Positions 1 to 37,837 of a stretch of 37,837 nt of DNA are shown here, piece after piece. Numbering within the stretch: the first letter of the stretch is position 1; the number at the start of each line of letters is the position of its first letter. Source of the stretch: a virus; the IMG/VR virus record IMGVR_UViG_3300025641_000023, positions 1 through 37,837 of that record. One strand, given 5' to 3'. Made by a program: the position numbers and the translations under genes. Under the pieces are notes generated by a model. It was not told the origin of the DNA, searched no databases, and worked only from the letters and a program-made list of their open reading frames with translations.

Positions 1-781
1 TTGAATCATCCCCTTTATAAATTGAACCCCCATCGTTCCAATCTCTAGGTGCTTGCGTTTCAACAATCCAAGTTGGGTTTGGATTATCTCTTTGACTCAG
101 GTTCCATTCATCTCTCCAAGCCTTTTCATATGATTCTTTATCAAGCTCACCGCTTTCCTGTAAGTTTTTTAGGTAAGCTACCTTCCCGTCAAAGCCTGTT
201 TGTCCCCACTGTTCTTGAAAAGCTGTTGTATTCCCTTCTTCTCTAAGCGTATCAAAAGCCGAGGTAAGGTTATCTTTCTGATTTACAAACTTATCAGCAA
301 TAATGTCGTTAGCTTCTTGAGCTGTTCCGCCTTTGTTTAACCACTCCTGCGCTGTCTGCTCGTCAATACCTCTACTGAGCATATTATTATAGGAGTAGGT
401 GTTGTCGTATTCTTCTGTATCTCCGCTAATTAAACGACCACCAAAGTTAGAGTAGTCACCACCCCTTGCATCTACAGTATCAAAAGTAACGTTAGATAAT
501 GCTTCATCACTATACTGCATATACGGAATATCTTCTGAAGCCAACGTATCTGCATAGGTCGAAGGGTCATCACTGTACTTAGCTGTGATGTCCTTACCGC
601 CTGCTGATATTCTACCGAAGTCTGCAAAAGGGTCAGAGGACACGACAGGAGCCACAACGGGAGGAGTAGGTTCTCCACGGTATCCTGAGCCTCCACCATA
701 GTTAGTAGTAGCGGGAGCAGAGTCTATAGCAAAGACATCTTCTTCTTCTTGGTCAAAGGCGCTTTCTAATCCTGTAGCCAT
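1..781 (-). CDS. Hypothetical acidic protein, 3'-truncated at left edge
   Basis: An open frame of 260 codons begins at ATG 781 and runs off the window without a stop. The N-terminus reads MATGLESAFDQEEEDVF. The protein is rich in Asp, Glu, Gly, Ser and Tyr, with low-complexity stretches such as NYGGGSGYRGEP, and has no signal peptide or membrane segment that I can see. It starts in a TAATG overlap with the holin stop, exactly where the 951-residue gene starts after the other holin copy (37479), so it occupies the equivalent locus. The two proteins do not resemble each other at the N-terminus, although both contain short helical repeats of the type YLKNLQESGELDKESY. I infer an alternative virion-associated protein from a related genotype. 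I do not recognise a family. Confidence 0.7.
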   Translation of the reverse strand, partial: MATGLESAFDQEEEDVFAIDSAPATTNYGGGSGYRGEPTPPVVAPVVSSDPFADFGRISAGGKDITAKYSDDPSTYADTLASEDIPYMQYSDEALSNVTFDTVDARGGDYSNFGGRLISGDTEEYDNTYSYNNMLSRGIDEQTAQEWLNKGGTAQEANDIIADKFVNQKDNLTSAFDTLREEGNTTAFQEQWGQTGFDGKVAYLKNLQESGELDKESYEKAWRDEWNLSQRDNPNPTWIVETQAPRDWNDGGSIYKGDDS

Positions 782-1164
782 TATTTAACCCCCTTAGTTT
801 TCTCATATGTACGCAACGTACCTAACCCAAGCATCCCCATCAAGACAGGCAACATAGTTGACAAATCTATAAGGGGAATAACGATTGGAGAACCGGATAA
901 AGCAAGCGCAAAGTTTGCCATCGGAATAACAAGGAAGTTACCCGCCATTCCAAGGCAACAAGTCCAACCCACAGCAGGCCGCCAACCTGCGACAAATAAG
1001 TCCTTGCTTGCTGCTTCAGTTTTGTTCACCTCTATCTGTGCTTGTGCTATTGTATGTGCTTGTGTGGCAATCTCGTGCGCTATACGTTGCTTAGTGTCAG
1101 CGTCAGGTATTACCTTATCTAGTATCTTTGTTACTGGCTGTATGAGCGCACTGATGATTGACAT
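781..1164 (-). CDS. Holin of the GTA 3-TM type
   Basis: The 127-residue protein matches the pattern of the three-transmembrane holin family first named from gene transfer agents (GTA_holin_3TM). It has an amphipathic N-terminal half (about residues 1-52), the signature FVAGWRPAVGWTC, a hydrophobic segment at about 62-90, and a second hydrophobic stretch in LSTMLPVLMGMLGLGTLRTYE before a basic tail. Holins of this type open the inner membrane to time lysis. The ATG overlaps the stop of the upstream 54-residue holin (TAATG), and its own stop overlaps the next start, so the genes are translationally coupled. A second copy, about 94% identical outside the perfectly matching end, lies at 37479-37837. 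Confidence 0.8.
   Translation of the reverse strand: MSIISALIQPVTKILDKVIPDADTKQRIAHEIATQAHTIAQAQIEVNKTEAASKDLFVAGWRPAVGWTCCLGMAGNFLVIPMANFALALSGSPIVIPLIDLSTMLPVLMGMLGLGTLRTYEKTKGVK
1013..1139. repeat. 127-bp exact repeat, internal copy
   Basis: These 127 bases, within the holin gene, are identical to the last 127 bases of the window (37711-37837). The base immediately before the repeat differs (T at 1012, C at 37710). A repeat of exactly this length that stops at the end of the sequence is the signature of an assembly-graph overlap with k=127. It is not convincing as a phage terminal redundancy, because it lies 1 kb inside the left end and within a coding region. Confidence 0.9.
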
Positions 1165-1328
1165 TACTCTTTTCCTCTTAACCCTTTAACTGTGTCGGAC
1201 TCCCAAATACGAAGTCCCATCCACACGATTGTAAACAATGAAGCCACTGGTGGTAACCAAGCAGCTAAGGATAACACCCCTGTTGACACTGCTGCTATGT
1301 CCATCATTTCTTTAGTTTCCTCTACCAT
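1164..1328 (-). CDS. Small class II holin-like membrane protein
   Basis: A 54-residue ORF starting MVEETKEMMDIAAVSTGV. A hydrophobic region spans about residues 11-42 (VLSLAAWLPPVASLFTIVW), preceded by an acidic N-terminus and followed by a charged C-terminus (TVKGLRGKE). Size and layout resemble T7 gp17.5-type class II holins. The reverse-strand ribosome site AAGGA lies 7 nt before the ATG. The stop codon overlaps the ATG of the 3-TM holin, so two holin-like proteins are coupled directly after the tail spikes. One could act as antiholin or pinholin; the sequence does not say which. Confidence 0.65.
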   Translation of the reverse strand: MVEETKEMMDIAAVSTGVLSLAAWLPPVASLFTIVWMGLRIWESDTVKGLRGKE

Positions 1329-1345
1329 GGTTAAATCCTTTTAAG

Positions 1346-3109
1346 TTATTTCGCAGCCCAACCAGTATTACCTGTGCCAGATTCTTTTACATATAAAGTT
1401 TCGTTTGCTATACCATCGGTGCGTAAGTACAATGAACCTACAACTGCTACTACATTGTTTTCAGGCGTACCTGAGCCTACAAGTAACTGCACTCCGAGTA
1501 GTGTCAAACCCTCGTTATCAACCTTAGCTTTTTCTACACCGTCAACTCTAAGGCTAATCTTACTGTCTGTTGTTACACCGAGAGGGTCTGCTTCCAGAAA
1601 TAGCTTTCCTTCTTTTGTGCCTACTCTTGACGTGCCTAAGTTATCTGTAAACTGTACCCTAGCAAATATATCGTTAGAATTAAACGTAGCTACAGTATCC
1701 TTGCCGTGGAACACAGTTGGCAAGAAGTTAGAGCCTGACGCATACGTTACTTCAATACCTGCACCAGATGGGTTGTTACCAAACACTATGTTGTCAGTAC
1801 CGCCTGCAAGAGTTACAAACTCGTCTTCTACTGGACTAATAACAACATCGTCGCCTGCACTTCCCGCAGTAGTTAGAGTTACGTTACCTCCTCCTGCGTT
1901 ACCAATACCAGACAAAGTGTAGTCTTTAGGGTCTGCGGGGTTGGTTGTAAGTACAAGCTCCGCACCATTCCTTGTTACCAGTACGTTCTTTTCAGCGGCA
2001 GCCAAGAAAGTATATGGAAATACTGTTTGTAAAGACGCTGCAATATAAGCGTTCTGTAGTTTAGAAATACCACCAGTGTTGTACACGATTGTATTGCGAC
2101 GACAACCCCCTACAATTTCTACGCCACCTGAGATAGTGTTGTTGGTTATAATGTTTTCACTGGGAATGTAGTTACTAGCATTAGTAATCCTAAGTGCCTT
2201 AACGTTCTTCCACGATATGTTAGCACCGATGATTGTGTTGTTAGTAGCACCGTCCAACACAAAAGCAGGAACAGTATATGTAGCACTTAACAGCGGGTGT
2301 ATCTTACCGGAGAACATACACTTACGAGTATTACGACCCCAATAGATTGCTGACCACGCAGATGATTCACACTGGAAGTCCTTACCAAAGTTAATGTTGT
2401 TGCAAGCACTGTCTGCCTTACGTAAAGCAAAAAAGAAATCAAGTATAATGGCATATACGTTAGTAGCACCACCGCGAACAACACGTAAGCCTGAAACATC
2501 TCCTTCCCAACACTCACGCATTCTTAGGTTAGTACCGGCACACCGGAACGTATTAACGTCCTCAAAAGTAAAGTAACTGAGCATTGCCAAGTCAAATATG
2601 TTTTGAGTATTAGTGTAATCACCTGATACAGTAAACCCTTTGAAAAGAAAACCTGATGGGTGTGAACTGTTACCGTAGGAAGTAGTGTCTCCGTAGGCTT
2701 TAAACAAGTAATCGACAGCACCGCTGACAAGCAATACTGACTTACCTCGTCCTTCTCCTATAAACCGTACGCTTCGGCCACCGTCTGCTAACTTATCGTA
2801 GTCATAAACGTTACCTGTAACTATGTAATTTCCTGCGGGTAGGTACACTCCTTTGTTTGCAAGAATAGCAGCATCCGTACACGCCTTGATAGCTACAGTG
2901 TCGTCAGTAACTCCATCGCCCTTAGCACCGTAGACTTTTACATTTAACAGGGAAGTGTCTTCAGATAGGAGTATAACCACACCTGAGTTGTTTTTACTGT
3001 ATAGTTTATGGTCAGTAACGTTTACAGCAAGTTCCGCCAGTTCTAACTCGCTAGGGTTAGGAGCATTACCGGCTGTTGTACTATGTTTTGTAATTAAGTT
3101 AGTAGGCAC
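1346..3109 (-). CDS. Tail spike, pectate-lyase-like beta-helix (second spike)
   Basis: 587 residues. The first ~60 residues (MPTNLITKHSTTAG, then LAELAVNVTDHKLYS) are a virion-anchor module shared with the upstream 747-residue spike. Next comes a Pectate_lyase_3 signature (VKVYGAKGDGVTDDTVAIKA, about 57-76), then a parallel beta-helix with many Asn/Gly turns. The C-terminal part (from about 380) is a Gly/Thr-rich domain ending in GSLYLRTDG and LYVKESGTGNTGWAAK, a common phage tail protein ending. Such spikes bind and often cleave host surface polysaccharide; catalytic residues cannot be assigned here. The start is GTG at 3109, supported by AGGAGG five bases upstream. Confidence 0.85.
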   Translation of the reverse strand: MPTNLITKHSTTAGNAPNPSELELAELAVNVTDHKLYSKNNSGVVILLSEDTSLLNVKVYGAKGDGVTDDTVAIKACTDAAILANKGVYLPAGNYIVTGNVYDYDKLADGGRSVRFIGEGRGKSVLLVSGAVDYLFKAYGDTTSYGNSSHPSGFLFKGFTVSGDYTNTQNIFDLAMLSYFTFEDVNTFRCAGTNLRMRECWEGDVSGLRVVRGGATNVYAIILDFFFALRKADSACNNINFGKDFQCESSAWSAIYWGRNTRKCMFSGKIHPLLSATYTVPAFVLDGATNNTIIGANISWKNVKALRITNASNYIPSENIITNNTISGGVEIVGGCRRNTIVYNTGGISKLQNAYIAASLQTVFPYTFLAAAEKNVLVTRNGAELVLTTNPADPKDYTLSGIGNAGGGNVTLTTAGSAGDDVVISPVEDEFVTLAGGTDNIVFGNNPSGAGIEVTYASGSNFLPTVFHGKDTVATFNSNDIFARVQFTDNLGTSRVGTKEGKLFLEADPLGVTTDSKISLRVDGVEKAKVDNEGLTLLGVQLLVGSGTPENNVVAVVGSLYLRTDGIANETLYVKESGTGNTGWAAK

Positions 3110-3121
3110 AATGCCCTCCTA

Positions 3122-5365
3122 TTAAAGTAATGCGTCTGTAGTGGACACGTATTCTGTTTTAGCTGACCATTGCGTAGGGGTATCTGTAACCTGCGTTCCT
3201 CTCACTCTGAGATACACATCGTCAGCACTTAAAGTAAACATTGGCACATCCCAAGACGCAGCTCCACTGCTTGTAATAGCGTACTCAGTTATTGTACTGC
3301 CTACTTGCGTGAGTGTACCACTGACTACCTTAAACAAACCTGTAATCTTATAAGCCGCAAACTCAGCGTCACCTTGCTTGCCTGTAACGGAAGCTGTTAT
3401 CCTAACAACTTGGTCAACAATACTTGTGTTCCAAGTTTGAATTGTTTGCAATGTTCCAGTGTTGAAAGACTTTGTACGACTGTCTCTTATTGTAACATTC
3501 TGGTTAGGATTGACAGGTCGAATAAAAGTATTAGCAACCTCGCCTACATACTGATTGTTATCCAATGTAATAGTATTGCAAGATGCGAACTCAATGCCAT
3601 TGTTAGTAACGGTATCTAAAACATTGTTTGAAATTAATACATTGCTTAACTCAGCCGCACTGATTATATACTGCCAAACAACTGAGCCGTCTGTAATTGC
3701 ACTTCCTGTTCCAGTAGGGCCGCCACTAGAGGCAGACGTTCCTGCTGTTGTACACTTATAATTGATGCTGTTGTTTACAACCTTAGCTCCTACAGCAAAA
3801 GCGGTACTGGCAGTCCAATCAGTTCGAGATTCAGCGGTACTGCTTAACTGAATGCCCTTTTTGCAGCCAGATATAGCGTTGTTGGAGATGTTGTAGTTCT
3901 TAGTATCATAATGCGCTCGCACTCTAATAGCCGCAAGAGGCTCATACACTCCACTGCCTACATCTACACCTGTGATATTGTTGCCTTGTACAATACAGTT
4001 CACACCACTCTGAATGACGTTAATGGCATATTGCTGACAGTGATATATGTTGTTGCTAGTAATGTTGCTATCGTCATGTATTGCTGTATTGCCGTTAATA
4101 CCGAAACGGAATCTTTCAATGTTGTTGCCAGTTACATTAACGCAATCATTTTGTATACGAATGCCTGAGCCTACACCATTTACACCTTCCAATGTATTAC
4201 CAGTAACAGTTACGTTAAATCCGTTCACTTTCCCATCATCGCCACGGCCTCTACCCTTGACGTTAATGCCATAGATTTGGTTTACATTCAGTGTAGTGCT
4301 GCCATTGGGAAGTTTACCCATACCCGAAATTGTGTTGCCTGTGATTGTAGCAAAGCGAGCCTTAGTGTAGATAGCCGCTGATTCCCCTGAGTAATAAAAC
4401 TTAATATTGTTAGTTCCTACAGGAGGAGCAGTAGTAAACGTAAGGGTAGTTCCATCAAGAGTCCAAAGAACATTCTCGTCAGTATTTATCTGCTCAACAT
4501 CTACGCCATTAATTATAAGGTACAGGGTACACTGCCCTTCATTAAGGTTGTCTTCTTCCACAGTAAATGTCTTGTCACTACCATCACCACTGAAAAGCTC
4601 AAAAGTACCTTCCGCACCTATGGTTTCAAACGTATTGTTAGAAATAACAGCGTTCCTGCCATAGATAAGAAGTACGTTACAGTCAGTACCTGAAACAGTG
4701 CTTATGTTTCTAAATGTGTTGCCTGTAATTGTAAAGTTTTTCCAAGTGTCTTGTGCGCTTAAATTGTTCAAACCTACACGAACAGGCTTGTTAACTGTAA
4801 TAGTATCAAACACACAGTTCTGTATGCTGAAAGAGTTTACAGGGCGCTCAAGAGAAATGCCGCCTCCACAGTCTTTAATAGTTACGTTGTCAAACGAAAA
4901 CCTATCAACAGTGCCTGAGTCTTCAAATTCATTAAAGAAAAGATAGTTAAGCTGCTCAAAAGTAATGCCTGTAATCTCTACAGAAGAAAAAGGCTTAACA
5001 AAAGAGTTAGCTTTATTGTTACCTTTAAGCGTACCTGTCCCGTGTATTTTAAGAGGAGTTGTAAGTACAGGAGCTACCCAGTTAGGAAGATAGAATACTC
5101 CATCAGGAACGTACAAAGACTTACCTGAGTTTATAGCAGCAGTTACTGCAACAGTGTCACTTGTTGTGCCGTCACCCACAGCGCCAAATGCTTTAATGCT
5201 TGTCAATCCTGTTGTCTCAGAAACTTTAATAATATTGTTAGCGTTGTCCCGTGAATACAAGATGTTATCTGTAACGTTTATCGCTAACTCGCCTACCGTT
5301 AGATTGCTAGTAGTAGGTACTGTACCGGCTACGGTGCTTAGTTTTGTAATTAAATTAGTAGGCAT
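3122..5365 (-). CDS. Tail spike, pectate-lyase-like beta-helix (first spike)
   Basis: 747 residues. The N-terminal module MPTNLITKLSTVAG...VGELAINVTDNILYS is homologous to that of the downstream spike. A Pectate_lyase_3 motif follows (IKAFGAVGDGTTSDTVAVTA, about 57-76), then a long right-handed beta-helix with regular GNTF, NNTI and GNNI turns up to about residue 640. An inserted small module around 540-590 (STAFAVGAKVVNNSINYKCT) resembles carbohydrate-binding inserts of phage tail proteins. The C-terminal ~110 residues form a separate beta-rich domain. The ATG lies in a TAATG overlap with the upstream gene and has GAGGAGG just before it. Likely a receptor-binding depolymerase; catalytic activity is inferred from fold only. 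Confidence 0.85.
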   Translation of the reverse strand: MPTNLITKLSTVAGTVPTTSNLTVGELAINVTDNILYSRDNANNIIKVSETTGLTSIKAFGAVGDGTTSDTVAVTAAINSGKSLYVPDGVFYLPNWVAPVLTTPLKIHGTGTLKGNNKANSFVKPFSSVEITGITFEQLNYLFFNEFEDSGTVDRFSFDNVTIKDCGGGISLERPVNSFSIQNCVFDTITVNKPVRVGLNNLSAQDTWKNFTITGNTFRNISTVSGTDCNVLLIYGRNAVISNNTFETIGAEGTFELFSGDGSDKTFTVEEDNLNEGQCTLYLIINGVDVEQINTDENVLWTLDGTTLTFTTAPPVGTNNIKFYYSGESAAIYTKARFATITGNTISGMGKLPNGSTTLNVNQIYGINVKGRGRGDDGKVNGFNVTVTGNTLEGVNGVGSGIRIQNDCVNVTGNNIERFRFGINGNTAIHDDSNITSNNIYHCQQYAINVIQSGVNCIVQGNNITGVDVGSGVYEPLAAIRVRAHYDTKNYNISNNAISGCKKGIQLSSTAESRTDWTASTAFAVGAKVVNNSINYKCTTAGTSASSGGPTGTGSAITDGSVVWQYIISAAELSNVLISNNVLDTVTNNGIEFASCNTITLDNNQYVGEVANTFIRPVNPNQNVTIRDSRTKSFNTGTLQTIQTWNTSIVDQVVRITASVTGKQGDAEFAAYKITGLFKVVSGTLTQVGSTITEYAITSSGAASWDVPMFTLSADDVYLRVRGTQVTDTPTQWSAKTEYVSTTDALL

Positions 5366-5625
5366 TAGTCCTCCTCAGTGATTACTTTACTAAAGCCAAG
5401 GGCGGCTAAGCCTGTAATAGGTTTTACGCTCTGGTCTGTAAGAGAACGGTAAACCAAATCGCTATCAACAAGAGAAGCGTAGTAGTCTTGCGGGAAGTTA
5501 CCTGAACTTACCCAGTACTTTCTAAGACCTTTTTTAAACTCAGTTGTAAACATATCTGTAGATGTTAAAGCCTGAGCAAGTTCTTTGTTGCCGTTAGTTA
5601 CGACTATAGTGGCGAACACACTCAT
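5365..5625 (-). CDS. Conserved-type phage protein of unknown function (86 aa)
   Basis: 86 residues, starting MSVFATIVVTNGNKELAQ and ending in acidic ITEED. It looks globular, with no membrane segment or cysteines. It lies between the LamG-like protein and the first tail spike, with stop/start overlaps on both sides, so it belongs to the same transcript and is probably a virion component or a fibre/spike assembly factor. I do not recognise a domain. Confidence 0.7.
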   Translation of the reverse strand: MSVFATIVVTNGNKELAQALTSTDMFTTEFKKGLRKYWVSSGNFPQDYYASLVDSDLVYRSLTDQSVKPITGLAALGFSKVITEED

Positions 5626-6431
5626 TAGAGGGTTACTCCTGTTTTACCTGCAATATACGTTTCAGTCGAGGCAATATCGTCAGCGCTAGACAAGCTTCCT
5701 CTAACAATCATACCGTAGATTTTTCCATCTAAATAGAGGCTTGTAGCATTATTTCTAGCACCTACATTTAAAGCATGGTTGCCGTAGTTGCCTGTTCCTT
5801 GGTTAGCAGTAGGCGAGCTTTTCTGAACACCGTCAACTCGAAGTGTATTAACGTCATCACTAATATCACTCAGACCTGTCAATACGCTTGTAACTGGAGG
5901 AGTGTATTCGTTAGAGTTAGCATTTACTACAGAAGTACCTTTAGATGACCATCTCCAGATGTTACCACCAATAGCGGCCAGTCTAAATGCACCGTCATTA
6001 TTACCTAGGTTTGCTGATAGTTCTGCTACAACGGCTACTTCATCGGCTTCTTTCCTAGCGCCTGCAAACACGGTCATATTATCAGTGCCGGTAAAGTCAA
6101 TAGCTGCCGATTGCAGTCCGTCATCAACGCCATCAAACTCTAAGAAGTATAGGCCGCCTACTAGCTTCAAGGCAGGACATTTAGCCAAAGTAGTTTGAAT
6201 TGCATCGTTTCCATTGCCCGACTTATCTACCAGTTTACCTACACGGTTAGCATCAAGAATATCACCTGATGTCCAAGGCACAGTAGCGGTAGTTCCGTCT
6301 TGTTGAAACACTGTTGATAAATCGGAAGGGTCATACCAAACACCCTCTTCACCGGAAGCGAAAAGGGCGAGAGGGGTAAAACCACCACGTGCGTTTGTAA
6401 CGCCTAGTCTGTTTACACCTAATCCATACAT
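5625..6431 (-). CDS. LamG/concanavalin A-like virion protein
   Basis: 268 residues. The N-terminal MYGLGVNRLGVTNARGGF is typical of short phage virion proteins. It is followed by GVWYDPSDLSTVFQ and VGKLVDKSGNGNDAIQ, hallmarks of phage proteins carrying a concanavalin A-like lectin/glucanase (LamG) domain. The beta-sandwich spans about 85-250 (YFLEFDGVDDGLQS ... LYLDGKIYGMIVR) and ends in DDIASTETYIAGKTGV. Such domains bind glycans and commonly decorate heads or tails. It sits between capsid and tail-spike genes, so a surface-exposed adhesion role is a reasonable inference. Confidence 0.75.
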   Translation of the reverse strand: MYGLGVNRLGVTNARGGFTPLALFASGEEGVWYDPSDLSTVFQQDGTTATVPWTSGDILDANRVGKLVDKSGNGNDAIQTTLAKCPALKLVGGLYFLEFDGVDDGLQSAAIDFTGTDNMTVFAGARKEADEVAVVAELSANLGNNDGAFRLAAIGGNIWRWSSKGTSVVNANSNEYTPPVTSVLTGLSDISDDVNTLRVDGVQKSSPTANQGTGNYGNHALNVGARNNATSLYLDGKIYGMIVRGSLSSADDIASTETYIAGKTGVTL

Positions 6432-6434
6432 GGC

Positions 6435-6734
6435 TTACACCATTGAGGTTATGTAGGCGGAACCAGTACCGGAAGCTAGGATAACAGAAACAGTATCCCC
6501 TGTGAATACATGGACGTACTCAATAGCGTTTGCAGGAAGATATGAAGAAGAAGTAGTGGCTGTGCCTGTGACGCTATAGAAGCAGTCAGAGTCGCTTACG
6601 ATGCGAGCTACACGAATACCGGCAGCAATAGCAGTAGCGGAGGCAGCAGTGCCTGAAGTGGATACTTTAGAAACAGTAGTGGGACGGAGAACTTGAATTG
6701 GTTTTGCGTTTGCATCAATTGTCAAAGTAGACAT
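6435..6734 (-). CDS. Small Ser/Thr/Ala-rich virion-like protein
   Basis: 99 residues, starting MSTLTIDANAKPIQVLRP. It is rich in Ser, Thr, Ala and Val, with alternating polar/hydrophobic strands that suggest a small beta-sandwich, as in head decoration or fibre-base proteins. It follows the capsid gene across a terminator-like hairpin and has AGGAAA before its ATG. No family is recognised; a structural role is inferred from composition and position. Confidence 0.65.
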   Translation of the reverse strand: MSTLTIDANAKPIQVLRPTTVSKVSTSGTAASATAIAAGIRVARIVSDSDCFYSVTGTATTSSSYLPANAIEYVHVFTGDTVSVILASGTGSAYITSMV

Positions 6735-6780
6735 AATAATTTTCCTATGTAAAGATAGAAAGGCGCTATGGCCCGAAAGT

Positions 6781-6808
6781 AAAAGGAGGCACCCTTATGG
6801 ATGCCCCC
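6781..6808 (-). terminator. Rho-independent terminator after the major capsid gene
   Basis: On the minus strand GGGGGCA (6808-6802) pairs with TGCCTCC (6791-6785), seven pairs with one G-U, around a 10-nt loop. Four U residues follow (6784-6781). It lies 10 bases past the capsid stop, the same relative place as the terminator after T7 gene 10. It is probably leaky, since the genes downstream have no clear promoter of their own. Confidence 0.7.
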
Positions 6809-6818
6809 AGTTTGTTAC

Positions 6819-7742
6819 TTAGCCTGCTACGTTAAGTACGAAGCCTGCGTCTGGACGGAAAGTCTTAACACCGTACAGAGTGTCAGCAGTGTACAGGTTC
6901 GCAAGGAACTCCTGCTTGTACTGAGTCTGTGAACGAATGCCCTGCTGTTCCGCAAGGATGTAAGTATCCTTGTGAATCAACTGAGCAGCACGAACACCTG
7001 TCTCTGGAGTAGCTACGTTAGTAGATACCATTACGTCGATACCGTACAGGTTACCGATGAGGCCGTTTTGAACAGTCTGTCCGCCAGTGAAGTCACTGGA
7101 AACATAACGCTCAAGTCCCATGATAGAGTTACGTACTGAAGGTGGAATTACGAAACAACGGTCGTCCATAGGAACGTCTGCGTCATCCATCTTCTGAATC
7201 AAAGCACGGAAAGCTTCGTCGGTAAACGCTGTGTCAACACCGCCTGCTGCGTATGCTTCCAAACCACCGCCTGATGCTACTTGGAAAGAAGCACTGTTGA
7301 CCCAAGAAGAGCCATCGCCATCACCAAGTGACTTACCCAAGTCCATGATGTCAGTGTCAATCTGACGAGCTAGGGCGTAACCTGCGTCACTGGTGTAGAA
7401 CTGACGAAGAGAAGACAAAGCCTGAGTCTCAGTAATATCTTCAATCATACGAGAGTACTCGTAGTGCTTGTCGATGGCTACTGCTACGTTACCTTCTACG
7501 TTGTTCTGGATGGTAACAGCAATGTTTTCTGCTTTCTCTGCGGCAACGCCACGGATAGGAGCAGGAATGTTTACTGTGTCGCCTTTCTTGCCAGTCATAG
7601 AAAGTTTCTTGACTTTAGGGGCGATAACTAGGCTCTTCTCATATGCAGCGCGAATCTCGTCACTCCATAGTTTAGGGATGAACGAAGCTGCTGAGGTGTT
7701 GTCTACGATTGCGTTTGCTTGTGGATATGCGCCTGCTGGCAT
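6819..7742 (-). CDS. Major capsid protein
   Basis: 307 residues, starting MPAGAYPQANAIVDNTSA. The N-terminal region FIPKLWSDEIRAAYEKSLV, then KKGDTVNIPAPIRG, is characteristic of the major capsid proteins of T7-like and N4-gp56-like marine podoviruses (HK97 fold). The length fits. It directly follows the scaffold gene and is followed by a strong terminator. The ATG has AAGGAA seven bases upstream. It forms the icosahedral shell. The assignment rests on motif pattern and gene order, not on a search. Confidence 0.88.
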   Translation of the reverse strand: MPAGAYPQANAIVDNTSAASFIPKLWSDEIRAAYEKSLVIAPKVKKLSMTGKKGDTVNIPAPIRGVAAEKAENIAVTIQNNVEGNVAVAIDKHYEYSRMIEDITETQALSSLRQFYTSDAGYALARQIDTDIMDLGKSLGDGDGSSWVNSASFQVASGGGLEAYAAGGVDTAFTDEAFRALIQKMDDADVPMDDRCFVIPPSVRNSIMGLERYVSSDFTGGQTVQNGLIGNLYGIDVMVSTNVATPETGVRAAQLIHKDTYILAEQQGIRSQTQYKQEFLANLYTADTLYGVKTFRPDAGFVLNVAG

Positions 7743-7774
7743 AATAATATTCCTTATAAAAAAAGTTTAGGTTT

Positions 7775-8560
7775 TTACCTAACCCTTCCTTCTGCATATG
7801 CTTGTGTGATTTCATCAGACAAAGACATATACCGGTCGGGGTCGGTTTTCATTAGCTTAATAATGTCTGAGCGTCGATATACTTTCTTCGCTCGCTGTTC
7901 GCCAGTTCCTCTAGCGGTGCCTGTTGAGGCGGATTTAACAGCGGCTTTCCGTGTGTCCTTCTCAGTAGAAGCAGCTTGAGCTACTACACCTTTACGTTCT
8001 TTCCAGTTGGTAAAGAGTTCGTCTGCGGCATCGTAGTCGTACTGTCTGTCTGCCTGAGCAAAGAGCTGTGTGCGAATCTTAGAGGATTTAATCCAATCAA
8101 CAAACTTACCGTCCTGTACAATTTCATTCATGTCGGGATGACGTGACTGTAACTTACTTTGTGCGGTCTGTCGTTGGTTGTTTAGATTAGCTGCCTCTGC
8201 CTTCTTAATTGAAGGGTGATTAGCAATAGCTCTTTCGACTGCCTTGTCGGGGTCGGAAAAGAAATCAATATCTTCAGCTTCAGTTTCTTGTGTTGGTGGT
8301 GGTGTCGAATCGAGTTGTGTCTGTATATAACTATCGACTACGGAACGTAACTCCCCTACTTCTCCGCTTTGCTTTCCTAGGAGCTTCTCAGCTTCTTGGT
8401 GCATCCTTACAATCTCTGCGGTTGACTTTCCTTTGTACTTCTCGGGGACATCGTCTTCAGTCGGTGTTGGCTCTTGCGGAGCTTCCGTTTGAAGGTCGTT
8501 GATGTTGTCAAGTTCTTTGTCGTCGTCTAGACGCTCATCTTCTATAATGTTTGCTGCCAT
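7775..8560 (-). CDS. Capsid scaffold/assembly protein
   Basis: 261 residues, highly acidic N-terminus (EDERLDDDKELDNINDLQ) and Pro/Glu-rich linker, then DVPEKYKGKSTAEIVRMHQE and a predicted helical middle, with a basic C-terminus (RAKKVYRRSDIIKLM) suited to binding the capsid shell. Phage scaffolds typically combine an acidic helical body with a basic C-terminal capsid-binding tail. The gene sits immediately upstream of the major capsid gene, the standard position (T7 gp9 before gp10). Confidence 0.85.
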   Translation of the reverse strand: MAANIIEDERLDDDKELDNINDLQTEAPQEPTPTEDDVPEKYKGKSTAEIVRMHQEAEKLLGKQSGEVGELRSVVDSYIQTQLDSTPPPTQETEAEDIDFFSDPDKAVERAIANHPSIKKAEAANLNNQRQTAQSKLQSRHPDMNEIVQDGKFVDWIKSSKIRTQLFAQADRQYDYDAADELFTNWKERKGVVAQAASTEKDTRKAAVKSASTGTARGTGEQRAKKVYRRSDIIKLMKTDPDRYMSLSDEITQAYAEGRVR

Positions 8561-8621
8561 TATTAAACTCCGTACCTTTTAGTATTATGGAGGTGGTTAT
8601 TATGCGAGGGTTCATACACCA

Positions 8622-8840
8622 TTATGAATTTGCCTTGCGTTCTTGTTTCAGCTTCTGCTCTCGTTTCTTACACCAAGCGTCGGTATTGACACCGTTGTGC
8701 TTATCAGTCCAAGTCCCGAAAGAGTTTAGCTGCTTTACTGCCGATAGTCCACATTCGTTGCAGACTACCTCTCTAGTGTCGCTACTGACGAATCGTTCCT
8801 CAGTATGTCCTGCTTCACATTTAAAGTCGAACAAAGGCAC
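8622..8840 (-). CDS. FmdB-type zinc ribbon protein
   Basis: 72 residues. MPLFDFKCEAGHTEERFV with Cys8 and His12, then VVCNECGLSAVKQL (CxxC at about 27-30), is the FmdB-family zinc ribbon arrangement. The C-terminal half is basic and helical (KKREQKLKQERK). The start is GTG at 8840, overlapping the stop of the 81-residue gene (TAGTG). FmdB-like ribbons are annotated as putative regulators. Its place between the second late promoter and the scaffold gene suggests a late accessory or regulatory role. Confidence 0.75.
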   Translation of the reverse strand: MPLFDFKCEAGHTEERFVSSDTREVVCNECGLSAVKQLNSFGTWTDKHNGVNTDAWCKKREQKLKQERKANS

Positions 8841-9085
8841 TACTCTGTGCCTAAGTCGTCGTATGCGTTACGGACTTGCTCTTCTAGGTTTAGCAACGTA
8901 GCAATGACATAGAGTTGTCCCTTCCTAAAGAAGAGGTCTTGTTCATTCTTCGATGCTTCAACTGAATCAATACCTTTAGCATTTGTTTCTAAGTCCTCAG
9001 TCAGTGTCTTCCAACCATCTGTACGGAACATAGAAAGCATTTCTTCGTAGTATTGTTCTAATTCTTTGTTTGTTTCTTCAATCAT
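8840..9085 (-). CDS. Small acidic helical protein (81 aa)
   Basis: 81 residues, starting MIEETNKELEQYYEEMLSMF, acidic and apparently all-helical, with no cysteines. It is the first gene behind the second late promoter (9189-9217) and has AAGGAG ten bases before the ATG. Similar short helical proteins precede scaffold genes in marine podoviruses. The function is unknown. Confidence 0.7.
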   Translation of the reverse strand: MIEETNKELEQYYEEMLSMFRTDGWKTLTEDLETNAKGIDSVEASKNEQDLFFRKGQLYVIATLLNLEEQVRNAYDDLGTE

Positions 9086-9175
9086 TTAACTGTTTCTCCT
9101 TCTAAAGGACAGTTTGTTATAAGTAGGAGTATATCTATAAGTATACCCAAGTAGTAAATAAGTAAACATTAAAGT

Positions 9176-9187
9176 ATACTATAGTAT
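9176..9187. promoter_or_regulatory. Operator-like dyad at second late promoter
   Basis: Perfect 12-bp palindrome atactatagtat, one base downstream of the minus-strand -10 (9189-9194), so it covers the predicted transcription start. The same 12-mer occupies the same position at the first late promoter (14267-14278), and a one-step variant occupies it at the replication promoter (19020-19031). Confidence 0.7.
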
Positions 9188-9188
9188 T

Positions 9189-9217
9189 ATTATAACATAC
9201 TTTTAATCAAAAGTCAA
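9189..9217 (-). promoter_or_regulatory. Second late promoter, sigma-70 type
   Basis: On the minus strand TTGACT (9217-9212), a 17-bp spacer, then TATAAT (9194-9189). About 60 bp of surrounding sequence is nearly the same as at the first late promoter, including aaagctt before the -35 and the dyad after the -10. It would drive the 81-residue gene, zinc ribbon, scaffold and capsid. The 144 bases 9086-9229 are otherwise AT-rich and non-coding. Confidence 0.85.
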
Positions 9218-9229
9218 GCTTTATTTTAC

Positions 9230-9346
9230 TTATTTGTAGCTACCTACTGTCATCTTGTTCTTTTTGTTCTTAGCTGCACGTCCGCCACGCTTAGGTTTAG
9301 CAGGACAAGACTTTGTTTTCTTTTTACATCCGCCTTTCTTCATCAT
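9230..9346 (-). CDS. Very small basic Cys-containing protein (38 aa)
   Basis: A 38-residue ORF, MMKKGGCKKKTKSCPAKP at the N-terminus, then KRGGRAAKNKKNK, with about one third Lys/Arg and two cysteines. The ribosome site AGAGGAAG is formed by the last codons and stop of the upstream 85-residue gene, five bases from the ATG, which supports translation. It resembles protamine-like or nucleic-acid-binding tails. It is the last gene before the second late promoter. No family is recognised. Confidence 0.6.
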   Translation of the reverse strand: MMKKGGCKKKTKSCPAKPKRGGRAAKNKKNKMTVGSYK

Positions 9347-9348
9347 AA

Positions 9349-9606
9349 CTACTTCCTCTTAGACTTAGCGCCAGAACATTTCCAACGCTTACGTGATAAG
9401 TTGTTAGGTGTATTAGGGTCGTTCTGCTTCTTCTTAGGTAAGCCTTTCTTAATGCCTAGACTTCTGGCACAGTAGCTGTCGCCTTTGGAAGTCCCCGCTC
9501 TTACACGGGAACCTCCGTCCTTAGCTTTGCCTGCCTGTCCGTAGGAAACTTTCTTACCAGAGGAAGTGACCTTAACCTTTGCTTTTCCCTTTCTTGGTGT
9601 CGCCAT
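9349..9606 (-). CDS. Small basic protein (85 aa)
   Basis: 85 residues, MATPRKGKAKVKVTSSGKK at the N-terminus, strongly basic. The C-terminal half, with GTSKGDSYCARSLGIKKG and DPNTPNNLSRKRWKC, has a pattern I associate with small conserved proteins of marine phages. Two cysteines could bind metal or form a disulfide. It lies between portal and scaffold genes and overlaps the 46-residue gene by 35 bases in another frame. Perhaps a minor head or DNA-binding protein; unproven. Confidence 0.7.
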   Translation of the reverse strand: MATPRKGKAKVKVTSSGKKVSYGQAGKAKDGGSRVRAGTSKGDSYCARSLGIKKGLPKKKQNDPNTPNNLSRKRWKCSGAKSKRK

Positions 9607-9712
9607 TCCTTACTTCCTCTTTTTTCTCTAGTTTCTCAATCCTTTCAGCTAAGGTCGCAAAGGAAGCGTTAAGTTCTTTTAGTACGTTGTTAAACTGGTG
9701 TTGTGAAATCAT
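9572..9712 (-). CDS. Very small coiled-coil protein (46 aa)
   Basis: A 46-residue ORF in an ATGA overlap with the portal stop. It reads MISQHQFNNVLKELNASF, then ATLAERIEKLEKKEE, a short coiled coil with leucine/isoleucine heptads, and ends basic (DTKKGKSKG). The overlap implies translational coupling to the portal gene. The downstream 85-residue gene starts 35 bases before its stop. Function unknown. Confidence 0.55.
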   Translation of the reverse strand: MISQHQFNNVLKELNASFATLAERIEKLEKKEEVRNGDTKKGKSKG

Positions 9713-11748
9713 TGTGGCAATTGTCCTTGTGGAGGTTGCATCATTGGTGGTTGTGGTTGTGGCTGCGCTTGAGGTCTCGGTTGTGCTTGAGGCGCTCTCT
9801 GCTGAACCGCTCCTTCTTTAGAAGCTATTTGACGTTCCTTTAACATTTGGTCAGAGATACGTAATCGTTTCTCAAACTCTTTGTCGTCTGCGTCTCCTGC
9901 CTGTAGGTTAGCTGTAACAGCCTTAATACGGTCAATCTCAAGCTCCTGTGGTACGGCCTGTGCTTCAGCCATAGCTTTAGCAGCTCGTGCTTCGGACTCT
10001 TTAGCCTGTCCATTAAGAGCATTAGTCTGTGACGTTTGGAACTCAGCTTGCTGTGCTTGAGCCGCTTGCTGTGCCTTCTGTGCTTCTGGATTAGGCTGAT
10101 TAGCTTGGTCGAGCTTGGCAATCAGTTCTTCACGGTTAGCTAGGCTCATGTTGTCCACAATGGACTTAATTAGCTCAGGGTACATCGGTGTTTCCGGTGA
10201 CATAGTCTGTAGGAGCTGTACAAGCTGTGTAACTTCGTACTCACGGGCAATAACGCCTAGAGAGCTAGATACTTCAAACTTGTAGTCAGCTACTGGGAAC
10301 TTCTCAGGCTCAAACTGCATATAGCGATGAGCTGCCTTAGTAATAAACGGTATGACAAAGGACTCTTGGAAGTTAATCAAAGTGCGCTTGTGACGCTTAA
10401 TGATAGCTCCTAAACCCATGGAGATGCCTGCTGCTGTACTTTCTCCGTTTACAGAGCCTGCGATACCCGCTGAGTCTATAGCGCCTGTAGCAGTCTGTAC
10501 CATGCGTTGTAGCTCTGCTGCCTGAGTAAAGGTAATCTGACTTACCTGACCAAAGTTAAATGGCTGTAAAACTTCAGCAGGATTACCGTTAGTAAGAATA
10601 ACCTTACCTGCACGTACCTCTGGCTTAGAGCCTCTAGGCATACGAGAAGCGTCCATTGCAAGCATAGGGTGTACAGTTAGTGCTAAGGCATCAATACGAG
10701 CGCGTAGTTCTGCGTCTAACGCCTTCTGAGAGTTATACCCTTTCTCACATACTCCTCGGCCCCAGAAACGGCTAGGAACGACATCCCAAGGGAATGCTAC
10801 GATAGGACGGTCACCCATCATGTAAGGATTAACTTCAGCTTTAAGTAAAGTACCACCATCAGCGATAACAACAATAGCTTCAACGTAGTAGCTGTCGTCT
10901 CCTTCCTCTTCCTCAGTCAAGGTTACTGCTTCTTCCTCTGCATCGGGGTCAGCCTGTGCTTCTTCAAGCAAGTGACGAGGAACTAAACCGTAGTACTTAG
11001 TAAGACGTACTTTATCGTCGTCATAGACAGTAGTAATGTCGTGGTCAGGCTCAATGTCAAAGTCTGGAGCCGCAGTACCTACGTCAGCCTCACGATAGAC
11101 ACCCTCTTCCTGTAACTGTGTTACAACGTGCTTGGAAACAAACTCATCAATAGCCACACCTAGCGCACTTTCAACGGAAGTCGCTACAGGGTCAATAAGG
11201 AAGTTCTGAGGCATGACAGGATTCAGCTTAACGCAGGTTCTGTCCTCAATTGTGACACCAACTGCTGTTAATTCACCACCCATGACAGGCTGTGTAGCAG
11301 GTTTCATCTCTTTTTCGGTAGTTAGCTCAATTTCACCAATACCAGTGCCAAAAACAGCAGCATTAATCAAACATTCAGCTACATTTTTACGTATCATGTT
11401 GCGTTTAAAGTCGGCTTCTAGGCCATTACGCAACATCATAATGTCAGCAGTTTCTGTATCAGCAGCATCATCACGAATGTCGAACCATTTTCCACGTCCA
11501 AAGGTCGCTTCTTCCAGTTCTGCTACGGATGACTCCACAGCTTGTTGTAAAGCAGGAGAAATAATCTTAGAACGCTCAGATTGACGTGTTTTGTCCTCTG
11601 ATGCCCAGTGTCCACGCCATAGGCGGTAGTACTCATCAAACTTCTCGGAGTAGTTGGCTTCAAAATGGTCACGCCAGTCTTGACATTTGTTGTCTACCCA
11701 CCCCTCTAGGGATTCAAAGCTGTAATCATCGTCTTGATTGTCAAACAT
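9709..11748 (-). CDS. Portal (head-tail connector) protein
   Basis: 679 residues. The N-terminal region (WVDNKCQDWRDHFEANYSEK, FDEYYRLWRGHWASEDKTR, SKIISPALQQAVESSVAELE) is typical of podovirus portals. The middle holds a conserved helical core (YNSQKALDAELRARIDALAL; AGIAGSVNGESTAAGIS) and the C-terminus is Gln/Ala-rich helix ending in a Pro/Gln tail. The portal forms the dodecameric ring at one vertex, through which terminase packages DNA. It follows the terminase by two bases. The length suits a portal with a long barrel. Confidence 0.88.
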   Translation of the reverse strand: MFDNQDDDYSFESLEGWVDNKCQDWRDHFEANYSEKFDEYYRLWRGHWASEDKTRQSERSKIISPALQQAVESSVAELEEATFGRGKWFDIRDDAADTETADIMMLRNGLEADFKRNMIRKNVAECLINAAVFGTGIGEIELTTEKEMKPATQPVMGGELTAVGVTIEDRTCVKLNPVMPQNFLIDPVATSVESALGVAIDEFVSKHVVTQLQEEGVYREADVGTAAPDFDIEPDHDITTVYDDDKVRLTKYYGLVPRHLLEEAQADPDAEEEAVTLTEEEEGDDSYYVEAIVVIADGGTLLKAEVNPYMMGDRPIVAFPWDVVPSRFWGRGVCEKGYNSQKALDAELRARIDALALTVHPMLAMDASRMPRGSKPEVRAGKVILTNGNPAEVLQPFNFGQVSQITFTQAAELQRMVQTATGAIDSAGIAGSVNGESTAAGISMGLGAIIKRHKRTLINFQESFVIPFITKAAHRYMQFEPEKFPVADYKFEVSSSLGVIAREYEVTQLVQLLQTMSPETPMYPELIKSIVDNMSLANREELIAKLDQANQPNPEAQKAQQAAQAQQAEFQTSQTNALNGQAKESEARAAKAMAEAQAVPQELEIDRIKAVTANLQAGDADDKEFEKRLRISDQMLKERQIASKEGAVQQRAPQAQPRPQAQPQPQPPMMQPPQGQLPQ

Positions 11749-11750
11749 AG

Positions 11751-13004
11751 TTAATACCCTGCATAAAAGTCAGTGAGTTCATATTCTTCTTCCTCGTAGT
11801 CGATAGCGTAAGCAACCTGAGCCAACTGGTCAATGTATGCCAACGCATCAATTAAATCATCATGTACTAGTTTATTAGGGAACTGGAACAGCTCATCTAG
11901 GAAAGGAGCATTCCATTCACCCTTGTTAAGTTTAATCTTGCCGTGTTCAAAGCGACCTTGTAAGGCCCACACGATACGGTCAATCTTACGTTTGTTACCG
12001 TGGGTAAGCTCCTCGATACGGAAGAACCTTTGATTCTTTTTCATTATGTCATTCAAGTAGGGGTAGACAGCATTCTTCAATGCACCTTTCTCAATCCCTA
12101 CTGCGACTGGTTGGTAGTCCCTGACGGCCTCGAAGATTTTCCTTGCTGTCTTTTCGACTCCCCATCTACCGTGGATGATGTCTGCGACCCACCAACCTTC
12201 CGTACCTGCTTTAACCACCGCAATTGCCGTTTGGTCAAGTCTGTTTGTTTTAGTTGTAGCTTTTTCAACTTCTGCGAATCCTGCCAAATCGACTGCTATA
12301 TAGAACTGACCTTCATCAGGTTCTTCCTCACAGAACTTAACGTGTTCCTCCTTAAAGAGTTCACCACCGGCTGCCTCAAAGGATGCCATGAACTCCTGTC
12401 GGAAGGAGAAGGCAGACATGGACTTCTTAGCCGCATCAATCTCCTCAGGGTCGATTAGAGGGTTATCAAAGCTAGTGAAGTGGTATCCTGCCCAATCAGG
12501 GTCGTTAGCTATGTTAGCGTACTGATGGAGGTCGTAGAAGTGATTACGTCCCATTGGTGTACCGATAAACATGGCTGAACCCTTTTGGTCAGCGAGAGCA
12601 GGGCGTAGGATTTGCTCCCACACCTCCGGCTTCATATCTGCGTACTCATCCATTACTAGGAACTTAAGGGAGACACCACGCATGGTTTCAGGCCTGTCAG
12701 CACCTTTGAGTGCGATTGTAGCACCATTCACCAGTTTAAGTTGTAGGTTGTTGACGTGACTGGACGCAATGACAGGTGAGCCAATCTCTAGCAAGGACTG
12801 CCACATAATGTCCCTAGCCTGCCCCTGTGTAGGTGCTACGTAGAAGACATGACCCTTAGTCGTACCCAAGGCTTCAATGATTAACTTCCACGCTGCTAGT
12901 CTGGACTTACCTGTTCGTCGTCCTGCTGCTATGACTTGGAAACGCTTATTGTCCGCCCATACTTCCTGCTGCCATGGCAATAGTTCTACTTTTAAGTCAG
13001 TCAT
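11751..13004 (-). CDS. terL: Terminase large subunit
   Basis: 417 residues. Walker A is VIAAGRRTGKSRLAAWK (about 24-40). Walker B is LKFLVMDEYADM (around 130). The RNase H-like nuclease domain begins near FYIAVDLAGFAEVEK and includes the late acidic motif HDDLIDALAYIDQ near the C-terminus. The ATPase drives DNA into the head and the nuclease cuts concatemers. It directly precedes the portal gene. All core motifs are present. Confidence 0.95.
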   Translation of the reverse strand: MTDLKVELLPWQQEVWADNKRFQVIAAGRRTGKSRLAAWKLIIEALGTTKGHVFYVAPTQGQARDIMWQSLLEIGSPVIASSHVNNLQLKLVNGATIALKGADRPETMRGVSLKFLVMDEYADMKPEVWEQILRPALADQKGSAMFIGTPMGRNHFYDLHQYANIANDPDWAGYHFTSFDNPLIDPEEIDAAKKSMSAFSFRQEFMASFEAAGGELFKEEHVKFCEEEPDEGQFYIAVDLAGFAEVEKATTKTNRLDQTAIAVVKAGTEGWWVADIIHGRWGVEKTARKIFEAVRDYQPVAVGIEKGALKNAVYPYLNDIMKKNQRFFRIEELTHGNKRKIDRIVWALQGRFEHGKIKLNKGEWNAPFLDELFQFPNKLVHDDLIDALAYIDQLAQVAYAIDYEEEEYELTDFYAGY

Positions 13005-13006
13005 GG

Positions 13007-13351
13007 TTATACAAAGTTGTTCATGGATGCAATAGCAGGATACATCTCAAAGGTGACTATAACGGACATATTATTTCCTGATGCTAAGGCTTTAATCTGG
13101 TCATTCTCTGTAAGGACAAAATCTAACTGGTCAAAGGACTTTGTTTCTCCCGTACTAAATGAAGCTCCGTTAAGGAAAGGTACGTCAACGCTCTGACTAT
13201 TGTCGTGCCACTTCACACTTCCTGCTATGTTGTTACTTCCGTTGTTGGACATATGGATTAGTTTGATGTCACAGTGCATCCCCTTGGGGACAGTAAACAA
13301 AGTAGTCTCTGTGTTAGCTACTAATGCTCTACCTACAGTAAATTTTCTCAT
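13007..13351 (-). CDS. Small beta-rich virion-like protein (114 aa)
   Basis: 114 residues, MRKFTVGRALVANTETTLFT at the N-terminus, with alternating beta-strand pattern and the segment KGMHCDIKLIHMSNNGSNN. This composition resembles small phage structural or decoration proteins. It sits two bases before the terminase gene and two after the peptidase. Function unknown. Confidence 0.65.
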   Translation of the reverse strand: MRKFTVGRALVANTETTLFTVPKGMHCDIKLIHMSNNGSNNIAGSVKWHDNSQSVDVPFLNGASFSTGETKSFDQLDFVLTENDQIKALASGNNMSVIVTFEMYPAIASMNNFV

Positions 13352-13353
13352 TA

Positions 13354-13722
13354 TTAGTATGTCCAGATTACAGGAACTGAAGTGCGAATATCAACATGAA
13401 CGAAAGACTTAGCCACTCCCACTCCTGTAAACCCAAGGGCGAGTGCGTGTTTGACGATGGTATATCTTTCTGCTCCTGACAATGCCCTAATGTCCGCTGC
13501 AATGCCTTGAGTATGCGTCCCACCACCATTTGCTTTATTTCTCTCGTTTGAATGATTCGTACTGCGGTATCCGCTAGTTATGACAAAAGGAAACCCGCAG
13601 GCTTCCCGTAAGTGGTCGAGCTTCTTTAGGAACTCATCCTGCATTTCATTCTCATCCGTCTCTTGACAGTTGAACTCGCTCAGGGCGAAGTACTTGGGAT
13701 TATATGTCAATGAACTCTCCAT
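13354..13722 (-). CDS. M15-type peptidase, probable endolysin
   Basis: 122 residues from ATG 13722. It has SGYRS, then the zinc-binding motif HTQGIAADIRAL (HxxxxxxD) and FVHVDIRT (HxD) near the C-terminus, the Peptidase_M15 (DD- or LD-carboxypeptidase/endopeptidase) arrangement. It probably cleaves peptidoglycan peptide bonds at lysis and is the only murein hydrolase candidate I see. The frame is open to 13833, but that start would overlap the upstream gene by 134 bases. ATG 13722 leaves a 23-base overlap, keeps the whole domain and has GAAGAG upstream. Confidence 0.85.
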   Translation of the reverse strand: MESSLTYNPKYFALSEFNCQETDENEMQDEFLKKLDHLREACGFPFVITSGYRSTNHSNERNKANGGGTHTQGIAADIRALSGAERYTIVKHALALGFTGVGVAKSFVHVDIRTSVPVIWTY

Positions 13723-14113
13723 CTTCAGCTTGCTCTTCGTTACTGCTTTCGGAGATGACAGTAGTCTCTCCGCCCACTCCGGTAATCGAGATGTTGATTC
13801 CACCTTTACTTCCTCCTGCCTTGTCCTTATCAAAGTAGCTTGCAGGGAGGACTCTATCTATGACTAGCTTCCAAGCCGCTGCCTGATTCTTATGGTCATC
13901 GTTAAGAGCTGCATCAAAGATAGACTCCAACACTCTGGCTGACTTAGGGGACGTTAGCATCCTAGTCTTATATTCGTTGATGATAGCTGCATCACCTTTG
14001 GGACGACCACGGGTTCCTACTGTGCCACGCTTACGGTTGACCATCTCTGACTTAGGTGGCCTCCCTCTGCGCTTAGGTTTATCCTTGACATCGTCGTTTT
14101 TTAAATCTGACAA
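13700..14113 (-). CDS. AT-hook protein, putative small terminase subunit
   Basis: 137 residues. Two AT-hook-like motifs lie near the N-terminus (PKRRGRPPK and GTRGRPKG), followed by a helical region (LTSPKSARVLESIFDAALND, AAWKLVIDRVLP) and an acidic C-terminus (SSNEEQAEDGEF). Position first in the late operon ahead of the large terminase, size, and DNA-binding character point to the small terminase subunit, but no diagnostic motif proves it. The start is TTG at 14113, supported by AAGGAG seven bases upstream; the SD is part of a TACTAAGG leader repeat. Confidence 0.6.
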   Translation of the reverse strand: MSDLKNDDVKDKPKRRGRPPKSEMVNRKRGTVGTRGRPKGDAAIINEYKTRMLTSPKSARVLESIFDAALNDDHKNQAAAWKLVIDRVLPASYFDKDKAGGSKGGINISITGVGGETTVISESSNEEQAEDGEFIDI

Positions 14114-14129
14114 AAAACTACTCCTTAGT

Positions 14130-14141
14130 ATACTTAAGTAT
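14130..14141. promoter_or_regulatory. Operator-like dyad in late leader (proximal to first gene)
   Basis: Perfect 12-bp palindrome atacttaagtat. It has the same half-sites (ATACT...AGTAT) as the promoter dyads, with TA instead of AT at the centre. It lies about 20 bases upstream of the first late gene. Confidence 0.6.
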
Positions 14142-14195
14142 TCTTTGGTGTTCCTTAGTAAATACTCCTTCTACAAACATTAAGCCTTTACCTTA

Positions 14196-14211
14196 GTATA
14201 CTTAAGTATAC
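14196..14211. promoter_or_regulatory. Operator-like dyad in late leader (16 bp)
   Basis: Perfect 16-bp palindrome gtatacttaagtatac containing ATACT-TA-AGTAT at 14198-14209, flanked on both sides by CCTTAGTA. It lies about 65 bases downstream of the expected late start site, so it could be a second protein-binding site or an RNA hairpin. Confidence 0.65.
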
Positions 14212-14266
14212 CTTAGTATGTTTCCTTAGTAGTTGCTGTAGGAGCTTTTCTTTAGTAAATTAAACT

Positions 14267-14308
14267 ATACTATAGTATTATTATAACATATTCTTAGGCA
14301 AATGTCAA
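14267..14308 (-). promoter_or_regulatory. First late promoter with operator-like dyad
   Basis: On the minus strand TTGACA (14308-14303), 17-bp spacer, TATAAT (14285-14280): a perfect consensus sigma-70 promoter. The palindrome atactatagtat (14278-14267) begins one base after the -10 and covers the expected start at about 14273. It would drive the late operon leftward through a leader of about 160 nt. The layout suggests strong host-polymerase transcription held off by a repressor until late, or controlled by a phage factor. Confidence 0.88.
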
Positions 14309-14357
14309 GCTTTATTTTAACTAATTTAGTAAAAGCATTAAAGTAATTACCTTAGTA

Positions 14358-14811
14358 CCCGCACGTACCCGCTTTTGCCCAATAAAATCAATGACTTAGG
14401 CTTACTTATGTATACATGAGATACTTACCTTTAATGTTACTTTTGGTAACCTTTTGTATTGTCTTTTTATTGACTTTTCACTCTTTTTTGTATCTGAGCG
14501 GTTACCGTGACAATCCTGCGCATCCCACGCGCCCCCCCGCCCCCTTGTAAATCTCTAGCATACCGGCAGCCTGATGTCAAATCTAATGGTGACCAAGTAG
14601 TCGATAGTAGTCACGGGAAAACATTAGTAAACCCTTGACAGCACGGGGGTGAGTGTGCTAGCGGGTACCTATTGGCCACAACAATTGACAATAGTAACCA
14701 ACTATGCTAGGCATTCACGGGGATAATAATAGTTGACACGGGTTGTATGTTTGTGGTATTCGCACGCGCCCGCCCTCTCCTTTAACCGTGAAAATAAATT
14801 GAAATAAGGGG
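14358..14811. other. Non-coding region with CACGGG and GC-rich repeats, candidate origin
   Basis: No credible ORF. CACGGG recurs at 14612, 14642, 14716 and 14737, interleaved with three TTGACA hexamers at 14635, 14685 and 14733 (spaced 50 and 48 bases) that lack convincing -10 elements. A GC-rich element beginning cacgcgccc occurs twice (14526-14544 with C7 and C5 runs, and 14763-14775). Iterated short repeats next to AT-rich stretches between divergent operons are where a replication origin would be expected. Inference only. Confidence 0.4.
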
Positions 14812-14839
14812 TTGCACCTATGGATAACATCTGTATAAT
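14812..14839 (+). promoter_or_regulatory. Early promoter candidate
   Basis: TATAAT at 14834-14839 with TTGCAC at 14812-14817, 16-bp spacer. The -10 is perfect and the -35 weak. It faces the early genes and precedes the structured leader. No ATACT dyad is present, unlike the middle/late promoters. Confidence 0.6.
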
Positions 14840-14845
14840 AGACGG

Positions 14846-15163
14846 CAAGCAAGGGGGGAACGGCCTCTCAGATTGATACCTAGCTTCAGCAGTCACCACG
14901 GTGGCTTATAGGCTGAAGACGAGGAGGACAGTCCCCTAAGCTCCCCGCAATAGCGGGTTGAATCTCAGGCTTGTAAGCCGTGGCAATAGCTGAGCAGATA
15001 CCTATCCTAAGCGGGCATTATTGAATAACCTAAGTTGCAACGGGTTAGCCTAGAAAACCTTTCGGGGTATGGTGTAGGGCGTTAAAACCACCGCAATCAC
15101 GGGTTATTCTTTAAAGGGCATTGGTTACAGTGTCTTTTAATGAATAACTAAAAGGGTCAAACA
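14846..15163 (+). ncRNA. Structured leader, candidate non-coding RNA
   Basis: About 320 nt without an ORF between the early promoter and the first early gene. Nested helices are visible: GGGGA (14855-14859) with TCCCC (14932-14936); CCTC (14864-14867) with GAGG (14921-14924); CTTCAGC (14884-14890) with GCTGAAG (14912-14918); and CACC with GGTG (14894-14903). Next come CCCGC-aata-GCGGG (14944-14957) and CTCA (14964-14967) with TGAG (14991-14994), enclosing GGCT/AGCC (14968-14979). It is more GC-rich than the neighbouring intergenic DNA. It does not fit a tRNA, tmRNA, group I intron or RNase P RNA that I can recognise. Confidence 0.5.
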
Positions 15164-15565
15164 ATGAAGCATTTTAAACACTCCTATGAGGAATTGCACA
15201 AGGTAGGCCAGCGGTATTATTCAGATACCGGCTTTTGCGCAGTGATAGCTACAGCGGTTGCCTGTGATATATCCTTTGGCAAGGCGCTGAGCTTTAGTAA
15301 GAAAGCGGGACGCAAACACCGCAAGGGTTCAAGCCTAGCAATGATTCACAGTATGATGGCACTAGGTGGAAAGAAGATGACACCAGTGGATAACTTTGGA
15401 GCGACACTGACAACTAGTGAGCGACACGCCCCCAAGACTGGACGTTATATGTTCTTAGTTAGAGGACACGTTGCAGCAATGCGGGACGGAGTATTAGAGG
15501 ACTGGACAAGCGGCGGCAATAAGCGTAAAATCCTAGTAACTTATAAAATTGAAGATTGGAAATAA
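15164..15565 (+). CDS. Putative papain-like cysteine peptidase-fold early protein
   Basis: 133 residues and the first early gene. TGFCAVIATAVACDISFGKA places Cys25 at the start of a helix. GRYMFLVRGHVAAMRDGVLE gives His102, followed by EDW with Asp113, and Gln16 lies nine residues before the Cys. This order (Gln, Cys on a helix, His on a strand, then Asp/Asn) is that of papain-fold peptidases and C39/NlpC-type enzymes. The protein is basic in the middle (KKAGRKHRKGSS) and has no signal peptide, so it would act in the cytoplasm. First-expressed phage genes often target host functions; activity here is unproven. Confidence 0.55.
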   Translation: MKHFKHSYEELHKVGQRYYSDTGFCAVIATAVACDISFGKALSFSKKAGRKHRKGSSLAMIHSMMALGGKKMTPVDNFGATLTTSERHAPKTGRYMFLVRGHVAAMRDGVLEDWTSGGNKRKILVTYKIEDWK

Positions 15566-15572
15566 ACCAAAC

Positions 15573-15586
15573 GCCCCGCAAGGGGC
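15573..15586 (+). promoter_or_regulatory. GCAA-capped hairpin between early genes
   Basis: GCCCC-GCAA-GGGGC, a five-pair GC stem with a GNRA tetraloop, seven bases after the first early stop. No U run follows, so it is more likely an mRNA stability or processing element than a terminator. Confidence 0.55.
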
Positions 15587-15606
15587 AAACCTAAGAGGTG
15601 ATTGAG

Positions 15607-15831
15607 ATGGCAGAATATAACGATGGTTCGGGAAGATGGCACAGTGAGACAATTGAGCGCCTATTGGACGTAAATAGTGATGCGCTGTGCTATATGATTT
15701 TAGACTGTAAACGGGCGATGGTGGCAATGCCTGAAAATCCTAAGTGCGGTGAGTACGCGGATACAATACACTATGCGGGTATGGCTTTAAAACAAAGGGG
15801 CGAACGCTATATCCCACCAGTAGAAAGTTAA
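15607..15831 (+). CDS. Small early protein of unknown function (74 aa)
   Basis: 74 residues, MAEYNDGSGRWHSETIERLL at the N-terminus, helical, with three cysteines spread through the chain and no membrane segment. ATG 15607 is preferred over an in-frame GTG at 15598, because AGAGG lies eight bases before the ATG. It lies between the papain-like gene and the promoter of the GP88-like gene. No family is recognised. Confidence 0.65.
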   Translation: MAEYNDGSGRWHSETIERLLDVNSDALCYMILDCKRAMVAMPENPKCGEYADTIHYAGMALKQRGERYIPPVES

Positions 15832-15840
15832 AATAAATAG

Positions 15841-15875
15841 TTGATTTAACTATGCCGGTGTATATAATAGCCGGT
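15841..15875 (+). promoter_or_regulatory. Promoter for GP88-like gene with GCCGGT repeats
   Basis: TTGATT (15841-15846), 16-bp spacer, TATAAT (15863-15868). Two direct repeats of GCCGGT, extended GCCGGTGTA and GCCGGTATA, begin at 15854 and 15870 and bracket the -10, a possible binding site for a separate regulator. No ATACT dyad is present. Confidence 0.7.
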
Positions 15876-15914
15876 ATACTCAAAATAACTAGCAATCACT
15901 ACAGGTAGAACAAT

Positions 15915-16583
15915 ATGACACAGTTAAACGCTAAACCACGATTCAGTAAGCCTAGCAAAATGCCGTGCCGTTCGTGGTCTCTCGAAGCTCTCGACACTTG
16001 CCCCGCTAGTATGTCAGAGGGCGAGCTAGTCGACGCCTGTAAGGGTTGCTATGCTACGACAGGGTTCTATGCTATGCCGAACGTTAAAGAGCCGAGAGCG
16101 CATAATAAGGTAGACTGGCAAGCGTCCGACTGGACTGACGTTATGGTAGCAGAACTGGACAATGACAGATATTTTAGATGGTTCGACAGTGGCGACGTCT
16201 ATCACATAGGACTAGCGCAAAAGATACTCGAAGTTATGCAGCGCACTCCGTGGTGTAACCACTGGCTACCGACTAGAATGCACAAGTTCGACAAGTTCGT
16301 GCCAGTCCTCGACTCTATGAATGAATTACCGAACGTGGTAGTTCGTCTATCTAGTGACAGCGTTACAGGTGAGATAGTCGAAGGCGCGGCCAATAGCTCG
16401 ACTATCATACCCACTGTTTCTCATAGTCTCCCCTCTATGTCAGTATGCGAAGCGTACGACCGTGGCGGCAAGTGCAAGACGTGCCGACTGTGTTGGTCTA
16501 AAGATGTTGCTGTAGTGGCGTATCCTGCCCACGGTAAAAAGATGATAAAACATATTGACAGCATAGCGGCTATCAACTTATAA
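15915..16583 (+). CDS. GP88-family protein, cysteine-rich
   Basis: 222 residues. The pattern matches what I recall of the phage 'gene product 88' family: PCRSWSLEALDTCP, CKGCYATTGFYAMPNVK, RYFRWFDSGDVYH, WLPTRMHK and VVVRLSSDSVTG. Cys18, Cys29, Cys42 and Cys45 lie near the N-terminus, and a second cluster near the C-terminus reads CEAYDRGGKCKTCRLCW. The layout suggests an iron-sulfur or zinc site, with some likeness to radical-SAM barrel proteins but no canonical CxxxCxxC. The function of the family is not established. It has its own promoter directly upstream. Confidence 0.7.
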   Translation: MTQLNAKPRFSKPSKMPCRSWSLEALDTCPASMSEGELVDACKGCYATTGFYAMPNVKEPRAHNKVDWQASDWTDVMVAELDNDRYFRWFDSGDVYHIGLAQKILEVMQRTPWCNHWLPTRMHKFDKFVPVLDSMNELPNVVVRLSSDSVTGEIVEGAANSSTIIPTVSHSLPSMSVCEAYDRGGKCKTCRLCWSKDVAVVAYPAHGKKMIKHIDSIAAINL

Positions 16584-16613
16584 TCAGGCATTCAATAAAA
16601 GAGGTGGTATAAG

Positions 16614-16790
16614 ATGACTAGTAATGGTTTTACAGCCCATCAAGAGGGCAAATTTATAGCGGACAATTCGGCAGACTGGGCAGACGTGCGCGAGATGTTA
16701 CAGGCGCGGCATCTGGTAAACGAATCAGCAGAATTTAAAACCGCCGTATTCAACGCGGTGGTATCAATCAAACAAAGTGAGGTGGCATAA
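16614..16790 (+). CDS. Small early protein (58 aa)
   Basis: 58 residues, MTSNGFTAHQEGKFIADN at the N-terminus, mostly helical. The ribosome site GAGGTGG lies about seven bases before the ATG. Its stop is one base before the next ATG, so it belongs to a compact run of tiny early genes. It uses GCG codons for Ala more freely than the late genes. Function unknown. Confidence 0.6.
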   Translation: MTSNGFTAHQEGKFIADNSADWADVREMLQARHLVNESAEFKTAVFNAVVSIKQSEVA

Positions 16791-16791
16791 T

Positions 16792-16950
16792 ATGAACAGT
16801 GCAAAGCGTAGACAAGTACGAAGAGAGGCGCGTCGAGAGGCGCGCAATAACCTAGCCGTCGAGGTGTTCGGTTGGTCGGTTGTAATACTAGGGGCGGCAG
16901 TAACAGCTAAATTTATGTATACTGCGCTCGTTTATATAATGTTATTCTAG
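16792..16950 (+). CDS. Small membrane protein, early (52 aa)
   Basis: 52 residues. A very basic N-terminus (MNSAKRRQVRREARREARNN) is followed by one or two hydrophobic segments (VFGWSVVILGAAVTAKFM, ALVYIMLF). By the positive-inside rule the N-terminus is cytoplasmic. Its ribosome site GAGGTG is in the end of the previous gene. Early phage membrane peptides often alter host membrane processes; nothing more can be said. Confidence 0.6.
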   Translation: MNSAKRRQVRREARREARNNLAVEVFGWSVVILGAAVTAKFMYTALVYIMLF

Positions 16951-16964
16951 TAGGAGGTTATACA

Positions 16965-17090
16965 GTGTTTATGTTATCAGATGCTGATTTACGTGCATAT
17001 TTTGAAGGTAGCGGAGTTACAGTCTATCAATTATCTGTAATGACTGGAAAGCCAATTGAGGATATTAAAAAAATAGTAGGGGTTTTATAA
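16965..17090 (+). CDS. Very small protein with HTH-like helix pair (41 aa)
   Basis: 41 residues from GTG 16965, chosen because AGGAGG (16952-16957) lies seven bases upstream, whereas the in-frame ATG 16971 is 13 away. The C-terminal VTVYQLSVMTGKPIEDIKKI resembles a short helix-turn-helix (helix, G turn, helix). It could bind DNA but is too short for a confident domain call. It ends one base before the next start. Confidence 0.5.
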   Translation: MFMLSDADLRAYFEGSGVTVYQLSVMTGKPIEDIKKIVGVL

Positions 17091-17091
17091 A

Positions 17092-17214
17092 ATGAAAAAT
17101 TACAAGTACAGTAGAATTATAGACTTAGTGCTGTTATTTTGTGCGGGTATGGTAGGTGGTGGTTTAGTTACCGCGGTATTGATACAAGCCTACAGAGCAT
17201 TTACAGCGGTTTAA
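17092..17214 (+). CDS. Very small single-span membrane protein (40 aa)
   Basis: 40 residues. A basic N-terminus (MKNYKYSRIIDL) precedes a hydrophobic helix (VLLFCAGMVGGGLVTAVLI) and a short polar tail. The Gly-rich helix suggests packing against another helix. The upstream region ends in a G-rich stretch (AGGGG) usable as a ribosome site. Function unknown. Confidence 0.55.
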   Translation: MKNYKYSRIIDLVLLFCAGMVGGGLVTAVLIQAYRAFTAV

Positions 17215-17286
17215 TGGTTAGCCTATAGGGTAGCATGGGTTACCCTGTTAAAAGGGCTTAGAATTGATTATATGAGGATTTACGGT

Positions 17287-17439
17287 ATGACTTACGCAGA
17301 GTTTAAAAAAGAGCATGATAAATTAGTTACTGATATTATATTTACAGAGTCAAAGCATTCTGATACACTGGTAGAACGTTTGGAGCGGTTACGCTTAGAC
17401 AATGAGAAACATTTTAACCGACTATGGGCGGATTTATAA
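17287..17439 (+). CDS. Small helical protein (50 aa)
   Basis: 50 residues, MTYAEFKKEHDKLVTDIIF, then LVERLERLRLDNEKHFNRLW: charged, fully helical, likely a short coiled coil. GAGGA lies seven bases before the ATG. The 72 bases upstream (17215-17286) contain only a small hairpin (GGGTA/TACCC). Function unknown. Confidence 0.55.
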   Translation: MTYAEFKKEHDKLVTDIIFTESKHSDTLVERLERLRLDNEKHFNRLWADL

Positions 17440-17588
17440 TGTCAGATAAAGAGAATAGCGTAGGGAATTGGAGAAGTCACATACTTGTAAAATGTCTTGA
17501 CTGCGGGAAACCAATGGGTTATCATACAGGCTCAAAAGTTGAAATATGTGTTGATTGTACTTTAAAAGGATACGGGGAAAAAAAATGA
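17439..17588 (+). CDS. Small zinc-ribbon-like protein (49 aa)
   Basis: 49 residues starting in a TAATG overlap. KCLDCGKPM and EICVDCTLK give two CxxC pairs spaced for one zinc ion (Cys19, Cys22, Cys37, Cys40). It ends in an ATGA overlap with the next gene. Zinc ribbons of this size often contact nucleic acid or polymerase, which makes it one of several candidate regulators in the early region. Confidence 0.6.
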   Translation: MSDKENSVGNWRSHILVKCLDCGKPMGYHTGSKVEICVDCTLKGYGEKK

Positions 17589-17863
17589 ACGATTATAGAT
17601 GCGGAGTAAGTGAAGAGGATGCAAGAGACCCACATTTTGACGGACTATCGGACGCGGAAGAGAGAGAGTTGGCACTACAGGCGCACATTGACCGGCGCGA
17701 GACTTTAAAGGCCATAGTAGCGGCCACGCAGGAAAAGATAGATAGACTGTTAAAGTTTGCTAATTTTTCGCCAGATGCTGAGGATATTGAGGCCGCAGAG
17801 ACGTTGGACGACTGTATGGACTTCTACATATATAAATTTATATTGAAAGATAGAGAGGTTTAA
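17585..17863 (+). CDS. Acidic helical early protein (92 aa)
   Basis: 92 residues from ATG 17585, MNDYRCGVSEEDARDPHFDG at the N-terminus, acidic and mostly helical (ERELALQAHIDRRETLKAIV). An upstream TTG at 17555 would place most of the extra codons inside the zinc-ribbon gene and has no ribosome site. The ATGA overlap makes 17585 more likely. Function unknown. Confidence 0.6.
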   Translation: MNDYRCGVSEEDARDPHFDGLSDAEERELALQAHIDRRETLKAIVAATQEKIDRLLKFANFSPDAEDIEAAETLDDCMDFYIYKFILKDREV

Positions 17864-17864
17864 A

Positions 17865-18002
17865 ATGATTACAGATAATACTACAGAGAACGACCTACTA
17901 GCGGAGACCATAGAAGAGTTAGGTCAGAGCCTAACGGAATTGCAGCAGGTTATAAACGATATTAAAGAGCAGGTAAACTATAGACCAGAGGAAACAGCAT
18001 AA
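17865..18002 (+). CDS. Very small acidic coiled-coil protein (45 aa)
   Basis: 45 residues, MITDNTTENDLLAETIEELG, then LTELQQVINDIKEQVN with regular hydrophobic heptads, so probably a short coiled coil. GAGAGG lies about seven bases before the ATG. Its stop overlaps the MazG start (TAATG). Possibly a partner of a neighbouring protein; function unknown. Confidence 0.55.
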   Translation: MITDNTTENDLLAETIEELGQSLTELQQVINDIKEQVNYRPEETA

Positions 18003-18334
18003 TGACAACGTATTACAGATTAGAGCAACAGATTATCGACTGGCACAACGCACGCAACCTGATTGAGGGCAGTACAGACCACCAACAGTTCGAGAAGCTG
18101 CTAGAAGAGGTAGAAGAGCTACGGGTCAACATAGAACACAGTCAAGACTTTAGCGATGACGTAGGCGACATCTTGGTAGTGCTGATTAATCTATGCGAGC
18201 GACACAACTTAACATTGACGGACTGTATGAACGTAGCCTATAATGATATTAAGTACCGCACAGGAAAAATGGTGGACGGTTTATTCGTGAAGGATTTAGT
18301 GGACGACAGCGGGAGAATTACAGATGCAGTTTAA
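18002..18334 (+). CDS. MazG-like nucleotide pyrophosphohydrolase
   Basis: 110 residues, all helical. LLEEVEELR supplies Glu35, Glu36 and Glu39, and SDDVGDILVVLINL supplies Asp53 and Asp56: the EExxE...DxxD magnesium site of all-alpha NTP pyrophosphatases. The tail DIKYRTGKMVDGLFVK matches phage MazG-like proteins. The enzyme hydrolyses NTPs or dNTPs to monophosphates. Phage versions have been linked to nucleotide recycling. Here the gene precedes replication genes and a class II RNR, which fits a nucleotide pool role. Confidence 0.8.
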   Translation: MTTYYRLEQQIIDWHNARNLIEGSTDHQQFEKLLEEVEELRVNIEHSQDFSDDVGDILVVLINLCERHNLTLTDCMNVAYNDIKYRTGKMVDGLFVKDLVDDSGRITDAV

Positions 18335-18524
18335 TATAGCAGGTATGTTTTTAAACGTAGAACCACGGTTCGGCATTGGGTTAGACATAGAGAGCGTAGA
18401 GAGCCGACCAGTATGGACAGTAAAGGACGGAGAGTTAGGCACTATGGCTTTCGATGGATTGGTATTGCTATTGCCCTTCTTTATTGTTACACTAGGCAAC
18501 GTATGGACGGAGGTAGACGAATGA
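18324..18524 (+). CDS. Small membrane-associated protein (66 aa)
   Basis: 66 residues, MQFNIAGMFLNVEPRFGIGL at the N-terminus, with a hydrophobic stretch FDGLVLLLPFFIVTLGNVW near the C-terminus. It overlaps MazG by 11 bases and ends in an ATGA overlap with the next small gene. GGGAGAA precedes the ATG. Function unknown. Confidence 0.55.
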   Translation: MQFNIAGMFLNVEPRFGIGLDIESVESRPVWTVKDGELGTMAFDGLVLLLPFFIVTLGNVWTEVDE

Positions 18525-18613
18525 TATTGACAATATTTTTAACAGGTATAATCCTATGCCTAGGCTATGGCATCAAAGAAACTATGGAGCATTGGGACAA
18601 TGAGCAAGATTAA
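18521..18613 (+). CDS. Tiny membrane peptide (30 aa)
   Basis: 30 residues, MILTIFLTGIILCLGYGI, then a polar tail KETMEHWDNEQD. One N-terminal hydrophobic helix is followed by a charged end. GGAGG lies seven bases before the ATG, one of the best ribosome sites in this region, and argues against a longer in-frame start at 18413. Function unknown. Confidence 0.55.
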   Translation: MILTIFLTGIILCLGYGIKETMEHWDNEQD

Positions 18614-18824
18614 AGAACAACTGATTGGATACGAGCAGAACGACTGGATTAGTAATGACGACCACGTTAGAGTCGACGAAGTAACGGAGTACCTATTGTA
18701 CGCTATGAGCGTAGCAGAGATGCAACAGGCCGCTAAACAGCACATACAGCACGACCTGTACACCATGGCGCGTAGCGACTTCGAGAAGGTACATTATGAC
18801 ACTATAGGAGTGCATACAAAGTGA
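18600..18824 (+). CDS. Small helical early protein (74 aa)
   Basis: 74 residues from ATG 18600, MSKIKEQLIGYEQNDWISND at the N-terminus, mostly helical with many charged residues. An upstream ATG at 18567 would overlap the preceding peptide by 47 bases. ATG 18600 leaves 14 and has GGAG upstream. Its stop overlaps the GTG of the next gene. Function unknown. Confidence 0.6.
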   Translation: MSKIKEQLIGYEQNDWISNDDHVRVDEVTEYLLYAMSVAEMQQAAKQHIQHDLYTMARSDFEKVHYDTIGVHTK

Positions 18825-19009
18825 GTAGATGCAAAGCGTGTGACGCTATTATGACTGAATCAGAGTTAAAGAGGATTGACTACAACACTGGGGAGCATTT
18901 AGATTTATGCTACGAGTGCATGGTTGAGAGTGAAAGAGCAGTAAGAGACAGTGAAGTAGAAGAAGTATTGGATTTAAGTGAATTAGGGTTTGACATCAGT
19001 AACAATTAA
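18821..19009 (+). CDS. Small zinc-finger-like protein (62 aa)
   Basis: 62 residues from GTG 18821 (GTGA overlap). CKACDAIM and DLCYECMVE give CxxC pairs around a short loop, as in a treble-clef or ribbon finger. The rest is acidic (EVEEVLDLSELGFD). Its last codons contain the replication promoter, including the whole -35. It is a candidate transcription regulator because of the finger and its location, but this is inference. Confidence 0.65.
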   Translation: MSRCKACDAIMTESELKRIDYNTGEHLDLCYECMVESERAVRDSEVEEVLDLSELGFDISNN

Positions 19010-19031
19010 TGATATAATATTACTATAGTAA
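18990..19031 (+). promoter_or_regulatory. Replication (middle) promoter with operator-like dyad
   Basis: TTGACA (18990-18995), 17-bp spacer, TATAAT (19013-19018): perfect sigma-70 consensus. The palindrome ttactatagtaa (19020-19031) starts one base after the -10, the same geometry as at both late promoters. A TACTAAGG element follows at 19058-19065. It would drive the ssDNA-binding protein, primase-helicase, polymerase and downstream genes to the terminator at 27476. The 101 bases 19010-19110 are otherwise non-coding. Confidence 0.9.
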
Positions 19032-19110
19032 GTTATTTAGTTAGTGCAGTAGCAGCTTACTAAGGTAAACTAAAGTATAATTCAGCAACAATAACATAGA
19101 GAGAAACGAT

Positions 19111-19479
19111 ATGAGTCAGGTATTAGAAGGTACAGTAGCATTTGAGAACTTAACTGAGCATGAGATGTACAACGGACAGTCCACAGGTAAATACTCCTTG
19201 GTGTTGTCTTTAGATGAAGGTGATGCGGATAGCTTGGACTCCTTGGGTGTCAAACTACGCGAGTACGAAGGAACAAAGCAACGTAAGTTTGCCAGTAAGT
19301 TTGAGGTCGGTATCCTGAATGCGGACGGCACACCATTTGCAGGTCGAGTACCGCGAGGCTCTAAGGTTCGTATCTTGTGGCAGGAAGGCGCACCACATCC
19401 AGTACACGGCACTAGCACCTACCTTAATAAGGTCAAGGTGTTGGAAGTAGCTGAGCAGGAAGAGGTAGCCGACTTCTAA
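19111..19479 (+). CDS. Single-stranded DNA-binding protein
   Basis: 122 residues with an OB-fold-like strand pattern (VLEGTVAFENLTEHEMYNGQ, TGKYSLVLSL, FASKFEVGILNADG, STYLNKVKVLEV). The acidic C-terminal tip EQEEVADF ends in Asp-Phe, as in T7 gp2.5 and other SSBs, where it recruits polymerase and helicase. It is the first gene behind the replication promoter and is coupled to the primase-helicase (TAATG). The identification rests on fold pattern, tail and context. Confidence 0.8.
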   Translation: MSQVLEGTVAFENLTEHEMYNGQSTGKYSLVLSLDEGDADSLDSLGVKLREYEGTKQRKFASKFEVGILNADGTPFAGRVPRGSKVRILWQEGAPHPVHGTSTYLNKVKVLEVAEQEEVADF

Positions 19480-21113
19480 TGAAAACAGAGTCAACCTTTC
19501 TAAAGCATGAGCCATGTCCGTCATGTGGCTCAGGCAACAATCTAGCAAGGTACTCAGATGGTCACGCACACTGCTTCACAGCGGGATGCGGACACAGAGA
19601 GAGAGGCAACGGAACTGCCTCAGACTTTGCTCCAAGTCAACCAACCAGAGCGTATGAGATGACAGGAGTTATAGCAGCAATACCGGACAGGAGAATATCA
19701 CAGAAGATTGCACAGAAGTTTGGTGTAACAGTTGAGTTCTCTCCGGAAGGTAAGATAGTAAAACACCACTACCCTTACTACGATAAGGACAGTAACAAGC
19801 CTACAGGGTCAAAGGTCAGGCAGGTAGAAACTAAAGGATTCTACGCCACTGGTAACTTTGACAACGTAGGATTGTTTGGACAGCAGGCAAGCAGGGACGG
19901 TGGGAAGTACATCACCATCACGGAAGGTGAAGCGGATGCCTTAGCAGTTAGTGAGATGTTCGACGGCAAATGGCCTGTAGTGTCTATTAGGTCAGGCGCA
20001 GCGGCAGCAGCTAAGGACATCAAAGCCAACTTAGACTGGTTAGAAACCTTTGATAACATTATTATCTGTTTTGATAATGATAAGGCAGGACAGGAGGCAG
20101 CTCAGTCAGTGCTTGGTTTGTTCACACCTAACAAAGCTAAGAACGTAGTTCTGCCCTTGAAGGACGCAGGGGATATGTTGAAGGCTAACAAGGTCAGAGA
20201 CTTTACTGACGCTTGGTGGGACGCTAAAGCCTACAGGCCTGACGGTATTGTCTCAGGGTTGGATACATGGGATATGCTACAGGAACAGAAGGACGTGAAG
20301 TCCATTCCGTATCCTTGGACTTGTCTCAATGATTACACCCACGGCTTTAGACGTAAGGAGCTAGTGACGATAACCTCAGGCTCAGGCATGGGCAAGTCAC
20401 AGATAATGAGAGAGTTAGAGCATTACCTGCTACAGCAAACCGAGGACAACATCGGCATCCTAGCCTTGGAGGAAGACGTACCTAAGACTACGCTTGGTAT
20501 TATGTCTATTGAGGCTAACAAACAGCTACACCTACCGGAGGTCAGAGGTGCGCTTGTGGAAGGAGAGGAACGAGGATACTGGGAGAAGACATTCGGCTTA
20601 GGCCGTGTTCAGTTACTCGACCACTTCGGCAGTACCAGTGAGGATGACCTGCTAGGACGCATCAGGTACATGGCTAAAGGATTAGACTGTAAATGGATTA
20701 TCCTTGACCACCTCAGTATCGTAGTGAGTGACCAGAGCCACGGTGACGAGCGTAAGGCAATCGACAGCATTATGACCAACCTACGTAAGATAGTGCAGGA
20801 GACAGGCATCGGGTTATTCTTGGTGTCACACCTCAGACGACCATCAGGACAGAAGGCGCACGAGGACGGAGGTAAGATTAGCTTAGGAGAGCTACGAGGT
20901 TCAGCGGCTATCGCACAGTTAAGTGATATGGTTATTGGACTAGAGCGAGACCAACAACACGCAGACCCAGAGACACGCAACACTACTTGTGTCAGGGTAC
21001 TGAAGAATAGGTTTGTTGGACTTACAGGTGCTGCCTGCTACCTTTATTACGATAAGGACTCAGGCCGTATGATTGAAACAGCCTGCCCCACTGAAGGTGA
21101 CTCGGAGTTCTAA
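19479..21113 (+). CDS. DNA primase-helicase, T7 gp4-like
   Basis: 544 residues. A zinc-binding domain (Cys13, Cys16, Cys32, Cys37) is followed by a Toprim primase domain with ITITEGEADALAV and IIICFDNDKAGQEA, then a DnaB-type helicase with Walker A SGSGMGKSQ (Lys306), Walker B CKWIILDHLSIVVSD and a late SHLRRPSG motif. One protein both unwinds DNA and makes primers at the fork, as in T7. It overlaps both neighbours by TAATG junctions. It is close in length to T7 gp4 (566). Confidence 0.93.
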   Translation: MKTESTFLKHEPCPSCGSGNNLARYSDGHAHCFTAGCGHRERGNGTASDFAPSQPTRAYEMTGVIAAIPDRRISQKIAQKFGVTVEFSPEGKIVKHHYPYYDKDSNKPTGSKVRQVETKGFYATGNFDNVGLFGQQASRDGGKYITITEGEADALAVSEMFDGKWPVVSIRSGAAAAAKDIKANLDWLETFDNIIICFDNDKAGQEAAQSVLGLFTPNKAKNVVLPLKDAGDMLKANKVRDFTDAWWDAKAYRPDGIVSGLDTWDMLQEQKDVKSIPYPWTCLNDYTHGFRRKELVTITSGSGMGKSQIMRELEHYLLQQTEDNIGILALEEDVPKTTLGIMSIEANKQLHLPEVRGALVEGEERGYWEKTFGLGRVQLLDHFGSTSEDDLLGRIRYMAKGLDCKWIILDHLSIVVSDQSHGDERKAIDSIMTNLRKIVQETGIGLFLVSHLRRPSGQKAHEDGGKISLGELRGSAAIAQLSDMVIGLERDQQHADPETRNTTCVRVLKNRFVGLTGAACYLYYDKDSGRMIETACPTEGDSEF

Positions 21114-22843
21114 TGAAACAGATAGTCTTTGATATTGAAGCTAATGGCCTAAACCCTGATACGGTTTGGTGCATTATAGCCTACGAGAGAGAGGCTAAGG
21201 AGTACATTGAGTGGTCAGGGGATACCCTACCTAACTTCAAGGACTGGGTTAAGGAGCAGGACGAGCTAGAGGTTATCGGTCACAACATCATTGGTTACGA
21301 CATACCAGTGTTGGAGAGACTATTAAAGGTAGACTTTAGTAAGTGCAAAGTAACTGACACATTAGTTATGTCCAGACTAGCGGAACCATCGCGCTTGGGT
21401 GGTCATAGTTTGGAGAACTGGGGTCAGCTGCTACATCAACCGAAAGGAGAACACAGTGATTGGCTTAATTTTTCGCAGGATATGTTGGAGTATTGCAAGC
21501 AAGATGTTAGGGTTAATGAACTGGTGTACCAGAGATTACTTCGTGACCTTAATAGCTTTGGAACTGAAAGCGTTATGTTGGAAGGTCAGGTACAAAGGAT
21601 TATTAGCAAGCAGATTGAGAACGGATGGCTTCTAAACCAGAGAGCAGCCTTTAACCTGTTAGGAGAACTGAAGGAAAAGAAGTTCGACTTAGAGGATAAG
21701 GTACACGAGAAGTTCAAACCACTACCTACATTTATTAAAGAGATAACACCCAAGGTTAAGAAGGACGGAACTTACTCAGTAGTAGGCTTAAAGTTCTTAG
21801 GTGACCAATGGGAGATAGCAGTAGCACCATTTAGCAGACTGGATTATCCAGAGTTTAACTTAGGCTCACGTCAACAGATAGGACGTTACCTAAAATACTT
21901 CGGATGGCAACCAGAGACTTTCACTGACAAAGGGCAGCCAATCGTTGACGAAGGCGTTCTTAGCAAGGTGAAGGGTATACCGGAAGCGGAGCTTATTGGT
22001 GAGTACCTGATGATACAGAAGCGTATCGCGCAGGTGCAAAGTTGGTTGGACGCTGTTAAGGATGACGGTAGGGTACATGGTTACGTGAATGCCAACGGAG
22101 CAGTAACCGGACGTATGACACACTCCAGTCCAAACATGGGACAGGTTCCGGCAGGTTATTCGCCCTACGGTAAAGAGTGTCGTGCAGTATGGGTTGTACC
22201 GGAAGGTTACAAGTTGGTAGGTATGGACGCAAGCGGCTTAGAGTTACGTATGCTTGCACACTACATGAACGATAAGGACTACACTAATGAAATTCTCACG
22301 GGAGATATTCACACGGCAAACCAGTTGGCTGCAGGCCTTGACACTCGAAGTCAAGCAAAGACTTTCATCTACGCTTTTCTGTACGGTGCAGGAGATGCGA
22401 AAATCGGAAGTATCGTCGGTGGAACTGCACGAGATGGTAGACGACTTAAGGCAAAGTTCCTCAAAAATACGCCTGCTCTTGGAGCATTACGAGAACGAGT
22501 TGTTGTGGCTGCAGGAAGAGGCTTTGTTTTTGGACTCGATAGAAGGAAAGTTTCCATTCGTTCCGAACACGCGGCATTGAACTCACTCTTACAAAGCGCA
22601 GGTGCAATCATTATGAAAAAAGCACTGTGCATTCTAGATGAGTACGCTACCCTACATAAGATTAACTATAAGATAATAGGAAACATCCACGATGAAATCC
22701 AGACGGAGGTCGCAACAAAGGACGCAGAAAGGTTTGGCAGACTGGCAACGGCTAGTATTGAAGCCGCAGGCTTGCACTACGAACTTAACTGCCCTCTCGC
22801 AGGAGAGTATCAAATTGGCGACAACTGGTCAGAAACTCACTAA
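21113..22843 (+). CDS. Family A DNA polymerase
   Basis: 576 residues. An N-terminal 3'-5' exonuclease (IVFDIEANGL; VIGHNIIGYDIPVLERL; LEYCKQDVRVNELV) is followed by polymerase motifs A (LVGMDASGLELRMLAHYM), B (RSQAKTFIYAFLYGAG) and C (GNIHDEIQTEV). Tyr420 sits at the position of E. coli Phe762/T7 Tyr526. It replicates the phage genome, probably with host thioredoxin or unaided. It is shorter than T7 gp5 (704). It lies between the primase-helicase and the nuclease genes. Confidence 0.95.
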   Translation: MKQIVFDIEANGLNPDTVWCIIAYEREAKEYIEWSGDTLPNFKDWVKEQDELEVIGHNIIGYDIPVLERLLKVDFSKCKVTDTLVMSRLAEPSRLGGHSLENWGQLLHQPKGEHSDWLNFSQDMLEYCKQDVRVNELVYQRLLRDLNSFGTESVMLEGQVQRIISKQIENGWLLNQRAAFNLLGELKEKKFDLEDKVHEKFKPLPTFIKEITPKVKKDGTYSVVGLKFLGDQWEIAVAPFSRLDYPEFNLGSRQQIGRYLKYFGWQPETFTDKGQPIVDEGVLSKVKGIPEAELIGEYLMIQKRIAQVQSWLDAVKDDGRVHGYVNANGAVTGRMTHSSPNMGQVPAGYSPYGKECRAVWVVPEGYKLVGMDASGLELRMLAHYMNDKDYTNEILTGDIHTANQLAAGLDTRSQAKTFIYAFLYGAGDAKIGSIVGGTARDGRRLKAKFLKNTPALGALRERVVVAAGRGFVFGLDRRKVSIRSEHAALNSLLQSAGAIIMKKALCILDEYATLHKINYKIIGNIHDEIQTEVATKDAERFGRLATASIEAAGLHYELNCPLAGEYQIGDNWSETH

Positions 22844-22857
22844 TGAGGAAACAGACA

Positions 22858-23112
22858 ATGGCTTACAATAGACATTTAGAAGACAGAACACGACTCACAG
22901 TAAACGGTAAGCAGATTAGAGTGGGCAACCCTAACCACCCTTACCATGAGATGTACAAGCAGCATGGACTACAGGCAGTTATTATGGCTATGGGGTTGAT
23001 AGATAAGAAGGTAGTTGAAGTACAAGAACCTGAGCAGTTCCCTTGGATTAGTACCATATTTGGTATTGCTATTCTCTGGGCAGTTGTTTGTTTCACGTTC
23101 TTCGGGGAATAA
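22858..23112 (+). CDS. Small protein with C-terminal membrane segment (84 aa)
   Basis: 84 residues from ATG 22858, MAYNRHLEDRTRLTVNGKQI at the N-terminus: a soluble region with GNPNHPYHEMYKQHG, then a C-terminal hydrophobic helix (WISTIFGIAILWAVVCF). ATG 22858 has GAGGAA at a good distance. ATG 22843 would make a TAATG overlap with the polymerase gene and add five residues. It may be a tail-anchored membrane protein. Function unknown. Confidence 0.6.
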   Translation: MAYNRHLEDRTRLTVNGKQIRVGNPNHPYHEMYKQHGLQAVIMAMGLIDKKVVEVQEPEQFPWISTIFGIAILWAVVCFTFFGE

Positions 23113-23113
23113 C

Positions 23114-23530
23114 ATGAAGCCTACTAAAGCTGATAGGAAGAAGTTTGACATTGACTTAGCATACGGTGAAGTAAGGGAAGATAAGATTGCCGAGATGATG
23201 ACCAACAAGAAGATAGAAGTTAAGTCAGAGAAGGATATGTGGCAGAAGACTGGTAACATTTGCATTGAGTACCAGTCGTGGGGTAAGCCTTCAGGCATTG
23301 AAGCTACTGAATCTGACTACTGGTTCCACAACCTGTGCGTAGGGGAAGAGGAATACTGCACCTTAGTCTTTGACACAACGGTGTTGAGGAAGATTATTGC
23401 AGCTAACAAGTTCCGCTCAGTATCAGGTGGCGATAATAACGCAAGCAGGATGCACCTGATTCCATTAAAGAAGCTGTTTGATATGAATGTGATACAGGCG
23501 TTCAAGGACTTAGACAATGAAAACGACTGA
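23114..23530 (+). CDS. PD-(D/E)XK nuclease-like protein (138 aa)
   Basis: 138 residues from ATG 23114. The pattern Glu19 (LAYGEVRED), then KIEVKSEKD with Glu35-x-Lys37, followed by TGNICIEYQSWGKPSG, resembles the core of PD-(D/E)XK nucleases, in which acidic residues and lysine bind metal. It sits among three recombination genes and overlaps the RecB-like gene. A role in DNA processing is likely; the exact substrate is unknown. The frame is open upstream to 23015, but those codons lie within the previous gene. Confidence 0.6.
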   Translation: MKPTKADRKKFDIDLAYGEVREDKIAEMMTNKKIEVKSEKDMWQKTGNICIEYQSWGKPSGIEATESDYWFHNLCVGEEEYCTLVFDTTVLRKIIAANKFRSVSGGDNNASRMHLIPLKKLFDMNVIQAFKDLDNEND

Positions 23531-24383
23531 TACAGTAGTAGCAGACATCTACAAGATGATGGAGACTAAGGACGCTGACCCTAACGTGGACGTAGAGGCA
23601 GAGATTGAGAAGTTCGGTGAAGGTGTTAAAGAGCTAATGCGTACTGAGTTCGGCAGGGAGAAGCGACAGGACAAGCGGACGCTTAGGTTGTCTAACATTG
23701 GACGCACTGACCGATACCTTTGGAATGTAGTAGCAGGTACTGAGAAGGAAGAGATAGAGCCACACACGTACGTTAAGTTTATGTATGGACATCTAGTTGA
23801 AGAGATGCTGTTATTCTTAACACGTATGGCAGGACACACAGTCACAGACGAGCAGAAGCAGTGTGAAGTGAATGGCATTCGCGGCTCAATGGACTGTAAG
23901 ATAGACGGAGTAGTTACGGACGTTAAGTCAGCCAGTGCCTTCGGCTTTAAGAAGTTTAAGGAAGGCAAGCTACTACATGACGACCCCTTTGGTTACGTTG
24001 ACCAGATTAAAGCCTACGCTCACTCAGAGGGAGAGACGGAGATTGGTTGGCTTGCTATGGACAAGACTAACGGACACCTTACGTTCCTGAAGTACGACAT
24101 GGCTGACCCCAAGGTTAAGGCTGCTATGGACTTCGACGGCACGATAACTGAAAGAGTTGACCACCTGAAGGAGATGGTAAAAAAGCCAGAGCCTGACTAC
24201 TACTGTCATCAACCTAAGCCAGATGGTAAGTCAGGTAACTTGGAACTAGCAATCGGCTGCTCCTACTGCCAATACAAAAAGCACTGTTATCCGGAGCTAA
24301 GGTTGTTTAACTACTCCTACAAGCCTAAGTACTTGTGTAAGGTAGTTAAGGAACCAAACGTACAGGAGCTGAAAATCAAATGA
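23517..24383 (+). CDS. RecB/Cas4-like PD-(D/E)XK exonuclease
   Basis: 288 residues. The nuclease core is RGSMDCKIDGVVTDVKSAS (Asp, then DxK), followed by YVDQIKAYAH (QxxxY motif). A C-terminal cysteine cluster, GCSYCQYKKHC, suggests an iron-sulfur-stabilised fold as in Cas4/AddB-type enzymes. It likely degrades host DNA or processes ends for recombination, in the place of T7 gp6 exonuclease. It overlaps the endonuclease I gene by four bases. Confidence 0.82.
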   Translation: MKTTDTVVADIYKMMETKDADPNVDVEAEIEKFGEGVKELMRTEFGREKRQDKRTLRLSNIGRTDRYLWNVVAGTEKEEIEPHTYVKFMYGHLVEEMLLFLTRMAGHTVTDEQKQCEVNGIRGSMDCKIDGVVTDVKSASAFGFKKFKEGKLLHDDPFGYVDQIKAYAHSEGETEIGWLAMDKTNGHLTFLKYDMADPKVKAAMDFDGTITERVDHLKEMVKKPEPDYYCHQPKPDGKSGNLELAIGCSYCQYKKHCYPELRLFNYSYKPKYLCKVVKEPNVQELKIK

Positions 24384-24757
24384 GTAAGTTAAAATTCAGG
24401 TCAGGCTTAGAGTCAGCTATACATGAGAAGTTAAACGATACCTTTCTTTACGAACCATACAGGCTTCCCTACACCATACACAGGAAGTACGTACCGGACT
24501 TTGTACACGAAGAGAAGGCAATACTAATCGAGGCTAAGGGATACTTCAGGGTAGGCGACACACAAAAGTACACCGCCATCCGAGACTCAATGCCAGAATG
24601 GGAGTTAGTGTTTGTCCTCTCCGACCCTACCAAGAAGGTACGTAAGGGAAGCAAGCTAACAATGGGACAGTGGTGCGAGAAGCAAGGCTTTAAGTGCTAC
24701 ACTGTTAAGACAATAGATAAGTTAATAGAGTATGTGGGAGCTAAAGATGTCGTTTGA
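24380..24757 (+). CDS. Endonuclease I-like Holliday junction resolvase
   Basis: 125 residues. FRSGLESAIHEKL (Glu11), KYVPDF (Asp40) and LIEAKGYF (Glu51, Lys53) match the catalytic order and spacing of T7 endonuclease I (Glu20, Asp55, Glu65, Lys67), and YEPYRLPYTI precedes them as in the family. It resolves branched DNA before packaging and helps break host DNA. It starts in an ATGA overlap with the exonuclease gene. Confidence 0.9.
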   Translation: MSKLKFRSGLESAIHEKLNDTFLYEPYRLPYTIHRKYVPDFVHEEKAILIEAKGYFRVGDTQKYTAIRDSMPEWELVFVLSDPTKKVRKGSKLTMGQWCEKQGFKCYTVKTIDKLIEYVGAKDVV

Positions 24758-24896
24758 AGAATACAAGGAAGCGTTCCTACGTGACCACGACGAGATAATG
24801 ATACTGGAAGTGCTAGAGATTAACGGTGAGGAACTGTTGGAAGCATTTGAAGATAGACTGATTAGACACAGAGAGGTACTTGGCGATGAGTATTAA
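24747..24896 (+). CDS. Small acidic helical protein (49 aa)
   Basis: 49 residues, MSFEEYKEAFLRDHDEIMIL, then ILEVLEINGEELLEAFEDRL: acidic, helical, no cysteines. GGGAG lies nine bases before the ATG, and it overlaps both neighbouring genes by about 11 bases. Function unknown; such acidic peptides are sometimes DNA mimics, but nothing here shows that. Confidence 0.6.
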   Translation: MSFEEYKEAFLRDHDEIMILEVLEINGEELLEAFEDRLIRHREVLGDEY

Positions 24897-25224
24897 TGAA
24901 GCAACACCAGAGATGTGGAACAAACTACAGGACAAATACAAAGCCATGGCAGACGAAGAGTTTAAGCATGACTTCAGGAAAGACCAGTTAGAGTATCCGT
25001 CAATCCCCGACCCCGACCCTGTGAATAACCCACAACACTACAACACTGGTAACATAGAATGTATCGAAGCCATCCAAGAGTCTATGTCATCGGAAGCGTT
25101 CAAAGGATACCTAAAGGGCAACACCATGAAGTACCTATGGCGCTACGACTACAAAGGTAAAGCCTCAGAGGACTTAGAGAAAGCAGGTTGGTATTTGAAC
25201 AAGCTTATTAAGGAGGTGTCGTAA
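24886..25224 (+). CDS. DUF3310 family protein (T7 gp1.7-like domain)
   Basis: 112 residues from ATG 24886. DPVNNPQHYNTGNIECIEAI, then YLKGNTMKYLWRYDYKGK and DLEKAGWYLNKLI, is the DUF3310 pattern (x-HY-x-G-I-E-x-I, GN-x-x-KY). This domain occurs in T7 gp1.7, reported as a nucleotide kinase, and as a fusion or stand-alone in many phages. Its place just before the ribonucleotide reductase fits nucleotide metabolism. The first ~45 residues are a helical extension. Confidence 0.85.
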   Translation: MSINEATPEMWNKLQDKYKAMADEEFKHDFRKDQLEYPSIPDPDPVNNPQHYNTGNIECIEAIQESMSSEAFKGYLKGNTMKYLWRYDYKGKASEDLEKAGWYLNKLIKEVS

Positions 25225-25376
25225 TGAAAGGTGCAACACACGGTGGTAAGGGTTCAGGGGTCAGACCTACTGACAAGAAGAAGTTTGAGAACAACTTCGA
25301 TGCTATCTTCGGTAAAAAGAACAAAGACAAACAAGAGAAGGAGAAGAAACAAGATGACACCGCAAAGACCAGTTAG
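25224..25376 (+). CDS. Small Lys-rich protein (50 aa)
   Basis: 50 residues, MKGATHGGKGSGVRPTDKKK at the N-terminus; the C-terminal half is mostly Lys, Glu and Asp and probably disordered or a single charged helix. It starts in a TAATG overlap with the DUF3310 gene and is preceded by AGGAGG. Function unknown. Confidence 0.6.
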   Translation: MKGATHGGKGSGVRPTDKKKFENNFDAIFGKKNKDKQEKEKKQDDTAKTS

Positions 25377-25542
25377 GTACGAGTTCATCGCTCACCCTTA
25401 TGATTGTGAGTTAGGCTCTTCTCCAAACACCACACTTAGTTTAGTCATACACACCAGAGACATTTCATTACCAGAGATGTACGAACAATTTGAATATTTT
25501 TTAAAGGCCGCAGGCTATAACCCAACAAGGGAAGAAGATTAA
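25354..25542 (+). CDS. Small protein upstream of RNR (62 aa)
   Basis: 62 residues from ATG 25354, MTPQRPVRYEFIAHPYDCEL, ending LPEMYEQFEYFLKAAGYNPT. A compact alpha/beta pattern. The frame is open further upstream to 25231, but those codons overlap the preceding gene. ATG 25354 has AAGGAG upstream and leaves a 23-base overlap. Its stop overlaps the RNR start (TAATG), so it is coupled to the reductase. The segment IHTRDISLPEMYEQFEYFLK is a pattern I associate with small conserved proteins in phages. Function unknown. Confidence 0.6.
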   Translation: MTPQRPVRYEFIAHPYDCELGSSPNTTLSLVIHTRDISLPEMYEQFEYFLKAAGYNPTREED

Positions 25543-27422
25543 TGGATAAGTACCAACAGTTTATACACAAGTCACGTTACGCACGTTGGATGAAGGAAGA
25601 AGGTCGTCGTGAGACGTGGGAAGAAACAGTACAACGATATGTCGATTTTTGGACAGAACGTGGACAGATTGACAGCAAGGTGGCTAAGAAACTGTACAAC
25701 TCTATCCTCAACCTAGAGGTCATGCCATCAATGCGCTGCCTTATGACAGCAGGTGTGGCCTTAGACAAGGACAACGTAGCAGGCTTTAACTGTAGTTACC
25801 TAGCCATTGACTCACCACGTAGCTTTGACGAGCTTATGTACGTGCTTATGTGCGGTACTGGTGTAGGGTTCAGTGTTGAACGTAACTTCATTACCAAACT
25901 ACCAGTAGTCGCAGAGTCCTTCCATAAGACTGACAGTGTGATTGTAGTAGGTGACAGTAAGGTAGGTTGGGCATCAGCGTTCCGTGAGCTTATCGCTATG
26001 CTGTACGCAGGTAAGATACCTAAGTGGGATATGTCCGGTGTACGTCCTGCAGGTGCAAGACTAGAGACATTCGGTGGCAGAGCATCAGGGGCGCAACCTT
26101 TGGACGACTTGTTCCACTTCTGTGTTGATGTCTTCCGCAAGGCAGAGGGACGCAAGCTGACATCCATTGAGTGTCACGATGTAGTGTGTAAGGTTGCAGA
26201 CATTGTAGTTGTAGGTGGCGTTAGACGCTCAGCACTAATCAGCCTCTCCAACTTGTCAGACGGACGGATGGCTAAGGCTAAGTCAGGTGCATGGTGGGAG
26301 AACGACGGACACCGTAGACTGGCTAACAACAGCGTAGCGTACACAGAGAAGCCAGACTTCGAGGCTTTCCTTAATGAGATGCAGACGCTGTACGAGTCTA
26401 AGTCAGGTGAGCGTGGTTTGTTTAGTCGTGTTGCAGCTCAGAAGATTGCAGCTAGGAATGGTCGTCGTGACCCTAATCAGGACTTCGGTACTAACCCTTG
26501 CTCAGAGATTATCCTACGGAGCAATCAGTTCTGCAACTTGTCAGAGATAGTGGTACGAGAGGATGACACGGAAGAGACGTTGAAAGCTAAGGCAGAAGTA
26601 GCAGCCATCATCGGCACACTACAGGCTACCTTGACTGACTTCAGATACTTACGTAACATCTGGAAGAAGAACACAGAGGAAGAGGCATTGCTAGGCGTAA
26701 GCATGACAGGTATCATGGACAACAAACTGTTAAGCACACCTAACTCACCGCATTGTGAAGTAGTGTTGGAGGCTGTACGAGATGTCGCTATTGCAACTAA
26801 TAAGAAGTGGGCAAAGAAGCTTGGTATCAATCAGTCTACTGCCGTTACTGCTGTTAAGCCGAGTGGTACTGTGTCTCAGCTTGTCGATAGTGCTAGTGGC
26901 ATCCATCCTCGCTTCTCTAAGCATTACATTAGACGTGTACGTTCGGACAAGAAAGACCCCTTAGCAGTCTTTATGAAGACAGCAGGGTTCCCTGTAGAGG
27001 ACGATGTGATGTCTGAGTCCTCGTCAGTGTTTAGCTTCCCTGTCAAGGCACCATCGAGCAGTGTGACAGTCAGTGACGTAGGTGCAATGCATCAGCTAGA
27101 ACTTTGGAAGATGTACCAGAATCATTGGTGTGAGCATAAGCCAAGTATCACAGTGTACTATACTGATAGCGAGTTCCTTCAGGTAGCACAGTGGATATGG
27201 GATAACTTTGACTTGTGTAGTGGTATTAGTTTGTTGCCAGTAAGTGAACATACGTATCAACAAGCTCCTTATGAGGACATCAGTGCTGAGGAATATGATA
27301 AACTACTAGCATCAATGCCTAAAGATATTAACTGGAATGACCTGCAATACTTTGAGCAGGAAGATAACACCACCGGCTCACAGGAGTTAGCGTGTACCGG
27401 AGGTGCTTGTGAAATAGTTTAG
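25542..27422 (+). CDS. nrdJ: Class II (cobalamin-dependent) ribonucleotide reductase
   Basis: 626 residues, monomeric RTPR type. Residues map onto the Lactobacillus enzyme: Cys84 (GFNCSYL, first redox Cys), Asn318-Pro-Cys320-Ser-Glu322 (radical site), Cys331 (second redox Cys, 11 residues after Cys320), and a C-terminal CTGGAC pair (Cys618, Cys623) that re-reduces the active site. It makes dNTPs from NTPs using adenosylcobalamin, so the infected host must make or import B12. It is the last gene of the plus-strand operon, directly before a strong terminator. Shorter than RTPR (739), as usual for phage versions. Confidence 0.95.
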   Translation: MDKYQQFIHKSRYARWMKEEGRRETWEETVQRYVDFWTERGQIDSKVAKKLYNSILNLEVMPSMRCLMTAGVALDKDNVAGFNCSYLAIDSPRSFDELMYVLMCGTGVGFSVERNFITKLPVVAESFHKTDSVIVVGDSKVGWASAFRELIAMLYAGKIPKWDMSGVRPAGARLETFGGRASGAQPLDDLFHFCVDVFRKAEGRKLTSIECHDVVCKVADIVVVGGVRRSALISLSNLSDGRMAKAKSGAWWENDGHRRLANNSVAYTEKPDFEAFLNEMQTLYESKSGERGLFSRVAAQKIAARNGRRDPNQDFGTNPCSEIILRSNQFCNLSEIVVREDDTEETLKAKAEVAAIIGTLQATLTDFRYLRNIWKKNTEEEALLGVSMTGIMDNKLLSTPNSPHCEVVLEAVRDVAIATNKKWAKKLGINQSTAVTAVKPSGTVSQLVDSASGIHPRFSKHYIRRVRSDKKDPLAVFMKTAGFPVEDDVMSESSSVFSFPVKAPSSSVTVSDVGAMHQLELWKMYQNHWCEHKPSITVYYTDSEFLQVAQWIWDNFDLCSGISLLPVSEHTYQQAPYEDISAEEYDKLLASMPKDINWNDLQYFEQEDNTTGSQELACTGGACEIV

Positions 27423-27475
27423 ATAAGTGCCAATATAAGGCGCTACACTACCTAAACTCAACTGAATGTAAACTT

Positions 27476-27500
27476 GGGGGTCATTGCGACCCCCTTTTTT
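27476..27500 (+). terminator. Strong rho-independent terminator of the early/middle operon
   Basis: GGGGGTC (27476-27482), five-base loop, GACCCCC (27488-27494), then six T (27495-27500). It lies about 55 bases after the RNR stop and 13 bases before the stop of the convergent late operon. On the minus strand the same hairpin lacks a good U run and would be weaker. Confidence 0.93.
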
Positions 27501-27512
27501 ACGTCTACTGTT

Positions 27513-29561
27513 TTAGTCCATAGTGCCTGAAGCCGCTCCTACACCCTGACCTACCTTAATAACACCTAGTAGGTTATTTAGTTCCATAGCATAGCTAGGC
27601 GACAGTTTAACACCTCTTCTTTCAGCTTCCGTTGCTGCTTTAATCATGTTAATCAGCTTGTCTACATTCTTTTGCTTAATCGCCCTCTTTGCCATAAACG
27701 AAGGAATTAAGTCTCGTAGGCTTGCCACGATATTAGTATTAGTACCTTTAGCTACACCGTACTCAGCACCCGCCACGGATAGCTGCAAACCTCCTCCTCC
27801 TTTATTTACGTTCTCTAAGATGTCTAAATCTTTAAGCATTCTATCCATGTTCTTAGCGACGGGAGTTCCTTCAAACAAAGCGTCAAACGTAGCTTTAAAC
27901 TTAGGTTCCTGTAGTTTTTTCTGGAACTTAGCTAGACTGCTTTGTCCTCCTTCCCCTCCTAGTTTAAACATTTGCTCAAGATAGCCTTTCCTTATGCCTG
28001 ATAGAGGGTCATCATCTAAACCTTTTACAGTCGAACCTTTAGGTAATTTAGATTTTAACTCAGCAGCAAGTTTTTTAAGGTTTTTTATCTGACTTACTGG
28101 CACTTCTAAACCGTCCTTAGTAAGCATAGCGCCTATCTGTGACGGGTCGAGTACCTTAACAGCCTTATCAAGGAAAGAAGCTGTTACAACATCTCTGGAC
28201 TTGCTGTAGAAGTTTGTAACCTCTTCGTACTCTTTACGTAATGCAGGACTTAAAGTATCAGACGCTTCTTTCATTACCTTCGCGTACATATCAACTTCAG
28301 CACCCAACACCTCTACAAGGTCACTATCCTTAGTAGTAGACTTGTTAGCGTTGTACAGGCGTTTCTTAGCTTCAGACAATCTTTTATGTGCTTCATAGAA
28401 GTTTAAGTCAGAAGGTAAGTTACGTAAACGTGCAACTGCTGAAGCCGTAGCTTCTGTAGGGTATGCACTCCTAACAGTAGTTCTTCCAGTCTCAGGGTCG
28501 GTAACTGACTTACCTCTGTGCTTTTTCTTGAACTGTTTGGCTAAGTCCATACCCGCCTGTGCAGGGTCAACAATAACACCCTTACCCAGTTTGTCTATAT
28601 TCTTGTATATAGGGTCAACAATGTCGTCAATAGCCATTTTTGACTGTTGTATAAAAGTCTGTAACGCTTCCCCTTGTTCAAAAGGCGTAGCACCTTTAAA
28701 CTTAGTTATAACCTCGTTTAACTGCGCGCCCATATACTTGTCGTAACCAGTGAGCAAACGCTCTACAGTCCTTTTAGACAACTGAGAAACACGGGCAATC
28801 TGTGTAGCGTAGGTTTTCTTACCTCGACTAGCTGCCGCAGGAGTCAATGTTAAATCAGGGTCATACTCCTTCAATCTGGCCTGAAAATCGACTACTTCCT
28901 CAATAGCATCGTCCGTTAAACCTGACTTACCTGTCAGAAGTTTCTTACCGCCAGTGTATACTGTCTTAGCGCCTGTACCTATAACGGGTAACGCTATCTG
29001 AATAATAGCATCGGTTTGTGCTGCATCCATTGCTTCCTGAAAAGCTCTGTCAGGGTTGAACTCACGACCTTCTACTAAGTCCTCAACAGCGTTTCCCGCA
29101 TACTCGCTACCAAACACTAAAGGCAGTGTGGCCGCTAGACCAAATATCGTAGCACCTACAGCAGGCCCATACGGAGGAAAAGGAGCGCCTGCAGCCGCAC
29201 CCACCCTAGCAGCGGGAATACCTGCCGCTAAGGAAGAACTGATGCTCAGAGAAGGCGCTACCCAGTCTGCCCACGAAGGTTTGTCTGATTCTGGCTTATC
29301 AACTTTACTTAGTATCTGCTGACGACCGCCTTTAATCTGTGTTGCAAAAGACTTGTTCAACTCAGCTAATAGATTTTCGTCGGTAACTCTTCCGCTTGTT
29401 AAACCTACACCTCCTACCTGAGAGTTGGTTGCTTTTTGGTTAGCATCTAGTTGTGGGCGTGGAGGGGTAACGTCAGCAGTGGTAGGCTCTGAATCAAACA
29501 AGCCTCCCAACTGCGTCAACTTTTCAGGGTCAACAACCTGTCCGTACTGTGCAGTAGCCAC
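27513..29561 (-). CDS. Internal virion protein (682 aa)
   Basis: 682 residues, last gene of the late operon. The N-terminal ~95 residues are polar. Gly/Ala-rich hydrophobic segments follow (about 105-150, SLAAGIPAARVGAAAGAPF and GATIFGLAATLPLVFG; and about 185-200, AIIQIALPVIGTG), then long Lys/Glu-rich helices. This build matches ejection proteins that exit the capsid and span the cell envelope, like T7 gp15/gp16. No transglycosylase motif is seen. The start is GTG at 29561 in a TAGTG overlap with GGAGGAG upstream. Confidence 0.75.
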   Translation of the reverse strand: MATAQYGQVVDPEKLTQLGGLFDSEPTTADVTPPRPQLDANQKATNSQVGGVGLTSGRVTDENLLAELNKSFATQIKGGRQQILSKVDKPESDKPSWADWVAPSLSISSSLAAGIPAARVGAAAGAPFPPYGPAVGATIFGLAATLPLVFGSEYAGNAVEDLVEGREFNPDRAFQEAMDAAQTDAIIQIALPVIGTGAKTVYTGGKKLLTGKSGLTDDAIEEVVDFQARLKEYDPDLTLTPAAASRGKKTYATQIARVSQLSKRTVERLLTGYDKYMGAQLNEVITKFKGATPFEQGEALQTFIQQSKMAIDDIVDPIYKNIDKLGKGVIVDPAQAGMDLAKQFKKKHRGKSVTDPETGRTTVRSAYPTEATASAVARLRNLPSDLNFYEAHKRLSEAKKRLYNANKSTTKDSDLVEVLGAEVDMYAKVMKEASDTLSPALRKEYEEVTNFYSKSRDVVTASFLDKAVKVLDPSQIGAMLTKDGLEVPVSQIKNLKKLAAELKSKLPKGSTVKGLDDDPLSGIRKGYLEQMFKLGGEGGQSSLAKFQKKLQEPKFKATFDALFEGTPVAKNMDRMLKDLDILENVNKGGGGLQLSVAGAEYGVAKGTNTNIVASLRDLIPSFMAKRAIKQKNVDKLINMIKAATEAERRGVKLSPSYAMELNNLLGVIKVGQGVGAASGTMD

Positions 29562-31114
29562 TATAGTTCTCCTCCAACTGTTCCTACATTGTAAATAGCA
29601 CCGTCAGGCGCTTTGATGAAATACTCACCGTCTACAACACGATAATCACCTTCACCAATGAGTGCTAACTTAAACCTGTCATAACTTTGTTTGATTAACT
29701 CTACTTGGTCGTTGAACGCTTCAACACCTAATGCAGGGTCAAGTCCAGAAACAGCACTTTTAAGTAATCTAAGTTCCATTTCAGTTACCTGACCTAATGC
29801 GCCACCTGTAGGAGAGTTTTTACGCATTTTCTCCAACTCGTCGAAAGCTAGATTGGCTTGGATAGTGTCAACCTTACTTGCGAGTTCTCTTGCATCCGTT
29901 CCTGCAACAGACTTTCCTAATACGTAACCTACCGCAGTTTGGTCTGCTCTCAGTCCTTTAGCTTCACCAAGGATACCCATGGTAGCATCAAGTTCCTGAA
30001 TAGCTGAGTAAGTCTTATAAAACTTCTTCTGTTTAATAGCAGCAGAGGCGGCAGTTTCCACAGGGTCGCCTAAAGAACCTGTTAGGCTATTGAATAGCTG
30101 AAAAGTACCATCGTCGTTCTTCTGAATACTCAGCGTAGGCATCCCAGTAACCCCTAAATTGGCAATCCTGTCACCTGTTCCACTGTTGATAAGGTAAGAG
30201 GTTTCTACACCTGTGTCTGGGTTAGTTGTTTTAACGACTGTTGTCTCAGCTTTCTTCTGCGATTCGAACCAGTCATTGTAAGTAGGCATTTCTTTACCAG
30301 TTCCTTCAGCAGAACGAACCAAGTCATCATATACTTTACGTTGTGGAGACCTGTTCGAGTAATCTGCTTCATCTGCACGCCACGTTGAGAAGTCGGGGGT
30401 TTCAATGCCCTTAGCGTCATTAGCTGATTTAATGTATTCCCAAGTAACCATTTCCTCAGTCTTCCTGCTTTCATCGGTCGGTGCGTCAGTTATGAAATCA
30501 CCTGCTGATATGCTATATAGTCTGTCGTTGACAGTGAGTAGGTCGTCTTTAGGGTTGCCTTTAGCAGCGGGGCCGGCTATCCATTCTCTAGTTTGCGTGT
30601 CAAAAACACTACCGCCTGACGGCAAGTATCTTTCTTCCTTATCCTGTAATACAGGTAGGAAATCTTTTAGATTCTGAGGAGTAATTGTTCCTGCTTCAGC
30701 AAGCGCCCCCAAGTCTAACTCAGGGTAAGTTTTGTCCAAGTAAGCAGCAAACTGTGTACGCTGTGTACGCTGTGTGTCCTTTCCTAGCTTCTTTTCGTCC
30801 GCTGCTAAGTTCTGTGCTTCATACATCTGAGCTAACTTTTGCGCTCTTACAGGGTCAACCTCACGTACAGTTTTTACATTCCTTTCCTGCTCTAATTTAT
30901 CAGTAGTGTTTAACTTAAGAGAGCCGATAGTGTCTCTTGTTCTTTCTTGGTCAGTACGAGCGTCCATACCTAGTGATGTAACTAACCCTCTGCCCATTGT
31001 ATCGGCAAAGCCTTGCGCACGGTAAGCCATGCGCCCTTCTCTGTCCATCCCTGCCATGGGATTTGGAGGACGTTTATCTAGTCCAGTAAGCAATCCTGCG
31101 TAATCTTGTGCCAT
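29561..31114 (-). CDS. Internal virion protein (517 aa)
   Basis: 517 residues, soluble, helical, Asp/Lys-rich. The C-terminal part with ASKVDTIQANLAFDELEKMR and LGQVTEMELRLLKSAVSGLD resembles a conserved segment found in internal/ejection proteins of many marine podoviruses. It is followed without gap by the 682-residue ejection protein. Likely part of the DNA ejection apparatus; assigned by pattern and neighbours. Confidence 0.7.
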   Translation of the reverse strand: MAQDYAGLLTGLDKRPPNPMAGMDREGRMAYRAQGFADTMGRGLVTSLGMDARTDQERTRDTIGSLKLNTTDKLEQERNVKTVREVDPVRAQKLAQMYEAQNLAADEKKLGKDTQRTQRTQFAAYLDKTYPELDLGALAEAGTITPQNLKDFLPVLQDKEERYLPSGGSVFDTQTREWIAGPAAKGNPKDDLLTVNDRLYSISAGDFITDAPTDESRKTEEMVTWEYIKSANDAKGIETPDFSTWRADEADYSNRSPQRKVYDDLVRSAEGTGKEMPTYNDWFESQKKAETTVVKTTNPDTGVETSYLINSGTGDRIANLGVTGMPTLSIQKNDDGTFQLFNSLTGSLGDPVETAASAAIKQKKFYKTYSAIQELDATMGILGEAKGLRADQTAVGYVLGKSVAGTDARELASKVDTIQANLAFDELEKMRKNSPTGGALGQVTEMELRLLKSAVSGLDPALGVEAFNDQVELIKQSYDRFKLALIGEGDYRVVDGEYFIKAPDGAIYNVGTVGGEL

Positions 31115-31135
31115 TTTAAATTCCTCTACGTTTGC

Positions 31136-31963
31136 TTAAATTAAGTCTGAAAAGTTCAAGTCGCCCCAAATAGAATTACCCGCGTCTAACATTCCGGTCA
31201 TCTGAATCTGACGAAGTTCTCCGGCCTGCTTCTGCGCTTCCATTAGGCTTTCCAAGCCTCGGCCTGTACTTGTTCCGTAAAGGTCAGCACCTGTTCTACG
31301 AGCTGCATCAGCATAGCCTGCGGACGTACTACCTGCACCAAACATATCAAGAGCCTGACGTTGTGGATTATAACCTGCTGTTTGTAAACCTTGAGCCTGT
31401 GTAAGCATATTCTGTTGTTCAGTACCGAACTGCTGACGCGCTGCTAACTGAGCGTTAAGCATAGCTTCCTGTCGTGCCTGCTCAAAGCCAAATGTCTCAG
31501 CGTTACCGCCACCGTACATATTGCTCTGTAAACCCCCACGACCGCCTCGGAACAAACCTTCCTGCATCTGTAGTCTTTGACGTTCTTCTTCAGGTCGTTG
31601 TGCGGCTCTCATCTGTTCATAGATAGCCTGTGAACCTCCGGCAATGTCACCACTAAGGCCGCCAAACATACTTTGTGCTTGACCTAAGTACTGGTTTTGT
31701 CGTGCTAGTTCTTCGGCAGACAGCTGTAAATCTAATCCACCCTGTGCGTCTGTGAACGCGTCAGCTAAATTACTTGTAACTGTGTAAGGTTTAAACTCAG
31801 CCATGCCTGCGGCTGTTTGTCCTGCCTGTTCTGAAATAGCTAAAGCTTCTGCGCCTCGTTCTTCAGCAGTCTTAATACCTTCTTCACCTGCGTAATAAGC
31901 AGCACCTGCTGATAATAAACCACCTAAGTTTCCTGTAGGTCGTGTGTCAATTGGGTCAGCCAT
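31136..31963 (-). CDS. Internal virion protein, gp14-like (275 aa)
   Basis: 275 residues, rich in Gln, Ala and Gly (GLLSAGAAYYAGEEGIKTAE; FGFEQARQEAMLNAQLAARQ). Such Gln/Ala/Gly-rich helical proteins next to the tail tube genes are typical of T7 gp14-class ejection proteins. The short N-terminal GLLSAGAAYYAG could insert in a membrane. TAATG overlap with the upstream gene. Confidence 0.65.
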   Translation of the reverse strand: MADPIDTRPTGNLGGLLSAGAAYYAGEEGIKTAEERGAEALAISEQAGQTAAGMAEFKPYTVTSNLADAFTDAQGGLDLQLSAEELARQNQYLGQAQSMFGGLSGDIAGGSQAIYEQMRAAQRPEEERQRLQMQEGLFRGGRGGLQSNMYGGGNAETFGFEQARQEAMLNAQLAARQQFGTEQQNMLTQAQGLQTAGYNPQRQALDMFGAGSTSAGYADAARRTGADLYGTSTGRGLESLMEAQKQAGELRQIQMTGMLDAGNSIWGDLNFSDLI

Positions 31964-32430
31964 TAGAACGTACCTCCATTGATTGTTGTTGCTACTAATT
32001 CTCCAGTCACAGTAACTCCTGCCGTGGTTGTTTCTAGTTTCTTGCTGTTGTCGTAGTATAAGTCTACAGCTTCATTTGCAGTACACTCTATATATTTATC
32101 TGCGTTAACTCCCTGAGATGCTTGCTTTAGTGTCAGAGTAGTAGCGCCTGTGATAATTAAACCACCAGTACCTGTGTCATCAATGTATGAGTTCGTACCT
32201 GTATGGTAGACTTGTAAATCACTATCGTTACCGAGTCTGACTCTTACATCGTCACCGAAGTCGAGGTTACCGGTCATTGTTGCGCCAGTCTTGTCAACCT
32301 TAGACGTAATTGCAGTAGCAACAAGGCCGTACTCGTCGTAAATCTCAGTACCTTTTATTTTCTTAGCGGCAGTACCGGGCGGAAGGGCATCCTTAGCTGC
32401 GAAGTTTGTATCTTGTACGTAGTTAGACAT
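31963..32430 (-). CDS. Short tail-fibre-like protein (155 aa)
   Basis: 155 residues. The pattern VRLGNDSDLQVYHTGTNSYI and DDTGTGGLIITGATTLTLK, then SKKLETTTAGVTVTGEL, is the beta-repeat seen in marine phage tail fibres. The protein ends soon after, so it is a short fibre or fibre tip rather than a full-length fibre. It overlaps both neighbours by TAATG. Confidence 0.75.
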   Translation of the reverse strand: MSNYVQDTNFAAKDALPPGTAAKKIKGTEIYDEYGLVATAITSKVDKTGATMTGNLDFGDDVRVRLGNDSDLQVYHTGTNSYIDDTGTGGLIITGATTLTLKQASQGVNADKYIECTANEAVDLYYDNSKKLETTTAGVTVTGELVATTINGGTF

Positions 32431-33965
32431 TAAATCATTCTCCCTAATAGAGCGTGTATATCAATTGTTTGTATAGAAAATGGACTACCGTTAATAGTGC
32501 TTTCAACACCAATACTGGCTGATACTCCTGAGCCGTTGGTGTGTACACAACCTTTGTTTACAAAGACACCCCCTGAGTATTCCGCTGAGGTGTTGAACTC
32601 ACTGATGTTGTACTGTCCTAAAGTTCCTTCCGCAAAGTTAAATAGTTGTTTATTATATACTCCGCTGTAGTCGTAACTCCAACTCAGTGTATAGTTTGTG
32701 TCGTTACCACCAATAACTGTAATGTTAAACTTCTTTAGGAATTTCAAGTTTGAAGTATTGCCCCAGTCAATAGGATTGCTAAAGTAAGACATCTTGTAAG
32801 TAGCAGTATCATCCAAATAACTACCGTACTTAGCAAGTCCACCTTCTAAACCAATGTAGAAACCGTCAGCAGCTATGTTAGTAAAGCTGATAGGATTCAT
32901 ACCCGACCAAGTAGTAGCTCTAAAGGAACCGTTCTCAAGAGGCGTTCTAACGTCAAAGCAGTAAGTAGTTCCTGTTGTAGGTAAGGTAATTAAATAGAAC
33001 GCATCAAAAGCACTGTAGAAAGAGTGTATCGGTAATGTCTCTTCCTTTACTGCTTTAAGTAAATCAGTACGTACGTTTGCACTAACGTCCCGCATTGGTA
33101 AAGACTTCTCCTGAATAATCCTACCTAAGCTCATTAAGCCTCTGTCCGATAAGAATATAATGTCATTGCCCGTGGCTTGTACGGAGTCTCTAGCAATACA
33201 GCCTACACCTTCAATAGTGTCCGACAGTCTAAAGTCAACAGTAGTTACGGAATCACCGCCTGCGTAGACAACAATGCTATGTAAACCAAATATAAGCAAA
33301 AACCCGTTATGTTCCGTCAAGGCTACAATCTCGTCGTAACCGTTAGTCCATACAGATGTTAAGTCTAAGCTGCCTGAACTACCACCTTGAAAGTCCGTGC
33401 CATCAAGTAAGTCACTCCAATAAACAGTATAGTTATTACCTACAACATCAGCCACCCATAGGCGACCAAAGGCTGCTAGGACTTCGTTACCCGAAGGTGC
33501 TGTAGTCCCGCCTGACGCTACAACTTCCAGTGTAGTACTACCTGCAACACTAACAAGAGGCTCTTGTCCACTTTGAAAGAAGTACACGTTATTGTTGAAA
33601 GACACTATCTTCCAGTTGTTTGCGTTGATTTCGTACGCAACATTGTTTACAAGGGGCAGTGTTACTTCAGTTAAAGTAGTAGTACCTGTGAATATCTTAT
33701 TGTTACCCGCAGAGAACACTACTACTGTACCATCAAAATTAGTAAACTCAAATACAGCCTCTAGTCCACGACTGGTTCCTAATACGTCATTAGTGGATAT
33801 TTGAATGTACCCCTCTCTAGCACCAATACGTCCCTGCTTGTCAATAACACAGTTATCAGCAATGTCAGCAAAGTTAGGGTTCATCCCAACGGGAGACTCC
33901 TCGGTGTTAATGCCAAAGAAGGCAGGAGCAGATACAGCTAAGTTCTGTAATTTTTGCCCACTCAT
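32430..33965 (-). CDS. Tail nozzle/stabilisation protein (511 aa)
   Basis: 511 residues from ATG 33965. FADIADNCVIDKQGRIGARE followed by many beta-strands with WVADVVGNNYTVYWSDLLDG resembles phage stabilisation proteins (P22 gp10-like) and fills the place of T7 gp12, the tail nozzle, directly after the gp11-like gene. ATG 33965 makes an ATGA overlap with the upstream stop; ATG 33977 would add four residues. A beta-propeller fold is likely from the repeating strand pattern. Confidence 0.75.
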   Translation of the reverse strand: MSGQKLQNLAVSAPAFFGINTEESPVGMNPNFADIADNCVIDKQGRIGAREGYIQISTNDVLGTSRGLEAVFEFTNFDGTVVVFSAGNNKIFTGTTTLTEVTLPLVNNVAYEINANNWKIVSFNNNVYFFQSGQEPLVSVAGSTTLEVVASGGTTAPSGNEVLAAFGRLWVADVVGNNYTVYWSDLLDGTDFQGGSSGSLDLTSVWTNGYDEIVALTEHNGFLLIFGLHSIVVYAGGDSVTTVDFRLSDTIEGVGCIARDSVQATGNDIIFLSDRGLMSLGRIIQEKSLPMRDVSANVRTDLLKAVKEETLPIHSFYSAFDAFYLITLPTTGTTYCFDVRTPLENGSFRATTWSGMNPISFTNIAADGFYIGLEGGLAKYGSYLDDTATYKMSYFSNPIDWGNTSNLKFLKKFNITVIGGNDTNYTLSWSYDYSGVYNKQLFNFAEGTLGQYNISEFNTSAEYSGGVFVNKGCVHTNGSGVSASIGVESTINGSPFSIQTIDIHALLGRMI

Positions 33966-34624
33966 ACGTCCACCCATATAGTCTCAGTTGGGAACCTCGC
34001 GGCATCAAAGGAGATAGCGTCAGACAAGGAAGACTTAGCAACACCCATAAGCATTGCAGCAGTAGTTCCTCCCGTCTCACCACGCTCCTCTACAGCCATA
34101 GCGTGTGCAAACTGTACGACAGGTAAGCTAGGTGCCTTTAGTCCCTGAGTGTCGCTAGTAAGCTCTTCAGTCCTGTCAACAATGGTAAACTGTAAAGTGT
34201 ATGTTTTATCAGGAACAGGATATACGTCAACAAGAACACCTTGACTAAAAGCTCCACCATAAACGTAGTGCGTAGGTACTGACGGTGTTACGGGGTCAAT
34301 ATACTTAACTTTCTGTAATTCTGTCTGTGTCCCTAAGTTCATAAAACACTTCTGAGTCTCATTAATTACGTTAAGAGTCTTAAATTGAGAAGTAACATTA
34401 GGGAGCATAAATTGAGAACGAGCGGGTATAATACCGTTTGCCGCTGTTACTGTTTCAGTTACTGTTGTACGTAGGCTTGACCAATCCCAAGAGTCCTCCA
34501 CCAGACGGTTAGCGTCATTAACAAACTCACCGACCAACCGTGAGTATAAGGTTTCGTCCACAGAGCTAACTGTATTCTCCCTAAGTCTTTTTAGTACTTT
34601 ATTTACTGCTTGTAAGTATGTCAT
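33962..34624 (-). CDS. Tail tubular protein A, T7 gp11-like
   Basis: 220 residues. The N-terminal MTYLQAVNKVLKRLRENTV, then LVGEFVNDANRLVEDSWDWS and YVYGGAFSQGVLVDVYPVPD, is typical of T7 gp11-type adaptor proteins, which sit between portal and nozzle (T7 gp11 has 196 residues). It is followed by the nozzle-like gene as in T7. TAATG overlap with the 951-residue gene. Confidence 0.85.
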   Translation of the reverse strand: MTYLQAVNKVLKRLRENTVSSVDETLYSRLVGEFVNDANRLVEDSWDWSSLRTTVTETVTAANGIIPARSQFMLPNVTSQFKTLNVINETQKCFMNLGTQTELQKVKYIDPVTPSVPTHYVYGGAFSQGVLVDVYPVPDKTYTLQFTIVDRTEELTSDTQGLKAPSLPVVQFAHAMAVEERGETGGTTAAMLMGVAKSSLSDAISFDAARFPTETIWVDV

Positions 34625-37479
34625 TAAACTAAATTCCTATCATCAAATGTGCTTGCAAATGGGTCATCAAACAAATCACCTTCTACATACCGTTTTCTTT
34701 CTGCTACTTCAGGTTGCTCTATCTCAAGTTTGTCTTTCTCTTTAAACTTAAACAGCTCTCTGTCAAACAAACCTCCTAGAACCATTCCTTCACCACCACC
34801 ACTATTTTTCTTTGATGTTAAAGGGTCTCTTCTTCTAATGTTACTTGAGCTGTCATCCTTATCTTTATCTGTACCGTCAAACAAACCTTCAACAAACTCT
34901 TTAGGAGGCTGTATTAACGTGTCGTCAATGGCCTTTCCTGCCTCTTTAACAGGCTCTGCTGCCGGTTGTAGTACCTTATCATCAAAGTTGCTTAGGAAGG
35001 CTTTAGCAGCGTCTACGTTGACCACATCTTCAGCAAACTCTTTAATAGGCTGTAAGTACGCATCGTCAAAATCCCTACCGGCCTGTTTTATACCGTCTTC
35101 AATCCAACCTCCAAGAGGACTTTCTTTTATGTACTCAACAACCCCTTTAGCAATCGCCTCGTCAACTGGCTCTCCTTCAGCTAGGTTTTCAAACGTTTCG
35201 TTTAAGCCTGCCTGTATATCTTCAGGTATGCTGTCCCAAGCATCTTGCCAATCCCCTACAAACGCGGGGTCACCTATAGGCAACATATTGTTCTTTTGAA
35301 ACTCTTCCCACGAGTCAGTGAGTTTATTCTTTAAAAAAGGAACACCGAACTCTTTAGCTACGTACTGTGGTAAGTTCTCTGCTGCTGCTGCTTGTATTAC
35401 TTGGTTTGTTTGTTCGTAAGTAAGCTGTGCAACACCTAGGTCAAGTCCTACACCTGCTAAGGCACTTTGACCCGCATCATAACCCATCGAGGCTGCTTCA
35501 GAAGCACTGTAACCTCTACCTATTGCTTCATCAGTAACTCTGTCCTGAATGGCTGCTGCTTCCTCCGAAGTAGCGGGAGGAGTAACCAATCCTGTTGCTT
35601 CCATCGCTACAGGCCCAAAAGCTAACCAGTCGTCTGTACTGCCTTCGCCTTTAAGAATATTTACTCCCGCAGGTACGGCACTGTATAAACCGCCAGTTAA
35701 AGCGTTTAGACCTATTGTTTTAAGAGCGCCTTTAAACTTATCAGAGAAACTTTCACGAGGTCTCTTAACGGCTTTACGGCTGTCATAACTGACATTACCA
35801 GTGTTATCTAAAGCGGAAATCTTTGCTCGTCTTGCGTTGAACTCATCGGAAGCACCTTCAATACTGGTGACATCATCATACTCTTTATTTTTAAGGTAAT
35901 CGTAGTAACGCTCTGAGGAGTCGTCGGCATCGCTAGGTAGTTCTATAACTCGATGTTGTCCATAAATACCTTCCTCTGTACCTACGGCATACTCTCCGCT
36001 GTCCATCTTAAAAACAAATTCACCTGATTCTACTAGATTACTAGACACTGCTGATAAATACTGTTCATCATCAATTCTACCGTCTTGGTGGAGATGTGCT
36101 AAATAAGAGTTTTGTTTTTCAACGTCAGCTTCTAAGTAAGTTTCCTCAAACTGTTCTGTTCCTTGGAGACTGTCTAAATACGAGTAGTAGTTTTCGTAGT
36201 CTGCTTCTCGTTTAGTGTCGTACAGCTCAAACATCTCTTCCTGTAATTCAGGGTCAATGTCTGTAAGCTCGTTTAGAGTACTATTAAAACTATCAAAGTA
36301 GTCATCAGTAGAACGAAAACCTTCGGTAGCAAACTCTTCCTTTGCAAAATCGTCAACAAAACCTGTCAATTCTTCATCAGTATAACCGCCTGAGTTTTTT
36401 AGGAACTCAACTCTACTCGCAACTTCACTTTGTTGTGCTGTGGCCTCACCCTGACTTCTTTTAGCGTCATCTAAGTAACGGTCAAGCTCAACCTTAGTAA
36501 TTTCACCTTTGTTAAACATCTCACGTAAGACAGAGTTTTCTTCTTCGTCGTTCTGAGGCGTATAAATGCCCATGTTGTATTTAATATTTTCATTGCCAAA
36601 GGGGGAAACTGAACCAATTTCACCTGCAAAGTTCGCAGGGTCACCACTCGCTTCCCTACGTGCTTCAAAGTTAGCCTGTTTTTCTTCTTCGGTTAGCTTT
36701 AAGTATTCTTCGTCCGAAAGTCTAAGGTCGTCTACGCCTGCATTTTTCCAAGCGTTACTTGCGGCAATAGCACGATAAGCGTAAGGGTCACCTTGGTAGC
36801 TTCTTATTTGTTTAGTTTTGTAATCATAGTAATGACCGTCAGGAACGTCCATCCCTTCAGGGTTTTGAATGTCCAAACCGTACAACGCTGTAGCTCTTTC
36901 GTCTGACATTCTCCCCATCTTGCTAGTGTCGTAAGGCTTGCCTGTTTGAGGATTAATAGCGAGGCGAGAGTTTCCACCACCTCCAGTCATCATGCCGCCC
37001 TGTCGTTCTAAAGTTCCACGACCTAACACGGTGCCGTCACCTAGCTCAACTGACCACTCTGGAGGAGCGCCGCTTTCCCAGTTAACAGGATTCCAAGGAC
37101 TATCAGCTAGGTCTCCTAACCATTCACCAGTGGCGGACATAAGAGTATTATCATAAATATTCTTACCAATCTTATAGATAGCAGTTCCTTTGCCGTAATC
37201 TATAACATTTCTCCCGACTTCTGCCAAAGAAGTAGGCATTCTGTCGCTCCAACCTCCTTGTCCGTCGCTAGTCCCTCCTGTAGTGACGTCATCAGGAGCA
37301 TTCCTATAATCAGGACTGGAGCTTTTATAATTATAGCTATCGTAATACGCATCCTTTGAACGGTTGTTATAGTTATCTACACCTGAAGTGCTAGAAGGTC
37401 TGTTATAGACGCTATAGTTTCCTCTCGTACTGCCAGAATAACTACCTGTAGAGCTTAATGGGTCGCCTCTTTGTGCCAT
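34624..37479 (-). CDS. Large acidic putative virion protein (951 aa)
   Basis: 951 residues. The N-terminal ~80 residues are disordered Ser/Tyr/Asn-rich (MAQRGDPLSSTGSYSGSTRG). The middle (300-550) is strongly acidic and helical, with short repeats such as HLHQDGRIDDEQYLSAV and MFNKGEITKVELDRYL. A Gly/Ala-rich weakly hydrophobic part (about 600-720, LNALTGGLYSAVPAGVNILK) precedes a Lys/Glu-rich tail ending DDPFASTFDDRNLV. No catalytic domain is recognised. Position between holin and tail tube genes suggests a tail-associated or ejected protein. It begins in a TAATG overlap with a holin copy and has an unrelated counterpart at 1-781. Confidence 0.7.
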   Translation of the reverse strand: MAQRGDPLSSTGSYSGSTRGNYSVYNRPSSTSGVDNYNNRSKDAYYDSYNYKSSSPDYRNAPDDVTTGGTSDGQGGWSDRMPTSLAEVGRNVIDYGKGTAIYKIGKNIYDNTLMSATGEWLGDLADSPWNPVNWESGAPPEWSVELGDGTVLGRGTLERQGGMMTGGGGNSRLAINPQTGKPYDTSKMGRMSDERATALYGLDIQNPEGMDVPDGHYYDYKTKQIRSYQGDPYAYRAIAASNAWKNAGVDDLRLSDEEYLKLTEEEKQANFEARREASGDPANFAGEIGSVSPFGNENIKYNMGIYTPQNDEEENSVLREMFNKGEITKVELDRYLDDAKRSQGEATAQQSEVASRVEFLKNSGGYTDEELTGFVDDFAKEEFATEGFRSTDDYFDSFNSTLNELTDIDPELQEEMFELYDTKREADYENYYSYLDSLQGTEQFEETYLEADVEKQNSYLAHLHQDGRIDDEQYLSAVSSNLVESGEFVFKMDSGEYAVGTEEGIYGQHRVIELPSDADDSSERYYDYLKNKEYDDVTSIEGASDEFNARRAKISALDNTGNVSYDSRKAVKRPRESFSDKFKGALKTIGLNALTGGLYSAVPAGVNILKGEGSTDDWLAFGPVAMEATGLVTPPATSEEAAAIQDRVTDEAIGRGYSASEAASMGYDAGQSALAGVGLDLGVAQLTYEQTNQVIQAAAAENLPQYVAKEFGVPFLKNKLTDSWEEFQKNNMLPIGDPAFVGDWQDAWDSIPEDIQAGLNETFENLAEGEPVDEAIAKGVVEYIKESPLGGWIEDGIKQAGRDFDDAYLQPIKEFAEDVVNVDAAKAFLSNFDDKVLQPAAEPVKEAGKAIDDTLIQPPKEFVEGLFDGTDKDKDDSSSNIRRRDPLTSKKNSGGGEGMVLGGLFDRELFKFKEKDKLEIEQPEVAERKRYVEGDLFDDPFASTFDDRNLV

Positions 37480-37837
37480 TACTTAACCCCCTTAGTTTTC
37501 TCGTATGTACGCAACGTACCTAACCCAAGCATCCCCATCAAGACAGGCAACATAGTTGACAAATCTATAAGGGGAATAGTGATTGAAGAACCGGATAAAG
37601 CAAGCGCAAAGTTTGCCATCGGAATAACAAGGAAGTTACCCGCCATTCCAAGGCAACAAGTCCAACCCACAGCGGGTCGCCAACCTGCGACAAATAAGTC
37701 TTTACTCTGCGCTTCAGTTTTGTTCACCTCTATCTGTGCTTGTGCTATTGTATGTGCTTGTGTGGCAATCTCGTGCGCTATACGTTGCTTAGTGTCAGCG
37801 TCAGGTATTACCTTATCTAGTATCTTTGTTACTGGCT
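37479..37837 (-). CDS. Holin, GTA 3-TM type, second copy, 5'-truncated at right edge
   Basis: The frame matches the holin at 781-1164 without gaps but stops at the window edge, so the first eight codons are missing. Thirteen substitutions occur in the 232 bases before the perfectly identical 127-base end, most of them silent; protein changes include SPIVIPL to SSITIPL and AASKD to AQSKD. An internal ATG near 37727 would give an 82-residue frame, but that is not a likely start. It is probably the same gene as 781-1164 seen once more across the circle junction. Confidence 0.85.
   Translation of the reverse strand, partial: PVTKILDKVIPDADTKQRIAHEIATQAHTIAQAQIEVNKTEAQSKDLFVAGWRPAVGWTCCLGMAGNFLVIPMANFALALSGSSITIPLIDLSTMLPVLMGMLGLGTLRTYEKTKGVK
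37711..37837. repeat. 127-bp exact repeat, terminal copy
   Basis: Identical to 1013-1139 and ending exactly at the right edge. With a 127-base overlap, joining the right edge to position 1140 closes a circle of 36,698 bp. Confidence 0.9.

Follow-up and report, generated by a model that had tools for sequence, protein, structure and literature searches.

The leader at the head of the early operon is, on comparative evidence, a new family of structured RNA represented in about 38 IMG/VR contigs. Its architecture, as read from the alignment, is one of three domains, with a kissing loop that links the first two, a pseudoknot within domain III and, at the end, a hairpin, P10 (Table 1). Domain III sorts with the type of protein encoded by the adjoining gene, which suggests that the leader RNA and this protein work as a pair. 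The window, by which we mean the whole stretch of 37,837 nucleotides analyzed, is a linear virus record (37.8 kb). The minus strand carries a late operon with a large terminase, an SU10-like portal and a major head protein, and the plus strand an early/replication operon with a primase/helicase, DNA polymerase A and ribonucleotide reductase. The nearest relative of the DNA polymerase is that of Pelagibacter phage HTVC103P (52% identity). The leader stands first in the plus-strand operon, where the early and late operons diverge.

The leader spans approximately 14845-15163. The folded segment, 14846-15163 (318 nt), has a predicted energy of -108.2 kcal/mol, compared with -91.2 ± 5.4 for shuffles (z -3.17), and none of 100 shuffles folded as well. 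The initial annotation had claimed that no ORF is present, and this holds across the family: all three frames are stop-rich in 24 of 24 relatives, and the leader length modulo 3 is not constant among them. A conserved ORF was rejected on these grounds. The helices contain 82 G.U cells and 7 C.A cells, an excess which indicates that the plus strand is the functional RNA. The description of the stems as GC-rich stands only relative to the distant AT-rich spacer: the GC content per 100 nt is 0.45-0.56 over 14700-15099 and 0.35 at 15100-15199, compared with 0.27-0.32 at 14100-14499. Covariation, which had been suggested as a check, backs a structured RNA through two-sided changes in the homologous leaders (24 sequences). 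These comparisons strongly support a structured RNA with a function at the 5' end of the early transcript. The earlier suggestion of a regulatory or decoy RNA survives in part; covariation, the lack of an ORF and the fixed position at the promoter favor a structured, functional RNA, which is likely regulatory, while the decoy role found no support.

Relatives were collected starting from a protein search of IMG/VR with the first gene, which gave three. A fourth was found with DNA patterns, and the set was extended to about 38 contigs by a primase search and two independent leader motifs. The scan with the second motif added one extra contig only; as far as that collection goes, the set is thus close to complete. 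The motif spacing is 42 nt in 35 of the 35 contigs obtained with the first motif. In all loci examined, the first ORF downstream of the RNA belongs to the same orthologous family and the RNA ends at its ribosome-binding site; no first gene without the RNA was found among them. The Rfam search proposed earlier matched no family. Neither the window nor seven diverse relatives gave a match in Rfam 15 at or above the gathering score, a relaxed search of window positions 14500-15300 returned sub-threshold chance matches only, and four further loci had no match at E up to 1. Because of this negative outcome, we read the leader RNA as new. It was not found in named phages by blastn.

Several other resemblances were discarded. 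Those to a group I intron, RNase P and tRNA, noticed by eye, have no support from Rfam or ARAGORN. Four matches in bacterial or archaeal genomes have a spacing of 40-49 rather than 42, and the covariance model fails on them; they are ascribed to chance. A 19-mer, AACAGTCCCCTAAGCTCCC, is common to the window and L006, where it lies in a structured phage region. Model R1 fails on L006, L011 and L012, so this sharing is probably chance, and 18-mer matches in L008 and L010, which do not align elsewhere, are apparently chance as well. The L006 region itself (L006:1930-2310, in a metagenomic phage contig) corresponds to a structured non-coding region in the Arthrobacter phages Constance/Karkharias (L011:1490-1630; L012:1490-1630), 74% identical over about 116 nt. 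The copy in the Arthrobacter phages adjoins an HNH gene and, as judged by eye, tRNA-like halves. The L006 region has no Rfam match, and it looks like another undescribed phage RNA.

Table 1. Positions in the window of the promoter, the elements of the leader RNA and the first early gene.
Feature	Position	Strand	Basis or remark
Sigma-70 type promoter, TTGCAC-N16-TATAAT	14812..14839	+	Sequence; -10 at 14834-14839
Domain I rod	14848..14942	+	Covariation on 24 sequences; P1a-P4 98-100% paired
P1b	14848-50/14940-42	+	Domain I
P1a	14853-57/14933-37	+	Domain I
P2	14864-67/14924-27	+	Domain I
P3	14884-90/14912-18	+	Domain I
P4	14891-96/14901-06	+	Domain I
P4 apical loop, CACG	14897..14900	+	Kissing partner of 14979-14982 (CGUG)
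Domain II	14944..15015	+	Covariation
P5	14944-48/15011-15	+	Domain II
P5b	14955-58/15000-03	+	Domain II
P6	14964-68/14990-94	+	Domain II
P7'	14977-78/14983-84	+	Bears second kissing loop, 14979-14982; hairpin proposed by RNAalifold
Domain III	15019..15098	+	Includes variable P9
P8	15026-30/15043-47	+	Domain III
Pseudoknot	15033-15038/15093-15098	+	Domain III
P10 terminal hairpin, ~17 bp	15102..15149	+	Between RNA and ribosome-binding site
First early gene, 133-aa basic protein, predicted papain-like fold (phrog_3754)	15164..15565	+	Invariant C25, H102, D113; model

The structure was derived by hand analysis and a column-pair scan, and was then tested as written on 24 sequences. The 73 pairs are formed in 95.3% of cells, compared with 33-46% after a shift of one to three columns; this control flatters a structure derived from the same 24 sequences, although double changes are still numerous. 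Two-sided changes are observed at 50 pairs (29.2 ± 2.6 in shuffles) and the covariation is 0.439 (0.181 shuffled), and on no measure did any of the 500 shuffles reach these values. Most of the nested helices are also predicted by RNAalifold. The four-helix rod described in the initial annotation is recovered as P1-P4 with the backing of covariation, and its 14884/14912 stem is P3, which is paired in 24/24 sequences with two-sided changes in six of its seven pairs. The internal loops of domain I (CAGAUUGAUACCUAG/ACGA and UAUAG) are invariant. A hairpin at 14944/14953, also put forward earlier, is possible in the window, and its four inner pairs remain formable in 23-24 of 24 relatives; the closing pair, however, is available in just 11 of them. 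In the rival helix 14944-14948/15011-15015, all five positions pair in 23-24 of the 24 sequences with two-sided changes at every pair (CUAGC/GCUAG in L111). This long-range helix is probably what exists in place of the hairpin.

The kissing loop was absent from the hand-drawn structure and was first revealed by the column-pair scan. It is complementary in 24/24 sequences, which use three combinations (AC/GU, AA/UU and UA/UA), and its covariation is 0.333 against 0.071 in shuffles (0/500 as high). In the L054 clade the P7' hairpin is longer, AAGC[CGUG]GCUU. The pseudoknot joins the loop of the domain III hairpin to the strand just 5' of P10 (covariation 0.421 versus 0.178; 0/500). P8 and the lower part of P10 vary little, and their support comes mainly from pairing and position. 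The 16 pairs of P10 that were tested are 93% paired, with two-sided changes in 12. No U run follows P10 in 23 of 24 relatives, the exception being L119 with a run of five. P10 is therefore not a terminator, as it has no U tract, and is a candidate RNase III processing site.

Segments of the leader are mosaic between phages (L065, L104, L110, L125 and L138). The P10 and ribosome site of L125 are nearly identical to those of L113, and the domain III and protein differ. Judging by such sequences, recombination seems to be especially frequent in the leader. Insertions occur at fixed places in L086:1385-1440, L108 and L073, between P1 and domain II and, as CGGTGATCTTC, in the P5/P5b loop; these places show where the RNA apparently tolerates extra sequence.

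The perfect -10 that had been noted ahead of the leader belongs to the promoter in Table 1. Most relatives have TTGACA-N16/17-TATAMT at the equivalent place, just upstream of the RNA. In L098, L099, L103, L104 and L110 the upstream DNA differs from the promoter region of the other loci. Conservation runs from just 3' of the -10 box to the ribosome-binding site, and the DNA farther upstream of the promoter is not conserved. In many relatives (L066:1480-1500, L082, L086, L101, L106 and others) a short inverted repeat flanks the -10 hexamer, as in GGCCC-TATACT-GGGC, GCC-TATAAT-AGGC and TGAGTC-GATACAATG-GACTCA. Its letters vary from phage to phage, and it is weak or absent in the window's own clade. 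This repeat is possibly an operator or a 5' stem. Three more TTGACA-type -35-like elements at 14634-14765, upstream of the leader promoter, could give longer transcripts carrying the same leader.

Homologues of the first early protein are 32-83% identical to that of the window. All 29 of 29 proteins are strongly basic, with a pI of 9.5-10.3 and a net charge of +9 to +17; most of the window neighbors tested are neutral or acidic. The structure model is confident (pLDDT 90.5). Its matches in the PDB are individually weak (best E 0.08, probability up to 0.96), and the plausible ones are papain-like, namely C39 peptidase domains, PeiR and Josephin. In the model, both the fold and the Cys-His-Asp triad are those of a papain-like cysteine peptidase. 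Strong matches of the protein are to uncharacterized phage proteins only, a single more remote one bears the name peptidase C39, and no toxin family was found in Pfam or NCBIfam. Directly 3' of the gene, at 15572-15587, is a strong GC hairpin, GCCCCGCAAGGGGC, with no U tract after it on the plus strand. The hairpin is also present 3' of the L009 homologue. A weak homologue of the protein occurs in Pakpunavirus phages in a plus-strand operon (L137:828-1279), which starts after a 450-nt non-coding gap that folds somewhat better than shuffles (z -1.8).

Domains I and II are conserved whatever the protein type. Where the first proteins are less than 45% identical, the mean identity is 82% for domain I, 75% for domain II and 50% for domain III. 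The correlation of RNA distances with protein distances (Mantel-type) is 0.76-0.77 for domain III (0.74-0.81 in a jackknife), 0.17 for domain I, 0.14 for domain II and 0.36 for P10, which is short and a noisier measure (half-half r of 0.57 versus 0.78 for domain III). The partial r is 0.72 for domain III versus -0.02 for P10. The nearest neighbor shares the protein type in 22/25 cases by domain III, 15/25 by P10, 13/25 by domain I and 10/25 by domain II. The five types of domain III go with the four protein types in all but one of 25 non-redundant loci, L110, where a gamma domain III is combined with a protein of type 3; L138, an additional locus, shows this combination too. P10, which lies between domain III and the gene, is shuffled among types. 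L125 has domains I/II and a P10/ribosome site of the L082/L113 kind, and its domain III and protein are both of type 1. Within protein types, P10 matches the protein no less closely than domain III (0.81 versus 0.77), so linkage is part of the explanation for the correlation. Between types, the domain III and protein distances correlate weakly (0.18). We consider this moderate evidence that domain III and the first protein recognize each other.

We tentatively propose, with confidence short of even, that the leader is the conserved, tertiary-folded 5' end of the early transcript and the partner of the adjoining gene's protein. The basis is comparative: the RNA, its fold, its place and its sorting with the protein. 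The leader would be transcribed, the basic papain-fold protein would bind domain III of its own leader, and the near-invariant domains I-II would bind a partner that is constant among phages, such as the host RNA polymerase, the ribosome or a Nus/RNase factor. RNA and protein together would control the early operon, most simply by autoregulation of the first gene, and the transcribing polymerase may be modified by them. RNase III would cut P10 and so part the leader RNA from the mRNA. Several points count against this proposal. The closeness of domain III to the gene contributes shared descent through linkage, L110 and L138 depart from the match of types, and papain folds are not known among RNA-binding antiterminators. 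No boxA-like element is conserved, and a search of the plus strand over 13800-19500 gave no transcription terminator.

The closest parallel in arrangement is phage lambda. In lambda nut, boxA is the constant part, for host factors, and boxB the protein-specific part. Lambda N is disordered and arginine-rich, whereas the first protein here has a predicted papain fold. The series pL-nutL-RNase III site-N shares with the leader a host promoter, a structured RNA, a processing hairpin (a putative one here) and the gene of a presumably cognate basic protein, and one part of the RNA is constant and another, in the leader only presumably, protein-specific. According to PMC5725501 (which cites Wilson 1997 and 2002), nutL is situated some 200 bp 5' of N, and N with Nus factors bound at nutL represses N translation, with modulation by RNase III. 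The leader differs in being a tertiary-folded RNA of about 300 nt rather than two short elements. A conserved boxA (CGCTCTTTA-like) was not found in it, the best matches being scattered with 2-5 mismatches to the 10-mer. We regard the arrangement as lambda-like by analogy and unrelated; lacking boxA and having an unrelated protein, it is not filed as a nut member.

It is rather unlikely that the RNA acts alone and in cis, through put-like antitermination on the host RNA polymerase or through protection or timing of the early mRNA, the match of domain III with the protein then reflecting linkage and breakpoints between domains II and III. Such breakpoints do occur (L065 and L104), the linkage effect is seen within protein types, the most conserved part (domains I-II) starts at the early operon promoter, and no single-subunit RNA polymerase gene was found among the proteins scanned. 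HK022 put is about 70 nt long, consists of two stem-loops and needs no protein. By description, it is like the leader in being a structured RNA with which an early operon read by the host polymerase begins, but the leader has three domains and a coupled protein. An RNA acting alone is further opposed by P10, which is nearer the gene than domain III and yet tracks the protein type worse, and by the plus strand downstream, where no transcription terminator was found to 19500 (13800-19500 searched).

Action in trans is unlikely too. The RNA, processed at P10, would form a stable ribonucleoprotein with the papain-fold protein, and would either hold it inactive as a type III/abiF-like antitoxin or carry it to a host target via domains I-II. 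Domain III does match the protein, and the invariant Cys-His-Asp suggests that the enzyme is active and that restraining it would be worthwhile. The order of promoter, pseudoknotted RNA, hairpin and gene of a cognate, presumably RNA-bound, basic protein is that of type III modules (ToxIN, CptIN and TenpIN) and abiF, and the phage-borne abiF RNA binds its protein directly and thereby neutralizes it, both in cis and in trans (PMC12373285). However, the leader RNA is much more complex than these; tandem RNA repeats, an intrinsic terminator between RNA and gene (P10 lacks a U tract in 23 of 24 relatives) and a ToxN-like endoribonuclease were all absent, and the protein is papain-like, not ToxN or Abi_2. 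An addiction module would also be needless for a lytic early gene.

A ligand-sensing, riboswitch-like RNA, or an ornate self-assembling one in which complementary loops join molecules into a multimer of the GOLLD/ROOL/OLE type, is improbable. The leader's size, kissing loops, pseudoknot and conserved internal loops would suit it; GOLLD, ROOL, OLE and raiA have a similarly elaborate fold with kissing loops, GOLLD and ROOL are phage-borne, and the kissing loops of these two join chains (PMC12286853). The leader, however, is about half the length of GOLLD/ROOL/OLE or less, matches no covariance model of these or any other Rfam family (window and seven relatives), has no tRNA neighbors, and is always the leader of one gene rather than a tRNA-island gene. 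That the conserved object is DNA (an origin, packaging or recombination site) is barely credible: the divergence of the early and late operons would be a fitting place, but the asymmetry of 82 G.U versus 7 C.A cells rejects it in favor of a plus strand pairing as RNA, and conservation starts just after the -10 box.

Taken further, the pairing of leader and protein could make up a new phage RNA-protein control element, a possible but doubtful reading. Domains I-II would be a constant platform binding a host machine, domain III an exchangeable adapter with its cognate papain-fold protein, and the ribonucleoprotein would, as infection begins, reprogram transcription or translation in the host. 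No described RNA from this marine phage group was found, and the leader adds to the group a well-supported RNA family that is complex enough to merit a solved structure. The pattern of a constant platform and a matched domain offers a directly testable explanation of the way in which phages that have no evident RNA polymerase of their own may take over host gene expression, and it supplies a candidate partner for a widespread papain-fold phage protein family that has had no function.
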